DNA from: Pseudomonas sp. Leaf58
GTDB lineage: Bacteria; Pseudomonadota; Gammaproteobacteria; Pseudomonadales; Pseudomonadaceae
Assembly (NCBI RefSeq): GCF_003627215.1
Contig: NZ_CP032677.1
Location: forward strand, 1,927,501-1,991,500
Direction: 5' to 3'
Length of the DNA stretch: 64,000 nt
Positions within the stretch are counted from its first letter, which is position 1, and the number at the start of each line of letters is the position of its first letter. The translations under genes and the position numbers were made by a program. The notes below the pieces were generated by a model. The model was not told the origin of the DNA, did no database searches, and saw only the letters and a program-made list of their open reading frames with translations. Below are positions 1 to 64,000 of the stretch, piece by piece.

Positions 1-1
1 C

Positions 2-589
2 CCGCAACAGGAGTTCCTGCAGGTTGATACCCGCAACATCCTGTTCATTTGCGGTGGTGCGTTCTCCGGCCTGGAAAAGGTCATCCAGAACCGCTCCACC
101 AAGGGTGGTATCGGTTTTGGCGCCGAAGTACGCAGCAAGGAGGAGGGCAAGAAGGTTGGCGAGTCCCTGCGTGAGGTCGAGCCGGACGATCTGGTCAAGT
201 TTGGCCTGATCCCGGAATTCGTCGGCCGTCTGCCGGTACTGGCAACCCTCGACGAGCTGGATGAGGCTGCGCTGATGCAGATTCTCACCGAGCCGAAGAA
301 TGCCCTGACCAAGCAGTATGCCAAGCTGTTCGAGATGGAAAGCGTCGACCTCGAGTTCCGCAGCGATGCGCTCAAGGCCGTAGCGCGTAAAGCCCTGGAG
401 CGCAAGACTGGCGCCCGTGGCCTGCGTTCGATCCTCGAAGGCGTGCTGCTCGACACCATGTACGAGATTCCTTCGAAGAAGGATGTCAGCAAAGTGGTGA
501 TCGACGAGAGCGTCATCGAAGGCACTTCGCAGCCGCTGATGATCTACGAGAACAGCGAGCCGCAAGCCAAGGCCGCGCCAGACGCCTGA
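2..589 (+). CDS. clpX: ATP-dependent Clp protease ATP-binding subunit ClpX (C-terminal part)
   Basis: The reading frame is already open at base 2 and encodes the last 195 residues of ClpX, the AAA+ unfoldase that feeds substrates to ClpP. Visible are the strand after Walker B ([12 protein letters not shown]), the region with EFVGRLPV, and the sensor-2 helix [10 protein letters not shown], followed by the short C-terminal domain. The start, zinc-binding domain and Walker motifs lie left of the window. The gene ends in a clear terminator and lon follows, the usual gammaproteobacterial clpP-clpX-lon order. Identity is certain from motif order and context. Confidence 0.97.
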
Positions 590-623
590 TACAGGCAAAG
601 GCCGGTTCACGGTTGCAAGCAAG

Positions 624-652
624 AAGGGGCCTACGGGCCCCTTTCTGCTTTT
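624..652 (+). terminator. Rho-independent terminator of clpX
   Basis: An 8-bp perfect stem AAGGGGCC/GGCCCCTT with a four-base loop is followed by a T-rich tract (TTCTGCTTTT). It lies 35 bp after the clpX stop and separates clpX from lon. Confidence 0.85.
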
Positions 653-664
653 CCTGCGCTAGCG

Positions 665-695
665 CTTGTAATTTCCCAAGCGTGCCCCCACATTA
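665..695 (+). promoter_or_regulatory. Candidate sigma-32 (heat-shock) promoter of lon
   Basis: CTTGTAA (665-671) and CCCCACATTA (686-695) are separated by 14 bp and lie about 60 bp upstream of the lon ATG. This matches the RpoH pattern CTTGAA-N13-15-CCCCATNT with small departures. lon is a classical RpoH-regulon gene. The match is by eye; transcription start mapping would be decisive. Confidence 0.65.
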
Positions 696-752
696 GGTCC
701 AAGCATCATTTCCACCGGTTTCCGGCCATAAGGCCGCTGTAGAGGCGAAATC

Positions 753-3149
753 ATGAAGACCACCCTCGACTTGCCTCTTTTGCCATTGCGCGACGTCGTT
801 GTTTACCCGCACATGGTCATCCCGCTGTTCGTGGGGCGCGAAAAGTCCATCGAAGCCCTCGAGGCGGCGATGACGGGCGAAAAGCAGATCCTTCTGCTGG
901 CCCAGAAAAACCCAGCCGACGACGACCCGGGTGAAGACGCCCTGTACCGCGTTGGTACCGTTGCTACCGTACTGCAACTGCTGAAACTGCCCGATGGCAC
1001 CGTCAAGGTGCTGGTTGAGGGCGAACAGCGCGGTGCCGTCGAGCGGTTCAGCGAAGTAGAAGGGCACATCCGTGCCGAAGTTTCCCTGATCGACGAAGTC
1101 GACGCCGCCGAGCGTGAGTCGGAAGTATTCGTGCGCACGCTGCTGTCGCAATTTGAGCAGTACGTGCAGCTGGGCAAGAAAGTCCCAGCCGAAGTGCTGT
1201 CTTCGCTGAACAGCATCGAAGAGCCTGGGCGCCTGGTTGATACCATGGCTGCACACATGGCCCTGAAGATCGAGCAGAAGCAGGAAATTCTCGAAATCGT
1301 CGACCTGCCGACCCGTGTCGAGCACGTGCTGGCGCTGCTGGATGCCGAAATCGACCTGCTGCAGGTCGAAAAGCGTATTCGCGGTCGGGTCAAGAAGCAG
1401 ATGGAGCGCAGCCAGCGCGAGTACTACCTGAATGAGCAGATGAAGGCCATTCAGAAAGAACTCGGCGATGGCGACGAAGGCCACAACGAAGTCGAAGAGC
1501 TGAAAAAGCGCATCGAAGCCGCTGGCTTGCCCAAGGATGCCCTGGCCAAGGCCCAGGCTGAGCTGAACAAGCTCAAGCAGATGTCGCCGATGTCGGCTGA
1601 GGCCACCGTGGTGCGGTCGTATCTCGATTGGCTTGTGCAGGTGCCGTGGAAAGCCCAGAGCAAGGTGCGCCTGGACCTGGCCAAGGCCGAGGAAATCCTC
1701 GATGCCGACCACTATGGCCTGGAAGAGGTGAAGGAACGCATCCTCGAGTACCTTGCCGTGCAAAAGCGCGTCAAGAAAATCCGCGGCCCGGTGTTGTGTC
1801 TGGTAGGCCCACCCGGCGTCGGTAAGACCTCGCTGGCCGAGTCGATCGCAGCTGCCACCAACCGCAAGTTCGTGCGCATGGCCCTGGGTGGTGTGCGTGA
1901 CGAGGCCGAAATTCGTGGCCACCGCCGTACCTACATCGGTTCCATGCCCGGTCGCCTGATCCAGAAGATGACCAAGGTTGGGGTGCGCAACCCGCTGTTC
2001 CTGCTGGACGAAATCGACAAGATGGGCAGTGACATGCGTGGCGATCCGGCCTCGGCATTGCTCGAAGTGCTCGACCCGGAGCAGAACCACAACTTCAACG
2101 ACCACTACCTGGAGGTCGACTACGACCTTTCGGATGTGATGTTCCTGTGCACCTCGAACTCGATGAACATCCCGCCGGCGCTGCTCGACCGAATGGAAGT
2201 CATCCGCCTGCCGGGCTACACCGAAGACGAGAAGATCAACATCGCGATCAAGTACCTGGTGCCTAAGCAGGTCAAGGCCAACGGGCTGAAGAAGGAAGAG
2301 TTGGAGGTCGACGTTTCGGCGATCCGCGACATCATCCGTTACTACACCCGCGAAGCCGGCGTGCGTGGCCTGGAGCGGCAAATCGCCAAGGTCTGCCGCA
2401 AAGTGGTCAAGGAACATACCGGGCAGAAGCAGGTCAAGGTCAAGGTGGCTAGCGAGCAGCTGGAGCACCTGCTGGGGGTGCGCAAGTTCCGCTACGGCCT
2501 GGCCGAGCAGCAAGACCAGATCGGCCAAGTTACCGGCCTGGCCTGGACCCAGGTGGGCGGCGAGCTGCTGACTATCGAGGCCGTGGTCATCCCCGGCAAG
2601 GGCCAACTGATCAAGACCGGTTCGCTGGGCGATGTCATGGTCGAGTCGATCACCGCCGCGCAAACCGTGGTACGCAGCCGGGCCCGCAGCCTGGGCATCG
2701 CCGCTGACTTCCACGAGAAGCGCGACGTGCATATCCACATGCCGGAAGGCGCCACGCCGAAAGACGGCCCTAGCGCCGGTGTCGGCATGTGCACCGCGCT
2801 GGTGTCGGCGTTGACGCAGATTCCGGTGCGGGCCGATGTGGCCATGACCGGCGAAATCACCCTGCGGGGCCAAGTATTGGCCATTGGTGGGCTGAAGGAA
2901 AAACTGCTGGCGGCACACCGTGGCGGGATCAAGACGGTGATCATTCCCGAGGAGAATGTTCGCGATCTGAAGGAGATTCCAGAGAACATCAAACAGGATC
3001 TGCAGATCAAACCGGTCAAATGGATTGACGAAGTCCTGCAAATTGCGCTGCAATACGCGCCGGAGCCCTTGCCAGATGTGGCTCCGGAGATTGTCGCGAA
3101 AGATGAGAAGCGCGACGGCGATGCTAAGGAAAGAATCAGCACGCATTAG
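753..3149 (+). CDS. lon: ATP-dependent protease La (Lon)
   Basis: This 798-residue protein has the full Lon architecture. The N-terminal substrate-recognition domain (about 10-205) is followed by a charged coiled-coil linker. The AAA+ module has Walker A GPPGVGKT near 352-359 and Walker B FLLDEIDK near 416-423. The C-terminal peptidase carries the Ser-Lys dyad, Ser674 in DGPSAG and Lys717 in GGLKEKL. Lon degrades misfolded and short-lived regulatory proteins in the cytoplasm. It follows clpX after a terminator and has its own heat-shock-like promoter. Length and motifs are normal; the long antisense reading frame across it is a codon-bias artefact. Confidence 0.98.
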
Positions 3150-3173
3150 TAGTTTTTGGCTGGGGGGCTTTCC

Positions 3174-3203
3174 TTGACAGTATTTTCGGCGCCTTGCTAT
3201 AAA
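3174..3203 (+). promoter_or_regulatory. Sigma-70 promoter of hupB
   Basis: TTGACA (3174-3179) and TATAAA (3198-3203) are separated by 18 bp and lie about 100 bp upstream of hupB, just after the lon stop. This near-consensus element suits an abundant nucleoid protein. Confidence 0.75.
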
Positions 3204-3301
3204 GCGGCACGCTATTGTCGCCAGGCCTCCCAGCGCACGTTTCATAAGCTTTTCATTACATACTTAGAAACAAACTCAATAGAGAAATAAGGGGACTTAG
3301 A

Positions 3302-3574
3302 GTGAACAAGTCGGAACTGATTGACGCTATCGCCGCATCTGCTGACATCCCGAAAGCTGTAGCCGGCCGTGCGCTGGACGCAGTCATCGAATCCGTCACC
3401 GGCGCCCTGAAGCAAGGTGACGATGTGGTACTGGTTGGCTTTGGTACCTTCTCGGTCAAAGAGCGCGCAGAGCGCACCGGCCGTAACCCACAAACCGGCA
3501 AGGCGATCAAGATCGAAGCCGCCAAGGTTCCAGGTTTCAAGGCAGGCAAAGGCCTGAAAGACGCCGTCAACTAA
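3302..3574 (+). CDS. hupB: DNA-binding protein HU-beta
   Basis: This 90-residue HU/IHF-family protein begins [12 protein letters not shown] and contains the DNA-binding arm region [22 protein letters not shown] bends DNA non-specifically as a dimer in the nucleoid. The start is GTG at 3302, preceded by AAGGGGA; no in-frame ATG fits better. A strong sigma-70 promoter lies upstream and a strong terminator downstream, so it is a single-gene transcript between lon and ppiD, as in enterobacteria. Confidence 0.97.
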
Positions 3575-3662
3575 GTCGTCTCTTTCAGCCGGACTTGGCT
3601 TGGTCAGGTCCGAGCACGGTGATGGCGGGGCGCAAACGTTCCCGCCTGACACGTTTGCTAAG

Positions 3663-3694
3663 AAAAGGCGCATCCTCGGATGCGCCTTTCTTTT
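3663..3694 (+). terminator. Rho-independent terminator of hupB
   Basis: A perfect stem AAAGGCGCATCC/GGATGCGCCTTT with a two-base spacer is followed by a T-rich tract. It lies between hupB and ppiD. Confidence 0.88.
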
Positions 3695-3757
3695 ATCAGG
3701 TTTCGACCCACGCTCCGCGGTTGTCGACGCAGTGGTACAGCCGTTTCTGGGGGACGC

Positions 3758-5629
3758 ATGCTGCAAAATATCAGGGACAATTCACAAGGTTGGATTGCCA
3801 AGACCATCATCGGCCTTATCGTCGTGTTGATGGCATTGACCGGCTTCGAAGCCATTTTCCAGGCCGCCACCCATAGCCAGGACGCCGCCAAGGTGAACGG
3901 CCAGACCATCAGCCAGAACGAGCTGAGCCAGGCGGCCGACATGCAGCGCCGGCAGTTGGTGCAACAGTTGGGCAAGGACTTCGACCCAGCGCTGCTGGAT
4001 GACAAATTGCTGCGTGAAGAGGCGCTCAAAGGCCTGATCAGCCGCAAGTTGCTGCTGCAAGGTGCCGAAGATGCCAAGTTTGCCTTCTCCGAGGCTGCGC
4101 TGGACCAGGTAATCCTGCAGACGCCGGAATTCCAGGTGGATGGCAAGTTCAGTGCCGACCGTTTCGACCAGGTCATTCGCCAGATGGGCTACGGCCGCAT
4201 GCAGTTCCGTGACATGCTCGCCGAGGAAATGCTTATTGGCCAGCTGCGCACTGGCCTGGCCGGCAGCAGTTTCGTCACTGACCAGCAAGTCGATGCTTTC
4301 GCCCGCCTGGAAAAGCAAACCCGCGATTTCGCCTCCCTGACCTTCAAGGCCGACCCGGCCGCGGTCAAGGTCAGCGATGAAGAAATCAAGGCGCACTATG
4401 ACCAGCACGCCAAGGAATTCATGTCGCCGGACCAGGTAGTGATCGACTACGTCGAGCTGAAGAAGTCGGCGTTCTTCGACCAGGCCAAAGTCACCGACGA
4501 AGAGCTCAAGGCACAGTACGAGAAAGAAATCGCCAACCTCGCCGAGCAGCGCCATGCCGCGCACATCCTCATCGAGGTCAACGACAAGGTCACTGACGCC
4601 CAGGCCAAGGCACGCGCCGAAGAGATCGAGCAGCGTCTGGCCAAGGGTGAAGACTTTGCCGCGCTGGCGAAACAGTTCTCCCAGGATCCAGGTTCGGCCA
4701 ACAGTGGTGGTGATCTCGGTTTCGCTGGCCCAGGCGTGTACGACCCGGCGTTCGAGGATGCACTGTACAAGCTGCAGGATGGCCAGGTTTCGGCACCGGT
4801 GCGCACAGAGTTTGGCTACCACCTGATCAAGCTGCTGGGCGTGCAGGCGCCGGAAGTACCGAGCTTTGCCAGCCTGAAGGACAAGCTGACTCGTGACCTG
4901 AAGATCCCGCTGGTCGAGCAGCGTTATGTCGACGCCAGCAAGCAGTTGCAGGATGCCGCGTACGAGGCTTCCGACCTGGCCCAGCCGGCCCAGGACCTGA
5001 ACCTCAAGGTGCATACCTCCGCGGCCTTTGGCCGTGAGGGTGGCGAAGGCATCACTGCCAACCGCTCGGTGGTGCAGGCGGCGTTCTCTGAAGAAGTGCT
5101 GGATGAGGGTGCCAACAGCACCGCCATTGAGCTCGACCCGGAAACCACTGTGGTGCTGCGCGTCAAGGAGCACCGCAAGCCGGAGCAACTGCCGCTGGAG
5201 GCCGTAGCCAAGAACATCCGCGAACACCTGGCCAAAGAGAAGGCGACTGCCGAGCTCAAGGCCAAGGCGGACAAGCTGATTGCGGGCCTGCGTGACGGTT
5301 CCATCGCGGCGGCCAGCGTGCATGAAGGGCAGGGCTGGAAGGCCTACGAAGCGGTCACCCGTGGCGAGGACGGCATCGACCCGGCCGAGCTGCAGGCGCT
5401 GTTCCGCCTGGGCAAGCCGCAAGCCAAGGACAAACCCGTGTATGGCAGCGTAGTGCTGCGTGACGGTAGCCTGGTGCTGCTGCAGCTCAAAGGGGTCAAC
5501 GAAGGCGCTACTGCCACCGACGAAGAGAAGCAGCAGATCCGCCGCTACCTCGCGTCGCGTGCTGGTCAGCAGGACTTCGCGGCCTACCGCAAGCAGCTGG
5601 AAGCCAATGCCGATATTACCCGTTACTAA
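3758..5629 (+). CDS. ppiD: Periplasmic chaperone / peptidyl-prolyl isomerase PpiD
   Basis: The protein is 623 residues from the ATG at 3758, which has GGGGGAC just upstream; 623 is also the E. coli PpiD length. Residues 14-34 form one transmembrane anchor (AKTIIGLIVVLMALTGFEAIF), leaving a large periplasmic SurA_N-type region. A parvulin domain at about 264-360 begins RHAAHILIEV and ends EFGYHLIKLLG. PpiD sits at the SecYEG translocon and assists folding of emerging envelope proteins. An in-frame extension to 3680 overlaps the hupB terminator and is unlikely to be translated. Confidence 0.95.
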   Translation: MLQNIRDNSQGWIAKTIIGLIVVLMALTGFEAIFQAATHSQDAAKVNGQTISQNELSQAADMQRRQLVQQLGKDFDPALLDDKLLREEALKGLISRKLLLQGAEDAKFAFSEAALDQVILQTPEFQVDGKFSADRFDQVIRQMGYGRMQFRDMLAEEMLIGQLRTGLAGSSFVTDQQVDAFARLEKQTRDFASLTFKADPAAVKVSDEEIKAHYDQHAKEFMSPDQVVIDYVELKKSAFFDQAKVTDEELKAQYEKEIANLAEQRHAAHILIEVNDKVTDAQAKARAEEIEQRLAKGEDFAALAKQFSQDPGSANSGGDLGFAGPGVYDPAFEDALYKLQDGQVSAPVRTEFGYHLIKLLGVQAPEVPSFASLKDKLTRDLKIPLVEQRYVDASKQLQDAAYEASDLAQPAQDLNLKVHTSAAFGREGGEGITANRSVVQAAFSEEVLDEGANSTAIELDPETTVVLRVKEHRKPEQLPLEAVAKNIREHLAKEKATAELKAKADKLIAGLRDGSIAAASVHEGQGWKAYEAVTRGEDGIDPAELQALFRLGKPQAKDKPVYGSVVLRDGSLVLLQLKGVNEGATATDEEKQQIRRYLASRAGQQDFAAYRKQLEANADITRY

Positions 5630-5650
5630 GGTGATGCCAGCATGAACGAG

Positions 5651-5680
5651 CAGGCCGCCTAGTGCGGCCTGTTTCGTTTC
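5651..5680 (+). terminator. Rho-independent terminator of ppiD
   Basis: Stem CAGGCCGC/GCGGCCTG with a CTAGT loop is followed by TTTCGTTT, about 20 bp after the ppiD stop. Confidence 0.8.
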
Positions 5681-5726
5681 CGCTTATCCCAGGGAAACGC
5701 GGTCATTGTGGGAGCGTGTTGCAGCG

Positions 5727-6764
5727 CTAGCGTTTCACCCCTTCATAGCTATCCAGCGTATCCCGCGCAATTTCTCGCCCCAGGGCAATCAGCTCTGGCG
5801 CCTTGTAAAACTCGAAAAACCGGCACACCCGCTTGGGCACGTTGATCAATACATCCGGCGGATAACCGGCGATCTTGTACTGCGCCAATGAGGTCTGCAT
5901 GACCTCGAAGCTCTGGTTGATCAGGTCCAGCAGCGAAGCAGGCCCGACGTTGTCAATGATGAATGAGCCGGTCGCCGACTTCGGCGCACCCTCACGCTCC
6001 GGCGCTGCCGCCGGTTGCTGGGCTTCGGGGTCGGCGGCATCCAGCCACGGGCTCGGCGGCGCCAGGCCCTCGGCGACGATTTCCTGTTCGATGCGGATTA
6101 GCTCCTCGGCTGGTTTGCGCCGGAACGGCAGGCGTGAACCCAGCGAGTTCAACAAGGCATCGAAACGCATCTTGAACGCCGCCGGACGTTCGATCACCGG
6201 TAACTGGTACTGCTTCTGGTTGGTGGCATTGAGGTTGACGGCGATGATCAGGTCGCAGTGGCTGGACACCACCGGTACGATCGGTAGCGGGTTGAGTATG
6301 CCGCCATCGACCAGCATGCGGTTGCCTTGCATCACCGGCGTGAACAGGCTGGGGATGGCCGCAGAGGCGCGCATGGCTTGGTGCAGGCAGCCTTCCTGAA
6401 ACCAGATTTCTTGCTGGTTGGTGAGGTCGGCCGCAACTGCCGTATAGGGGATGCGCAATTGCTCGATGTTAATTTCACCGACGATCTTGCGGATTTGCCC
6501 GAACACCTTGTCGCCGCGAATCGCGCCCAGACGAAAGCTGACGTCAACCAGGCGGAGCACATCGAGGTAGTCGAGGCTTTCGATCCAGTTGCGATAGTCT
6601 TCAAGCTTGCCGGCGGCGTAGATACCGCCAATCACTGCGCCCATGGAACAGCCGGCAATGCAGGCGATGTCGTAACCACGGCGCTCGATTTCCTCGATCA
6701 CGCCGATGTGTGCATACCCTCGGGCTCCGCCCGAACCCAGTACCAGCGCCACGCGTTTACTCAT
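5727..6764 (-). CDS. Patatin-like phospholipase family protein (RssA-like)
   Basis: This 345-residue patatin-domain hydrolase has all catalytic elements: the oxyanion loop GSGGARGYAH (about 10-19), the nucleophile elbow GCSMG with Ser40, and the catalytic DGG with Asp153 in LVDGGILNPLP. Start 6764 is preferred because GAGG lies seven bases upstream, whereas the in-frame ATG two codons earlier does not fit. No signal peptide is evident, so cytoplasmic or membrane-peripheral lipid hydrolysis is inferred. The substrate is unknown. It is transcribed convergently with ppiD. Confidence 0.85.
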   Translation of the reverse strand: MSKRVALVLGSGGARGYAHIGVIEEIERRGYDIACIAGCSMGAVIGGIYAAGKLEDYRNWIESLDYLDVLRLVDVSFRLGAIRGDKVFGQIRKIVGEINIEQLRIPYTAVAADLTNQQEIWFQEGCLHQAMRASAAIPSLFTPVMQGNRMLVDGGILNPLPIVPVVSSHCDLIIAVNLNATNQKQYQLPVIERPAAFKMRFDALLNSLGSRLPFRRKPAEELIRIEQEIVAEGLAPPSPWLDAADPEAQQPAAAPEREGAPKSATGSFIIDNVGPASLLDLINQSFEVMQTSLAQYKIAGYPPDVLINVPKRVCRFFEFYKAPELIALGREIARDTLDSYEGVKR

Positions 6765-6941
6765 GAACATTCCTCGGCCAGTGCACCCATGGGCCTACAA
6801 TGCACCCATCGCGGCCTGTGCTTCAATGTAGATCGCGCTGAGCTACTGTAATAGGCTGGCTAGCGAAGCTGGCTGGGCAGGGCACTTTTCAGCTGCCGGG
6901 GCGTCGAATTGCCACTGTTTTTTTCCATTGAGGAACTACCG

Positions 6942-7220
6942 ATGAAAGCCTGGATTTGCCTTCCACTGATTGCCTTGGCCCTTGCTGGCTGCGCGGGCAA
7001 GACGGCCTACCGTGAGAGCTGTGCGACCCAACTGGATGCCGCCTGGAAGGAATTGGACTTGGCCAAGGCCGAAGGCTTTGCCGGTGCCGTCAGTTACTCC
7101 AAGGCCTTGTCGCTGCTGACCGGGGCCAAGACCCAGCAACAGTTCGAAGGTTATGAAAGCTGTACCAACAAAGCCGAAAAGGCGCGCTTCTACATTCGTG
7201 AGTCCCGCGCCGGGCGCTGA
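6942..7220 (+). CDS. Small lipoprotein of unknown function
   Basis: This 92-residue protein begins with a lipoprotein signal, MKAWICLPLIALALAGC, with lipobox LAGC and Cys17 as the probable acylated residue. The mature part is helical and charged. The start at 6942 has GAGGA seven bases upstream. It precedes the CHAD gene by only 14 bp, so the two are probably co-transcribed. I recognise no domain beyond the signal. Confidence 0.75.
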   Translation: MKAWICLPLIALALAGCAGKTAYRESCATQLDAAWKELDLAKAEGFAGAVSYSKALSLLTGAKTQQQFEGYESCTNKAEKARFYIRESRAGR

Positions 7221-7234
7221 CCAAGGAGCGTCTT

Positions 7235-8014
7235 ATGTCTGCCATGCTTAACCACGTGGTTGGCCAAATAGTGGCCTTGCAGGTGCGTCTGCTGGCCTGC
7301 CGTGAACGCTTGGCTGCTGACACCGACAGCGAGGCCTTGCACGACCTGCGCACCACCCTGCGGCGCCTGCGCAGCCTGCTACGGCCACTGCGCGGGCTGC
7401 CAGGGGTGGAGCAGCTGGAGGCGGCCGCCAGCGCGTTGGGTGCCCTGACTACGCCGCTGCGTGACCGTGAGGTGCTGGCGGCCGAACTGATCGGGCGTGG
7501 TTATGCCGCCGCTGGGCAGCGGCGCTTGGGCGGACGGGCCAGGGTCTTCGCTAGCGTCGCGGCTAGCCCGCAGCTGGCGCGGGTAATGGCGATTGTCGAT
7601 GCGTTGCCGTTGTTCCTGCGTGCAGCCGGCCGCGAAGGCCTGGTCAAGGCGCTGGCAAAGCGTATCGACAAGCGCCTGATCAAGCAGTGGCGCGAGCTGC
7701 ATGAGGCCCTGCAAGATCCCGCCCATGACCGCCATCGCCTGCGGTTGCTGATCAAGCGTGCGCGCTACGGCGACGAGGCCTACCCGCAGCTCGACCATGC
7801 CGGCAAGAAACTGCGGCGCCTGCTGAAGCAGGCACAGGGCGACCTGGGCGACTGGCATGATCGCCTGCAATGGCTGCTGCAGGCGCGCGACGATGCGGAC
7901 TTGGCACCGTGCAAAGGCGCCTGGGAGCGGGAGCTGCACGAGGCCGAGCGCCAGTCGGATGTGACGCTGGATGCCTTGCAACAAGCGCTGGCACGGCGAA
8001 AGCCCGAAAAATGA
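7235..8014 (+). CDS. CHAD domain-containing protein
   Basis: This 259-residue helical protein has the conserved histidines and basic residues of CHAD domains: EALHDLRTTLRRLRSLLRPL near the N-terminus and DPAHDRHRLRLLIKRARY in the second half. CHAD domains bind inorganic polyphosphate and often associate with polyphosphate granules. No CYTH/triphosphatase domain is fused here. The ribosome site AAGGAG is eight bases before ATG. It probably shares a transcript with the lipoprotein gene. Confidence 0.82.
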   Translation: MSAMLNHVVGQIVALQVRLLACRERLAADTDSEALHDLRTTLRRLRSLLRPLRGLPGVEQLEAAASALGALTTPLRDREVLAAELIGRGYAAAGQRRLGGRARVFASVAASPQLARVMAIVDALPLFLRAAGREGLVKALAKRIDKRLIKQWRELHEALQDPAHDRHRLRLLIKRARYGDEAYPQLDHAGKKLRRLLKQAQGDLGDWHDRLQWLLQARDDADLAPCKGAWERELHEAERQSDVTLDALQQALARRKPEK

Positions 8015-8090
8015 CCGATATGCGGGCTGATTGCCGAGGGTTTGCTGGCTAGGATGGGCAAACCCTTTCGCGGTATGCAGGAGCCAGCCA

Positions 8091-8888
8091 ATGAATTTCA
8101 ACCAACTGCTCGACGCTGTGCGGGCTAACCCCGAGGCCGTCAGCGTCCCGCCCAGCTGGGGCCAGGGCCGCGCCGCCTTTGGCGGGCTGATGGCGGCGAT
8201 GGTGTATGAAGCCATGCGCCTGAAACTCTCCGATGGCCGCCCTGTGCGTTCGCTGGCCATCAGCTTTGTGGCGCCGGCTGCGGCGGATGTACCTATTCGC
8301 TTCGACGTGGAGGTGCTGCGGGAAGGCAAGGCGGTCAGCACCTTGCTGGGGCGCGCCGTTCAAAATGGCCAAGTGGTGACCCTGGTACAGGGTAATTTCG
8401 GCGCAGGGCGGCCATCTGTGGTCGATGTGCCGGCGTTACCGGCCATGGAAATGAAAGCACTCGAAGACGCTGCCCCCGAGCTCCCCCATATCCAAGGCGT
8501 AACACCGGCGTTCATGCAGCACGTGGCTTTGCGCTGGGCGGTGGGGGGGCTGCCGTTCAGTGGCAACCAGTCCCGCCAAATGGGCGGCTGGGTGCGCTTG
8601 CGTGGGGTGGCTGAAGAACCGGTCAACGAAGCGCACCTGCTGGCGTTGGTCGATGCCTGGCCGCCGAGCCTGATGCCCTTTCTCAAGCAGCCCGCTGCAG
8701 GCAGTACGCTGACCTGGACCATTGAATTCATGCAGCCCACGGCGCAGCTGTCGACCTTGGACTGGTGCCATTACTGCGTGGAAACCGAACATGCGCGGGA
8801 TGGCTATGGGCACGCCGCCGCCGCCTTGAGGACGGCGCAGGGCGAGTTGCTGGCCTTGAGCCGGCAGACGGTCACCGTTTTTGCCTGA
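8091..8888 (+). CDS. Acyl-CoA thioesterase-like (double hot-dog) protein
   Basis: This 265-residue protein has the TesB-like double hot-dog layout. The N-terminal half includes GRAAFGGLMAAMVYEAM and RSLAISFVAPAAADVPI; the C-terminal half includes LTWTIEFMQPTAQLS and YGHAAAALRTAQGELLALSRQT. Family members hydrolyse acyl-CoA thioesters in the cytoplasm. The start at 8091 follows CAGGAGCCAGCCA. The natural acyl substrate cannot be read from sequence. Confidence 0.8.
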   Translation: MNFNQLLDAVRANPEAVSVPPSWGQGRAAFGGLMAAMVYEAMRLKLSDGRPVRSLAISFVAPAAADVPIRFDVEVLREGKAVSTLLGRAVQNGQVVTLVQGNFGAGRPSVVDVPALPAMEMKALEDAAPELPHIQGVTPAFMQHVALRWAVGGLPFSGNQSRQMGGWVRLRGVAEEPVNEAHLLALVDAWPPSLMPFLKQPAAGSTLTWTIEFMQPTAQLSTLDWCHYCVETEHARDGYGHAAAALRTAQGELLALSRQTVTVFA

Positions 8889-8921
8889 TCGAGCGCTGGC
8901 GCGCAAAGCACTCCACTGACA

Positions 8922-9290
8922 TCAACGGTGATGCTTGTGGCGCTCCCGCCAGGCTTTCCACCAGGCCCCGCTCAATAAGAAGCGCGGAAAGGTGACGAAC
9001 TGCTCGGTCAGCAGGCGTTGCACAGCATCCTTGCGGTCGGCGAACGGCTCAGGTTGTTCGGTTTCCAGGCGATGGCCCTGGCGCTGCAGGCCCAGGCCGG
9101 CGATCAAGGCAATGATGCCAAGCGCAATCTGGCCGAGGTCGAGGCTGAACAAGCCGGACAGAATCAGCAGCGCGCCAAGAATGAACAAAGGTACGGCGAT
9201 CAGGTGCAGCACCAGGTTGGCTGGATGGCGATGGTTATGGTGGTAGCCGCGCCATTGCCAGGCGGGCAGGTTAGGCAGGCGTTTGCTCAT
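8922..9290 (-). CDS. Mpo1-like / DUF962 family membrane protein
   Basis: This 122-residue protein carries the family hallmark YHHNHRHPANLVLHLIAVPLF followed by two hydrophobic segments. The yeast relative Mpo1 is an iron-dependent dioxygenase acting on 2-hydroxy fatty acids, and the His-rich motif supports a metal site. The bacterial role is not established. Start 9290 is chosen because GAGG lies eight bases upstream. It is convergent with the thioesterase gene. Confidence 0.72.
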   Translation of the reverse strand: MSKRLPNLPAWQWRGYHHNHRHPANLVLHLIAVPLFILGALLILSGLFSLDLGQIALGIIALIAGLGLQRQGHRLETEQPEPFADRKDAVQRLLTEQFVTFPRFLLSGAWWKAWRERHKHHR

Positions 9291-9365
9291 GGGCATTTCC
9301 TCTCGGTCATGCCCAAAGCTTAGTGCGGCCCCCGGGCGGGGGCCAATCGAGGCTAGCTATGGTGA

Positions 9366-10844
9366 CTATAGCTTCAGCTGGCCAATGGCCTTGTTCAGTT
9401 CGCCGGCCAGGGTCGCCAGTTCGTTACTGGTAGTCGCCGAGCCCACCGTTTGCTGCACCGTCCGTTCGGTGACATCGCGGATGCTCACCACGGCACGGTT
9501 CATTTCCTCGGCTACCTGGCTCTGCTGTTCGGCAGCCACGGCAATCTGCGTGTTGCTCTCGCGCATCTGCGCCACGGCACCGGTAATGTCGGCCAGCGCT
9601 TCACCGGCCGCCTGGGCCTGCCGGACGCAATCATCGGCCTTGTACGAGCTTTCCTGCATGAACTCCACCGCATCGCGGGTGCCCGACTGCAGGGCTGAGA
9701 CCATGCTGGTGATTTCGTCAGTGGAGGTTTGCACGCGCTTGGCCAGGTTGCGCACTTCATCGGCCACCACGGCAAAGCCGCGCCCCAAGTCGCCGGCACG
9801 CGCCGCTTCGATGGCGGCGTTGAGCGCCAGCAGGTTGGTCTGTTCGGCGATGCTGTGGATGACACTGACCACGCCGTTGATCTTCTGGCTGTCTTCAGCC
9901 AGTTGGCGAATCATCTCGGCGGTCTGCTGCACGCCGCTGGACAGCCCGGATATCGAATCCTGCACCCGGCTGACCACCTCTTTGCCACTGCCAGCCAGGC
10001 TGTCGGCGGTTTGTGACAGGTCGCGGGTGGCGCCGGCATGCTGGGCAATGTGGTGCACTGTCGCCGACATTTCGTTGATGGCGGTAGCAGCCTGGTCGGT
10101 CTCGCTCTGCTGGCCGAGCATGCCGCGGCGCACGTCGCTCATGCTCGCCGCCAGGCGCGCGGCGCCGAAATCCAATTGTGCGGCGGTGTGGGCGACGGTG
10201 CTGACCACGCGGTGGTAGGTCGCCTGCATGGCGTTGAAGGCCCCGGCCATCTGGCCGACCTCGTCGCCACAAGCCAGTGGCACGCGGGCCGACAAGTCGC
10301 CGGTTTTCTCTACGTGCAACATCACATCCTTGAGGGTATTGAGCTGGCTGAGCAAGAAGCGGATCAACAGCTGCGAGGCGCCGAGCATGGCCAGCATCAG
10401 GATCAACACGCACACCGCATAATTGCTGAAGCGGTCGAAGAACACCTGGCGCAGGCTGGGTGACTCGGCCAGCACGGCCACTTGCTGCTCACCGTGACGT
10501 AGCACCTGCGCGCCGCGTAACGGGTTGTCGCCGAGGATCCAGGCGTTTGCCAGTTCGACCCAGCCCTGGGCGTTGCGCAGGCTATCCAGAGGGGTGCCGG
10601 CGAAGCTGGGCGTTTGCCCGGCCGACCAGCTGATGACGTTGGCCTGGCGCGGCAGAGTTTGCCCGGCTGGCCAGGCGGCCAGCAGTTGGGCTTGCGCGGC
10701 GGCCTGGGCCTGCGCCGCCTCGGCTCGGGCGCGCTGCTCCAAGTGCACGGCATACAGCACCAGTAGCAAGGTGGTGACAAAGGCCACCGCGTTGACGGCC
10801 CAGAACTTGTATTTCAGGGAAACATTGCTAAGCCAGGCACCCAT
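9366..10844 (-). CDS. Methyl-accepting chemotaxis protein
   Basis: This 492-residue transmembrane chemoreceptor has a first membrane segment at about 13-33, a short periplasmic region of roughly 110 residues, and a second segment at about 145-165. A HAMP domain follows, then the long coiled-coil signalling domain with the conserved hairpin tip ([17 protein letters not shown]), where CheA and CheW bind. The small sensor region resembles none I can name, so the ligand is unknown. No C-terminal CheR-tethering pentapeptide is evident. It is transcribed alone. Confidence 0.9.
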
Positions 10845-10956
10845 GGGCAGGTCTTCTCTGAGTTGAGCGGGAACAATATTGGCAAGGTGCCATCATTGTG
10901 CCTTCATCAGCCAAACCCTTTGTTGATGTGCATCAAGTAAATGCTGGCGCCTGTAA

Positions 10957-11053
10957 TGGCCCTATCGCCGGCAAGCCGGCTCCCACAGGTACAGCGCCGT
11001 GCTCGAGGGCAGTGCAGAGCCTTGTGGGAGCTGGCTTGCCGGCGATAGGGCCA
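10957..11053. repeat. Paired REP (BIME-like) element
   Basis: Two inverted REP arms (CCTATCGCCGGCAAGCCGGC near 10960 and CTGGCTTGCCGGCGATAGGG near 11031) flank about 35 bp. They lie between the chemoreceptor and tatD. The unit recurs elsewhere in this window in the same form, typical of P. putida intergenic REP sequences. Confidence 0.85.
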
Positions 11054-11061
11054 CTACAGGT

Positions 11062-13424
<2,363 letters not shown>

Positions 13425-13536
13425 TAAATCGATTTGTTCGATTGTTTTGTTGGGGTTTTTGCGATTTTCATATCTATTGAATTGATTATGATGGCACCCA
13501 TTCCAACACAACTTCCCGCTTCAAGGACATCTCGAC

Positions 13537-13974
13537 ATGAACAACGCTACCCTCAATACCCTGTTCGCCACCCGTGCTGGCGCAGGCCTCAGCATCATCC
13601 GCATCTTGGTCGGTATCATCTTCATGGCGCATGGCGCGCAAAAGCTGTTCGGTCTGTTCGGTGGCTATGGTCTTGAAGGCACCGGGCAGTGGATGGAAAG
13701 CATTGGCTTGGCCCCAGGTTACCTGATGGCCCTGTTGTCCGGTGGTGCCGAGTTCTTCGGCGGCCTGGCCCTGGTGATTGGCTTGCTGGCCCGCCCGGCC
13801 GCCTTGGCGCTGACTGTGACCCTGGTGGTGGCAATCTTCTCGGTGCACATCGGCAACGGCCTGTTCATGGCCAACAACGGTTACGAGTTTGCCTTGGCCC
13901 TGCTGGCTGGCACCGTTGCAGTGCTGATTGAAGGTGCCGGGCGCTTCTCGCTGGACCGCCTGATCGCCCGGTAA
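13537..13974 (+). CDS. DoxX family membrane protein
   Basis: This 145-residue protein has four hydrophobic segments and the DoxX signatures RILVGIIFMAHGAQKLFG near the N-terminus and GGAEFFGGLALVIGLLARPAA in the middle. The family comprises small inner-membrane quinone-linked oxidoreductase-like proteins. A specific role is not determinable here. A perfect 27-bp hairpin follows. Confidence 0.85.
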   Translation: MNNATLNTLFATRAGAGLSIIRILVGIIFMAHGAQKLFGLFGGYGLEGTGQWMESIGLAPGYLMALLSGGAEFFGGLALVIGLLARPAALALTVTLVVAIFSVHIGNGLFMANNGYEFALALLAGTVAVLIEGAGRFSLDRLIAR

Positions 13975-13991
13975 TGAGCTGCAAGCTTTAA

Positions 13992-14052
13992 GCTACAAGC
14001 CGCAAGCCAGAGCAGGCCGAGTATTGGCCTGCTCTGGCTTGCGGCTTGTAGC
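13992..14052. repeat. Perfect 27-bp inverted repeat downstream of doxX
   Basis: Arms 13992-14018 and 14026-14052 are perfectly complementary around a seven-base loop (GAGTATT). No T-run follows, so it is not a standard terminator. It may protect the 3' end of the transcript or be a REP-family palindrome. The remaining bases to 14220 show no convincing gene. Confidence 0.8.
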
Positions 14053-14220
14053 TTGCAACTTCACGCTCATCGCTCTAGCATACCGTCTGCGCCGATTTAA
14101 ACAGCTACTTGCGGGGCGCAGGAAGCCCACCTCCGGGTCATCCGAAATACCGCTAAAGCGCTGGTTCGGTGACGCCTCCCACCGCTGCCCAGCGGGATTC
14201 GCGAGGCGGAGATAAGCTCC

Positions 14221-14529
14221 ATGAGTTGCCCACGTACCAGTGTCTGTTTAAGCCCTTTGCCTGCCAGCCAGGCGTCCCGTACACCGCGCATACTGCTCGG
14301 CGGCCAGCATCAGCCCACCCTTTTGCGTCACCTCGAAGGCCTGTCCCGGCGCAAGGGCCAGGCGCGTGCCTTTCTGATCCAGTTCGTCGAAGCCGGCTGC
14401 CACCTCGCGCAGTATGGCAATGACCGTTTCGACTTGGCTGTAATCCAGGCGCCGGTGCCGGACGAGGCTGCCGAAGTCATCGGCCACCTCACCCGCATCG
14501 CGCGCCAAGGCCTGATTACCCGCCGCTGA
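14221..14529 (+). CDS. Hypothetical protein upstream of greB
   Basis: This open frame of 102 residues ends 11 bp before greB. The C-terminal half (LLRHLEGLSRRKGQARAFLI and VPDEAAEVIGHLTRIARQGL) looks protein-like and helical. The first 30 residues are rich in Ser, Pro and Arg and look less convincing, so the true start may be further in. I recognise no family. Tight spacing suggests co-transcription and possible translational coupling with greB. Confidence 0.55.
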   Translation: MSCPRTSVCLSPLPASQASRTPRILLGGQHQPTLLRHLEGLSRRKGQARAFLIQFVEAGCHLAQYGNDRFDLAVIQAPVPDEAAEVIGHLTRIARQGLITRR

Positions 14530-14540
14530 GGAGCGCGCTG

Positions 14541-15014
14541 TTGAGTACCAACATTATCACCACGCAAGGCCATGCGGCGCTGAAGAGCGAACTGGACCAC
14601 CTGTGGCGGGTGTATCGCCCGGAGATTACCCAAAAGGTCACCTGGGCGGCGTCGCTGGGTGACCGTAGCGAAAACGCCGACTACCAGTACAACAAGAAGT
14701 TGCTGCGCGAGATCGACCGTCGGGTGCGTTACCTGCGCAAGCGTCTTGAAGATGTGAAGGTGGTGGCCTACTCGCCGGAGCAGGAAGGCAAGGTGTTTTT
14801 CGGTGCCTGGGTGGAGGTCGAGAACGACGAGGGCGAGACCATGAAGTTTCGCATCGTCGGCTATGACGAGATTTACGGGCGCAATGACTACATCTCGATC
14901 GACTCACCCATGGCACGCGCCTTACTGAAGAAGCAGGAGGGTGATGAGGTGGTGGTGCACACGCCTACCGGTGAAGCGACCTGGTATGTGAGCAGCATCA
15001 CTTACGGCCAATAA
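14541..15014 (+). CDS. greB: Transcription elongation factor GreB
   Basis: The 157-residue GreA/GreB-family factor has an N-terminal coiled coil carrying the acidic tip (LGDRSENADYQYNKKLLREIDRR) and a C-terminal FKBP-like domain (VEVENDEGETMKFRIVGYDEI). It enters the RNA polymerase secondary channel and stimulates cleavage of backtracked RNA. The start is TTG at 14541, supported by GAGGAG seven bases upstream and by the N-terminus STNIITTQGHAALKSEL. Confidence 0.93.
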   Translation: MSTNIITTQGHAALKSELDHLWRVYRPEITQKVTWAASLGDRSENADYQYNKKLLREIDRRVRYLRKRLEDVKVVAYSPEQEGKVFFGAWVEVENDEGETMKFRIVGYDEIYGRNDYISIDSPMARALLKKQEGDEVVVHTPTGEATWYVSSITYGQ

Positions 15015-15036
15015 ATGGATGTTGTTGGTGCGGGCC

Positions 15037-17544
15037 TCAAGTTTCCCGCAACACCGCCAAGGGGCTGGCATTCAAAGCCCGCCGCGTGCCCAGCACCCCT
15101 GCACCACCTACCAGCAGCGCCCCCGCCAGTGGCAGCGCCAGCAGCCACGGATGCGGGCTCCACTGCAGGTCGAAGGCATAGCGGTACAGCACCAGGGTAA
15201 TCAACTCGCACCCCACCGCGGCCAGTAACCCGCTGGCGGCGCCGAGCAGGCCGAACTCGATCCGCCGTGCCTTGACCAGCAAGGGCCGCGCCGCCCCCAG
15301 CGCACGCAGCAGGGCGCCCTGGCGGATGCGTTCGTCCAGTGTTGCCTGCAAGCCAGCAAACAACACGGCCAGCCCGGCTGCCAACACAAACAACAACACG
15401 TACTCCACTGCCAGGGTCACCTGGGCGAGAATGCTGCGCAACTGGTCGAGCAAGGCGTCTACCTGCAAGATGGTCACTGCCGGGAACGCCCGTGACAGCG
15501 CCACTACCTCCAGGTCATGGCCTGGCGCCAGGTAGAAGCTGGTCAGGTAGGTAGTAGGCAGCCCCTGCAGAGTGCCGGGCTGGAAGATCATGTAGAAGTT
15601 CGGCTGGAAGCTGTCCCAGTGCACGCTGCGAAGGCTGCTGACCCGGGCCTGGCGCTGCTGCCCGCCGATGTCGAAGGTCAGCAAGTCGCCCAATTGCAGT
15701 TTCAGGCTGGTGGCCAGCTCGGCCTCCACCGAAACGCCGGGGAGTTCACCTTCGGCTGGCAAGGCTTGCCACCAGTCGCCGGCAGTTAGTTGATTGCCGT
15801 CGGGCAATGCGGCGGCCCAGGTCAGGCTGAGGTCACGTTGCACGGCACGTTCGCCGGCTGAGTCCTTGCTGACCACCTGCTGCACCGGCTGCTCATTGAT
15901 TTGTACCAGGCGCCCGGGCGTTACCGGGTACAGCGGCGCCGAAGTGGCGTTGACCTGTTGCAGGCGCTGGGCGAAGGGTGCTCGGTCATCCGGCAGGATG
16001 TTGAGGGCAAAATGGTTGGGCGCATCTTTGGGCAACTGCGCTTGCCAGGTGTCGAGCAGTTCTGCGCGCAGCAGGGCGACCAGGGCCATCGCCAGCAGGA
16101 TCAGGCCGAACGCCAGGGCCTGGCCGGCAGCGGCCATGGGGTGGCGCAGCAGTTGGCCCAGCCCCAGGCGCCAGGTCAGCGGTGCCCCGGCCAGCAGCTG
16201 GCGCAGGCTGCGCAAGCCCAGCAACAGTAGGCCGCCAAGCAGCAGCGCGGCGACCAGGCCGCCACCGAGCAGGGCAAAGGTGAGTAGCAGGTCGAGGCTC
16301 AAACGCCACATGATCAGGCCCAGGGCGAGCAGGGCGGTGCCGTATACCAGCCAGCTGCTAGGCGGTATCGGCAGTAGGTCGCGGCGCAGCACGCGCAGCG
16401 GCGGGACCTGGCCCAGTGCGGCGATGGGGGGCAGGGCGAAGCCGGCCAGTGCCACCAGCCCGGTGCCGATGCCGGCAAGGGCCGGGATGATGCCGCCGGC
16501 AGGCACCACGCTTGGCAGTAGGCCATGCAGCAGGCGGAACAGGCCTAGTTGCGCCAGCCAGCCGAGCAGCGCGCCGACCAGTGCCGCGACCAGGCCGAGC
16601 ATAGCCAACTGCAGGCAATACAGGCCCAGGGCCTGGCGCCGCGAGAGGCCCAGGCAGCGCAGCAAGGCGCTAGCGTCCAGGCGGCGCGCGGCATAGCGGC
16701 TGGCGGACAAGGCCACGGCCACCCCGGCCAGCAGCACCGCCACCAGGCTGGCCATGTTCAGGTAGCGTTCGGCCTTGCCCAAGGCGCCGCCGATTTGTTG
16801 GTTGCCATCGCGGGTATCGCGCAAACGCTGGTGGGCGGCCAGGTCCTTTTCAACGGCCTGGCGGTACTGGGCCAACGCCTCGGCATCCCCGCGCCACAGG
16901 TCACGGTAGGTGACCCGGCTGCCCGGCTGGATCACGCCGGTGGCTTGCAGGTCGGCCAGGTTCATCATTACCCGCGGGGTAAGGCTGTAGAAGTTGTTGG
17001 CGCGGTCTGGTTCGTAGGTAAGCACGCGGCTCATGCGCAGGGTTTTCATGCCGACGTCGATACTGTCGCCCACCGACAGCCCCAGTGCCGCCAGCAGGCG
17101 CGGCTCGACCCACGCCTCGCCAGGCGCCGGGCCGCCACCGGGGGCTTCTGCGGCATAGGGCGCTGCGGCGCTGCGCACCTGCCCACGCAACGGATAGGCG
17201 TTGTCGGCAGCTTTGACACTGGATAGCTGGATGCCGTTGTCGCCGCCGACCACGCTGGTGAACTCAACCACCTGCGCATGGCGCAAGCCAAGCGCCTTGC
17301 CGGCTTCGAGCTGTTGCTCGCGGGCCGGTGCACTGCCTTGCAGTACCAGGTCGGCGCCCAGGAACTCGCTGGCGCGCAATTGCATGGCGCCGTTCAGGCG
17401 GGCACCGAAATAGCCGATGGCCGTGCTGGCCGCCACCGCCACCAGCAGGGCGAAGAACAGTACGCGCACTTCACTGGCGCGAAGGTCGCGCAGCAGTTGG
17501 CGTAGGGCTAGGCCGCCCAAGCGGGACAACGGCATATGGTTCAT
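15037..17544 (-). CDS. ABC transporter permease (FtsX-like, YbbP type)
   Basis: The 835-residue inner-membrane protein has an N-terminal membrane segment, a MacB_PCD-type periplasmic region, and two FtsX-like membrane blocks, the first about 255-450 and the second near the C-terminus (VEYVLLFVLAAGLAVLFAGL). It overlaps the ATPase gene by four bases, so the two form one transporter. YbbAP-type systems beside tesA are widespread in gammaproteobacteria; extraction of lipid or hydrophobic cargo is inferred from relatives, not shown here. Confidence 0.88.
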   Translation of the reverse strand: MNHMPLSRLGGLALRQLLRDLRASEVRVLFFALLVAVAASTAIGYFGARLNGAMQLRASEFLGADLVLQGSAPAREQQLEAGKALGLRHAQVVEFTSVVGGDNGIQLSSVKAADNAYPLRGQVRSAAAPYAAEAPGGGPAPGEAWVEPRLLAALGLSVGDSIDVGMKTLRMSRVLTYEPDRANNFYSLTPRVMMNLADLQATGVIQPGSRVTYRDLWRGDAEALAQYRQAVEKDLAAHQRLRDTRDGNQQIGGALGKAERYLNMASLVAVLLAGVAVALSASRYAARRLDASALLRCLGLSRRQALGLYCLQLAMLGLVAALVGALLGWLAQLGLFRLLHGLLPSVVPAGGIIPALAGIGTGLVALAGFALPPIAALGQVPPLRVLRRDLLPIPPSSWLVYGTALLALGLIMWRLSLDLLLTFALLGGGLVAALLLGGLLLLGLRSLRQLLAGAPLTWRLGLGQLLRHPMAAAGQALAFGLILLAMALVALLRAELLDTWQAQLPKDAPNHFALNILPDDRAPFAQRLQQVNATSAPLYPVTPGRLVQINEQPVQQVVSKDSAGERAVQRDLSLTWAAALPDGNQLTAGDWWQALPAEGELPGVSVEAELATSLKLQLGDLLTFDIGGQQRQARVSSLRSVHWDSFQPNFYMIFQPGTLQGLPTTYLTSFYLAPGHDLEVVALSRAFPAVTILQVDALLDQLRSILAQVTLAVEYVLLFVLAAGLAVLFAGLQATLDERIRQGALLRALGAARPLLVKARRIEFGLLGAASGLLAAVGCELITLVLYRYAFDLQWSPHPWLLALPLAGALLVGGAGVLGTRRALNASPLAVLRET

Positions 17545-18227
17545 CGGGCCTCCACCGGGGCTACCAGGCGGCCCGCGTCCAGGCGGATCTGGCGGCGGCA
17601 GCGGCAGGCCAGGCGTTCGTCGTGGGTCACCAGCACCAGGGTGGTGCCACGCTCCTTGTTCAGTTCGAACAGCAGGTCGCTGATGCGCTCGCCGGTGTGG
17701 CTGTCGAGGTTGCCGGTGGGCTCGTCAGCAAACAGCACCGCCGGTTGTGCGGCGAAAGCGCGGGCGATGGCCACCCGCTGCTGCTCCCCGCCCGACAGTT
17801 GGCGCGGGGTGTGGCTCAGGCGCTTGCCCAGGCCAACCCGTTCGAGCAGGGTGCGCGCGTGATCGCGGGCATCGCGGCGGCCGTCCAGCTCTAGCGGCAG
17901 CATGACGTTTTCCAGGGCGTTGAGGCTGTCGAGCAGTTGGAACGACTGGAACACGAAGCCCACATGTTCGGCGCGCACCCGCGCGCGCTGGTCTTCATCC
18001 AGCGGCCCCAAGTCGTGGCCGGCGAGGATTACTTGGCCGGCACTGGGCTGATCGAGCCCGGCGAGCAGACCAAGCAGGGTCGACTTGCCCGAGCCCGAAG
18101 CGCCGACGATGGCCAGGCTATCGCCTTGGGCCAACTCAAGGGAGAGCGCGTGCAGGATGGTCAGGTCACCTTCCGCGCTGGGGACCACTTTGCTAAGGTT
18201 CTGCGCAACGAGAATGCTGGGGCCCAT
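17541..18227 (-). CDS. ABC transporter ATP-binding protein (YbbA/LolD type)
   Basis: The 228-residue nucleotide-binding subunit has Walker A GASGSGKS (about 42-49), Q-loop FQSFQLL, signature LSGGEQQRVAIARA, Walker B VLFADEPTGNLD and the switch His in VLVTHD. These are features of the MacB/LolD exporter class. It pairs with the overlapping FtsX-like permease. The start codon lies only 10 bp from the divergent tesA start, so both promoters must lie inside the opposite gene. Confidence 0.92.
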   Translation of the reverse strand: MGPSILVAQNLSKVVPSAEGDLTILHALSLELAQGDSLAIVGASGSGKSTLLGLLAGLDQPSAGQVILAGHDLGPLDEDQRARVRAEHVGFVFQSFQLLDSLNALENVMLPLELDGRRDARDHARTLLERVGLGKRLSHTPRQLSGGEQQRVAIARAFAAQPAVLFADEPTGNLDSHTGERISDLLFELNKERGTTLVLVTHDERLACRCRRQIRLDAGRLVAPVEAR

Positions 18228-18237
18228 GGAGAATCCG

Positions 18238-18843
18238 ATGCGAATGTGGTGGTTGAGTGCCGGTCTGGCCTTGTATTGCCTGGCCCAGAGCGCGGCGGCG
18301 GGAACACTGCTGGTTGTCGGCGATAGTATCAGCGCCGGTTTTGGCCTGGATACCCGCCAGGGTTGGGTGGCTTTGCTGCAGGCCCGTCTCAAAGACCAAG
18401 GTTTCGATGACAAAGTGGTCAATGCATCGATCAGCGGCGATACCAGTGCAGGTGGTCAGGCGCGGTTGCCGGCGCTGCTTGCAGCGTATAAGCCCAGCCT
18501 GGTGGTGCTGGAGCTTGGTGGCAACGATGGCCTGCGCGGGCAGCCGCCGGCGCAATTGCAACAAAATCTTGCCTCAATGATCGACAGTGCGCGCCAGGCT
18601 GGTGCCAAGGTGCTGCTGCTGGGTATGCGCTTGCCGCCCAATTACGGTGTGCGCTACACCACTTCGTTTGCCAAGGTGTATGAACAACTGGCCACTGACA
18701 AGCAGGTGCCTTTGGTGCCGTTTTTCCTCGACGGGGTAGGGGGCGTGCCTGAATTGATGCAGGCCGACGGTATCCACCCGGCTCAGGGTGCTCAGCAGCG
18801 CCTGCTGGAAAATGCCTGGCCGGCGATAAAACCCTTGCTGTGA
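18238..18843 (+). CDS. tesA: Periplasmic acyl-CoA thioesterase I / lysophospholipase L1 (SGNH hydrolase)
   Basis: This 201-residue protein has a signal peptide (MRMWWLSAGLALYCLAQSAAAG) and SGNH blocks: GDSISAGF with the nucleophile Ser, the Gly of NASISGDTS, GGNDGLRG with Asn, and DGIHP with catalytic Asp and His. TesA is a multifunctional periplasmic esterase, thioesterase and protease. Start 18238 is supported by GGAG six bases upstream; that site overlaps the first codon of the divergent ABC gene. Confidence 0.92.
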   Translation: MRMWWLSAGLALYCLAQSAAAGTLLVVGDSISAGFGLDTRQGWVALLQARLKDQGFDDKVVNASISGDTSAGGQARLPALLAAYKPSLVVLELGGNDGLRGQPPAQLQQNLASMIDSARQAGAKVLLLGMRLPPNYGVRYTTSFAKVYEQLATDKQVPLVPFFLDGVGGVPELMQADGIHPAQGAQQRLLENAWPAIKPLL

Positions 18844-18901
18844 CGCTTTAAACGGCGCCGGCTTTCGGCTAAGGTTGCGCCCCCCGTTTCGAGTGCCCCC
18901 A

Positions 18902-19192
18902 ATGCCGCGCCCTGCCTGGTCCCTGTATGCCTACCAACTGATCGAGCCCGATGAGCAGCTCGACCTGTTCGCCTGCCAGGAAATCCGCGTCCACTTGGTG
19001 GCTAGTCAGCTTGAGCTGGGCGTGCCGGTTGACCGCACCCTGTGCGGTGGCCTGCTGCCGGCGCAGCCGCGCTGGTCGGGCGTGCCGCGTTCGATCTACC
19101 GCGACGGCCGTCTGTGCGACCTGTGCCGCGCCATCCTCGATGCCCAGCGGCGCGGCATGCGCCCGGTGTGGCCCGAGCTGCAGGGCGCCTGA
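18902..19192 (+). CDS. Conserved hypothetical protein with a CxxC motif
   Basis: This 96-residue soluble protein has no signal. It contains the pair LCDLCRAI near residue 73 and an earlier Cys in DRTLCGG, which could bind a metal. It lies between tesA and the L,D-transpeptidase gene in the same direction. I do not recognise a named family. The start at 18902 fits the spacing but the ribosome site is weak. Confidence 0.6.
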   Translation: MPRPAWSLYAYQLIEPDEQLDLFACQEIRVHLVASQLELGVPVDRTLCGGLLPAQPRWSGVPRSIYRDGRLCDLCRAILDAQRRGMRPVWPELQGA

Positions 19193-19305
19193 GCGGCAGG
19201 CACCTTTCATCATCTGAAACGCCTGCTTGGCGCCAATGCCTCCCGCTTGCAACGGCGCGGGTGTACAATCGTTCCTCTTGACCCACCTTTCGAAGGACTT
19301 ACCGG

Positions 19306-20283
19306 ATGTTGCCGCGCTTTCCTGTCGTCACCCGTAGCCTGTCCCTGGCCGCCCTGTTGGTAGCGGGTCCCGCTGCTGCACTGGAGCTGCCACTGCCACC
19401 GCCTGGTGAAGACATCGTCGGCCAGGTGCAGGTGATCAAGGCAAAATACGAGGATACGTTTGCCGATATCGGCACTGCCAACGACCTCGGCTACCTGGAA
19501 ATGATCGCCGCCAACCCGGGCGTCGACCCCTGGCTGCCGGGTGCTGGCACCGAGATCATCTTGCCGACGCGCTACATCCTGCCGCCTGGCCCGCGTGAAG
19601 GGGTGGTCATCAACTTGGCCGAGTATCGTTTGTATTACTACCCGAAAGGGCAAAGCGTGGTGCACACCTTCCCGCTCGGGATTGGCCGTGAAGGTTGGGG
19701 GTCGCCCATCGCCAACACCAAGATCATCGCCAAGACACCAAACCCAACCTGGACGCCGCCTGCTTCTATTCGTAAAGAGCACGCTGCGGACGGTGACATC
19801 CTGCCGGCTGTTGTACCGGCCGGTCCGGACAACCCGCTGGGGCCATTCAAGTTCACCCTGGGCGTGCCGGGCTACCTGATCCACGGCTCGAACAAGAAGT
19901 TCGGCATTGGTATGCGTACCAGCCACGGTTGCTTCCGCATGCTTAACAACAACGTGCTGGAACTGTCGAAGATGGTGCCGGTGGGAACGCCGGTGCGCAT
20001 CATCAACGAGCCTTACAAGTTCGGTATCAGTAGCGGCAAGGTCTATTTGGAGGCACACACGCCGCTGGACGACCAGGGTAATCCGTCGGTGGTCGACAAA
20101 CACACAGCGGTTATCAATGCCTTGCTCAAGCGTGAAGACTTGGCCAATAACCTACGCATGAACTGGGATATGGTGCGCGATGTGGTTGCCGCGGAAGATG
20201 GCATGCCGGTGGAAATTGCCGTGCCGACCGAGAGCCAAGGTGGAGCACCGATGGTGTCGAGCATTCCGCCCGAACTGCAGTAG
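19306..20283 (+). CDS. L,D-transpeptidase (ErfK/YbiS/YcfS/YnhG family)
   Basis: The 325-residue secreted enzyme has an N-terminal signal (LSLAALLVAGPAAALELP), a LysM-like stretch (EDTFADIGTANDLGYLEMIAANPGVDPWLPG) and a YkuD domain with the active-site motif HGSNKKFGIGMRTSHGCFRM, nucleophile Cys209. Such enzymes make 3-3 cross-links in peptidoglycan or attach the major outer-membrane lipoprotein to it. The neighbouring oprI encodes that lipoprotein type with a C-terminal Lys, so attaching OprI is an attractive inference. Confidence 0.93.
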   Translation: MLPRFPVVTRSLSLAALLVAGPAAALELPLPPPGEDIVGQVQVIKAKYEDTFADIGTANDLGYLEMIAANPGVDPWLPGAGTEIILPTRYILPPGPREGVVINLAEYRLYYYPKGQSVVHTFPLGIGREGWGSPIANTKIIAKTPNPTWTPPASIRKEHAADGDILPAVVPAGPDNPLGPFKFTLGVPGYLIHGSNKKFGIGMRTSHGCFRMLNNNVLELSKMVPVGTPVRIINEPYKFGISSGKVYLEAHTPLDDQGNPSVVDKHTAVINALLKREDLANNLRMNWDMVRDVVAAEDGMPVEIAVPTESQGGAPMVSSIPPELQ

Positions 20284-20302
20284 GGTTGTTGCGACACATC
20301 TG

Positions 20303-20335
20303 GGCCTGCCTTAGTGCAGGCCTTTTCGTTTTTAC
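20303..20335 (+). terminator. Terminator of the L,D-transpeptidase gene
   Basis: Stem GGCCTGC/GCAGGCC with loop CTTAGT is followed by TTTTCGTTTTT, about 20 bp after the stop codon. Confidence 0.82.
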
Positions 20336-20363
20336 CTGGCGCGTTTGCCTTGTACCCGGGCAA

Positions 20364-20394
20364 TAAAAAAGCCGACCCACAAGTGGGTCGGCTT
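20364..20394 (-). terminator. Terminator of oprI
   Basis: On the minus strand a stem AAGCCGACCCAC/GTGGGTCGGCTT is followed by TTTTTATT, 22 bp after the oprI stop. It is strong, as expected for a very highly expressed gene. Confidence 0.88.
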
Positions 20395-20415
20395 CATAAC
20401 AATCCGTGAGGATTA

Positions 20416-20667
20416 TTACTTGCGGCTGGCTTTGTCCAGCATACGCAGAGCACGCTCATTGGCTTCGTCAGCGGTCTGCTGAGCCTTCTGAGCGGCTGCC
20501 AGTGCGTCGTCAGCCTTACGGTAGGCTTCGTCAGCACGAGCTTGAGCGCGAGCTGCTGCGTCTTCAGTCGCAGTCAGACGAGCTTCGGTTTCTTTGGATA
20601 CGCTGCTGCAACCGGTAGCCAGAACTGCGGCCAGAGCCAGAGCAGAGAATTTCAGAACGTTGTTCAT
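20416..20667 (-). CDS. oprI: Major outer-membrane lipoprotein OprI (Lpp-like)
   Basis: This 83-residue lipoprotein has the signal [20 protein letters not shown] with lipobox ATGC and an Ala-rich heptad-repeat helix ([25 protein letters not shown]), ending in ...DKASRK. OprI is the Pseudomonas equivalent of Braun lipoprotein, forming a coiled-coil trimer that links the outer membrane to peptidoglycan through its C-terminal Lys. The start is fixed by AAGGGGAACACG before ATG. Confidence 0.97.
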
Positions 20668-20734
20668 CGTGTTCCCCTTCAAGGACTTTCTATTAAATAG
20701 CCATCTCTCGGAAAAGAGAAACTGGCCGGCGTAC

Positions 20735-20762
20735 ATAGTACCCATTACTTGTAGTAAGTAAA
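20735..20762 (-). promoter_or_regulatory. Candidate sigma-70 promoter of oprI
   Basis: On the minus strand TTTACT (20762-20757) and TACTAT (20740-20735) are 16 bp apart, about 70 bp upstream of the oprI start. The -10 is preceded by GGG rather than TG. An AT-rich hexamer nearer the gene (TATTTAAT) is an alternative. Confidence 0.5.
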
Positions 20763-21055
20763 CTGACTAAGCGCAAGAACTGCAAAAAAAATGTTCCTTG
20801 ACGGCAGTGGACACGATTTGCGATACGCGTGTGAGAGCGCCTGCAGGGTTCGCAAGCGACTGTAGTACAGGAACTTTTTGTTGAACTTGCAGTGACTTTA
20901 ACTGTCCCTCAGCGTCTTAAGCCCTAGAACATCCGGAGGCTGTTGAGCGTGCAGCGAAGAGCCGTTTTTGCGGCGTTTTCGCCATTTTTAACCGCTGCCA
21001 CCTTGAGCAACCCTGCATGCCGCGCCTACTATCTTGTGAGCGCCAGAGGATCCGA

Positions 21056-21069
21056 ACGATTGCAATCGT
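21056..21069. promoter_or_regulatory. 14-bp palindrome in the 400-bp gap between oprI and the GNAT gene
   Basis: ACGATTGCAATCGT is a perfect 14-bp palindrome 103 bp upstream of the acetyltransferase start. It may be a regulator site. The rest of 20763-21171 holds no convincing ORF; it contains an A8 tract near 20786 and the leader of the GNAT gene. Confidence 0.4.
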
Positions 21070-21171
21070 CCAGTGGTCGAAGGGGGCAATAGGTGGCATA
21101 GAGGTTCTGTGCCGGATAAACCACCATCGGTTAAGGTATGGGTCTGCCGAGAAGACCTGCGAGGAGTAGTG

Positions 21172-21453
21172 ATGAGCGAAGCGCTGACCATCCACCATGA
21201 CCAGGCCGGTCATCAGTTCGAGACCAATGTGGACGGTCATCGTGCCTACCTGACCTACATGGACCTGGGCAAGCAGACGCTGGACATCTATCGCACCTTC
21301 GTGCCCAACGCCTTGCGAGGCCGCGGGATTGCTGCCGCCCTGACCGAACGGGCGTTGGAGTACGCTGAGCAGATGGGCTATACGGTGATTCCGTCCTGCT
21401 CGTACGTGGAACGCTACATGGAGCGCCAGCAGCGGCATTCGAGCAAGGCTTGA
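21172..21453 (+). CDS. GNAT-like N-acetyltransferase (Gcn5-related, short YidJ-type)
   Basis: The 93-residue protein consists of a minimal acetyl-CoA-binding fold: beta strands around AYLTYMDLGKQTLDIYRTFVP, then the pantetheine loop RGRGIAAALTERALEYAEQMG and a terminal strand VIPSCSYVERYM. These stand-alone short GNATs act on unknown small molecules or proteins. The start has GAGGAG seven bases upstream. It shares a bidirectional terminator with the convergent DAHP synthase gene. Confidence 0.85.
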   Translation: MSEALTIHHDQAGHQFETNVDGHRAYLTYMDLGKQTLDIYRTFVPNALRGRGIAAALTERALEYAEQMGYTVIPSCSYVERYMERQQRHSSKA

Positions 21454-21475
21454 GCCGGCGACAGCCGCCAAACAT

Positions 21476-21507
21476 AAAAAAACGCCGGGCAGTGCCCGGC
21501 GTTTTTT
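21476..21507. terminator. Bidirectional terminator between the GNAT and DAHP synthase genes
   Basis: AAAAAACGCCGGGC and GCCCGGCGTTTTTT form a near-perfect stem around AGT. A and T runs on both sides let it serve both converging transcripts. Confidence 0.92.
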
Positions 21508-21520
21508 GTTACAGCAAAGC

Positions 21521-22597
21521 TCAGCCGCGTTTACGTTGCGGCAGCACATCCTTCAGCTTGGCGTGCATGCTGCGCAAGGTCTTCTCGGTGGCCGACCAGT
21601 CGATGCAGGCATCGGTGACCGACACGCCATATTGCAGTTCGTCCAGGTTCTTGGGAATCGATTGGCAGCCCCAGTTGAGGTGGCTCTCGACCATCAGGCC
21701 GATGATCGACTGGTTGCCTTCGAGGATCTGGTTGGCGACGTTCTCCATCACCAGCGGTTGCAGGGCTGGGTCCTTGTTGGAGTTGGCGTGGCTGCAGTCG
21801 ACCATGATATTGGCCTTGATCTTGGCCTTCGCCAGGTCTTGCTCGCACAGGGCGACGCTGACCGAGTCGTAGTTCGGCTTGCCGTTGCCGCCGCGCAGTA
21901 CCACGTGGCCGTAAGGGTTACCCTTGGTGGTGACGATCGACACGCCGCCTTCCTGGTTGATGCCCAGGAAACGATGTGGCTTGGACACCGACTGCAGGGC
22001 ATTGATGGCAACGGTCAGGCCGCCGTCGGTGCCGTTTTTGAAGCCGACCGCCGAAGACAGGCCCGAGGCCATCTCGCGGTGGGTCTGCGATTCGGTGGTG
22101 CGGGCGCCGATGGCCGACCAACTGATCAGGTCTTGCAAGTACTGCGGGGAAATCGGGTCAAGTGCTTCGGTGGCGGTCGGCAGGCCCATCTCGGCCAGGT
22201 CCAACAGCAGCTGGCGGCCGATGTGCAGGCCGTCCTGGATCTTGAACGAGTCATCCAGGTAGGGGTCGTTGATCAGGCCTTTCCAGCCAACGGTGGTGCG
22301 CGGTTTTTCGAAGTACACGCGCATGACCAGGTACAGCGTGTCGGACACTTCCTCAGCCAGTACCTTCAAGCGCTCGGCGTATTCGTGGGCAGCCTTGATA
22401 TCGTGGATGGAGCAAGGGCCAACCACGACGAACAGGCGATGGTCCTTGCCGTCGAGAATATTGCGCACCACTTCACGGCCGGCAGTTACGGTCTGCAGGG
22501 CCTTGGCGCTGAGAGGGATTTCCTTTTTGAGCTGATCGGGGGTGATCAGCGTCTCGTTGGAGGCAACGTTCAAGTCATCGATCGGTAAATCAGCCAT
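21521..22597 (-). CDS. aroF: 3-deoxy-7-phosphoheptulonate synthase (class I DAHP synthase)
   Basis: The 358-residue enzyme condenses phosphoenolpyruvate and erythrose 4-phosphate, the first step of the shikimate pathway. Class I hallmarks are visible: VVGPCSIHD, RVYFEKPRTTVGWKG, GARTTESQTHREMASGL, KNGTDG, and VDCSHANSNKD with metal ligands. Start 22597 agrees with the family N-terminus. Which allosteric isozyme it is (Tyr, Phe or Trp sensitive) cannot be settled by eye; the symbol is by homology to P. putida. Confidence 0.92.
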   Translation of the reverse strand: MADLPIDDLNVASNETLITPDQLKKEIPLSAKALQTVTAGREVVRNILDGKDHRLFVVVGPCSIHDIKAAHEYAERLKVLAEEVSDTLYLVMRVYFEKPRTTVGWKGLINDPYLDDSFKIQDGLHIGRQLLLDLAEMGLPTATEALDPISPQYLQDLISWSAIGARTTESQTHREMASGLSSAVGFKNGTDGGLTVAINALQSVSKPHRFLGINQEGGVSIVTTKGNPYGHVVLRGGNGKPNYDSVSVALCEQDLAKAKIKANIMVDCSHANSNKDPALQPLVMENVANQILEGNQSIIGLMVESHLNWGCQSIPKNLDELQYGVSVTDACIDWSATEKTLRSMHAKLKDVLPQRKRG

Positions 22598-22828
22598 CGT
22601 GTTACTCGTCAGGTCACGGGTGCCGGCCGCCAACTATCCCCGTGCGGCCCAGCAGCAGAATAATCGCAGCGGGGAGCCGAACCTTAGCGCGTTACAGGTG
22701 GCGCGACAATGGGCTGGGCCCAGTCCGTGTGGGGTTTTTCCGAGATGGAAGGCGTTTGCCGCGAATGGGCTGCCCAGCGCTGCGCAACCTGTGTAATAAA
22801 GAGGGCTGACTTTTACCTGGAGATCGGT

Positions 22829-23788
22829 ATGCATCCGCACACACCCCGCATCGGCATCATCGGCAGTGGCGCCATCGGCGGCTTTTATGGGTTGATGTTG
22901 GCGCGGGCCGGCTTTGATGTGCATTTTCTGTTGCGCAGCGAGTACCAGGCCGTCAGTGAGCAGGGGTTGAGCCTGGACAGCGTTGTGCATGGCGCGCTGC
23001 AAATGAAGGTGCAGGCTTATGCCAGCGTCGCCGATATGCCGCCCTGCGACTGGCTGCTGATTGGGGCCAAGGCCACCAGCAACGACCAGCTGGCGCCGCT
23101 GATCGTGCAGGCGGCCGCTGCCGGTGCCAAGGTGGTACTGCTGCAGAACGGCCTGGGCGTGGAGGAGCAATTGCGCCCAGCCTTGCGCAGCGATATGCAC
23201 CTGCTGGGCGGCCTATGTTTCATTTGTGTCAACCGCCAGGCACCCGGCGTGATCCGTCACCAGGCCTTGGGAACGGTCAACCTTGGGTACCACAGCGGGC
23301 CAGCCAGCGATGGCGGCGCCGCGCTGGTCAACGAGGGCGCGGCGCTGTTCCGGGCCGCTGGCATCGATTCGCAGGCCATGCCAAACCTGGCCCAGGCGCG
23401 CTGGCAGAAGCTGGTGTGGAACGTGCCCTACAACGGTTTGTCGGTACTGCTCGGTGCCAGCACCACGCCGCTGATGGCCGACAGCCACAGCCGCGCGCTG
23501 ATCCAGGCGCTGATGGCCGAGGTGGTACAGGGGGCGGCGGCGTGTGGCCACGTACTGCCCGAGGGCTATGCCGAAAACCTGCTCCAGGTGACCGAGCGCA
23601 TGCCCGATTACTGGCCCAGCATGTACCACGACTACGCCCACAAGCGCCCGCTGGAGTTGCAGGCCATTTATGCTGAGCCGCTGGCGCGTGCGCGAGCCGC
23701 AGGCTGTAGCTTGCCGCGCATGCAGATGCTGTATGAGGCGTTGGCCTTCATCGATCACAGCGAGCAGGCTCGGCAAAGCCAGCGTTGA
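22829..23788 (+). CDS. panE: 2-dehydropantoate 2-reductase family protein
   Basis: This 319-residue NADP-dependent reductase has the Rossmann motif GIIGSGAIGGFYG at the N-terminus, then DWLLIGAKATSNDQ, LLQNGLGVEEQ and the ketopantoate reductase C-terminal helix with NVPYNGLSVLLGAST. PanE reduces ketopantoate to pantoate in pantothenate synthesis, but Pseudomonas genomes often carry several paralogues, so the substrate is inferred. The start has TGGAGA five bases upstream. Confidence 0.82.
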   Translation: MHPHTPRIGIIGSGAIGGFYGLMLARAGFDVHFLLRSEYQAVSEQGLSLDSVVHGALQMKVQAYASVADMPPCDWLLIGAKATSNDQLAPLIVQAAAAGAKVVLLQNGLGVEEQLRPALRSDMHLLGGLCFICVNRQAPGVIRHQALGTVNLGYHSGPASDGGAALVNEGAALFRAAGIDSQAMPNLAQARWQKLVWNVPYNGLSVLLGASTTPLMADSHSRALIQALMAEVVQGAAACGHVLPEGYAENLLQVTERMPDYWPSMYHDYAHKRPLELQAIYAEPLARARAAGCSLPRMQMLYEALAFIDHSEQARQSQR

Positions 23789-23900
23789 GCTTGCCGGTGC
23801 TCTCCAGCCCCCGCCAGCAGTGCGCCGGACGGCCAAGCGCGAGGCCGGCGCGCTGCTAAGCTGAAGCTTGCTCTGCCGCTACGGCAGTCGAGGAGGTCGA

Positions 23901-24398
23901 ATGATCCGCTCCATGCTGTACGCCACCGACCTCGGTGTCTACGCCCCTTTTGTCATGCAGCACGCGCTGGCGCTGGCGCGTACCTTCGGCGCAGAGTTGT
24001 ATGTGATCCACGCGGTGGAGCCCATGGGCCAGTTCGCCGAATCGCTTCTGCAAAGCTACCTCGATGAGCAGACGCTAGACCAACTGCACAGTCAGGGCGT
24101 GAACACGGTAATGGCCAACATCGAGCAACGCGTGCTGGAGAACTTTCGCGACGAGTTGGGCGAGGAGGCCGACCTGGCGGTGATCAAGACTGTGCGGGTA
24201 CGGCAGGGCGACCCGGCGCAGGTCATCCTCGATCAGGCCCAGCGGTTGAGTGTCGACCTGCTCATTTTCGGTAGCCACAGCGCCGGCGCGGGCGTGGATG
24301 TGCCCTTGGGGCGCACCGCGGTGCGGCTGCTGCAGTTGTCCCCTGTGCCGGTGTACATGGTGCCGTTGGCGCAGCATTTGGGGCGCAGGAAAGCGTGA
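23901..24398 (+). CDS. Universal stress protein (UspA family)
   Basis: This 165-residue single-domain Usp begins MIRSMLYATDLGVYAPFVMQHALALAR. Its nucleotide-binding C-terminal region contains LLIFGSHSAGAGVDVPLGRTAVRLLQLSPVPVYMVPL, a variant of the ATP-binding G-2X-G-9X-G-S/T motif. Such proteins bind ATP and promote survival under stress. GAGGAGG lies upstream of the ATG. Confidence 0.88.
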   Translation: MIRSMLYATDLGVYAPFVMQHALALARTFGAELYVIHAVEPMGQFAESLLQSYLDEQTLDQLHSQGVNTVMANIEQRVLENFRDELGEEADLAVIKTVRVRQGDPAQVILDQAQRLSVDLLIFGSHSAGAGVDVPLGRTAVRLLQLSPVPVYMVPLAQHLGRRKA

Positions 24399-24470
24399 AG
24401 ATGGTTGTAGGCCATTTCCGTGGCATGTAACAAAATAGTTCTAGATTTATTTCCAGAACCACTAATATAG

Positions 24471-25499
<1,029 letters not shown>

Positions 25500-25529
25500 C
25501 AGCAGCTATAAGCGACAAGCTTCAAGAGA

Positions 25530-25560
25530 GAGCAGCCCACATACGGGCTGCTTTTTTCTT
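25530..25560. terminator. Terminator between cysB and cysH
   Basis: AGCAGCCC and GGGCTGCT form a stem around ACATAC, followed by TTTTTTCTT on the plus strand; it terminates cysB and lies just beyond the convergent cysH. Confidence 0.88.
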
Positions 25561-25571
25561 GCAGCTGCCAA

Positions 25572-26306
25572 TCAAGCCTTGCTGATCAGGTTGCCTGCGT
25601 GCAACCCGCATTCCTTCTGCGTCGACTCTTCCCACCACCAACGGCCTTCGCGCTCATGCTGGTTCGGCAGTACTGGCCGGGTGCATGGCTCGCAGCCGAT
25701 GCTGATGAAGCCGCGCTCATGCAGGCTGTTGTACGGCAGTTCGAGCATGCGGATATATCCCCACACCTCTTCACTGGTCATCTGCGCCAGCGGGTTGAAC
25801 TTGTACAGGGTGCGCTCGGGGGTGGAGAAGGCGCTGTCGATTTCCATTGCCGCCACCTGGCTGCGGGTGCCCGGGCTCTGGTCGCGGCGCTGGCCGGTGG
25901 CCCAGGCGCTAACGGTGGCCAGCTTGCGTCGCAGCGGCTCGATCTTGCGAATACCGCAGCACTCGCCGTGGCCGTCCTTGTAGAAGCTGAACAGGCCCTT
26001 TTCTTTGACGAACGGGTCGAGCTTGGCGCGGTCGGGGCTGAGGATTTCGATTGGTAAGTTGTAGTGCTCGCGCACCTGGTCGATGAACCGGTAGGTCTCC
26101 GGGTGCAGGCGACCGGTGTCGAGGCTGAATACCTTGACCTGCTTGTTCAGCTTCCAGGCCATGTCCACCAACACCACGTCCTCGGCGCCGCTGAATGAGA
26201 TCCATAGGTCATCACCGAAGTGCTCGAAAGCAAGTTTGAGGATGTCCTGCGGGGACTTGTTGGCATAGGTCGCGGCCAGGGCGGCGACGTCGAAGGGTTG
26301 GCTCAT
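25572..26306 (-). CDS. cysH: Adenylylsulfate (APS) reductase, assimilatory
   Basis: The 244-residue enzyme reduces activated sulfate to sulfite. It has [28 protein letters not shown], the CC pair in [15 protein letters not shown], the GCEPCTRP pair and the C-terminal ECGLH catalytic cysteine. The two cysteine pairs form a [4Fe-4S] site, so it is of the APS-reducing plant/Pseudomonas type rather than the PAPS-specific enterobacterial type. It is convergent with cysB. Confidence 0.93.
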
Positions 26307-26450
26307 CAGGCGGTTTCCATCTTGGCTGTGGCGCTGTGCGCTCGTAGTGGGGTGATGGTATCAAAAAAAGGCCGGGTAGACGGGCTTGTAGTCGGCGGCA
26401 AACCTGCGCTGTAGCTGTGGCGGCGGGCGTGCCCGCGATGCCGGCGCCGA

Positions 26451-27794
26451 TCACAAGCCTTGCAGCGTCTCCATCAGCACCCGCACCTTGGCAATCGACT
26501 CTTCATACTCGGCCTGCCACTCGGAATCGGCCACCACCGCGCCCCCACCCCAACAGCTGACTTGCCCGTCCTTGACCAGCAGGCTGCGAATGGCAATCGA
26601 GCTGTCCATCTCGCCGCGCACGTCCACATACATCAGCGAGCCGCAGTACAGTGCGCGGCGCGAAGGCTCCAGCTCATCGATGATCTGCATGGCGCGAATC
26701 TTCGGGGCGCCAGTGATCGAGCCGCCGGGGAAGCTGTCACCGATCAGGTCCAGGGCGTCCTTGTCGCGGGCCAGCCGGCCAATGATGCTGCTGACCAGGT
26801 GGTGCACGTTGGGGTAGCTCTCCAGGCTGAACAGCTCTGGCACCTGCACCGAGCCGATCTCGCAGGTGCGCCCCAGGTCGTTGCGCAGCAGGTCGACGAT
26901 CATCAGGTTTTCCGCGCGGTCCTTGGGGCTGTGCCGCAGCGCTTCGGCATTGCTGGCGTCCTCGGCCGGGTCCGCCGAGCGCGGGCGGGTGCCCTTGATC
27001 GGGCGGGTTTCCACCTGGCCCTGGCTGACGCGGATGAAACGCTCGGGCGAGAAGCTGAGCACGGCGCTGCCGTCGGCCAGTTGCTGGTAACCGGAGAAAG
27101 GCGTGGGGCAAGCTTTGCGCAGGGCCTGATAAGCGCTCCACGGGTCGCCCTGGCAGGGGGCGCGGAAGCGTTGGGTAAGGTTGATCTGGTAGCAGTCACC
27201 GGCCTGGATGTAGCGCTGCACCTGGTCGAAGGCGGCCTTGTACTGCTCGGGCTGCAAGTCGCCGGTCATCGCAGCCAGTAGCTGGAAGCTGCCGCTTTTT
27301 GCGTTGTCGACAGTTTCGAACAGGCTAATCAGGCGTTCGCGTTCGCCGCCCGCCAGGCTTGGGTGGAATACCAGTTGGCTGGTGGCGCGCTGGTGGTCGG
27401 TGACCAGTGCCCAGGCATACAGGCCCAGTTGTGCGTCCGGCAGGCCGAGGTCGTCAACGGCCAGGCTTGGCAGGTGTTCCAGGCGGCGGCCGAAGTCATA
27501 GCTCAGGTAGCCGATCAGGCCACCGGCGAACGGTAGCTCGCTGCCTTCGGGCAGGTGGGCATGGCCCAGTAGCGCCAGGCCCGCGCGCAGGCGCTGGAGG
27601 AAGGCGCGGCCATCCTCATCAGGTTGCGCCTGTAGCTGTTGCACCGGCCAGGCACTGAGCAGGTCGAAGCGGCCGCGTTCGGCGCCGGGGCGGGCGCTGT
27701 CGAGCAGAATCGCACCGGGGGCCTGACGCAGGCGGGCGAAGTAGGCAGCAGGGTCGGGCTGGTAGGGTAGGGGGTGGAGCGTACAGGTCGGCAT
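26451..27794 (-). CDS. pabB: Aminodeoxychorismate synthase component I
   Basis: The 447-residue chorismate-binding enzyme has an N-terminal TrpE/PabB domain with FAGGLIGYLSYDFGRRLEHLP. The catalytic domain shows YQINLTQRFRAP, RPIKGTRPRS, DRAENLMIVDLLRNDLGR and FPGGSITGAPKIRAMQIIDELEP. With glutaminase PabA it makes 4-amino-4-deoxychorismate for folate. PabB rather than TrpE is chosen from its length and the PIKGTRPR form; PabA is not in this window. Confidence 0.9.
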   Translation of the reverse strand: MPTCTLHPLPYQPDPAAYFARLRQAPGAILLDSARPGAERGRFDLLSAWPVQQLQAQPDEDGRAFLQRLRAGLALLGHAHLPEGSELPFAGGLIGYLSYDFGRRLEHLPSLAVDDLGLPDAQLGLYAWALVTDHQRATSQLVFHPSLAGGERERLISLFETVDNAKSGSFQLLAAMTGDLQPEQYKAAFDQVQRYIQAGDCYQINLTQRFRAPCQGDPWSAYQALRKACPTPFSGYQQLADGSAVLSFSPERFIRVSQGQVETRPIKGTRPRSADPAEDASNAEALRHSPKDRAENLMIVDLLRNDLGRTCEIGSVQVPELFSLESYPNVHHLVSSIIGRLARDKDALDLIGDSFPGGSITGAPKIRAMQIIDELEPSRRALYCGSLMYVDVRGEMDSSIAIRSLLVKDGQVSCWGGGAVVADSEWQAEYEESIAKVRVLMETLQGL

Positions 27795-27891
27795 CAGTAT
27801 GGACGGCGATGTAAAAGCGAGGGGGACGATTGTAGACCTGTGTAGGAAAAGCGCCTAGCACTGGGCGCGACATTCAACATCGTGTTGTGTT

Positions 27892-27912
27892 TGGGGCCGC
27901 AAAGCGGCCCCC
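27892..27912 (-). terminator. GC-rich hairpin after the RimK-like gene
   Basis: GGGCCGC/GCGGCCC around AAA lies 6 bp past the ATP-grasp gene on the minus strand. The following T-run is poor, so termination may be weak. Confidence 0.5.
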
Positions 27913-27917
27913 GTATT

Positions 27918-28898
27918 TCATTGCCCAGGCACGTGGCCGAACAACCCTTGTGCTACCCGCACCCGCTGCTCGGCATCCTCGGTAATACCCTCCTTGGCCA
28001 GCGCTTCCAGGTGCGCCTCGATAGCATGGGTACGCTGGGTAAGCCCGCAGTCGTTGGCGATCTGGATGTTCAAGCCTGGGCGGGCATTGAGCTCCAAAAT
28101 TAGCGGCCCCTTGTCCTGGTCCAGCACCATGTCGACGCCAATGTAGCCCAGGCCACACAGCTCGTAGCAGCCGGCGGCGAGCTTCATGAAGCCGTCCCAG
28201 TTCGGCAGTTGCACGCCATCCACCGCGTTGGTGGTATCCGGGTGCTTGCTGATGATGTTGTTCAACCAGGTGCCGCGCAGGGTTACACCAGTGGCCAGGT
28301 CGACGCCCACGCCGATGGCGCCTTGGTGCAGGTTGGCCTTGCCGCCGGACTGGCGGGTTGGCAGGCGCAACATGGCCATTACCGGGTAGCCCATCAGCAC
28401 GATGATGCGGATGTCCGGCACGCCTTCGTAGCTGATGCTCTTGAAGATCTGGTCGGGGGTGACCCGGTACTCGATCAGCGCACGGTCGCGGTGGCCGCCC
28501 AGCGAGTACAGGCCGGTGAGGATGCTCGAGATCTGGTGCTCGATTTCTTCATGGCTGATGATCTTGCCCGACACCGTGCGGTAGCGGTCCTCGAAGCGGT
28601 CGGCGATGACCAGGATGCCGTCACCGCCGGCGCCCTGCGCCGGCTTGATGACGAAATCGTTGCGCCCGCCGATGATCTGGTCAAGCTTGTCGATCTCTTT
28701 TTCGGTCTCGATGATGCCGTACATTTCCGGCACATGAATGCCGGCCGCCAGGGCGCGCTCCTTGGTGATGATCTTGTCGTCGACGATCGGGTACAGGTGG
28801 CGCTTGTTGTACTTCAATACGTAATCCGCATTGCGCCGGTTGATACCCATGATGCCCCGGGCCTCCAGGGCTTTCCACGTCTTGATCAGGCCAAACAT
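27918..28898 (-). CDS. Alpha-L-glutamate ligase-like ATP-grasp protein (RimK-like)
   Basis: This 326-residue ATP-grasp enzyme starts MFGLIKTWKALEARGIMGINRRNADYVLKYN. It has FVIKPAQGAGGDGILVI (ATP-binding lysine and glycine loop) and LILELNARPGLNIQIAN (metal-binding Glu/Asn). Relatives ligate amino acids such as glutamate to peptides or proteins. Its ATG overlaps the stop of the upstream 7TM transglutaminase gene, so the two are translationally coupled. The substrate is unknown; the fixed gene trio suggests a shared envelope pathway. Confidence 0.85.
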   Translation of the reverse strand: MFGLIKTWKALEARGIMGINRRNADYVLKYNKRHLYPIVDDKIITKERALAAGIHVPEMYGIIETEKEIDKLDQIIGGRNDFVIKPAQGAGGDGILVIADRFEDRYRTVSGKIISHEEIEHQISSILTGLYSLGGHRDRALIEYRVTPDQIFKSISYEGVPDIRIIVLMGYPVMAMLRLPTRQSGGKANLHQGAIGVGVDLATGVTLRGTWLNNIISKHPDTTNAVDGVQLPNWDGFMKLAAGCYELCGLGYIGVDMVLDQDKGPLILELNARPGLNIQIANDCGLTQRTHAIEAHLEALAKEGITEDAEQRVRVAQGLFGHVPGQ

Positions 28899-30433
28899 CA
28901 GGCGTCAGCCTTCTTCAGGAATGCCTTGAAGCGCACGAGCTCGGTCAGGCGGTAACCGCGGTAGCGGCCCATCGCCAGCATGAAGCCCACCAGGATCAGC
29001 AGCACGGCCGGGAAGGTGAACACAAAGTACACCAGCTCCGGCACCATCATCAGCAGGTGCGCCACGGAGGCGGCGAACAGGGTGCCGATGGCCACTTTCA
29101 TGGCATGGCCGCCGCCACGCTCTTCCCAGGTGATGGACAGGCGCTCGATGGTCATGGTCAGGATGACCATCGGGAACAGTGCCACCGACAGCCCGCGTTC
29201 AAGGCCCAGCTTGTGGCTGAACAGGCTGATGGCGGCGATCAGCACGACGACGAAGGTCAGCACCACCGACAAGCGCGGCAGCATCTGCAGTTTCAGGTGC
29301 TCAAGGTACGAACGTAGCGACAGGCCCAGGGCGGTAATTACCGTGAACAACACGATACCGAAGCCCAGCTGGGTTTCGCGGAAGGCCAGGGCGATCAGCA
29401 CTGGGGTGAAGGTACCCAGGGTTTGCAGGCCGATCAGGTTGCGCAGCACCAGGATCACCAGCACGCCGATCGGGATCATCACCATGATCATGAAGGTTTG
29501 CTGGGTCTGCAGCGGCAAGCCGTACAGCGAGTATTCGAGGAAGTCGGCGTCGGTATTCTCGTCGGTCAGCTTGGCCAGGCGAATGGCGTTCATCTCGCTG
29601 TTGTTCATGCTGAAGGTAACGTTGGCCTTCTTGCCGCCATCGACGGTGATCAGGTTGTCATCACCGGTCCACCACAGCAGGCGGTCGCTGGGCAGGCCCT
29701 GCTCGCCGGTGTCCGGGTTGAAGTACAACCAGTCGTTGCCGTTGAAGCTGCGCAGCCACAGTTCAGGGGTTTGCGGGGTGTCGGCCACCAGGCGGATGGT
29801 GTGCACCTTCTCCATCGGTACGTGGGCGATCGACAGCAGCAGGTCGATGACCTGGGCCTTTTTCATGGCCGAGGTGTCACCGGCCAGCAGCAGCTTGACG
29901 TTGTCGTCGTTGAGGTTGTTGACCCGCTTGATGGTCTCGCTAACGAAGGTTTCGACGTCGGCGGAGTGCTGGCGGATAGGTGCCATCAGGGCTTCGGCGG
30001 CAATCTTCTCGGGGCCATCCACCGCCAGGCTGTCACGGAAGGTCGGGCCTTTGACCGTGGTTTTCTCGTTGCTGTAGCGCTTGGTCAGTACCAGGCGGTA
30101 GTAGAGGGTTTGGTTGCCGCTGGCGCGACGGGCCGACCAGGTGACCTTGCGGTTGCCGTCGGCGCGGTTGACGCTCACCCCGTAGTTGTTGGAGATGAAG
30201 CTCTCATTGAGGCTGACGTAGTCGCGGTTCAGCGGTGGCACGAACATCTGCACCTTGACCGGGTCCTTGGTACTGGCCACGAACTCGACCTTGGCGTCGA
30301 TGTTCCACAGGTCGTCGGTTTCATCCTCAGTCACCGGGATGCCGAGGACGAAGATCTGATAAGCGGTGACCGCCACGCCCAACAGCACCAGCACGGTGAT
30401 CAGGACTTTCAGATGGAGGGTAAGAGAGCGCAT
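28898..30433 (-). CDS. Inactive-transglutaminase-fused 7TM protein
   Basis: The 511-residue membrane protein has one N-terminal segment (about 8-30), a large periplasmic region resembling a transglutaminase fold without an obvious Cys-His-Asp triad (about 170-270), and seven hydrophobic segments from about 315 to 500. This is the inactive transglutaminase plus 7TM combination seen beside RimK-like and retropepsin-like genes. It could sense or present periplasmic peptides. It sits 5 bp after the protease gene. Confidence 0.82.
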   Translation of the reverse strand: MRSLTLHLKVLITVLVLLGVAVTAYQIFVLGIPVTEDETDDLWNIDAKVEFVASTKDPVKVQMFVPPLNRDYVSLNESFISNNYGVSVNRADGNRKVTWSARRASGNQTLYYRLVLTKRYSNEKTTVKGPTFRDSLAVDGPEKIAAEALMAPIRQHSADVETFVSETIKRVNNLNDDNVKLLLAGDTSAMKKAQVIDLLLSIAHVPMEKVHTIRLVADTPQTPELWLRSFNGNDWLYFNPDTGEQGLPSDRLLWWTGDDNLITVDGGKKANVTFSMNNSEMNAIRLAKLTDENTDADFLEYSLYGLPLQTQQTFMIMVMIPIGVLVILVLRNLIGLQTLGTFTPVLIALAFRETQLGFGIVLFTVITALGLSLRSYLEHLKLQMLPRLSVVLTFVVVLIAAISLFSHKLGLERGLSVALFPMVILTMTIERLSITWEERGGGHAMKVAIGTLFAASVAHLLMMVPELVYFVFTFPAVLLILVGFMLAMGRYRGYRLTELVRFKAFLKKADA

Positions 30434-30438
30434 CGGGA

Positions 30439-30975
30439 TTACTCTGCTTTGGGAGCGTCGGTGGCACAGGCAGGTTTGCCGGCCGCATATTTAAGGCTTG
30501 GGTCTACCAGCGCGTCGAAGTGCTTGAGCGCCTCGGAGCCAATCAGCAGCGGGAACTGGAACGCGCTGCGGTCGGTGAGGTTGACTTCGATGGTGCGCCT
30601 GGCCTGGCCCATGCAAATTTCGAGTTCGATGACCGGGCGGGCCGTGTAGGCCTTGCCCGATTCGGCATCGTAGTCACCGGCCCGGCGCTTGATTTTGCTC
30701 ACGCGTGCCAGGGGGCGTTCGATTGGGTGCGAATGCGCAGCATCGATGGCCAGGTAGAAGCGCACCCAGCTTTCGCCGTTGCGCTTGAACCGCTTGATGT
30801 CGCGGGCGCTGAGCGATGCGGTCTTGGCGCCGGTGTCGAGCTTGGCGGCCACTTCCAGGTCCAGATCGCCCAGGCGTGCATATTCGTTGAGACCATACAC
30901 GGTCTTGCCCGCCGCCTGGCCAAGGGCCGGCAGCAGGGTGAGGCATAGCAGCAATAAAACGGGTGTAAGTCTCAT
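30439..30975 (-). CDS. Secreted retropepsin-like protein (ATP-dependent zinc protease family, PF05618)
   Basis: The 178-residue protein starts with a cleavable signal (MRLTPVLLLLCLTLLPALGQAAG). It then has the aspartic-protease-like motif AAKLDTGAKTASLSARD, with the DTGA active-site form, and LIGSEALKHFDALVDPS. Despite the family name, the DTGA motif points to a retropepsin-like peptidase. Start 30975 gives a clean signal peptide; an earlier ATG would bury it. It is first in a three-gene operon with the 7TM and ATP-grasp genes. Confidence 0.8.
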   Translation of the reverse strand: MRLTPVLLLLCLTLLPALGQAAGKTVYGLNEYARLGDLDLEVAAKLDTGAKTASLSARDIKRFKRNGESWVRFYLAIDAAHSHPIERPLARVSKIKRRAGDYDAESGKAYTARPVIELEICMGQARRTIEVNLTDRSAFQFPLLIGSEALKHFDALVDPSLKYAAGKPACATDAPKAE

Positions 30976-31197
30976 ATTCCTGGCGCGGTGCAGTGCAAGG
31001 TTCTGGGCAAGGTTTGGGTCAAGGCGACTGGCAACTACTGCGCAAGCGTCCTCGTGCATCTGTCAACAAGCATGAATGTATGACAGACAGGCTATCCATA
31101 ACCCCATCGGAGGCGCGGCATTCTATCACGCCGACGTCTTGACGCCAGCGGTGCGCGATCTGACAGCGGTGGGTGGGCGATAGTTCGTTCTTAGACG

Positions 31198-31209
31198 ATT
31201 GTCGACAAT
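31198..31209. promoter_or_regulatory. Palindromic operator 1 of the propionate operon
   Basis: ATTGTCGACAAT is a perfect 12-bp palindrome 14 bp upstream of the probable -35 box. A similar core recurs just before the GntR start codon. It is the likely binding site of the GntR-family regulator encoded downstream. The gap from 30976 to 31282 otherwise holds only promoters for the two divergent units. Confidence 0.65.
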
Positions 31210-31222
31210 ATTCATTTTGTCT

Positions 31223-31251
31223 TTGACTGTGACGGCTTATTTAGCTAATTT
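31223..31251 (+). promoter_or_regulatory. Probable promoter of the gntR-prp operon
   Basis: TTGACT (31223-31228) and TAATTT (31246-31251) are 17 bp apart and lie between the two TGTCGACA-type palindromes, 32 bp before the start codon. Confidence 0.6.
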
Positions 31252-31270
31252 CTCGCAAAGAGATTTTCAA

Positions 31271-31282
31271 GGTGTCGACAAT
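31271..31282. promoter_or_regulatory. Operator 2, overlapping the GntR translation start region
   Basis: GGTGTCGACAAT shares TGTCGACAAT with operator 1, 73 bp away (about seven helical turns), and abuts the ATG. Binding here would block transcription or leader clearance. Confidence 0.55.
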
Positions 31283-31999
31283 ATGCAGGACCTTTCCACC
31301 CCCAGCCCGATGCTGACAGACGAAACGGAAACCTTGTCCGAAAACGTCTTCCGGCGCATCCAGGCGGCCATCGTCAAGGGTGACATCGCCCCCGGCAGCA
31401 AGATTTCCGAGCCGGAACTAGCGCGCACCTATGGCATCAGCCGTGGGCCGCTGCGCGAGGCTATCCACCGCCTCGAAGGCCAGCGCCTACTGGTGCGCGT
31501 GCCGCATGTGGGGGCGCGGGTGGTGTCACTGAACCACGCCGAACTGATCGAGCTGTACGAAATTCGCGAATCGCTGGAAGGCATGGCCTGCCGCTTGGCC
31601 GCCGAACGCATGAGTACGGCGGACATCGATGAACTGCGCCGGGTGCTCGACACCCATGAGCGCGATGCCGCGTTCCAGGCCGGCCTGGGCTACTACCAGC
31701 AGGAAGGCGATTACGACTTCCATTACCGAATCATTCAGGGTAGCGGCAACCAGACCCTGGTCAAGATGCTCTGCGGCGAGCTGTACCAGCTGGTGCGCAT
31801 GTACCGCATCCAGTTTTCGGCCACGCCCAATCGGCCACGCCAGGCCTTCGCCGAGCACCACCGCATTCTCGATGCCATCGCCGACCGTGACGGCGAACTG
31901 GCCGAACTCCTGATGCGCCGCCACATTGGCGCGTCCAAGCGCAATATCGAGCGTCACTACCTGGACGCTCACAACAACAGCCCACGAGGTGAGAAATGA
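31283..31999 (+). CDS. GntR-family (FCD) regulator of propionate catabolism
   Basis: The 238-residue regulator has an N-terminal winged HTH ([43 protein letters not shown]) and a helical FCD effector domain with conserved metal-binding His residues ([20 protein letters not shown]). It is first in the 2-methylcitrate operon and overlaps prpB by four bases, so it is translated with the enzymes. Pathway-specific repression relieved by a tricarboxylate such as 2-methylcitrate is inferred. An upstream in-frame ATG at 31199 sits inside operator 1 and is rejected. Confidence 0.88.
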
Positions 32000-32886
32000 C
32001 TGTGAAGAGCACCCCCGGTCAGCGTTTCCGCGACGCCGTTGCCGCTGAACATCCGCTGCAGGTGGTAGGCGCTATCAACGCCAACCATGCCCTGCTGGCC
32101 AAACGCGCCGGCTTCAAGGCCATCTACCTGTCCGGTGGCGGCGTGGCTGCAGGCTCCCTGGGCCTGCCAGACCTGGGCATCAGTGGCCTGGACGATGTGC
32201 TCACCGACGTGCGCCGGATCACCGACGTGTGCGACTTGCCACTGCTGGTGGATGTCGACACCGGCTTTGGCTCCTCAGCCTTCAACGTCGCCCGCACTGT
32301 CCGCTCGATGTGCAAATTTGGTGCTGCTGCGATCCACATCGAGGACCAGGTTGGCGCCAAGCGTTGCGGCCACCGCCCGAACAAGGAAATCGTCAGCCAG
32401 CAGGAAATGGTCGACCGCATCAAGGCCGCTGTCGATGCTCGCACCGATGACAGCTTCGTGATCATGGCGCGTACCGACGCCCTGGCCGTCGAGGGCCTGA
32501 ACGCTGCGCTGGATCGCGCTGCCGCCTGCGTCGAGGCCGGCGCCGACATGATCTTCCCAGAAGCCATCACCGAACTGCAGATGTACAAGACCTTCGCCGA
32601 CCGGGTGAAGGCACCTATCCTGGCCAACATCACCGAGTTCGGCGCCACGCCGCTGTACACCACCGAAGAGCTGGCCTCGGTTGATGTGTCGCTGGTGCTG
32701 TACCCGCTGTCGGCGTTCCGTGCCATGAACAAGGCTGCCGAGAATGTGTACACCGCACTGCGCCGCGACGGCACGCAGAAGAACGTGATCGACACCATGC
32801 AAACCCGCATGGAGCTCTACGATGCCATTGGTTACCACGCTTTCGAGCAAAGCCTGGATGCGCTGTTTGCCCAGAAGAAAGGCTGA
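31996..32886 (+). CDS. prpB: 2-methylisocitrate lyase
   Basis: The 296-residue PEP mutase/isocitrate lyase family enzyme cleaves 2-methylisocitrate to pyruvate and succinate. Visible are [47 protein letters not shown] with the catalytic KRCGH loop, and [16 protein letters not shown] overlaps the regulator's stop codon (ATGA). It supplies the last step of propionyl-CoA oxidation encoded in this operon. Confidence 0.96.
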
Positions 32887-32894
32887 AGGCTTTG

Positions 32895-32937
32895 TTGGAG
32901 CGGCTGGCCTCTTCGCGGGCAAGCCCGCTCCTACAAA
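32895..32937. repeat. Single REP palindrome between prpB and prpC
   Basis: GCGGGCAAGCCCGC with flanking CTCTTC and TCCTACA is the core of the other variant of P. putida intergenic palindromes. A 160-bp gap separates prpB from prpC. Confidence 0.75.
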
Positions 32938-33048
32938 CAGGTTTCCACTGCCCCCTGTAGGCCCGGGTTTACCCTTGAAGAGGCCGGTACAGGCAAACAC
33001 GATTAGCCAGCAAGACTTCCATAACAAATTCAAGAAAGGAGAAACACC

Positions 33049-34176
33049 ATGGCCGAAGCAAAAGTACTCAGTGGCGCAGGCCTGCGCGGCCAGGTGGCCG
33101 GCCAGACTGCGCTGTCGACCGTGGGCCAGGCCGGTGCCGGCCTGACCTACCGTGGTTACGATGTGCGTGACCTGGCCGCCGCTGCCGAATTCGAAGAAGT
33201 CGCCTACCTGCTGCTGTACGGCGAGCTGCCGAGCAAGGCCGAGCTGGCCGACTACAAGCACAAGCTCAAGGGCCTGCGTGACCTGCCCCAGGCGCTGAAG
33301 GAAGTGCTTGAGCGCATCCCCCGCGACGCCCACCCGATGGACGTGATGCGCACGGGTTGTTCGGTGCTGGGCACCCTCGAGCCAGAGCTGACCTTCGACG
33401 CCCAGCGCGACAAGACCGACCGCCTGCTGGCGCTGTTCCCGGCGGTGATGTGCTATTGGTACCGCTTCACCCACGACGGTGTGCGCATCGACTGCACCAG
33501 CGACGAAGACACCCTGGGCGGCCACTTCCTGCACCTGCTGCATGGCAAGAAGCCCAGCGCGCTACACGTCAAAGTGATGAACGTGTCGCTGATCCTCTAC
33601 GCCGAGCACGAATTCAACGCGTCGACCTTCACCGCCCGCGTTTGTGCTTCGACCCTGTCCGACCTGTACTCGTGCGTAACCGCCGCTATCGGCTCGCTGC
33701 GCGGCCCGCTGCATGGTGGTGCCAACGAAGCGGCGATGGAGCTGATCGAGCGCTTCCAGAACCCGCAGGACGCCACGGCCGAGCTGCTGCGCATGCTCGA
33801 GCGCAAAGACAAGATCATGGGCTTTGGCCATGCCATCTACAAAGAGTCCGACCCGCGCAACGAGGTGATCAAGGGCTGGTCAAAGCAGTTGGCCGACGAG
33901 GTCGGTGACAAGGTGCTGTACCCGGTTTCCGAAGCCATCGACAAGACCATGTGGGAGCAGAAGCGCCTGTTCCCCAATGCCGACTTCTACCATGCCTCGG
34001 CGTACCACTTCATGGGCATCCCGACCAAGCTGTTCACCCCGATCTTCGTCTGCTCGCGCCTGACCGGCTGGGCGGCGCACGTCTTCGAGCAGCGCGCCAA
34101 CAACCGCATCATCCGCCCGAGCGCCGAGTATGTCGGCGTCGAGCAGCGCCAGTTTGTGCCGATTGAGCAGCGCTGA
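33049..34176 (+). CDS. prpC: 2-methylcitrate synthase
   Basis: The 375-residue citrate-synthase-fold enzyme condenses propionyl-CoA with oxaloacetate. Motifs are GLTYRGYDVRDLA, EHEFNASTFTARV, GSLRGPLHGGANEAAM with the catalytic His, GFGHAIYKESDPRN with the second His, and a conserved Asp near HASAYHFMGIP. Length and the short N-terminus are of the PrpC rather than GltA type. AAAGGAG lies upstream of the ATG. Confidence 0.96.
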   Translation: MAEAKVLSGAGLRGQVAGQTALSTVGQAGAGLTYRGYDVRDLAAAAEFEEVAYLLLYGELPSKAELADYKHKLKGLRDLPQALKEVLERIPRDAHPMDVMRTGCSVLGTLEPELTFDAQRDKTDRLLALFPAVMCYWYRFTHDGVRIDCTSDEDTLGGHFLHLLHGKKPSALHVKVMNVSLILYAEHEFNASTFTARVCASTLSDLYSCVTAAIGSLRGPLHGGANEAAMELIERFQNPQDATAELLRMLERKDKIMGFGHAIYKESDPRNEVIKGWSKQLADEVGDKVLYPVSEAIDKTMWEQKRLFPNADFYHASAYHFMGIPTKLFTPIFVCSRLTGWAAHVFEQRANNRIIRPSAEYVGVEQRQFVPIEQR

Positions 34177-34203
34177 TTAGTTATAGAGAGGCAACCCGTT
34201 TCC

Positions 34204-34296
34204 CTTGTGGGAGCGGGCTTGCCAGCGAATGCGTCCGACCGGGCAACCCATTTGCACCTGCTGACGCATTCGCAGGCAAGCCCGCTCCTACAGGGA
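34204..34296. repeat. Paired REP element between prpC and acnD
   Basis: Inverted arms TTGTGGGAGCGGGCTTGCC (34205-34223) and GGCAAGCCCGCTCCTACAGG (34274-34293) enclose complementary GAATGCGTC/GACGCATTC segments, making one extended hairpin inside the operon. Confidence 0.85.
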
Positions 34297-34331
34297 CGGA
34301 GCAACCTTCCGAATCCTGTGACCGAGCCTGA

Positions 34332-36923
34332 ATGATGAACACTGCATACCGCAAAGCCCTGCCAGGCACCGACCTGGACTATTTCGATGCCCGCGCAGCG
34401 GTCGAGGCGATCAAGCCCGGCGCCTACGATGGCCTGCCTTACACCTCCCGCGTACTTGCCGAAAACCTGGTGCGCCGCTGCGACCCGGCCACCCTCGACG
34501 CCTCGCTGGGCCAACTGATCGAGCGCCAGCGCGACCTCGACTTCCCGTGGTTCCCGGCCCGCGTGGTATGCCATGACATCCTTGGCCAGACCGCGCTGGT
34601 CGACCTTGCCGGCCTGCGTGACGCCATTGCCGACAAAGGCGGCGACCCGGCCCAGGTCAACCCGGTGGTGCCGGTGCAATTGATCGTCGACCACTCGCTG
34701 GCCGTCGAGTGCGGTGGCTTCGACCCGCAAGCCTTCGAAAAGAACCGCGCCATCGAAGACCGTCGCAATGAAGACCGCTTCCACTTCATCAACTGGACCA
34801 AGAAAGCGTTCAAGAATGTCGATGTGATCCAGCCGGGCAACGGCATCATGCACCAGATCAACCTGGAGAAGATGTCGCCGGTCATTCACAGCGACCGTGG
34901 CGTGGCCTACCCGGACACCTGCGTTGGCACCGACAGCCACACCCCGCATGTCGACGCCCTGGGCGTGATCGCCATCGGCGTGGGCGGCCTGGAAGCCGAA
35001 AACGTGATGCTCGGCCGCGCCTCGTGGATGCGCCTGCCAGAAATCGTCGGTGTCGAGCTGACCGGCAAGCTGGCGCCGAACATCACCGCCACCGACTTGG
35101 TGCTGGCCCTCACCGAATTCCTGCGCAAGCAGAAAGTCGTCGGTGCCTACCTGGAATTCCATGGCGAGGGTGCCCGCGCCCTGACCCTGGGCGACCGCGC
35201 CACCATTTCCAACATGGCCCCGGAATACGGCGCCACTGCGGCAATGTTCGCCATCGACCAGCAGACCATCGACTACCTGCGCCTGACCGGTCGCGAAGAG
35301 CAGCAGGTCAAGCTGGTGGAAACCTATGCCAAAGCCACCGGCCTGTGGGCCGACAGCCTGAGCGGCGCCGTCTACGAGCGCACCCTGAGCTTCGACCTGT
35401 CGAGCGTGGTACGTAATATGGCAGGCCCGTCCAACCCGCATGCCCGTGTCGCCACCAGCGACCTGGCGGCCAAAGGCATTGCTGGCAGCTGGGAAGAAGT
35501 GCCGGGGCAAATGCCTGACGGCGCGGTGATCATTGCCGCGATTACCAGCTGCACCAACACCAGCAACCCACGCAACGTGATTGCCGCAGGCCTGATCGCA
35601 CGTAATGCCAACAAGCTTGGCCTGGCCCGCAAGCCGTGGGTCAAGTCGTCGCTGGCGCCGGGCTCCAAGGCCGTGCAGCTGTACCTGGAAGAGGCTGGCC
35701 TGGAGAAGGAGCTCGAGCAGCTCGGCTTTGGCATCGTCGCCTTCGCCTGCACCACCTGCAATGGCATGTCTGGCGCGCTAGACCCGGTGATCCAGCAAGA
35801 GATCATCGACCGTGACCTGTACGCCACCGCGGTGCTGTCGGGCAACCGCAACTTCGACGGGCGTATCCACCCGTATGCCAAGCAGGCGTTCCTGGCTTCG
35901 CCGCCGCTGGTGGTGGCCTATGCCATCGCCGGCACCATCCGCTTCGACATCGAGAAGGATGTGCTGGGCGTGGTCGATGGCAAGGAAATCCGCCTCAAGG
36001 ACATCTGGCCTAGCGATGAAGAGATCGACGCCGTGGTACGTGCGGCGGTCAAGCCGGAGCAGTTCCGCAAGGTGTACATCCCGATGTTCGCCATCGAGGA
36101 AGACCGTGGGCCGAAGGTGGCGCCGTTGTATGAGTGGCGCCCGATGAGCACCTACATCCGCCGCCCGCCATACTGGGAAGGGGCGCTGGCTGGCGAGCGT
36201 ACCCTGCGTGGCATGCGCCCGCTGGCGGTGTTGCCGGACAACATCACCACCGACCACCTGTCGCCGTCCAACGCCATCATGCTCGACAGTGCCGCTGGTG
36301 AGTACCTGGCGAAGATGGGCCTGCCGGAAGAGGACTTCAACTCCTACGCCACCCACCGTGGCGACCACCTGACCGCGCAGCGGGCGACCTTCGCCAACCC
36401 CAAGCTGTTCAACGAAATGGTGCGCGGGGAAGACGGTAGCGTGAAGCAAGGTTCGCTGGCGCGCATCGAGCCGGAAGGCAAGGTCACTCGCATGTGGGAG
36501 GCGATCGAGACCTATATGCAGCGCAAGCAGCCGCTGATCATCGTCGCCGGTGCCGACTACGGCCAGGGCTCGTCCCGTGACTGGGCGGCCAAGGGCGTGC
36601 GCCTGGCGGGTGTCGAGGCGATCGTCGCCGAAGGCTTCGAGCGTATTCACCGCACCAACCTAGTCGGCATGGGTGTGCTGCCGCTGGAGTTCAAGCCAGG
36701 CACCGACCGCAAGACCCTGGGCCTTGACGGCAGCGAGACCTATGACGTGCTGGGCGCGCGTACGCCAAGGGCGACGCTGACCCTGGTGGTTACCCGCAGC
36801 AATGGCGAGCGCCTGGAAGTGCCGGTGACCTGCCGCCTGGACACCGCCGAGGAAGTGTCGATCTATGAGGCGGGCGGGGTGCTGCAGCGCTTTGCCCAGG
36901 ACTTCCTCGAAGCGTCCGCCTAA
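34332..36923 (+). CDS. acnD: 2-methylcitrate dehydratase AcnD (Fe/S-dependent)
   Basis: The 863-residue aconitase-superfamily protein has the cluster-binding cysteines in ITSCTNTSNPRN and ACTTCNGMSGALD, the active-site regions GTDSHTPHVDALG and GADYGQGSSRDWAAKGVRL, and the swivel domain at the C-terminus. AcnD dehydrates 2-methylcitrate and works with the isomerase PrpF, which is the next gene. This alternative replaces or backs up PrpD. Start at 34332 or the adjacent ATG at 34335. Confidence 0.95.
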   Translation: MMNTAYRKALPGTDLDYFDARAAVEAIKPGAYDGLPYTSRVLAENLVRRCDPATLDASLGQLIERQRDLDFPWFPARVVCHDILGQTALVDLAGLRDAIADKGGDPAQVNPVVPVQLIVDHSLAVECGGFDPQAFEKNRAIEDRRNEDRFHFINWTKKAFKNVDVIQPGNGIMHQINLEKMSPVIHSDRGVAYPDTCVGTDSHTPHVDALGVIAIGVGGLEAENVMLGRASWMRLPEIVGVELTGKLAPNITATDLVLALTEFLRKQKVVGAYLEFHGEGARALTLGDRATISNMAPEYGATAAMFAIDQQTIDYLRLTGREEQQVKLVETYAKATGLWADSLSGAVYERTLSFDLSSVVRNMAGPSNPHARVATSDLAAKGIAGSWEEVPGQMPDGAVIIAAITSCTNTSNPRNVIAAGLIARNANKLGLARKPWVKSSLAPGSKAVQLYLEEAGLEKELEQLGFGIVAFACTTCNGMSGALDPVIQQEIIDRDLYATAVLSGNRNFDGRIHPYAKQAFLASPPLVVAYAIAGTIRFDIEKDVLGVVDGKEIRLKDIWPSDEEIDAVVRAAVKPEQFRKVYIPMFAIEEDRGPKVAPLYEWRPMSTYIRRPPYWEGALAGERTLRGMRPLAVLPDNITTDHLSPSNAIMLDSAAGEYLAKMGLPEEDFNSYATHRGDHLTAQRATFANPKLFNEMVRGEDGSVKQGSLARIEPEGKVTRMWEAIETYMQRKQPLIIVAGADYGQGSSRDWAAKGVRLAGVEAIVAEGFERIHRTNLVGMGVLPLEFKPGTDRKTLGLDGSETYDVLGARTPRATLTLVVTRSNGERLEVPVTCRLDTAEEVSIYEAGGVLQRFAQDFLEASA

Positions 36924-36934
36924 CCATAAGAGCG

Positions 36935-37050
36935 GGGGCCGCTTTGCGGCCCATCGCCGGCAAGCCAGCTCCCACAAGGATCGTGTAATTCCGCAACCAG
37001 CGCGATACCTGTGGGAGCTGGCTTGTCGGCGATGGGCGGCTTAGCAGCCC
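36935..37050. repeat. Paired REP element between acnD and prpF
   Basis: GCCCATCGCCGGCAAGCCAG and CTGGCTTGTCGGCGATGGGC arms with GCTCCCACA/TGTGGGAGC flanks form one long inverted repeat. Confidence 0.85.
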
Positions 37051-37085
37051 CGGGGTTTATGCCTTTCAGACAGGACAGCAAAGCA

Positions 37086-38276
37086 ATGGCTCACGTACCG
37101 CAAGTAAAAATCCCCGCCACCTACATCCGTGGCGGCACCAGCAAAGGCGTGTTCTTCCGCCTGCAAGACCTGCCCGAGCAGGCGCAAATCCCCGGACCGG
37201 CCCGCGATGCCCTGCTGCTGCGGGTAATCGGCAGTCCCGACCCCTACGGCAAGCAAATCGATGGCATGGGCGGCGCCACGTCGAGCACCAGCAAGACCGT
37301 GATCCTGTCGCCGAGCATCAAACCCGAACACGATGTCGACTACCTGTTCGGCCAAGTCAGCATCGACAAGGCCTTCGTTGACTGGAGTGGTAACTGCGGC
37401 AACCTCTCTGCGGCGGTCGGTTCGTTCGCCATCAGCAGCGGCCTGGTCGACCCGGCCCGTATTCCGCGCAATGGCATTGCCACCGTGCGCATCTGGCAGG
37501 CCAATATCGGCAAGACCATCATCGCCCACGTGCCGATTACCGAAGGTGAAGTGCAAGAAACCGGTGATTTCGAGCTGGACGGCGTAACGTTCCCGGCGGC
37601 CGAGGTACAGCTGGAGTTCCTCGACCCGGCGGCTGACGAAGACGGTGACGGTGGCGCCATGTTTCCGACCGGCAACCTGGTCGATGACCTGGTGGTGCCG
37701 GGGGTTGGCACCTTCAAGGCAACCTTGATCAATGCCGGCATCCCAACCATTTTCGTCAATGCGGCGGACATCGGCTACACCGGTACCGAATTGCAGGATG
37801 CCATTAACGGCGACCCGCAGGCGCTGCTACGCTTCGAGACTATTCGTGCTTATGGCGCCGTGCGCATGGGCCTGATCGACAACGTCGACCAGGCTGCCGG
37901 GCGTCAGCACACGCCGAAAGTGGCTTTCGTCGCGCCGCCGAGCACCTACACTGCGTCCAGTGGCAAGGCGGTGCAGGTGGGTGATATCGACCTGCTGGTG
38001 CGGGCCTTGTCCATGGGTAAGCTGCACCATGCAATGATGGGTACGGCCGCAGTGGCTATTGGTACTGCGGCGGCCATTCCGGGCACGCTGGTCAACCTCG
38101 CCGCTGGCGGGAGCGAGCGCAGCGCCGTGCGTTTCGGCCACCCCTCTGGCACCCTGCGGGTCGGTGCCGAGGCGCGCCAAGTGAATGGTGAGTGGACGGT
38201 GACCAAGGCAATCATGAGCCGCAGTGCTCGCGTGCTGATGGAGGGCTGGGTTCGCGTGCCTGGCGATAGCTTCTAA
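37086..38276 (+). CDS. prpF: 2-methylaconitate cis-trans isomerase PrpF
   Basis: The 396-residue protein has the diaminopimelate-epimerase-like fold of the PrpF family. It starts MAHVPQVKIPATYIRGGTSKGVFFRLQDLP and contains DWSGNCGNLSAAVGSFAIS and GMGGATSSTSKTVI. It isomerises the trans-methylaconitate made by AcnD to the cis form. Start 37086 fits the family N-terminus; the open frame upstream is REP DNA. Confidence 0.94.
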   Translation: MAHVPQVKIPATYIRGGTSKGVFFRLQDLPEQAQIPGPARDALLLRVIGSPDPYGKQIDGMGGATSSTSKTVILSPSIKPEHDVDYLFGQVSIDKAFVDWSGNCGNLSAAVGSFAISSGLVDPARIPRNGIATVRIWQANIGKTIIAHVPITEGEVQETGDFELDGVTFPAAEVQLEFLDPAADEDGDGGAMFPTGNLVDDLVVPGVGTFKATLINAGIPTIFVNAADIGYTGTELQDAINGDPQALLRFETIRAYGAVRMGLIDNVDQAAGRQHTPKVAFVAPPSTYTASSGKAVQVGDIDLLVRALSMGKLHHAMMGTAAVAIGTAAAIPGTLVNLAAGGSERSAVRFGHPSGTLRVGAEARQVNGEWTVTKAIMSRSARVLMEGWVRVPGDSF

Positions 38277-38298
38277 CGCACCACTGGCGCTCGGCTTC

Positions 38299-38421
38299 AA
38301 GCGGGGCCGCTGCGCGGCCCATCGCCGCCAAGCCAGCTCCCACAGGTACTGCACAGGCCTCAAGAACTGTGCGAACCCTGTGGGAGCTGGCTTGGCGGCG
38401 ATGGGTTGCGCAGCAGCCCCA
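38299..38421. repeat. Paired REP element between prpF and prpD
   Basis: GCCCATCGCCGCCAAGCCAGC and GCTGGCTTGGCGGCGATGGG arms with CTCCCACAGG/CCTGTGGGAG flanks. It is the fourth REP unit interrupting this operon. Confidence 0.85.
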
Positions 38422-38443
38422 GCACTTTTGAAGGGAGCTGGAT

Positions 38444-39928
38444 ATGAGCGCCAATGTGGACCTCAACGACCGCCCGGACTACGACCGGGTGCTGCAAACC
38501 CTGGCTGACTACGCCCTTGGCTACCGGGTCGAATCCGCCGAAGCCCTGGACACCGCGCGCAACTGCCTGATGGACACCCTCGGCTGCGGCCTGCTGGCCC
38601 TGCGCTTCCCGGAATGCACCAAGCTCCTCGGCCCTCAGGTGGACGGCACCGTGGTGCCCAATGGCGCACGTGTCCCCGGCACCGCCTACCGCCTTGATCC
38701 GGTCAAGGCTGCCTGGGACATCGGCTGCACGGTACGCTGGCTGGACTACAACGACACCTGGCTGGCCGCCGAATGGGCCCACCCCTCGGACAATCTCGGC
38801 GGCATCCTGGCCGTTGCCGATCACCTGTCGCAGAAGCACCTGGCCGCTGGTGAAGCCCCCCTGTTGATGCGTGATGTGCTGGAAGCCATGGTCATGGCCC
38901 ACGAGATCCAGGGCGTGTTGGCGCTGGAAAACGCCTTCAACCGGGTTGGCCTCGATCACGTGATACTGGTCAAAGTGGCCTCCACCGCAGTCTGCGCAAG
39001 GCTAATGGGCGCCAACCGCGAACAGATGCTCTCAGCGTTGTCCCACGCCTTCGTCGACGGCCAGGCGCTGCGTACCTATCGGCACGCGCCCAACGCTGGT
39101 TCGCGCAAGTCGTGGGCCGCTGGCGACGCGTCCAGCCGCGGCGTGCGCCTGGCCGACATCGCCATGCGCGGGGAGATGGGCGTGCCCGGTGTGCTTACAG
39201 CGCCACAATGGGGCTTTTACGACGTGCTGTTCAGCCACACCAACAAGGACCTGGCGCTCAAGCCGGCCGGCCAGCAAGCGTTGCGGGTGCCACAGACCTT
39301 GGGTAGCTATGTAATGGAAAACGTCCTGTTCAAGGTCAGCTTCCCTGCTGAGTTTCACGCCCAGACCGCCTGCGAAGCCGCAGTTATCCTGCACCCGCTG
39401 GTGCGCAACCGCCTGCATGAAATCGACCGCATCGTTATCACCACCCAAGAGTCGGCGATCCGTATCATTTCCAAGAGCGGCTCGCTGGCCAATGCCGCCG
39501 ACCGCGACCATTGTTTGCAGTACATGGTGGCGGTGCCGTTGATCTTCGGTCATCTGGTGGCCGAGCATTATGAAGACACCTTCCACGCCCACCACCCCAG
39601 TATCGACCGCCTGCGCGAGAAGATGGAGGTGGTGGAAGACCCACGCTTCAGTCGCGAGTACTTGGAGCCGGACAAGCGCTCGATTGCCAATGCGCTGCAG
39701 GTATTTTTCAAGGATGGCAGCAGTACCGAGCAAGTGCTTGTGGAGTACCCGATCGGACATCGGCGGCGGCGCGGGGAGGGCATACCGTTGCTGGAGGCAA
39801 AGTTCAGGGCCAACCTGGCGACACGCTTTGCGCGGCAGCGGTGCGGGGAAATACTGGCTGTGTGCAAGGACCAGCAGAAGCTTGAGCAGATGGCGGTGCA
39901 CAGGTTTGTCGACCTGTTCGTGATCTGA
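38444..39928 (+). CDS. prpD: 2-methylcitrate dehydratase PrpD
   Basis: The 494-residue MmgE/PrpD family enzyme has [19 protein letters not shown] near the start, [26 protein letters not shown] with conserved Asp and His, and RNAPNAGSR-like [21 protein letters not shown]. It dehydrates 2-methylcitrate without an iron-sulfur cluster. Its presence beside acnD/prpF means the operon encodes both dehydration routes. GAAGGGAG precedes the ATG. Confidence 0.94.
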
Positions 39929-39964
39929 CGTTGCTGCGTGCGGTTTTCAGGGGTTGTGGTTTTC

Positions 39965-39998
39965 GATGGAGGAGCGGGCTTGCCCGCGAAGAGGCCGG
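39965..39998. repeat. Single REP-like palindrome after prpD
   Basis: GGAGCGGGCTTGCCCGCGAAGAGGCC is the reverse complement of the palindrome found after prpB. Confidence 0.7.
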
Positions 39999-40018
39999 CA
40001 ATGCCAACACAAAAACCA

Positions 40019-40052
40019 TAAAAAAGCCCCGGCATTTCTGCCAGGGCTTCTT
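40019..40052 (-). terminator. Terminator of acnB
   Basis: On the minus strand, GAAGCCCTGGCAGAAATGCCGGGGCTTTTTTA forms a stem with one mismatch followed by six T's. It lies 35 bp past the acnB stop and also faces prpD. Confidence 0.82.
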
Positions 40053-40086
40053 CTTGTAGCTTGCAGCTTACAACTCGCCGCTCAGC

Positions 40087-42696
40087 TTACGCCTGAACCA
40101 CTGGGATCTTGGCGTTGGCCGCCGCTTCACGGAACTCGGCGATCTGGTCGAAGCTCAGGTAGCGGTAAACGTCGGCAGCCATGCTGTCGATGTCTTTCGC
40201 GTACTGCATGTACTCTTCGACGGTCGGCAGCTTGCCGATGATCGAAGCGACAGCAGCCAGTTCGGCCGATGCCAGGTACACGTTGGTGGCGTCGCCCAGG
40301 CGGTTCGGGAAGTTACGGGTCGAGGTGGAGACCACGGTCGAACCGGTCTGCACGCGTGCCTGGTTACCCATGCACAGCGAGCAGCCTGGCATTTCCATGC
40401 GCGCACCGGCCTTGCCGTAGATGCCGTAGTAGCCTTCTTCGGTCAGCTGGTGAGCGTCCATCTTGGTTGGCGGGGCCAGCCACAGACGGGTCGGGATACC
40501 GCCCTTGACCTTTTCCAGCAGCTTGCCGGCAGCGCGGAAGTGGCCGATGTTGGTCATGCACGAACCGATGAACACTTCGTCGATCTTCTCGCCCTGTACC
40601 GAAGACAGCAGGCGGGCATCGTCCGGGTCGTTCGGCGCGCAGAGCACAGGCTCTTTGACGTCGGCCAGGTCGATTTCGATGATTTCAGCGTATTCGGCAT
40701 CGGCGTCGGCCGACAGCAGCTCAGGCTTGGCCAGCCAGGCTTCCATGGCCTGGGCGCGACGCTCCAGGGTGCGGGCATCGCCGTAGCCTTCGCCGATCAT
40801 CCAGCGCAGCAGGGTGATGTTGGACTGCAGGTACTCGGCAATGGCCTTTTCCGGCAGCTTGATGGTGCAACCGGCAGCGGAGCGCTCGGCCGAGGCGTCG
40901 GACAGCTCGAAGGCTTGCTCGACGGTCAGATCGTCCAGGCCTTCGATTTCCAGGATGCGGCCGGAGAAGGCGTTTTTCTTGCCTTTCTTCTCGACGGTCA
41001 GCAGGCCCTGCTGGATGGCGTAGTAAGGGATGGCGTGGACCAGGTCACGCAGGGTGATGCCTGGCTGCAGTTTACCCTTGAAGCGCACCAGGATCGATTC
41101 TGGCATGTCCAGCGGCATGACGCCGGTGGCGGCGGCGAAGGCCACCAGGCCGGAACCGGCTGGGAACGAGATGCCGATCGGGAAGCGGGTGTGCGAGTCG
41201 CCACCGGTACCCACGGTATCAGGCATCAGCATGCGGTTCAGCCAGCTGTGGATGATGCCGTCGCCTGGGCGCAGCGACACGCCGCCACGGGTGCGGATGA
41301 AGTCTGGCAGGGTGTGGTGGGTGTTGACGTCAATCGGCTTCGGATAGGCCGCGGTGTGGCAGAACGACTGCATGACCAGGTCGGCGGAGAAGCCCAGGCA
41401 CGCCAGGTCTTTCAGCTCGTCGCGGGTCATCGGGCCAGTGGTGTCCTGGGAACCGACGGTGGTCATCTTCGGCTCGCAGTAAGCACCTGGGCGCACGCCC
41501 TGGCCTTCTGCCAAGCCGCAGGCACGGCCGACCATTTTCTGCGCCAGGGTGAAGCCTTTGCCGGTGTCGGCAGGCTGCTCTGGCTTCTTGAACAGGTCCG
41601 AAGCGCCCAGGCCCAGCTCGGCACGGGCTTTTTCGGTCAGGCCACGGCCGACGATCAGCGGGATTCGGCCGCCAGCGCGGACTTCATCCAGCAGAACTTC
41701 GGTTTTCAGCGCGAAGTTGGTGACCAGTTCGTCGCTGCCGTGACGGCGCACTTCGCCTTTGAACGGGTAAACGTCGATGACGTCGCCCATGGCCAGGTCG
41801 GTGCAGTCGAACTCGATCGGCAGGGCGCCGGCGTCTTCCATGGTGTTGTAGAAGATCGGGGCAATCTTGGTGCCGAAGCAGAAGCCACCGGCACGCTTGT
41901 TCGGTACGTACGGGATGTCGTCGCCGAAGAACCACAGCACCGAGTTGGTGGCGGATTTACGCGAGGAACCGGTACCCACCACGTCGCCGACGTAGGCAAC
42001 CGGGAAGCCCTTGGCCTTGACCGCTTCGATCTGCGCCAGTGGGCCGACCGAACCTGGCTGCTGTGGCTCGATGCCGTCACGGGCCATTTTCAGCATGGCC
42101 AGGGCGTGCAGCGGGATGTCAGGGCGCGACCAAGCGTCCGGAGCAGGGGACAGGTCGTCGGTGTTGGTTTCGCCAGGCACCTTGAACACGGTCAGGGTGT
42201 ACTTGTCGGCGATGGCCGGACGCGAGGTGAACCACTCGCCGGCAGCCCAGGAGTCCAGCACGGCCTTGGCGTGAGCGTTGCCGGCCTTGGCTTTTTCGGC
42301 CACGTCGTGGAAGGCATCGAACATCAGCAGGGTGTGCTTGAGCTGTTCGGCCGCGACGGCGCCCAGTTCGGCGTCATCCAGCAGTGCGACCAGCGTTTCG
42401 ATGTTGTAGCCGCCCTGCATGGTACCCAGCAGTTCGGTGGCGTGCTTGCGGTCGATCAATGGCGACTTGGCTTCGCCCTTGGCGACGGCGGAGAGGAAAG
42501 CGGCCTTGACATAGGCAGCTTCGTCGACCCCTGGTGGTACGCGGTTGGTGATCAGGTCTACGAGGAAGGCTTCTTCGCCGGCCGGCGGGTTTTTCAGCAG
42601 CTCGACCAGGCCTGCAGTTTGTTCGGCGTTCAGCGGCTGGGGCACGATACCCAGGGCGGCGCGCTCTTCGATGTGTTTGCGGTAGGCTTCAAGCAC
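40087..42696 (-). CDS. acnB: Aconitate hydratase B
   Basis: The 869-residue AcnB-type aconitase has an N-terminal HEAT-like domain ([16 protein letters not shown]) ahead of the swivel domain. Active-site and cluster motifs are [37 protein letters not shown] and [11 protein letters not shown]. It is the main TCA-cycle aconitase and may also act on 2-methylisocitrate made by the neighbouring operon. I prefer the GTG at 42696, which has GAGGGA seven bases upstream; an ATG five codons earlier lacks a ribosome site. Confidence 0.96.
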
Positions 42697-42815
42697 AGTT
42701 ATTTCCCTCATCAGTGGTCCCTAAAGGGGGTCCGGGACGCTCATCCAGCATTCAATGCACCCATGCGCTGCCACGGCTTTTTGGGCCGCCCAGCCAGGGT
42801 CGCAAAGAATCCTTA

Positions 42816-42956
42816 CAGAAGCTGCTTTCAAAGTTTTACGCCTGCAGAACGGGGAGCTGATGAGGGCTGGCACGGGCATGCGAGGGATGCATGGCCCGGG
42901 CCAACGCCGTTCTACCGGATGTACTGTGCTCGTGACGCTTTGAAAACAGCTTCCAA
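42816..42956. repeat. Long imperfect inverted repeat between acnB and the DUF1289 gene
   Basis: GAAGCTGCTTTCAAAG (42819-42834) is matched by its inverted copy CTTTGAAAACAGCTTC (42938-42953) with one mismatch. A second inner pair, AGAACGG near 42846 and CCGTTCT near 42907, is in the same geometry, so about 140 bp can fold into one branched hairpin. It lies in the 405-bp gap 42697-43102, upstream of both divergent genes. It could be an RNA structure in the acnB leader or a small non-autonomous element. No gene is convincing here. Confidence 0.55.
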
Positions 42957-43102
42957 CGGACATTGTTGCCTTTGAAAAGGCCGGATGATTCTACGGTAAA
43001 AAAAGCCCGAAGGTAAGGCGCTGAAGATGACTTTAACGAGTGACCCTGGTTAGACAAAGGGCTAACATGGGCCCGTGTTCCACCGCCAAGCTGTTGTTTT
43101 TC

Positions 43103-43570
43103 ATGTCCAACAAGTCCATCAAAACCCCTTGCGTCGGCCTGTGCTCCACGGTGTACGGCGACACGGTGTGCCGTGGCTGCAAGCGTTTTCACCACGAAGT
43201 GATCAATTGGAATGGCTACGACGACACGCAAAAGCGCGCCGTGTGGCTGCGCCTTGAGCAACTGCTGGTGCAGGTGATGATGGCCAAGCTGGAAGTGTTC
43301 GACAAAGGCCTGCTGCGCCAGCAACTGGAGCAGCGTTCCATCCGCTTCGTCGCACAGCAGTCCGAGTATTGCTGGGCCTATCAGCTGATCGCCCGCGGGG
43401 CGCGGATGATCCGTGACCTGGAGGCCTACGGCATGGTGTTGCTGCCCGAATTTCGCGATTGGCAGCTGCCACAGCTGCGTGATGCCATCGATCGCGAGTT
43501 CTTCCTGCTGTCCGAAGCGCATTACCAGCGCTATATCGCGCCGGCATTTCTGGCGCAGTCGTTGAAGTAG
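43103..43570 (+). CDS. DUF1289 domain-containing protein
   Basis: The 155-residue protein starts MSNKSIKTPCVGLCSTVYGDTVCRGCKRFHHEVINWNGY. The four-cysteine pattern CxxxC...CxxC is the DUF1289 zinc-ribbon-like motif. The rest is helical. Function is unknown. Start 43103 agrees with the usual short leader before the first cysteine. Confidence 0.83.
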   Translation: MSNKSIKTPCVGLCSTVYGDTVCRGCKRFHHEVINWNGYDDTQKRAVWLRLEQLLVQVMMAKLEVFDKGLLRQQLEQRSIRFVAQQSEYCWAYQLIARGARMIRDLEAYGMVLLPEFRDWQLPQLRDAIDREFFLLSEAHYQRYIAPAFLAQSLK

Positions 43571-43643
43571 ACTGCTTCCTTCTGTAGGGCATAGCCTTGC
43601 CCGGTTAGCGTTTGGCTCACCTCAAGCAGCACAGTGAGTCACC

Positions 43644-44882
43644 ATGAGCGATTACCTTTACCACCCTGATTTCTCCTTTCTGGCGCGCTGCTGGTGGCAG
43701 CTGTCCGATGAACTGCTCAACCCCGATCAATGGTGGGACTCCATTGCCGAGCTCGCGCCAGTGTGGCTGCACTTTGGCGGAGCCGGCATTCACAACGATA
43801 AATGGTACAAGTACCTGCGCGCAGAGCCCGAAGGCGAAGGGCCGTTGCAGCTGGGGCCGGAGGACTACAGCCGGCCAGGCCATGTCTATGGAGAGCTGTT
43901 CTGGTTTGCAGCCTATGTGTCTTCGAAGGGGCAGGCAGGGCCGAAGCTGTGTTATGAGATCAGGCCCTACGACAGAAAGTGGAAGCCACTCAACAGGATA
44001 GTCCACCACAACCCTACCGTATTGTCGGGCTATGCGGGCATCAAGGATGTTGCAGAGCCTGAGGCGGGTCAGCATTGCTTGAGCGGCCCTTCGCACTTGT
44101 GGTCCTTGGCTGGGCTCGATTACCGAGAAATAAAGCGCGGCGCGCGAATGTGCAACGTGATCTTGCAAAATGCCGCCGGCCAGCGGGCAAGGCGCTACGC
44201 CAACAATGGGGCTTGGTTGATCAACACCGTGAATGGCAAGCCTGGCCTGATGGCCCTGGAAGTGCTGGATTATGCTCATGAAGCCCGTGACGTTGCATGG
44301 GGCTCTGGTTTGAACCAGATAGGCAGCCGATACGCATTCAAGCCGGAGTACAGTTTCATTGCGCGTAGCTGGTGGCGGCCTGACGAGCCCTCGGCACCGG
44401 CAGGCCTCATTGCCGCGCGGTTCGATGAGGGGGTGGAGTGGTACCCCAGGGCCGGGCTGAATGTGGAGGCCAGCGACACCCTGCAGGATCGCTGGTGTGA
44501 CGATGAGACCCGCCCGGCCTGTGACCATTTCTGGTTTGCGGCCTATGTGGACAACGGGGCGTGTGTTTACGAAATATGGCCGCTCGACCAGCGTGGCAGG
44601 CGCTTGAACTTCACCCTCCGAGAACAGCAAGGGTGGCGCACGAGCCTGGCGCAACGTGGGGAAAAGGAGCGTGCGGAGCCGGATTTTCTCTGGCGGCTGG
44701 TGGGATTGGACCCGGCTGCCCTGGAGGAAGCTACAACGGTAACCAATGTGAAGTTGCAACACATCAGTGGTCAGCTTGTGAAGCTGGCGCATACCGGTAG
44801 CGAAAACAGGCTGAGGGCAGGGGTGCAGGGTGATGATGGTTCCCTGACACTGCACATACTGGAAACGTCAGCCAGAAGTTAG
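43644..44882 (+). CDS. Unrecognised protein with an internal duplication
   Basis: This 412-residue protein has no signal or membrane segment. Two copies of one domain are visible, at about 5-210 and 235-408. Shared elements in order are (Y/F)SF(L/I)AR.WW, FWFAAYV, CYEI.P.D / VYEIWPLD, LW.L.GLD, NV.LQ...GQ and a closing L...VL(D/E). It is rich in Trp and Tyr, like a binding domain. I know no named family. It lies between DUF1289 and queD, next to the prophage junction but on the host side. Confidence 0.8.
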   Translation: MSDYLYHPDFSFLARCWWQLSDELLNPDQWWDSIAELAPVWLHFGGAGIHNDKWYKYLRAEPEGEGPLQLGPEDYSRPGHVYGELFWFAAYVSSKGQAGPKLCYEIRPYDRKWKPLNRIVHHNPTVLSGYAGIKDVAEPEAGQHCLSGPSHLWSLAGLDYREIKRGARMCNVILQNAAGQRARRYANNGAWLINTVNGKPGLMALEVLDYAHEARDVAWGSGLNQIGSRYAFKPEYSFIARSWWRPDEPSAPAGLIAARFDEGVEWYPRAGLNVEASDTLQDRWCDDETRPACDHFWFAAYVDNGACVYEIWPLDQRGRRLNFTLREQQGWRTSLAQRGEKERAEPDFLWRLVGLDPAALEEATTVTNVKLQHISGQLVKLAHTGSENRLRAGVQGDDGSLTLHILETSARS

Positions 44883-44921
44883 CCCGGTAGCAGGGCGCCG
44901 TAAGGGCGCCCGTGCCTGCTG

Positions 44922-45278
44922 TCAATCGCCGCTGTACTCGCAGCCACTGGTGCAGGTTTCGTGAATGCGCACCTTCGACAGCTCGGGCAGCAGCGGCTTG
45001 ACCTGATCCCAGATCCATTTGGCGATCACTTCGCTGGTGGGGTTTTCCAGGCCTGGGATGTCATTTAGGTAGTTGTGGTCCAGCTGCTCATAGATCGGCT
45101 TGAAGATGGCCTTGATCTCGGAGAAGTCGCGGATCCAGCCGGTGTGCGGATCGAGCGGGCCGGTCAGGTGCAGGCCGACCTTGAACGAATGCCCGTGCAG
45201 GCGACCGCATTTGTGGCCCGCTGGGACGTGGGGCAGGCGGTGGGCCGATTCGAATGTGAACTCTTTGAAAATTTCCAC
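44922..45278 (-). CDS. queD: 6-carboxy-5,6,7,8-tetrahydropterin synthase
   Basis: The 118-residue QueD/PTPS enzyme makes the precursor of queuosine from dihydroneopterin triphosphate. Zinc ligands are in FESAHRLP and CGRLHGHSF, with the active-site Cys in KCGR and the motif [18 protein letters not shown]; the C-terminus is [10 protein letters not shown]. It is complete. Its 5' side abuts prophage DNA within about 60 bp, so its promoter may have been altered by integration. Confidence 0.94.
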
Positions 45279-45341
45279 TGGTGGACCTGTATAGCTTGCG
45301 GGGTAAGGGCTTGAGCAGAATCTGGCCTTTCAGTGTACTGC

Positions 45342-45554
45342 TCAATGTACTGATTGGTCGTCGCTGGGGTCGAAAGAGGTCATCCACTGGGTGATGTCCG
45401 ACTGGCGCCAGGCTACCGAATTGGGTCCTATCTTAACCTGTTTTGGAAAGGTGCCTTCACGGATTCTGCGATAGACGGTGTTCCGGCCGATCCCCGTCAC
45501 GTGCAGCACCTCGTCGAGGCGCAGGAAGCGATCGATGTTTTCTGCGTGTCGCAT
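45342..45554 (-). CDS. AlpA/excisionase-like helix-turn-helix protein
   Basis: The 70-residue protein MRHAENIDRFLRLDEVLHVTG continues with IGRNTVYRRIREGTFPKQVKIG and AWRQSDITQWM, the MerR/AlpA-type HTH of prophage regulators and excisionases. The start at 45554 has AAAGGAG five bases upstream. It is the last gene of the leftward operon and lies at the probable attachment end, suiting a directionality factor. The partner integrase is not found beside it. Confidence 0.85.
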   Translation of the reverse strand: MRHAENIDRFLRLDEVLHVTGIGRNTVYRRIREGTFPKQVKIGPNSVAWRQSDITQWMTSFDPSDDQSVH

Positions 45555-45577
45555 GGTGTCTCCTTTATATAGCAGGG

Positions 45578-45754
45578 TCAGGCCGTGAAGTGGTGCCCGA
45601 CCTTCGCCGCGCGGGCGGCTTCCTCGGTGCGGAACATGAGCTGGGTTGTGCCTGCGCGGCCTTCCGATTCGTACTCGGCCGATACCCACCAGTGGCCGAA
45701 CTTGCGGTACGGCTCGCCGAGGATCTTCGTGACGTAGCAGTCGATCAGGTTCAT
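45578..45754 (-). CDS. Small phage protein, unknown function
   Basis: A 58-residue ORF, MNLIDCYVTKILGEPYRKFG, with a probable beta-rich core (HWWVSAEYESEGRAGTTQLMF). GGAGA lies six bases before the ATG. It is 23 bp upstream of the alpA-like gene in the same direction. Function not recognised. Confidence 0.7.
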   Translation of the reverse strand: MNLIDCYVTKILGEPYRKFGHWWVSAEYESEGRAGTTQLMFRTEEAARAAKVGHHFTA

Positions 45755-45792
45755 GGATTGTCTCCACGCCGGCGGCGGCGGTAGGTTGGTGG

Positions 45793-46107
45793 TCAATCGC
45801 AGCTGCTGGAGCTGGACCCGCTATCGCTGGAGCTGCTGCTATCGCTCGACGAGTAGCTGCTGCCGCTGTCGTAGCTGCCGTAGTCCCGGTTAGAGCAGGA
45901 CCTGCTCGAGCGTGTCGGCTCGTAGCTGTCCGCCAGGTAGGTGGGATACATGGGGCTGACCGGGCTCATAGGGTTGAGCGGGTAGAGAATCGGGTCTTGC
46001 CGGCCGGATGCCGGGCTGTGGCCGCGGGCATACCCGGCCGGGCCGAGCGCGGCGCGTTGTGCCGGTTTCTTCTTGCGCTTGAACAGGCGGGCCAAGAAAT
46101 TGAGCAT
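45793..46107 (-). CDS. Small protein with basic N-terminus and poly-Ser tail
   Basis: The 104-residue product starts MLNFLARLFKRKKKPAQRAA, an amphipathic basic helix that could contact membrane. A Pro/Tyr-rich linker (PLNPMSPVSPMYPTYL) follows, then a C-terminal tail almost entirely Ser, Asp, Gly and Tyr ending in Cys. GGAGAG precedes the ATG. No family is recognised; low-complexity tails of this type occur in small Pseudomonas prophage membrane-associated proteins. Confidence 0.7.
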   Translation of the reverse strand: MLNFLARLFKRKKKPAQRAALGPAGYARGHSPASGRQDPILYPLNPMSPVSPMYPTYLADSYEPTRSSRSCSNRDYGSYDSGSSYSSSDSSSSSDSGSSSSSCD

Positions 46108-46159
46108 GAGTCTCTCCATGCCCGCGCATGCCGGCGGGCTTGAGTTGTAGGGGGAGGGG

Positions 46160-46393
46160 TTACGGCTGTGCGTTGCGAGAAAGGGCGTGCGCCAGATGGC
46201 GGGCATAGGTGGAGACGGCTCGCCAGTAGGCGGCCATCGGACCTTTGCGGCGGAGCCAGGAGTTTTCGGCCTCGGCGTCGGCCTGGGCGCGCAATTCGCG
46301 CATCACTGCCTCGATGCGTGCTCTGTCCTCAGGTGGCAGTTCCAGTAGGGCCTGCCCTGCCGGCAGCTTCAGCAGCGGGTTGATGTAGCCCAT
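46160..46393 (-). CDS. Hypothetical phage protein
   Basis: A 77-residue helical protein starting MGYINPLLKLPAGQALLELP with strong AGGAGG before the ATG. It includes PEDRARIEAVMRELRAQADAEAE. It belongs to the leftward early operon. Function unknown. Confidence 0.72.
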   Translation of the reverse strand: MGYINPLLKLPAGQALLELPPEDRARIEAVMRELRAQADAEAENSWLRRKGPMAAYWRAVSTYARHLAHALSRNAQP

Positions 46394-46427
46394 GGGGCCT
46401 CCTGGCGATGCGTGACCTGGTGAGCGT

Positions 46428-46481
46428 TCATCGCGGCGCCTTCCATACCAGGTAGGCCATGTACATCGGGGGCAGGATCAT
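46428..46481 (-). CDS. Possible 17-residue coupled micro-ORF
   Basis: MILPPMYMAYLVWKAPR begins at an ATGA overlap with the stop of the upstream gene and ends before the next gene. Translational coupling is plausible, but coding potential at this length cannot be proved by eye. Confidence 0.3.
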   Translation of the reverse strand: MILPPMYMAYLVWKAPR

Positions 46482-46933
46482 GGCTTCGCATCCTTCAGGC
46501 TGCGGTCAATCCGTTCGATCTCGGCCAAAATCAAAGCTCCTGCACGAACTAGGTTCTCCCGTCTTCCACGAGGCTTCCAAGACGCGGTTGGCCAAGGCCA
46601 CAGCGGCGGGCAGTTCGGAGTTCGGCCCTCTTCAGCAGGCGGAATTAGCGCATAACAGGCCGCAGCATGAGCGAGCTCCTTATTGCGATAAACATCGTCG
46701 CGCGATGGCTGGTAGCCTTCGTCGCTCACCTGGCGCTGGCGCTCCGATACCACGTCGCGGGCTGCCGCTGGCATACCGTCCTGGCACTTGAGTTCGACTG
46801 ATCGAGCCAGTCTCTCGAAAACGTTTTCGTTCACGCCGAACGAAATGGCTTCTTGGCACGCGCTGCTTGCAAGATCCAGCAGTGCGCATTCGTCTACCAG
46901 CAGGTGCTGGCGCATCTTGTTCGCTTCCGTCAC
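46478..46933 (-). CDS. Conserved phage protein of the RQ..DEGY/ALILAEIERIDR type
   Basis: The 151-residue protein has a recurrent phage pattern: SERQRQVSDEGYQPSRDDVY, KELAHAAACYAL, WPWPTASWKPRGRRENLVRAGALILAEIERIDR. Homologues are common in early regions of siphophages of Proteobacteria, without assigned function. It overlaps both neighbours by four bases, showing tight translational coupling. Confidence 0.78.
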   Translation of the reverse strand: MTEANKMRQHLLVDECALLDLASSACQEAISFGVNENVFERLARSVELKCQDGMPAAARDVVSERQRQVSDEGYQPSRDDVYRNKELAHAAACYALIPPAEEGRTPNCPPLWPWPTASWKPRGRRENLVRAGALILAEIERIDRSLKDAKP

Positions 46934-47181
46934 AGCTGATACCTCTCATCAATCCAGCGCCCAGGCGCCAGTGCGGGTGTAGGTTCGGGTTGGGTTTCGT
47001 GCGGGGAGAGCTGGCGCTCGTTGCCGGCCTGCAGCTGGCTGTCGGGGATGCAGCTGATGCCGACCCCATTGAGCAGGTAGCAGGTGACGCCGCGCTGGCT
47101 GTCGTGCTGCACGTCGATGACGTTCTCGGTTGCGCTGGCGCCGGTGGCCAGCAGCAGGAGGCAGAGGGCGAGGCGGGTCAT
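46930..47181 (-). CDS. Small secreted phage protein
   Basis: An 83-residue product with signal peptide MTRLALCLLLLATGASATEN and a mature part containing two cysteines (GVTCYLLNGVGISCIPDSQL), probably a disulfide. It is predicted periplasmic. Such proteins are frequent prophage cargo and could alter the host envelope. It overlaps the next gene by four bases. Confidence 0.75.
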   Translation of the reverse strand: MTRLALCLLLLATGASATENVIDVQHDSQRGVTCYLLNGVGISCIPDSQLQAGNERQLSPHETQPEPTPALAPGRWIDERYQL

Positions 47182-47225
47182 GAGCAGCGATCCTCAAGGA
47201 CGGGCAACAGCGTTGAATCGGGCAT
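47178..47225 (-). CDS. Possible 15-residue leader ORF
   Basis: MPDSTLLPVLEDRCS has GAGGAGGAG directly upstream and its stop overlaps the ATG of the secreted protein gene. It may be a coupling leader or a remnant of a longer gene cut by the adjacent islet. Confidence 0.3.
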   Translation of the reverse strand: MPDSTLLPVLEDRCS

Positions 47226-47352
47226 AGCTCCTCCTCGCCGCAATTCGGCGGACGGTTTAAGATTGATGGAAATAACTGAGACCAGGGGAGGTCCATCGGG
47301 CAGTGGCCTTGGAAAGGCCCACACCTTGCTGTGCAAGTAGGATGAAAAGACC

Positions 47353-47565
47353 ATGCCGGATATAGAAAAAAGATATCGCGCTTACAAATTGCTGCGGGAG
47401 CTTGATTCGCTCACATCAACCATCATGAACCAGGTGGCTTACGGCCGCTTGGGCGGGCCAGAATGGGAAGCTGCGTGCGACGCGCATCGCGCTGCGTTCA
47501 GCGCTTGGATTGAATTTGCTGATTCTCTTACAGCCGAAGCGAAAGAACGGGACCGCTCTTCTTGA
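47353..47565 (+). CDS. Hypothetical helical protein at the left edge of the rightward islet
   Basis: A 70-residue ORF, MPDIEKRYRAYKLLRELDSL continuing TSTIMNQVAYGRLGGPEWEAACDAHRAAFSAWIEFADSL. It is helical and charged with no recognised domain. It points opposite to the surrounding phage operon. The ribosome site (AAAAGACC) is weak. It is followed by an A/T-rich 140-bp gap. Confidence 0.6.
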   Translation: MPDIEKRYRAYKLLRELDSLTSTIMNQVAYGRLGGPEWEAACDAHRAAFSAWIEFADSLTAEAKERDRSS

Positions 47566-47675
47566 TTGCTATAAAACTTATACAAAAAGATTAAAGATGT
47601 ATAACTTTAACACCGACTGTCGCTTCGCTAGACTTTCTGATCTACGTCACTTGTAGTTTTTTGTGCGCGATTTAT

Positions 47676-47718
47676 TTTGACCCTCTAATGGATGAAAAAT
47701 AAATATTGGAGGGTCAAA
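47676..47718 (+). promoter_or_regulatory. Inverted repeat that can occlude the ribosome-binding site of the next gene
   Basis: TTTGACCCTC (47676-47685) is perfectly complementary to GAGGGTCAAA (47709-47718), with a 23-base A-rich loop. The 3' arm contains the GGAGGG ribosome site and the A of the ATG. In RNA this would hide the start; in DNA it could be a repressor operator. The upstream 110 bp are A/T-rich and likely hold the promoter. Confidence 0.6.
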
Positions 47719-48017
47719 TGCGAGTTCGAGGAAATGTGTTTTGGGAGTGGGCAGACCCAGCGCTCCACCACCGTTCCCATGACGAAACTCTCGACGACGG
47801 CACGCACATTGATGTCCAGGTGAGGCTTTCAGCTACGGGTCAAACACAGATGTTCATCGGTGTTTATACATCTGAAGGCACGGCCTTGCACGAGGAGGCG
47901 TTCGATTCCCGTCCTGGCGAATCGATGACTCGTGCGATGGCCTGGGGCGTAGGCCGGGCGCGCCGGATAGCTACTGAAGGCTTGCCTGCCGTCACACCCA
48001 AAGCTTCTGCTGGGTAG
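47718..48017 (+). CDS. Hypothetical protein behind a regulatory hairpin
   Basis: The 99-residue soluble protein starts MRVRGNVFWEWADPALHHRS and contains DGTHIDVQVRLSATGQTQMFIGVYTSEGTALHEEAF, suggesting a small beta sheet followed by a helix. No family is recognised. The start at 47718 has GGAGGG three to four bases upstream inside the hairpin. It is transcribed toward the EVE-HNH gene. Confidence 0.65.
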   Translation: MRVRGNVFWEWADPALHHRSHDETLDDGTHIDVQVRLSATGQTQMFIGVYTSEGTALHEEAFDSRPGESMTRAMAWGVGRARRIATEGLPAVTPKASAG

Positions 48018-48183
48018 AGCTGTCGTCACCCTGGGGCTGGAGCAGGCGCTGAAACTGAGCCAGCCCCAACAGGCCGCCATATCGCGGCAGTGAATAGAGG
48101 GGAGAGGGGTTACAGCTGAGTGGAGTACAGATGTGCTCTTGCTCGGCGATGACCTCCGTGGGAACGGGGATAGCTCGCGCCAT
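47992..48183 (-). CDS. Possible small phage ORF, antisense edge of the islet
   Basis: MARAIPVPTEVIAEQEHICT... SLPRYGGLLGLAQFQRLLQ reads like a real 63-residue protein in the direction of the phage operon, but the ribosome site is poor and it overlaps the end of the rightward gene by 26 bp. It may be a surviving piece of the original operon. The rest of 48018-48283 shows only the leader of the EVE-HNH gene. Confidence 0.4.
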   Translation of the reverse strand: MARAIPVPTEVIAEQEHICTPLSCNPSPLYSLPRYGGLLGLAQFQRLLQPQGDDSSTQQKLWV

Positions 48184-48283
48184 GTCGTGGCAGTGGATGG
48201 ATTGGCGGATTTGTGCGAATGGAAGGATTGCTGCTAGTGCTTGATGGCAATATGCTTTCTGCTTTTGCGCTCAGAGGTGACCG

Positions 48284-49477
48284 GTGAGTAAGTACACGCC
48301 CCTGGCCGATTTTCTTCGGTCCCAGACTGTTAACTCTGTTGTGCTGACCTTCGCGCAAATTGATGAGCTAGTGGGCGGGCTACCACCAGTCGCGCGAAAT
48401 CACAACGCTTGGTGGGCAAACTCAAGGACTGATGACTCGCACACCTGGGCGCATCTCTGGATCGAGGCTGGTTGGGAACGTAAGTCCCTTGACCTGACTA
48501 GAGAGGTTGTAGTTTTCGAGCGTCATTCGCGCGAGCAAGAAACTTCGCGCTTCTGGTGGGTCAACCACAAGCAGACATACCAAGCCGAACTGGAAGGCGG
48601 TTACATCTGGTCGCCCACAAAAAATCAAAATGGTGCTCGAAACCAGACCTACATCAACCTGACACTGGTTAAAGCGGGTGACATTGTCATTTCTTACGCT
48701 GGAGGGCAGATTCGAGCTATCGGCGTGGCGACTTCTGCCTATACCGACCAACCAAAGCCCAGCGCTTTCGGCCAAGCAGGTCATAACTGGTCGGATGCTG
48801 GATGGTTGGTTCCTGTCGAGTGGACTGAGCTGGAGCAGGCTGTTTCACCAAAGGACCACATCACGACCATTGCTAGGCTATTACCGGCTAAAAACTCCCC
48901 GCTGCAGGTCAACGGAAACGGCAACCAGGGATGTTATCTCGCTCGAATTTCGCCTGAGCTTGGCTCGTTTGTCCTCAGCCTATCCAACGCTACTGGGAGC
49001 GCGATAAGTGAGCGAGTCCATGAGATTGAAGATCAGGTAAGAGCAGATGAAGTCGAGCGCGAGATCGAGCTCAACCAAGAATTGGCCGCTACAGAGCGCG
49101 AGCAGTTGGTTCGCTCGCGCATCGGTCAGGGAACATTCCGCCTGCAAGTATTGGAACGTGAAAAATCTTGCCGTATTACAGGTGTTACCGATACACGTTT
49201 CCTTATCGCTAGCCACATCAAACCGTGGAAGGATTGTTCGAACGCTGAGCGATTAGATGGGAGCAATGGGTTCATGTTGGCCCCTCATGTGGACAAGCTT
49301 TTTGACCGAGGCTGGATAACTTTCCAGGACAATGGGGAGGTGAAGGTTGCCGATACCGCTCAGGAGGTTGTGTCGGCATGGGGGCTGGCGTCAGGCATAA
49401 ATGTCGGCGACTTCACACCGGAACAGCGCCAGTATCTGAGCCACCACCGCTCAAAAGTCTATAAAGGTAAGCCGTAG
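48284..49477 (+). CDS. EVE-HNH endonuclease-like protein (probable modification-dependent restriction)
   Basis: The 397-residue protein appears to have three parts. Residues 1-80 form a small domain (YTPLADFLRSQTVNSVVLTF, GLPPVARNHNAWWAN, AHLWIEAGW) known as a stand-alone unit. Residues about 88-235 resemble an EVE/PUA-like modified-base reader (RFWWVNHKQTYQ, YIWSPTKNQNG, VKAGDIVISYAGGQIRAIGVA). Residues about 285-385 form an HNH nuclease with CRITG, ASHIKPW (His311), Asn328 and His335 in NGFMLAPHVDKLFD. EVE-HNH proteins cut DNA carrying modified cytosine. The start is GTG with AGAGGTGACC upstream. Defence against modified phages is inferred. Confidence 0.8.
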   Translation: MSKYTPLADFLRSQTVNSVVLTFAQIDELVGGLPPVARNHNAWWANSRTDDSHTWAHLWIEAGWERKSLDLTREVVVFERHSREQETSRFWWVNHKQTYQAELEGGYIWSPTKNQNGARNQTYINLTLVKAGDIVISYAGGQIRAIGVATSAYTDQPKPSAFGQAGHNWSDAGWLVPVEWTELEQAVSPKDHITTIARLLPAKNSPLQVNGNGNQGCYLARISPELGSFVLSLSNATGSAISERVHEIEDQVRADEVEREIELNQELAATEREQLVRSRIGQGTFRLQVLEREKSCRITGVTDTRFLIASHIKPWKDCSNAERLDGSNGFMLAPHVDKLFDRGWITFQDNGEVKVADTAQEVVSAWGLASGINVGDFTPEQRQYLSHHRSKVYKGKP

Positions 49478-49627
49478 CGAGGAATGTACTGTCCGTAGCG
49501 CATAACCTCGATGCGATCGCCGACCAAAGGATGGTGGATTGCGGCTCGGCGGACGTTAGCCCAGCGGATGCCAGGCTTCGGCCGCAGCTTCAATGCCGCT
49601 TCAGACGCTTCCGTAGGTTATGGGCAT
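49459..49627 (-). pseudogene. Small phage gene broken by a frameshift
   Basis: ATG at 49627 has GAGGAT six bases upstream but its frame stops after MPITYGSV. One frame over, from 49617 to the TAG at 49459, reads a protein-like TEASEAALKLRPKPGIRWAN then VRRAAIHHPLVGDRIEVMRY and GQYIPRYGLPL, without a start of its own. A single base shift near 49612-49618 restores one ORF of about 55 codons. The end overlaps the convergent EVE-HNH gene by 19 bp. Confidence 0.5.
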
Positions 49628-49672
49628 GGGTGATCCTCGCCGGGGTGGCGCAAAAGAGAAGGTTAGATGGGG

Positions 49673-51313
49673 TTAGTTGCCAAACAGGCTAAGCTGCGAT
49701 TCGGTAGCGCTCTCGCGGGCGGCGGCAACCTTCGCCTGCTCATGCTCGATGCGTGCTTTGGCAATCGCCAGGTACTCCGGATCGAGTTCGCAGCCGATGA
49801 ACTGGAATCCTTCACGCATGGCGGCCTTTCCAGTGCTACCGCTGCCCATGAACGGGTCAAGTGCGGTACCGCCTGGCGGGGTTACCAGGCGCAGCAAGTA
49901 GGCCATGAGATCAGTGGGTTTCACGGTGGGGTGATGATTGCCATTTCTCTTGGACCAGTCGGCCTGCTCACGTTCTCGCATGGTGGCGTTGGTTCTGACG
50001 GCCTTCTGGTCGCCATGGTCCAAGCCCTCATTGCGGTCCTTTCGACTGGTCTTGGTGCAGTAGAAGAACCGGGCGGCGCTGCCGGTGTCGGCGTGGAAGG
50101 CACCCTGCACGCGACCCATCATGCCGCTGTACGCGACAGCGCCGCTGAACCCGTTGGCCGTGGGTTCTGTGCCCTTCACCGGAGCGCTTGCGCCCGCTTC
50201 GGTCGGGAACAATGCAACGACCTCTGGACTACCATCATGAATCAGGTTGGCAGGCCAGCGGCCAAGCGAGCTTGGTACGCTCCGCTCAACGGTCTTGCCA
50301 TCCTGCCCTGGTACGACCGTCAGCTTCTTGCCCGGTCCGCCCCAGCCTGGCGTGCCGATCTCTGGTGCTTTTCCATCCGGCCAGCCAACACGACAACCGT
50401 CGATATTCAGCGCGCCGGTGCTATGGGCCAGTACGTTTGCTGCGACGGTACCGGCCAGCGGCTTGCGCGCCAGAACTATGGATTCCCAAGCGGGTTTTAG
50501 CGCAGTCCCCCAGCCTTGCCAGTCGCCGGTGAGGTTGTGGCTTTTGGGAAGCCCCGAACCAAATACCCAGCCCAGCGTGTCGCGCACTTCGAAGCCCGCA
50601 TCCTCAATCCCGCAAGCCAGTCGGTGGTATTGCCGAGTGGCGCCGAACGCCAGCATGTGGCCGCCCGGCTTCAAGATCCGCAGGCATTCCAACGACCATT
50701 GCCGCACCCAGTCTTGGAATTTGTGCCCAGACCACGGAACATCGGTGTACTTGCGAACATTCTCAAGGCGCGCCTTTAGCGCAGCGGCTCGCGTTTGGTC
50801 AGTGGCACCATGCCAGCGACTTCCGCGAGCGCGACCCAGCCACTCTTCAACCGCCTCTGCCCACACTTCGAAGTCGAGCGCTTTCTTTGCGGTCAGCGGG
50901 TACTTTCGGAATATCGCAACAAGCCGAGCGCATCCATCCTTGTTTTGGACGACATACCGAGCCTGTGGCTTGCTGGGAGTAGAGTCATCAGTCGCAGCGA
51001 TTGTGCCCGCTCCAACGAAGCGCCGGATCCGCTCAAGAACAGCTCGGTCGTCGTCCCGCAGCTTGATCTGGAATGCGCAGGTGTGAGTACCGCGCTCATG
51101 GCGCTGCACCCGGAAGCACCCCTCGCCGTCGGTGAAACCGGCCAGCCAGTAGCCGAAGCCGGCATCCTCTCGACCGTCATGGTTGTCCCACGATTTACCC
51201 ATGAATCCACCGGGTAAGGCATATGGAGGGTCAGTAACCACGCTGTCGATCGAGTTGTCAGGGATGGCTTTCAGGATGTCCAGGCAGTCGCCCAGGTGCA
51301 GCGTGTAGGTCAT
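49673..51313 (-). CDS. Phage DNA methyltransferase with an embedded LAGLIDADG domain
   Basis: From the ATG at 51313 (GGAG seven bases upstream) the protein has 546 residues. It is a beta-class N6-adenine/N4-cytosine methyltransferase: motif IV DPPY at 28-31 precedes motif I (DPFMGSGSTGKAAM and FIGCELDPEY) at the C-terminus. Between MGKSWDN and the expected ECLRILKPGGHMLAFGATRQYHR lies an extra segment of about 145 residues (roughly 45-190) beginning FGYWLAGFTDGEGCF, a LAGLIDADG motif, and continuing FRKYPLTAKKALDFEVW. No intein splice residues are seen at its edges. Target site unknown. Confidence 0.85.
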   Translation of the reverse strand: MTYTLHLGDCLDILKAIPDNSIDSVVTDPPYALPGGFMGKSWDNHDGREDAGFGYWLAGFTDGEGCFRVQRHERGTHTCAFQIKLRDDDRAVLERIRRFVGAGTIAATDDSTPSKPQARYVVQNKDGCARLVAIFRKYPLTAKKALDFEVWAEAVEEWLGRARGSRWHGATDQTRAAALKARLENVRKYTDVPWSGHKFQDWVRQWSLECLRILKPGGHMLAFGATRQYHRLACGIEDAGFEVRDTLGWVFGSGLPKSHNLTGDWQGWGTALKPAWESIVLARKPLAGTVAANVLAHSTGALNIDGCRVGWPDGKAPEIGTPGWGGPGKKLTVVPGQDGKTVERSVPSSLGRWPANLIHDGSPEVVALFPTEAGASAPVKGTEPTANGFSGAVAYSGMMGRVQGAFHADTGSAARFFYCTKTSRKDRNEGLDHGDQKAVRTNATMREREQADWSKRNGNHHPTVKPTDLMAYLLRLVTPPGGTALDPFMGSGSTGKAAMREGFQFIGCELDPEYLAIAKARIEHEQAKVAAARESATESQLSLFGN

Positions 51314-51401
51314 GGCAGGCTCCAGGCGTGCAGGCGCCGCCCTCGCCGGGGAGGCGTTCATCGTTTGAGAGGGGAAGGCGCTGGCGGGCAGCGCCGGAGG
51401 G

Positions 51402-51992
51402 TCAGGCGGTGGCGTCTTCAGCCGCAGGCTTTGGCTGGTAGACCAGCGTGCCGTCGAGGATGGCGGCCTTGATCGCTTCGAACTCCCAGGCGTAGTACTG
51501 CGACTCTACGTAAACCCGGAGCTCGGGGTAGTCGTGCTGCTTGCGGCGAATGAAGGCCTCGGCCGCTTCCTTGGTGAAGTGACTGTTCACGACTTCCCAG
51601 CGCTTGTTCCAGCCAGTGACTGTGTGGTCGTCGAGTTCGCCCAGAAAGTCCCACTGATCATCGGTATCGAGCTCCAGAAAATCACATTCGTTTCTGGCCT
51701 GGACAACCTTGTTGAGCTCTTCCTGCTCGTCCTCGTCGAGATCTGTCCAGTATTCCTCAGGGCTGAACCATCTGTTGTCTTCCAGGCAGACCACCAGGCC
51801 CTCGGCATAGTCAGCCTCATACCCGTAATCGATGCGATTCTGCTGCACGGTGAACAGCGCGCAGGCCGTGTGGTGCCACTTCACGCCCTGGCCGTTGCAG
51901 TGGTGACGAAGGCGGGCGACGAAGTCCTGCCAGGTGTCGGCGCCCATCGGGTGGCCGGTTGCCAGGCTCGGGCCGGGGTTGATATCGCTCAT
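51402..51992 (-). CDS. Hypothetical acidic phage protein
   Basis: The 196-residue protein begins MSDINPGPSLATGHPMGADTWQDFVARLRHHCNGQGVKWH. It is strongly acidic in the middle (WTDLDEDEQEELNK, FLELDTDDQWDFLGEL). GGAG six bases before the ATG at 51992 favours this start over one four codons earlier. It lies in the leftward operon, just upstream of the methyltransferase. DNA mimicry is possible from its charge, but there is no family evidence. Confidence 0.7.
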   Translation of the reverse strand: MSDINPGPSLATGHPMGADTWQDFVARLRHHCNGQGVKWHHTACALFTVQQNRIDYGYEADYAEGLVVCLEDNRWFSPEEYWTDLDEDEQEELNKVVQARNECDFLELDTDDQWDFLGELDDHTVTGWNKRWEVVNSHFTKEAAEAFIRRKQHDYPELRVYVESQYYAWEFEAIKAAILDGTLVYQPKPAAEDATA

Positions 51993-52105
51993 GGCTTTCT
52001 CCATGCATGCGCCGCCCTCCGTGGCCGGATGCGGCATGGTGGCAATTTGGTTGGGGATGGGGTATTACGGGTGACCGGCATAGGGCCGGGTCAACGGAGT
52101 GATTT

Positions 52106-52303
52106 ATGAGTCAGCAACAAGCGCAATTGGACGCCCTGGAACATCTGCTGATTGGACTGCTGAAAACCAGCGGTTCTAGCATCCCGAGCAAAGCGGTATT
52201 TGATAAAGCCGAAGCCTCGCTCATGAGCGAAGACGGCCCGCCAGGCACCGACGAAAAGACCGCAGCTCGTCAATATCTGGCGCATCTGAAGCAGCAGTTC
52301 TAA
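52106..52303 (+). CDS. Small rightward phage protein
   Basis: A 65-residue helical ORF, MSQQQAQLDALEHLLIGLLK, with GGAG six bases upstream. It is oriented against the surrounding operon and overlaps the end of the convergent gene by four bases. Function not recognised. Confidence 0.6.
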   Translation: MSQQQAQLDALEHLLIGLLKTSGSSIPSKAVFDKAEASLMSEDGPPGTDEKTAARQYLAHLKQQF

Positions 52304-52614
52304 GCCTCATCGAAAGAAATCCGCAGCGCCTCGCGCGCCCGGAAATTCTCCAGCTTCCGCGCCACAGACGGCGACACCTTGATTTCGTGGCGCGGAGGCT
52401 CCAGAAGCGGCAACGCGCCGCCCGGGCCAAGCCCATGAAGGTGATGAATCATCAGCGTCATCGCCTCGCCCTGTTCCTCAATGCCGGCCCACTCCATCAG
52501 TTCCAGCAGGGCCTGTTTAGTCCCTGGTCGAACCTTCAAGCGCAGGTCTTCTTCCTGGTACTTTGCTGACTTCTCGCGCCGGCGCCGGTCGCGCTCTGCC
52601 TGGTCCATCGCCAT
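52300..52614 (-). CDS. Hypothetical phage protein with basic N-terminus
   Basis: The 104-residue product starts MAMDQAERDRRRREKSAKYQ and contains LRLKVRPGTKQALLELMEWAGIEEQGEAMTLMIHHLHGLGP, which resembles small phage regulators with a ribbon-helix-helix-like segment (LKVRPGTKQALLELM). That assignment is tentative. It belongs to the leftward operon. Confidence 0.65.
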   Translation of the reverse strand: MAMDQAERDRRRREKSAKYQEEDLRLKVRPGTKQALLELMEWAGIEEQGEAMTLMIHHLHGLGPGGALPLLEPPRHEIKVSPSVARKLENFRAREALRISFDEA

Positions 52615-52695
52615 ACGGCACCTCCTTCAATCCGCTGGGCGGGATGTGTATGTGCAGCTGGCGGCGACGCTGCTGCGTGAGTTTCTGGATGCGTC

Positions 52696-52860
52696 TCATG
52701 GGTGGCACACCTCAATGGGCGTTTTCTTCGTCGAGCCTGACGGCATGACCACCAGTAGACGCTTGTTTCCTCGGTATACGCCCCAAGGCTGACCAGTGGA
52801 TCTGGCCATGGCCGCCGCGTACTTCACGGCTGGCACAGGCTGAGACAGGGTGGCGATCAT
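52696..52860 (-). CDS. Small protein coupled to ssb
   Basis: A 54-residue [23 protein letters not shown] followed by [20 protein letters not shown]. It begins at an ATGA overlap with the ssb stop codon, so it is translated by coupling. Small and basic; function unknown. Confidence 0.6.
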
Positions 52861-53378
52861 GCGCCCGCCAGGTGGTGGAGCGGGGCGAACGGGATATCGT
52901 CGTCGAAGCTGTCGTAGTCCGGCGGCGCGGCCTGCTGGTTCTGCTGTGGCGCCTGGCGCTGCTGCTGGCGGGGCTGCTGTTGCCTTTGCTGCTGGGGTTG
53001 GCGCTGTTGATACTGCTGGCCGCCACCCTGGTTGTCGGGCCTTCCGCCCAGAAGCTGAAGGGTTCCGTTGATGTCGACGTTTACCTCTGTGGCGTACCGC
53101 TTTATCCCGTCCTGTTCCCATTCGCGGGTCTTCAGCTTGCCTTCGATGTAGCACTGGGAGCCTTTGCGCAGGTACTCACCGGCGATTTCCGCGACCTTGC
53201 CGAACAGCACGACGCGGTGCCATTCGGTCTTCTCGACCTTCTGGCCACTCTGTCTGTCGTTCCACGATTCGCTGGTGGCCAAGCTGACATTGGCGACCGC
53301 AGTACCGTTTGGCAGGTACCGGATTTCCGGGTCCCGGCCGCAGGTGCCTACCAGGATGACTTTGTTGATGCCTCTCAT
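52857..53378 (-). CDS. ssb: Single-stranded DNA-binding protein
   Basis: The 173-residue SSB has the OB-fold [57 protein letters not shown], and a Gln/Pro-rich linker. The acidic interaction tip DDDIPF is present, but nine residues (APLHHLAGA) follow it, whereas in most SSBs the tip is terminal. It overlaps the upstream exonuclease gene by four bases and joins a recombination cassette. Confidence 0.93.
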
Positions 53379-54019
53379 GCGGCTTTGCTCCTCAGCTTGA
53401 CCTCGTATTCGTCAACGAGCAGCTTGAACTGCCAGAGGTCTTCCTCCAGCTTCTCGATGTAGTTGTCGTCACGTTTGAATTCCTGCCACCAGAGCTGGCG
53501 GCCGACGGGGCGCAGATCCGGGCAATAGAGGCCGATGTGCCACCACTTCCTGCCCGTGATCCACATACAGCCTTGGACTTGGTCCATGATCTCGCTGGCA
53601 TCGTTGTCGATGTGGAAGGACCGCAGCTTCTCGGGTGCTAGAAAGCACTTGTACTCGCTGCCGCCATCCTCGCCGATGAAACCGTCTGCGCTGGCGCCAA
53701 ACGCGCCGTCGTCAGTCTTGACCAGGCCGACTTGAGTGACGATCAAGCCCGTTTGAATTTCATGCTCCATGCGGGCTTCGGGTTCGAGTTCGTGGCCTCG
53801 CCTCATTTGCCAGGTCTCGAACCCGTTATCCAGCGGTTTTCCGCTGATCCGCTCGACTGCCAGCCTGAATGCGTAGTCGAGAGCTTTGGCGGTGGGCTCG
53901 CCTTTGTTCGGACCAGATTTCAGCCGGGCCCTGGCGTCGCCAAACATACTGGCGGTAATGACGCCTGCACGCGCTGCGTGCCACTCTGCGGAGCCCTGGG
54001 CGCAATTGACGATGATCAT
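53375..54019 (-). CDS. YqaJ / lambda-exonuclease-type recombinase nuclease
   Basis: The 214-residue protein has the PD-(D/E)XK phage exonuclease pattern: [54 protein letters not shown] with catalytic Asp, Glu and Lys, and [24 protein letters not shown]. Such 5'-3' exonucleases make 3' single strands for the annealing partner. Its ATG overlaps the stop of the erf gene. Confidence 0.88.
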
Positions 54020-54777
54020 TGGGGAGTCTCCATTGCAGTTTTCCGCTTAGTCACGGCGATCTTCACCGTGTCGTACCCGGCCTTGTCACCACTGGCCTGC
54101 ATGACCTTTACGGATGCCTGCCAAACATCCTTGAGCTCGTCGGGGGTTGAGGCTGCTTCGACCTGGTCAAGGATGTCGTTCAGCGCCTGGGCTCGCATTT
54201 CTGCCGTATCGGAGCCATCCGACGATTGCGCGTCGTCGTCGCGAACGTCGCTGGTAGTGATGTTCAGCAAGGCGCACATGACGTATCGCTTGCCGTAGGT
54301 GGTGGAGGAGCCAACCGCCTGGACCTCGTTCCGACCTTTGCCGATATCGGCCGGCAGGCTCATGGTGGTCTGTTCCCGGTGCCCATCGCGGTGCATCAAT
54401 ATCCCGGTGACGCTGATTGCCTTTTCCAGGTTCTCTACCTTGAAGGTGATTGCGAAGCCATGCCGCTGCATGATCGGCTTGATGATGCGGGTGATGTCGT
54501 CCAGCGTTGCGTAGGCGTTGCCCGTGTGCAGGTTCACCGCGGCTTCGAACACGGTCGGGATCTCGCACTGCATCTGGGCCATGCCGGCGTTGAATGCTGC
54601 CTCGGCAGTCTTGGCCTGCATGCGCTCATGCATGGCCAGAAGGCGCTCCATCTTCTCGATGTCACAGGACGGATCTGCAGCTGCTCGGCTGATCACCGCC
54701 ATGATGCTGTTGTCGACGGGGCCGGGCGCAGCCACTGCCTGGCGGCGCTGTTCCGGCACAATGATTGCGCTGGTCAT
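54016..54777 (-). CDS. ERF-family single-strand annealing protein
   Basis: The 253-residue protein matches the ERF superfamily: MQAKTAEAAFNAGMAQMQCEIP, YATLDDITRIIKPIMQRHGFAITF, GHREQTTMSLP, and QAVGSSTTYGKRYVMCALLNI. ERF proteins anneal complementary strands and circularise phage DNA. It is coupled to the exonuclease and SSB genes, forming a Red-like pair plus SSB. Confidence 0.9.
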   Translation of the reverse strand: MTSAIIVPEQRRQAVAAPGPVDNSIMAVISRAAADPSCDIEKMERLLAMHERMQAKTAEAAFNAGMAQMQCEIPTVFEAAVNLHTGNAYATLDDITRIIKPIMQRHGFAITFKVENLEKAISVTGILMHRDGHREQTTMSLPADIGKGRNEVQAVGSSTTYGKRYVMCALLNITTSDVRDDDAQSSDGSDTAEMRAQALNDILDQVEAASTPDELKDVWQASVKVMQASGDKAGYDTVKIAVTKRKTAMETPQ

Positions 54778-54787
54778 GGTCTGTGCC

Positions 54788-55912
54788 TCAGTAGGTGATA
54801 GCGATGTTGGGGATCTTGCGGAGAGCGATCAGGGTGACCGCCTGCTTTGCGCAGGATTCGGGCATGCCGCCGGCAACGAAGGCCTCCAATGCGGCGCGGT
54901 TGATGCTGGCCCGGTGCGCCTTGTCGCGCTCGCGGGCCTCTTGCTGCCGGAGGATTTCGGCTGCTGCTGCATCGGCGCGGCGGCGTTCTTCCTGGCGCGC
55001 CTGCTCGGCTGCCTCCTCTTGCCGTCGAGCGGCGTCTTGGCGCTCCTGGTCCATCCGCTGCTCTGCCGCAACGCGGTCGGCCTCGGCCTGAACTCGAGCG
55101 CGCTCGGCTTGCTCGGCCTGCAGCTTGAGTTGCAGGCGCTGGTTCTCGGCTTCACGCTCTTGTGCGGCAGCCTGGTCAAGCAGCTCCTGCTCGCGGCGGG
55201 CTGCGGCTTCGCGCGCTGCCTGCTGCTCCTGGGCCACGCGCTGGCGCTCCAGCTCGACAGCGGCCTCCTGTGCTGCCCGGATGCGGTCTTGCTCGGCGCG
55301 CTCTTCTGCTTCGCGGCGCAGGCGGGCCAGCTCGGCTTGCTCAGCTTCGAACTGCTCGCGCTTCTGTAACCCTGCCCGCAAGGTGGTGAGAACCTTGTCC
55401 TTGCTGTTGGCTGCCTCTGCCTCGAATTCTTCCCAGTGGGCGCCGAGCTGCATGCCTTCAGCCTCAGCGATCAGGCCTTTGATGTGCAGCGAGCTCAGTT
55501 CGCCCAGATCGTCGACCAGTGTCTTCAGCCAGTTCAGGCGGTCGTTGTGGCGATCAATGCGGGCATCTTCGGCGGCTTCCCACTCGGTAAGTGGCCGCCG
55601 CGTCTCGTCCCGCAGCGCATCCATCTTGGTCACGAACTCGCGCAGCTCGGACTCGACCACCTTTGGCATTTCCTTGAGCCGGCGCAGGTAGTCGCGGCCC
55701 GGCTTCTCGACGGCGGTCTTCGACTTGCTGACCTTGGCGGCAAGGCTGGCGATCCGCTCGCGCCCCTTGCGGGTGGTCAGATCAGGGACTTCGCCTTCGA
55801 TCTCACCCTTCACCAGGTCAATAAATTGCTGCAGGCCGCCGGCCACGTAGATGGCCGGGGCGTTCGCCTCGCTGATCTCTTCGATAGCGATCAGTTTCTG
55901 TTCTGCGGACAT
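54788..55912 (-). CDS. Long coiled-coil phage protein upstream of erf
   Basis: The 374-residue protein has an N-terminal globular part (IYVAGGLQQFIDLVKGEIEG, TTRKGRERIASLAAKVSKSKTAVEKPGRDYL) and a long Glu/Arg/Gln/Ala coiled coil from about 180 to 330. It ends ALEAFVAGGMPESCAKQAVTLIALRKIPNIAITY. Relatives often sit upstream of phage recombinases; a role in DNA metabolism is inferred only from position. GAGG precedes the ATG by seven bases. It is the first gene of the leftward operon. Confidence 0.8.
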   Translation of the reverse strand: MSAEQKLIAIEEISEANAPAIYVAGGLQQFIDLVKGEIEGEVPDLTTRKGRERIASLAAKVSKSKTAVEKPGRDYLRRLKEMPKVVESELREFVTKMDALRDETRRPLTEWEAAEDARIDRHNDRLNWLKTLVDDLGELSSLHIKGLIAEAEGMQLGAHWEEFEAEAANSKDKVLTTLRAGLQKREQFEAEQAELARLRREAEERAEQDRIRAAQEAAVELERQRVAQEQQAAREAAARREQELLDQAAAQEREAENQRLQLKLQAEQAERARVQAEADRVAAEQRMDQERQDAARRQEEAAEQARQEERRRADAAAAEILRQQEARERDKAHRASINRAALEAFVAGGMPESCAKQAVTLIALRKIPNIAITY

Positions 55913-56262
55913 TGGAAAACCTCGCGCCAGGCCGGCGCCGTCAGTAGAAATAGGGGAGATGCCCGGTCACGCCCAGTCTGTAGGCCAGGCTCCCTGGCTG
56001 TCGGTGGGTGTGCGTTCTTGCCGGATTGTGTTGCCTCATCGAGGCGCGAAGGGAAGTAGCGAGTAATTTCCTGAAAATGCAGCGTTATAGCCGCGGCGGA
56101 TGGCTCGGCTCACGGATTTCCATACGAAACGTGCAGAATTTTGTGTTTATTATGCTGCCAATTTTCAGCATCTCGTTCGAATTGTGATGAGTGCTGCCAA
56201 TTCCCTGTATAGTGACTGAGTAGCCGTTTTCCGCGGCTCTTCACTATGATTAGGTAGCTTTT
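55913..56262. promoter_or_regulatory. Phage control region between divergent transcripts
   Basis: This 350-bp gap separates the leftward operon from rightward small genes. An extended -10 (TGTATAGT, 56206-56213) suits a rightward promoter. TGCTGCCAATT occurs twice as a direct repeat (56153-56163 and 56192-56202), 39 bp apart, just upstream of that promoter. An A/T-rich stretch at 56140-56160 adds to its operator-like look. No repressor gene is adjacent. A minus-strand frame at 56110-56295 is not convincing. Confidence 0.55.
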
Positions 56263-56442
56263 ATGCCCATATCCCCCGAGACGCAGCGTGCCCATGAGCG
56301 CTTGAATGAACAGACCAAACTGTTCATCAACCAGGGAGGCCAGATTGAAAGCGTTCCTTCTGGAGTCAGCGGAGTGTCAGCGAGCAAGCCAAAAGTTATT
56401 TGGACGAGCCCTCACACGGCCAAGCCGATCCATAAACGATAG
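56263..56442 (+). CDS. Small phage protein, first rightward gene after the control region
   Basis: A 59-residue ORF, MPISPETQRAHERLNEQTKL followed by FINQGGQIESVPSGVSGVSA. The pattern PET..AHERLN...F...GG.IE.VP.G.SG resembles small phage proteins seen in other Pseudomonas prophages as I recall them. Function unknown. No strong ribosome site is visible upstream. Confidence 0.6.
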   Translation: MPISPETQRAHERLNEQTKLFINQGGQIESVPSGVSGVSASKPKVIWTSPHTAKPIHKR

Positions 56443-56494
56443 CGCTTCCAAATGAACCGCTTGGTTGCTCCACAGCGAACGCGCGGGCACAAGT

Positions 56495-56713
56495 ATGTTT
56501 GATGCGCCAAGTGATTTAGATATTGCGGGACGGATTGGAGTCGGCGAGGCGGATGTAGCTCTTTACCGGGGTGATACATTGAAAGATGGTTCGTGGCTCA
56601 TCCACTTTTCCTTCGCTATGCCCTGTGAGCTACGCCATAGCCTTACTGGCAATTTCACCCTCTTTATGAAAGTTGAAAAGCCAGGCGACAGGCGTGTGAT
56701 TGAGTTGGATTGA
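56495..56713 (+). CDS. Hypothetical small protein
   Basis: A 72-residue ORF starting MFDAPSDLDIAGRIGVGEAD and containing DGSWLIHFSFAMPCELRHSL. No family recognised and a weak ribosome site. It lies in a string of small rightward genes before a terminator. Confidence 0.5.
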   Translation: MFDAPSDLDIAGRIGVGEADVALYRGDTLKDGSWLIHFSFAMPCELRHSLTGNFTLFMKVEKPGDRRVIELD

Positions 56714-56715
56714 GC

Positions 56716-56820
56716 ATGCGATCTTGCGACGCAAACTCATTCGAAGCCTTGTCCCGGTTGTCCGGTTTAAATATTCTGGAACAGTTTGAGGCGCATACTC
56801 AAGTAGCTCAGGACTTCTGA
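56716..56820 (+). CDS. Possible 34-residue ORF
   Basis: MRSCDANSFEALSRLSGLNI continues ILEQFEAHTQVAQDF and starts 2 bp after the previous stop. Helical and plausible, but too short for certainty. Confidence 0.3.
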   Translation: MRSCDANSFEALSRLSGLNILEQFEAHTQVAQDF

Positions 56821-56836
56821 GCAATGAGAGGTGTGT

Positions 56837-57067
56837 ATGTCCAGAGATAGGTATGGCGTAGATAGTGACAGACAGGTCAGTCAGCCAGCCGGTAATGAGG
56901 GACCGCTACAGAAGCCAGTCGATCACAACGAAAGCATTCGCCAAGCGGACCGTGACGACAATTTCGACAGCCCTCCCTTTCGAAGAGGGCAGAAGCAGGG
57001 GCCGCCGGACCCATCGAGGGTATCCCATGCTGAGCGTTATAGTTATCACAAGCGCCCATTGGAATAA
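56837..57067 (+). CDS. Hypothetical hydrophilic protein
   Basis: A 76-residue, Arg/Asp/Gln-rich, probably disordered ORF starting MSRDRYGVDSDRQVSQPAGN. AGAGG lies five bases before the ATG. A different overlapping frame from 56865 is also open, so the coding frame is uncertain. It ends just before the terminator at 57094. Confidence 0.4.
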   Translation: MSRDRYGVDSDRQVSQPAGNEGPLQKPVDHNESIRQADRDDNFDSPPFRRGQKQGPPDPSRVSHAERYSYHKRPLE

Positions 57068-57093
57068 CGTTCAGCTGTAGATGGATCTAGATG

Positions 57094-57122
57094 AAAAAGC
57101 CTGGTCCTGCGCCGGGCTTTTT
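57094..57122. terminator. Bidirectional terminator between small convergent phage genes
   Basis: AAAAAGCC(T)GG and CCGGGCTTTTT form a stem around a short loop with A's on one side and T's on the other. It lies between the rightward small genes and the leftward genes at 57170-58397. Confidence 0.85.
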
Positions 57123-57169
57123 GCATGTGGATTCCGCGCCAGATGACTAGGCGGCGCGCTATTAGCTGG

Positions 57170-57343
57170 TCATGGCCGCGGCCTGGTGCTGATTGGCCGA
57201 CGCTTCAGCCAATCAGCCTTGATCGGGTAGGGCAGGTCGGCAACACGCATACCGATCGGGAACTGGACGGTGCCGCGCACTTGAGCGGCTTTCGCTTCTT
57301 CGATCTGCTCGTCGATGAGCGATTTAACGATTGGCGTAGTCAT
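57170..57343 (-). CDS. Small phage protein, unknown function
   Basis: A 57-residue ORF, MTTPIVKSLIDEQIEEAKAA followed by QVRGTVQFPIGMRVADLPYP. AAGGAGG lies six bases before the ATG, and ATGA overlaps the upstream gene's stop, both good signs of translation. It is the last gene of a four-gene leftward unit. Confidence 0.65.
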   Translation of the reverse strand: MTTPIVKSLIDEQIEEAKAAQVRGTVQFPIGMRVADLPYPIKADWLKRRPISTRPRP

Positions 57344-57543
57344 GCAGCCTCCTTGCGCCGTACGGCAATACGCCGGATGCGCTCGCAGTAGTGTTTGAAC
57401 TCGTTGGAATCGATGGCTAGGAGAGAGAAATAGGCCACCGCCAGGGTTTCGGCCTTCGCTTCCTCAACCGGCCCAGAGCCCGGCAGAAGCATCGTCTCGA
57501 TTGCTGCCTCGATGGCGCTGACCGCCACGCTGTGAGGAGTCAT
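57340..57543 (-). CDS. Small helical phage protein
   Basis: A 67-residue ORF, MTPHSVAVSAIEAAIETMLL, with EEAKAETLAVAYFSLLAIDS and a basic end (RIRRIAVRRKEAA). It overlaps both neighbours by four bases, so coupled translation is clear. Function unknown. Confidence 0.65.
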   Translation of the reverse strand: MTPHSVAVSAIEAAIETMLLPGSGPVEEAKAETLAVAYFSLLAIDSNEFKHYCERIRRIAVRRKEAA

Positions 57544-57962
57544 TGCGCCTCCTCGGCCTGGGCCAGCACTCCCTCTTTGGCGAAGGGGGTTAGGAGCTGG
57601 CGGGCGATCTCTTCCAGCGCTGACTCGGGATTGGCAACGCTCAGGATCTCGTCGGCCGCTGCCGCGGCATCGCTGGTGACCTTACAGCGCGCTGCCAGGA
57701 CCAGGCGACCCAGCACTGAGTTGCTGATCCCCGACAGGCCAAGCTGCCCCATGACGAACTCGTCGACTGCCTGGGCGAAGCGCTCGAAGGTGACGCCCAT
57801 CTGCGGCCGCAGGCGGCGCTGGAACACGAAATCGCGGCGCGCCATCAGCTCAGCGATGCCGTCGTCGATCCAGCGTTCTTCGGCGCCGTCAGCTTCGCTT
57901 TCGCTCACCGCCGGCGGCATCCGGTTGTCGTACTCAAACTGTGATGCTCGAAGTGCGCCCAT
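57540..57962 (-). CDS. Hypothetical phage protein
   Basis: The 140-residue product starts MGALRASQFEYDNRMPPAVS and contains AERWIDDG-like EERWIDDGIAELMARRDFVF and FAQAVDEFVMGQLGLSGISN. GGAGG lies upstream of the ATG. Mostly helical; no family recognised. Confidence 0.7.
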   Translation of the reverse strand: MGALRASQFEYDNRMPPAVSESEADGAEERWIDDGIAELMARRDFVFQRRLRPQMGVTFERFAQAVDEFVMGQLGLSGISNSVLGRLVLAARCKVTSDAAAAADEILSVANPESALEEIARQLLTPFAKEGVLAQAEEAQ

Positions 57963-57983
57963 GGTCGCCTCCAGGTGGTGGAT

Positions 57984-58397
57984 TCAGTCGGTGTATGCGA
58001 TGTACTTGAAGCGGCCATTGCCGAATTGCTCGAAGCGGCCCCCGAAGGTCCCGCGAACCTCGCGCTCAACCTCTTCGCGGCTCATGTGCGGCGGGTATAC
58101 CCCGTCCTTGATCATCGAGAAGTGGGTGTGAGGCACAAAGCGCCAATCGACCTTGCTTGGGTCAAGTGGGCGCGGCTCGGGTGGCTGCCATGGCTTGCCC
58201 TTGTAGGATTCGAGCGGCGGCGTTGGGTCTTCCGACTCCTCCCATCCGCAGGCTTCGCAGTAGCCGCGCGGCGCGGTGCAGGCGCCGCATGGTGGAGAGA
58301 TATGGCAGCTGCAATTCACTACCCTGTGGGACTCGACGACGCCCTCGCAGCCGTCACGGCCGCAGGTGTCCCCCTCCAAGTATCCAAGTTGGGTCAT
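57984..58397 (-). CDS. Cysteine-rich (zinc-ribbon-like) phage protein
   Basis: The 137-residue protein begins MTQLGYLEGDTCGRDGCEGV and has three closely spaced cysteine pairs: CGRDGC, CSCHISPPCGAC and CEACGW, suggesting one or two zinc sites. The C-terminal half contains DWRFVPHTHFSMIKDGVYPPHM. It opens the leftward four-gene unit beside the packaging module. Function unknown. Confidence 0.7.
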   Translation of the reverse strand: MTQLGYLEGDTCGRDGCEGVVESHRVVNCSCHISPPCGACTAPRGYCEACGWEESEDPTPPLESYKGKPWQPPEPRPLDPSKVDWRFVPHTHFSMIKDGVYPPHMSREEVEREVRGTFGGRFEQFGNGRFKYIAYTD

Positions 58398-58418
58398 AGC
58401 TTCACCCGGGCGGCGAGC

Positions 58419-58643
58419 ATGGCATCGGCGTATCGTCTCCGCGCGCTGGGTCGCATGGCCGAGAAGGCCGAGAGCATGAAGAACATGGCCCTGACTGCCC
58501 AGTTGCTTGAGCAGGCAGCCAAAGAGGTCGGCGACGTATACGTGAATCGGCAGACGAAGGTGGACAGCCCGCTCGATAACGCGGTACCCACTTCGGTGCA
58601 GGTCACGGTGATGGATGCGAGGAAGCGCGATGCCGACGCTTAA
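58419..58643 (+). CDS. Possible small terminase subunit or packaging-associated protein
   Basis: A 74-residue ORF, MASAYRLRALGRMAEKAESM, ending QVTVMDARKRDADA and overlapping the terminase start by 14 bp. Position directly ahead of the large terminase is where a small subunit is expected, but the sequence shows no clear HTH. The ribosome site is weak and the frame is open further upstream, antisense to the cysteine-rich gene. Confidence 0.5.
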   Translation: MASAYRLRALGRMAEKAESMKNMALTAQLLEQAAKEVGDVYVNRQTKVDSPLDNAVPTSVQVTVMDARKRDADA

Positions 58644-59928
58644 CGTCCCTCAGGCCACGTTCATCAACATGCCGCACAAGTTCCGCGGCTTCGTCGCTGG
58701 GTTCGGCTCAGGCAAGACCTGGGTAGGCTGCGCCGGCATCTGCAAGCACGTTTGGGAATGGCCCAGGATCAACTCCGGCTACTTCGCCCCGACTTACCCG
58801 CAGATCCGCGACATCTTCTTTCCGACCATCGAAGAGGTCGCCTTCGACTGGGGCCTGAAGGTCAAGACGAAGGAGAGCGACAAGGAAGTCGAGTTCTACA
58901 GCGGCGGCCAGTACCGCAGCACAACCATCTGCCGCTCGATGGAGAAGCCGCAGACCATCGTTGGATTCAAGATCGGCCACGGCCTGGTAGACGAACTCGA
59001 CGTTTTGCCCAAGCTCAAGGCTGAGCACGCCTGGCGCAAGATCATCGCCCGGATGCGCTACAGCGTACCTGGGCTGAAGAACGGCGTAGACGTGACCACG
59101 ACCCCAGAGGGGTTCAAGTTCGTCTACCAGCAGTTCGTGAAGCATCTGCGCGAGAAGCCAGCCCTGCAGGGGATGTATGGCCTGGTGCAGGCCAGCACGT
59201 TCGACAATGAGCTGAACCTTCCGCCTGACTACATCCCGTCGCTGATGGAGTCGTACCCGGCCCAGCTGATCCTGGCCTACCTGAATGGCCAGTTCGTCAA
59301 CCTGAACGCCGGCTCGATCTACCACGCCTACGACCGGAAGCTGAACTCCTGCTTCGACACCGTGGAGCCTGGAGAACCCCTGTTCATCGGTATGGACTTC
59401 AACGTCGGCAAGATGGCGGCGATCGTCCATGTCAAGCGGCCTGACGGAAAGCCCAGGGCCGTGGATGAGCTGATCGATGGCTTCGATACCCCGGACATGA
59501 TCCGGCGCATCAAGGAGCGCTACTGGCGGCACAACGGCCGGGACTACGAGAAGACCTGCGAAATCAGGATTTACCCCGACGCCTCGGGCGGGTCGCGCAA
59601 GTCGGTGAATGCCAGCGAGACGGACATTGCCATCCTGCGGCAGGCCGGCTTCAGCGTCATCGCCCCCGAGGCCAACCCCCCGGTAAAAGACCGGATCAAC
59701 GCCATGAACGCGATGTTCTGCAACGCGAATGGCGAACGCCGCTACCTGATAAACCCGCTGCGCTGCCCGACCTATGCAGACGGCCTGGAGCAGCAGGTGT
59801 GGGCTACCAACGGTGAGCCCGACAAGAAATCCGGCGTGGACCACGCGAACGACGCCGGCGGCTACTTCATCCACCACGACTACCCAATTGAACGACCGGT
59901 CTTCACGACCCAATCCCTGAGAATGTGA
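58630..59928 (+). CDS. terL: Phage terminase large subunit
   Basis: The 432-residue packaging motor has an N-terminal ATPase with Walker A GFGSGKT (about 28-34) and GHGLVDELDV with Walker B-type acidic residues, and a C-terminal RNase-H-like nuclease with LFIGMDFNVGKMAAI and IYPDASGGSRK supplying Asp residues, closing DHANDAGGY. ATG at 58630 has GAGGAA seven bases upstream. It starts the rightward structural operon. Confidence 0.94.
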   Translation: MPTLNVPQATFINMPHKFRGFVAGFGSGKTWVGCAGICKHVWEWPRINSGYFAPTYPQIRDIFFPTIEEVAFDWGLKVKTKESDKEVEFYSGGQYRSTTICRSMEKPQTIVGFKIGHGLVDELDVLPKLKAEHAWRKIIARMRYSVPGLKNGVDVTTTPEGFKFVYQQFVKHLREKPALQGMYGLVQASTFDNELNLPPDYIPSLMESYPAQLILAYLNGQFVNLNAGSIYHAYDRKLNSCFDTVEPGEPLFIGMDFNVGKMAAIVHVKRPDGKPRAVDELIDGFDTPDMIRRIKERYWRHNGRDYEKTCEIRIYPDASGGSRKSVNASETDIAILRQAGFSVIAPEANPPVKDRINAMNAMFCNANGERRYLINPLRCPTYADGLEQQVWATNGEPDKKSGVDHANDAGGYFIHHDYPIERPVFTTQSLRM

Positions 59929-59930
59929 CC

Positions 59931-61337
59931 ATGAGCGATAACCCGAGCATCACGCTGCCCGCTGTCGACGCGATGCGCGCCTACTGGGCCGTGATCTCGC
60001 CGCTCATGGGTGGAACGATGGCGATGCGCGCGGCGGGCAAGACCCTGCTGCCGCAGTACCCAGCCGAAGACGACGAGGCCTACAAAGAGCGCCTGCGCCT
60101 CTCGACCCTGCTGCCGGCGTATTCCGAGACCGTGGGCAACATGACCTCCCGAGTGTTCGCCGAGCCGCTGCAGGTTGGTGACGATGTGCCAGAGGCCATT
60201 GTCCAGATGACCACGGACATCGATCACGCCGGCAACGACCTGAATTCCTGGGCTGTTGGCTTCTTCACCGAGGGGCTGAGCCACGGCCTGTGCCATGCTT
60301 TCGTCGATCATCCCCCGGCGGGCGAGCTGAAGACCCAGGCCGATGAGCAGGCCGCCGGTGTGCGCCCATACGTTGTGATGGTGAGGCCTGAGCAGGTTCT
60401 GGGCTGGCGCTCCAAGGGCGGCGTCCTGACCATGGTCCGATACATCGAGGTGGTCGAGGAAGAGGATGGCGACTTCGGCGCCAAGTGCGTCGAGCAGATC
60501 CGCGTGCTCGAACCTGGATCATGGCGAACCTATCGCAGGTCGGCCAAGGCCGTACGGGGCAAGCAGGCCGCAGCTGGAGGTACCTGGGAGCAGTACGATG
60601 AGGGCACCAACAGCCTGACCGCTATCCCTTGGGTAACCTTCTACACCGGCCGTACCGGCTTCATGACTGCCAAGCCGCCGCTGATCGAGCTGGCACACCT
60701 GAACGTGAAGCACTGGCAGAGCCAGAGCGACCAGGACAACATCCTCCACGTCATCCGCGTGCCGATCCTGGTGCGCATCGGCATCCAGACACAGTACGAC
60801 AACCAGGGGAAGGTGATCCCTCCAGAGTTCAAGGTTGGCACCGGCCAGCTGACCGATCTGCCTAGGGACTGTGACCTCAAGTATGTAGAGCACACCGGCC
60901 AGGCCGTAGAGTCGGGTCGCACCGCGCTGCAGGACCTGATCAACGAGATGCGCATGGCCGGGGCCAAGCTGCTGACGCAGGACAAAACGGCAACCAAGAC
61001 CGCCACCCAGGCTGAGGAGGAGGCGGCGCAAGAGCTGTCCCCGCTGGCGCGCATGGCGCACCACTTCGCCGACTGCCTGGCGCAACTGCTCCAGTTCATG
61101 GCCGATTATCGCGGCCTGGGCGACGGCGGAACCGTCGAGATGCGCGGCAACTTCGATGTCGACTACATGCCAGAGGTGTCGCTACCTACGCTGGTCACCA
61201 TGGCTAATGCCGGCATGATCAGCAAGGAGACGCTATTCACCGAGATGCAGCGGCGCGGTGTGATCAGTGACGAATACGACTGGGAAGAGGAGCTCGCGAA
61301 GATTGAGGCCCAGGGCCCGGCTCTCGGTACGCTGTGA
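59931..61337 (+). CDS. Phage portal protein (DUF4055 type)
   Basis: The 468-residue protein starts MSDNPSITLPAVDAMRAYWA. It shows the DUF4055 pattern LRLSTLLPAYSETVGNMTSRVFAEPL, GLSHGLCHAFVDHP, IPWVTFYTGRTGFMTAKPPL and an HW.SQSDQ motif. The portal forms the dodecameric ring at the packaging vertex. It begins 2 bp after the terminase stop and overlaps the MuF gene start. Confidence 0.88.
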   Translation: MSDNPSITLPAVDAMRAYWAVISPLMGGTMAMRAAGKTLLPQYPAEDDEAYKERLRLSTLLPAYSETVGNMTSRVFAEPLQVGDDVPEAIVQMTTDIDHAGNDLNSWAVGFFTEGLSHGLCHAFVDHPPAGELKTQADEQAAGVRPYVVMVRPEQVLGWRSKGGVLTMVRYIEVVEEEDGDFGAKCVEQIRVLEPGSWRTYRRSAKAVRGKQAAAGGTWEQYDEGTNSLTAIPWVTFYTGRTGFMTAKPPLIELAHLNVKHWQSQSDQDNILHVIRVPILVRIGIQTQYDNQGKVIPPEFKVGTGQLTDLPRDCDLKYVEHTGQAVESGRTALQDLINEMRMAGAKLLTQDKTATKTATQAEEEAAQELSPLARMAHHFADCLAQLLQFMADYRGLGDGGTVEMRGNFDVDYMPEVSLPTLVTMANAGMISKETLFTEMQRRGVISDEYDWEEELAKIEAQGPALGTL

Positions 61338-62413
61338 TGAAGACGGCCAACGAGAAGCTGCTGGATGAGCTGATCGGGCATGAGGTCGACCTTACGCACC
61401 TGAGCAATGCCCAGGTCGTCGAAATCATCAAGATCCTGAACAGCCAGGATGCGGAATTGCGGGCTGCGCTGATAGAGGAGATCGACGGTATCGGTCCTGA
61501 CCTCTCCGAATCAGCCGTAGCGCTCGCCTTGGCCGGCGTGTTGGGAATCAACCGGGCCGTCTTCGCTCGAGTCCGGCAGGCCTTAACCCAATCAACAGAC
61601 GACCTGATCAGGTACGAGCTGTCGTTCGTTCACAGTGCGCTTCACGCTGTGCTCCCAGCTCTAGTGCAGGATCAATTCCCGGTCAAATCAGCCGATTTCG
61701 GTTCAGTGCAGTCAGCCGCGAGAGCTCTGCCATTTCAGGGCAGGTTGATCAGCGAATGGCTGGCCGGCATTGAGTCGGGGCGGGCGGCCTCTATCCGCGA
61801 TGCTGTGCGAGCAGGCGTTGTGGATGGCAAGCACGCTGCTGAAATCGTCCGGTCAATCATGGGAACAAGGGCAGAGCGGTATGCCGACGGCGTCTTGCAG
61901 AAGTCGCGCCGCGATCTCGAATCGGTGGTGCGTTCAGCGGTATCGAGCGCAGCGGAAGTGGCAAGCGACAAGGTATTCGAGGCAAACAGCGTCCTCATAA
62001 GCCATGTCGAGTGGATCAGCATCCTGGATAGCAGGACCACGGTCATGTGCCGCATCCGTGACCGGCTGCCTTACACGCTGGGTACCTACAAGCCCATCGG
62101 TCACAAGATCCCATGGCTAGCCGGCCCGGGCAGGCTGCACTTCTGCTGCCGGTCATCCAAGTGGCCGGTGCTTAAGAGCGCAAAAGAGCTTGGCATCACC
62201 GACGCCGAGGCCATGGCATTGATGGACGGCCAGTCGCCCCAGCAGACGACATTCGGGGAGTGGCTGGAGCGTCAGCCAGCAGCGAGGCAGGATCGGATCC
62301 TCGGGCCTGAGCGCGGCAAGCTGATGCGCCAGGGCAAGTTGAAGCTGCAGGACTTCTACAACGACAAGGGCAACTTCCTGAGGCTCGATGAGCTGCGGGA
62401 TCGACTGCTATAG
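61337..62413 (+). CDS. Phage head morphogenesis protein (MuF/SPP1 gp7-like)
   Basis: The 358-residue protein has a variable N-terminal helical part and a C-terminal MuF domain: SHVEWISILDSRTTVMCRIRD, IPWLAGPGRLHFCCRSSKWPV with conserved Cys and His. MuF-domain proteins sit inside the capsid near the portal. ATG at 61337 overlaps the portal stop (TGATG). The extended C-terminus (LERQPAARQDRILGPERGKLMRQGKL) is common in this group. Confidence 0.88.
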   Translation: MKTANEKLLDELIGHEVDLTHLSNAQVVEIIKILNSQDAELRAALIEEIDGIGPDLSESAVALALAGVLGINRAVFARVRQALTQSTDDLIRYELSFVHSALHAVLPALVQDQFPVKSADFGSVQSAARALPFQGRLISEWLAGIESGRAASIRDAVRAGVVDGKHAAEIVRSIMGTRAERYADGVLQKSRRDLESVVRSAVSSAAEVASDKVFEANSVLISHVEWISILDSRTTVMCRIRDRLPYTLGTYKPIGHKIPWLAGPGRLHFCCRSSKWPVLKSAKELGITDAEAMALMDGQSPQQTTFGEWLERQPAARQDRILGPERGKLMRQGKLKLQDFYNDKGNFLRLDELRDRLL

Positions 62414-62461
62414 CCCGCGCCACAAAACACCAAGCGCCATTTCGTGGCGCGCAATTCCAGA

Positions 62462-62486
62462 GCCTCGCCCAGTGCGGGGCTTTTTC
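62462..62486 (+). terminator. Terminator or attenuator between MuF and scaffold genes
   Basis: GCCTCGC/GCGGGGC around CCAGT is followed by TTTTT. It lies within the head operon, so it may tune relative expression of downstream capsid genes. Confidence 0.65.
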
Positions 62487-62563
62487 ATGCCTGCGGTTCG
62501 GATGGACGGGGCGACCTGGGGCCGGATGGCTCACCAACAGGCCGGATGGCCCAGAGAGACGAG

Positions 62564-63310
62564 ATGAAACTCAAGACTGTTGAAGTGGATGGTAAGCAGT
62601 ACGCAGTGATCGAAGACGGGAAACCAGTCTATGTGGAAGACGACGGCAAAGAAGTCGCCTTCGACGCAGTGGGCACCCGTAACACCATCACCCGGCTGAA
62701 CGCCGAGGCCAAGTCGCATCGCGAGCGTGCCGATGGATTCGAGAAGGTCGCCAAGGCCTTCGAGGGCATCGAGGATGCTGCCGCTGCGCGCAAGGCCCTG
62801 GAAACTGTCGCCAATCTCGACGCCAAGAAGCTGGTGGATGCCGGCGAGATCGAGAAGGTGAAGGGCGAGATCAGCAAGGCCTTCCAGACCCAGCTGGACG
62901 AAGCCAACACCAAGGCGCAGACCTTCGAGCAGCAGCTGTATGCCGAGAAGATCGGCGGGAGCTTTGCCCGTTCCCAGTTCATCGCCGAGAAGATGGCTGT
63001 GCCGGCTGACATGGTTCAGGCCACCTTTGGCAGCAACTTCAAGATCGAGGAAGGCAAGGTCGTCGCTTATGACGCCCAAGGCCAGAAGGTCTTCAGTCGC
63101 TCCCGTCCAGGCGAACTGGCCGACTTCAACGAAGCGCTCGAGACTCTCGTCTCGCAGTACCCCCATCGTGACCACATCTTGAAGAGCTCCGGCGCCAATG
63201 GTGGCGGCGCTCCAAATGGCGGTGGCCAGCACAAACCTACGAAGGGCAACTTCGGTGGCTCCAAGGCAGAGCGCCTGGAAGCCATCAAGGGCCTGACCGC
63301 AAGCGAATAA
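62564..63310 (+). CDS. Capsid scaffold protein (DUF6651-like)
   Basis: The 248-residue protein starts MKLKTVEVDGKQYAVIEDGK. A Lys/Glu/Ala-rich helical core (RADGFEKVAKAFEGIEDAAAARKALE) is followed by SFARSQFIAEKMAVPADMVQATFG and a Gly/Asn-rich tail. This is typical of scaffolds between MuF and the major capsid gene. GAGAGACGAG precedes the ATG at 62564. Confidence 0.82.
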   Translation: MKLKTVEVDGKQYAVIEDGKPVYVEDDGKEVAFDAVGTRNTITRLNAEAKSHRERADGFEKVAKAFEGIEDAAAARKALETVANLDAKKLVDAGEIEKVKGEISKAFQTQLDEANTKAQTFEQQLYAEKIGGSFARSQFIAEKMAVPADMVQATFGSNFKIEEGKVVAYDAQGQKVFSRSRPGELADFNEALETLVSQYPHRDHILKSSGANGGGAPNGGGQHKPTKGNFGGSKAERLEAIKGLTASE

Positions 63311-63319
63311 GGAGGCCCA

Positions 63320-63910
63320 ATGGCCCTTTCGAACATGAAGGTGTTCAACGAATACCTCAAACGCACCACCATCGAGACCCTGGCCCAGGACGTCGAGAAG
63401 TTCAACGCATCTTCGGCCGGCGCCATCCGCCTTACCACCCAGGGCATCGACGGCGACTTCCTCCAGGAATCGTTCTGGGCTGGCCTTCACGGCGCCCAGC
63501 GTCGTGTCGACCGCTACGCTGCCAACGGCAACCAGGCGTCTACCCCGCTGTGCACGACCGAGGATGGCCGCACGCTTACCTTCATTGCGATGGCCATGGA
63601 CCTGGCCCTGCCCAAGAACGACAACAGTGCATTCCAGAACCTGGTGCTGGGCCTGGACAACGTGACCGGCGAAGTGCAGGAGGTCGTGGAGGAGGCCAAG
63701 GCGGCCGACGAGCGCTTCATTATCACTTTCCGGCGCTATCTGGCCGAGGACCTGACGTTCCCGCAAGAGCGGTACCGCATGACGCTGCTCAGCCGGGAAT
63801 ATGAAGACGACGTGGCCAAGCTCACCGCCGGATTCTTCGACCTGCTCAACACCAACGGTCTGCGCACCGTGCTGACCACCACCCTGGCACCTGGCCTGAA
63901 GTACCTCTAA
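63320..63910 (+). CDS. Chimeric ORF: major capsid N-terminus fused to a DUF1833 tail protein
   Basis: Residues 1 to about 76 (MALSNMKVFNEYLKRTTIET, FLQESFWAGLHGAQRRVDRYA) match the start of major capsid proteins of siphophages with DUF4055 portals. From about residue 78 the sequence changes to a DUF1833 minor tail protein: CTTEDGRTLTFIAMAMDLAL, LVLGLDNVTGEVQEVVEEA, RYRMTLLSREYEDDVAKLTA. The rest of the capsid (normally over 300 residues) and the first part of DUF1833 are missing. The fusion is in frame and lies near 63545. A functional capsid protein is unlikely. Confidence 0.8.
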   Translation: MALSNMKVFNEYLKRTTIETLAQDVEKFNASSAGAIRLTTQGIDGDFLQESFWAGLHGAQRRVDRYAANGNQASTPLCTTEDGRTLTFIAMAMDLALPKNDNSAFQNLVLGLDNVTGEVQEVVEEAKAADERFIITFRRYLAEDLTFPQERYRMTLLSREYEDDVAKLTAGFFDLLNTNGLRTVLTTTLAPGLKYL

Positions 63911-63912
63911 TC

Positions 63913-64000
63913 ATGATCGAGAAATTCATGCGCGCCGGGGTGCGCGACTCCATCGACATCTCCAAGCCGCAGGTGCTGCGTGAGGCCGTGCTGGGCATCA
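63913..64000 (+). CDS. Probable tail-assembly protein, N-terminal fragment
   Basis: An open frame MIEKFMRAGVRDSIDISKPQ starts 2 bp after the previous stop and runs off the window. The position after DUF1833 suits a small tail assembly protein; the family cannot be set from 29 residues. Confidence 0.55.
   Translation, partial: MIEKFMRAGVRDSIDISKPQVLREAVLGI

Follow-up and report, generated by a model that had tools for sequence, protein, structure and literature searches.

Defective (cryptic) prophages decay by internal deletion, and essential modules are cut or lost in the process. Phage satellites, such as PICI and P4-like elements, have a gene set of their own that recurs as a unit in several genomes. 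Useful points of comparison for the locus described here are Pseudomonas phage PS-1 (NC_029066) and G207 (an IMG/VR record, L071), in which the gene order from terminase to capsid, DUF1833 and central tail protein is the same as in the window, the whole stretch of 64,000 nucleotides from Pseudomonas sp. Leaf58 that was analysed. In both of them the capsid and DUF1833 genes are whole, whereas in the window they are present as fused remnants within a single open reading frame (ORF).

An element between att-like repeats

The fused ORF belongs to a 21.7-kb element bracketed by two copies of a 17-bp direct repeat, which enclose 21,677 bases and are the longest exact repeat found when 65561-67400 is compared with the first 60 kb. 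The window forms part of a 5.43-Mb contig, whose sequence beyond the window end was read as well. The border and the retained genes of the element are as follows.

44922-45278, minus strand: ORF that we take, from its protein, to be queD-like; its start is covered by the att-like repeat
45262..45278: attL-like copy of the 17-bp direct repeat, TCTTTGAAAATTTCCAC; the other copy is at 66922-66938, beyond the window end
45342..45767, minus strand: AlpA-like excisionase/regulator (phrog_2790, 6.8e-14), at the left end of the element
52857..54777, minus strand: single-strand binding protein, exonuclease and Erf-like annealing protein (phrog_44, phrog_149 and phrog_155), ORFs open
58615..59928, plus strand: large terminase (PF03237 1.1e-30, PF17289 7.3e-09), open
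59925..61337, plus strand: portal protein (PF13264 5.2e-43, phrog_145 1.3e-136), open
61334..62413, plus strand: head morphogenesis protein (phrog_241 6.4e-113), open
62444..63310, plus strand: scaffold-like protein (phrog_784 1.3e-109, phrog_206 head scaffolding 7.7e-22, PF20356 4.3e-48), open

The prophage is inserted at the very start of the queD-like gene, whose first codons lie inside the att-like repeat, and an integrase (phrog_1, 5.7e-76) is located at its right end. The head operon is arranged normally, from the presumed small-terminase remnant through the large terminase, the portal, the head morphogenesis protein and the scaffold-like gene to the fusion ORF. The element thus combines att-like repeats and an integrase with the loss of virion and lysis genes expected of a defective prophage, the capsid, the presumed small terminase and one endolysin all being cut. 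Among 20 other element ORFs typed with PHROGs, two of which gave no PHROG match, neither a repressor, apart from the AlpA-like regulator, nor a further endolysin was found. A side observation concerns a 562-aa phage DNA methyltransferase (49673-51361, minus strand), whose large insertion matches an HNH family (phrog_5046) at residues ~71-138 and contains a LAGFTDGEG stretch that, in our reading, recalls LAGLIDADG homing endonucleases; judged from its sequence, the insertion could be an in-frame homing element or an intein.

G207 is collinear with the window from 57960 on and breaks at three points, designated here joints A, B and C. Between its joints, the window lacks the G207 genes for the tail tube, the tape measure and the central tail. 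The genes that intervene in G207 include one for a phrog_290 tail protein and one for a J-like central tail protein. Summed over the three joints, the losses amount to 28-31 kb. An ORF of G207 between 62370 and 62455 is also absent from the window, so not every difference from G207 need be a deletion. As for the IMG/VR records, 16 of 23 exceed 40 kb (range 43.7-66.8 kb) and seven, including the record of this prophage, are shorter, these being record lengths with unchecked ends.

The capsid/DUF1833 fusion and joint B

63320..63910, plus strand: fusion ORF, ATG start, 196 aa, recognised by domain and PHROG matches and by DNA alignments
63549..63551: joint B, where in DNA alignments the capsid homology of closer relatives ends and DUF1833 homology begins

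The capsid-derived part of the fusion consists of residues 1-76/77 (63320-63549) of a Gp13-like major capsid protein, and the tail-derived part corresponds to DUF1833 residues 40-159 (63548-63907). In domain searches, fusion residues 5-81 match positions 1-76 of the 313 of PF20036 (Gp13-like capsid; 5.2e-22), and residues 79-179 match positions 42-144 of the 150 of PF08875 (DUF1833; 2.9e-15); when the two halves are searched separately, both families are found again (3.6e-22 for the capsid and 2.5e-15 for DUF1833). Likewise, the ORF matches phrog_247, a major head protein (1.7e-09), and phrog_396, a minor tail protein (1.3e-33). An intact relative covers PF20036 from 1 to 313, and PF08875 is covered from 8 to 144 in an intact relative; the fusion spans neither, about 245 of 321 capsid residues and about 39 of 159 DUF1833 residues being missing. 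These matches bear out the first-pass annotation, which had described an in-frame capsid/DUF1833 fusion whose first ~76 residues are a major-capsid N-terminus in the place expected after the scaffold; the C-terminal part had been given as two-thirds of a DUF1833 protein, and here the family is correct but the fraction is about three quarters, the last 120 of 159 residues.

At joint B, the sequence is ACCCCGCTG in the capsid relatives, after which their own gene continues, GGGTGTGCAC in the DUF1833 relatives and CCGCTGTGCAC in the window. Two bases, at most three, are common to both sides, the compared sequences being those of relatives and not of parents. Among the matches listed, 11 IMG/VR loci have capsid DNA aligning up to joint B together with a DUF1833 gene (L056, L059, L064, L065, L067, L079, L081, L092, L105, L106 and L126), and in them the two points lie 8,593-9,842 bases (8.6-9.8 kb) apart; they count as ten distinct loci because L064 and L065 have the same sequence. 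Other duplicates in the data are L128 (P. taiwanensis), identical to L059, and the pairs L112 and L130, and L111 and L129. The corresponding distance, read from coordinates, is about 10.5 kb in PS-1, and it reaches 13.1 kb in G207, where ORFs in the tape-measure region (L151:17007-19309), which from an ORF reading only we presume to be transposase-like, probably explain part of the larger value. Since the capsid and DUF1833 points are kilobases apart in relatives, a deletion fits the joint, one that would have taken away the body of the capsid together with the connectors, the tail tube and the tape measure, as the first-pass annotation had proposed. That deletion is, however, one of three, and for this reason joint B is not by itself the disarming step.

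The phages nearest to the capsid half are not those nearest to the DUF1833 half, as would be expected if a crossover between two different prophages had made the joint. The closest capsids (L081, L079 and L126) accompany DUF1833 genes at 85-91% DNA identity, while the closest DUF1833 loci include L052 and L053, with capsids at only 70-71% identity, and L048-L051, for which a capsid match was not found in the flanking DNA compared. None of the sampled loci has both nearest halves in one phage, and because of this a crossover retains a small share of the probability. On the other hand, the family is mosaic in general, the genes follow one another, in order and orientation, as in a single phage, and in the own genome the fusion query has one match, namely the fusion itself. 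A crossover is thus rather unlikely, and each break is best read as a deletion inside one phage.

Joints A and C and a parallel loss

57984..58397, minus strand: last early gene before joint A (phrog_22771, 9.2e-74)
58398..58427: joint A, mapped to an interval and not to a base, with the early gene on one side and the presumed small terminase, from about its codon 88, on the other
58428..58643, plus strand: presumed small-terminase remnant, the last 71 of 159 codons
63914..64000, plus strand: second fusion ORF of 53 aa, which continues beyond the window to L002:4075
about 63936/63937: joint C, beginning 26 bases past the fusion ORF 63320-63910

Joint A does not fuse one gene to another. The early gene on its left is complete at 58397, with 57960-58397 aligning to G207 9782-10219, and on its right G207 homology starts at 58427, which corresponds to roughly codon 88 in the 159-codon presumed small terminase. 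The intact form of this gene is phrog_546, and it takes its name from its place before TerL. This right-side homology starts at 58427/58428 in seven of the 16 capsid-bearing loci L133-L148 and later in the other nine. The two points are 13.5 kb apart in G207 (10219 and 23722), a size taken from this single comparator, which is also the only one used for the gene-by-gene reading of the region. Encoded in the G207 stretch are a CI-like repressor, a second small repressor that would be Cro by its place, a holin and RusA, and the presumed small terminase also starts within it.

The reading frame is preserved at joint C as well: the next tail gene contributes its first 8 residues (MIEKFMRA), and an endolysin supplies its last 45. 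The MIEKFMRA start resembles the tail gene that directly follows DUF1833 in relatives, and the intact partners are phrog_329 (minor tail protein) and phrog_873 (endolysin), the endolysin being seen in relatives with an intact length of about 145 aa. Among the matches listed, these points are 6,176-7,701 bases (6.2-7.7 kb) apart in ten loci (L049, L052, L057, L065, L068, L075, L097, L107, L115 and L116, the last two with the same sequence); relative to G207, the break lies between 63936 and 63988. The neighbours of joint C have at most 2-3 bases in common, and the spanin gene that follows (phrog_312) has an open ORF. We estimate that both gene-gene joints would be in frame by chance in 1 in 9 cases, one third for each; this counts against a purely accidental origin of the fusions, yet a special cause is not needed.

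An assembly or chimeric-read error, named by the first-pass annotation as the dull alternative, could also produce such joints, and the only other record found to carry joint B, an identical IMG/VR record (L047), may derive from the same assembly. Nevertheless, there is no N within the 99,999 bases read, and the three breaks occur in one otherwise collinear element between att-like repeats. Moreover, joints B and C have no more than 2-3 bases in common with the sequences of relatives, too short a match for repeats to have misled the assembly. We consider such an error highly improbable.

Another prophage of the group carries a different deletion. In L075 (IMGVR_UViG_2808606363_000001), a related 26-kb record, the early gene with homology to 57540-57962 runs straight into DUF1833 near codon 9-12 of the latter (L075:9502-10363); what G207 carries between these two points is not located between them there, and tail-tip, fibre and lysis ORFs follow the junction. 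Together with the losses in the window, this indicates that large head-tail losses have occurred at least twice in the group. A breakpoint hotspot in DUF1833 (codon ~9-12 in L075 and codon 40 here) was considered and rejected, two cases being too few. Three of 89 DUF1833 rows represent this prophage (the window, L047 and L127), and among the other 86, not all of them independent owing to duplicate sequences, only L075 is without the gene start; in L132 and L149 the start is present and a recognised upstream neighbour is absent.

Distribution and likely fate of the fusion

The fusion was found in this prophage and in one identical record. In 194 genomes, the own genome included, 17 have a match, and both halves are spanned in the own genome only; of 50,697 phage records, 255 match and none has one place covering 80% of the query; and none of 22 genome_contigs loci, obtained with the fusion gene as the only query and one genome per species, spans the joint. 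In IMG/VR, one of the best 80 of 254 confirmed relatives spans residues 1-196, and a degenerate joint-spanning DNA pattern finds one stretch, both on the identical contig. The sequences covered were these genomes, the phage records, IMG/VR and genome_contigs, and records very near the window may be missing from them. The identical record, 2643221775_000002 (L047), has 0 mismatches to the chromosome over 13,436 bases and a listed identity of 100% over 18,649 queried bases; it may represent the very strain of the window and for this reason is not counted as independent proof. No full-length homologue of the 196-aa protein, which would have spoken against the proposed deletion, was found elsewhere in the sequences searched. 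Three loci (L112, L121 and L130) that seemed to span residues 25 to 195/196 proved to be ordinary intact DUF1833 genes. Broken capsid genes of the same family were seen separately in two further genomes of the genus, at L012 and L016 (G047 and G055), one reduced to a frame of 112 residues and the other interrupted by an internal stop.

The size of 21.7 kb and the retention of an integrase and an AlpA-like regulator could also suggest a phage satellite with a shaped-down genome. The presumed small terminase, endolysin and capsid are, however, cut mid-gene, and the joint was found in one record only, identical to the window; we consider a satellite very unlikely.

Both parts of the fusion have diverged little from their relatives. 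The capsid part differs from L081 by 7 synonymous and 0 nonsynonymous codon changes, from L079 by 9 and 0, and from L126, over a shorter stretch, by 7 and 0, with 1-2 nonsynonymous changes against six other loci compared. The DUF1833 part has 23 synonymous changes and 1 nonsynonymous change against L048, 22-24 synonymous and 1 nonsynonymous each against L048, L049 and L050, and 2-6 nonsynonymous against the other eight loci. In terms of sequence this low divergence would fit a recent deletion, and it would be equally compatible with selection on the fusion or on its intact ancestors.

Structural models bear on what the truncated tail half could still do. The AlphaFold model of an intact DUF1833 relative has a mean pLDDT of 63.9 (44.0-63.9 over five models), and in this low-confidence model the part lost from the fusion holds two predicted strands, at 15-23 and 29-34. 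Its best structural match is the Sf11 tail (9occ_F, 1.8e-4), followed by the JBD30 baseplate protein and the lambda tail tip (8iyk_L, 1.1e-3), and a profile search against 9occ_F gives 0.014 only; because model confidence is modest, these matches are suggestive and point tentatively to a gpL-like role for the DUF1833 protein. The model of the fusion itself is uninformative (mean pLDDT 42.7), its alignment A4 covering the tail half only. For the capsid, a solved full-length relative is available (8xb6, 1.5e-56). Another alignment, A2, was discarded as misaligned, because the capsid pieces came out at 33-38% identity although they are known to be much more similar.

The first-pass annotation had also raised the possibility that the fusion interferes with related phages. 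If expressed and retained, its capsid N-arm could bind their scaffold or capsid and poison assembly, and both fused ORFs and the adjoining scaffold-like gene are indeed open. The capsid part lacks nonsynonymous changes against its three nearest relatives, and close relatives of the capsid are present in the genus (four of the 194 genomes besides the own at E 1.5e-39 or better, and 16 of the 22 genome_contigs loci). Against this, the G207 stretch lost at joint A holds the repressors, the holin and the start of the operon, and 0 sigma-70-type promoter matches were found in 57500-64000 versus 0.9 expected, a weak test. In addition, the tail half is without the two predicted strands, the fusion was not found in the sequences searched other than the identical record, and a recent deletion predicts low divergence equally well. 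The claim of interference is accordingly unsupported, and we regard it as very unlikely. The same slight probability applies to its fullest form, a new 196-aa dominant-negative protein whose N-arm docks while the tail-tip domain blocks shell growth, and which the host keeps as an anti-phage factor. The fusion product is presumably without function and probably little expressed.

A decayed prophage with three internal deletions, of which B fused the capsid to DUF1833 in frame by chance, is very probably the correct explanation; our confidence is held at this level because joint A is not mapped to the base and its size comes from one comparator. A lambda-like temperate phage of roughly 50 kb would have integrated at the start of the queD-like gene in a Pseudomonas chromosome, and the prophage would then have lost about 28-31 kb. 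Deletion B, probably recent, would have arisen by illegitimate recombination between sites that share no more than 2-3 bases, joining capsid codon 76/77 to DUF1833 codon 40 with the reading frame preserved by chance.

As a clear example of module loss, this prophage shows three breaks relative to its relatives, two of them mapped within a few bases. Were the fused ORF expressed and active, it would mean that decay can create an anti-phage protein, an idea that finds no support here. Compared with DUF1833/lambda gpL-like tail-tip proteins, the fusion keeps the last 120 residues and has lost the first 39. Like cryptic prophages, the element keeps an integrase, att-like repeats and some open genes; unlike cryptic prophages generally, it has open fused ORFs at two of its three joints. 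Overall, it is a defective prophage of the ordinary kind, with large losses in three places.
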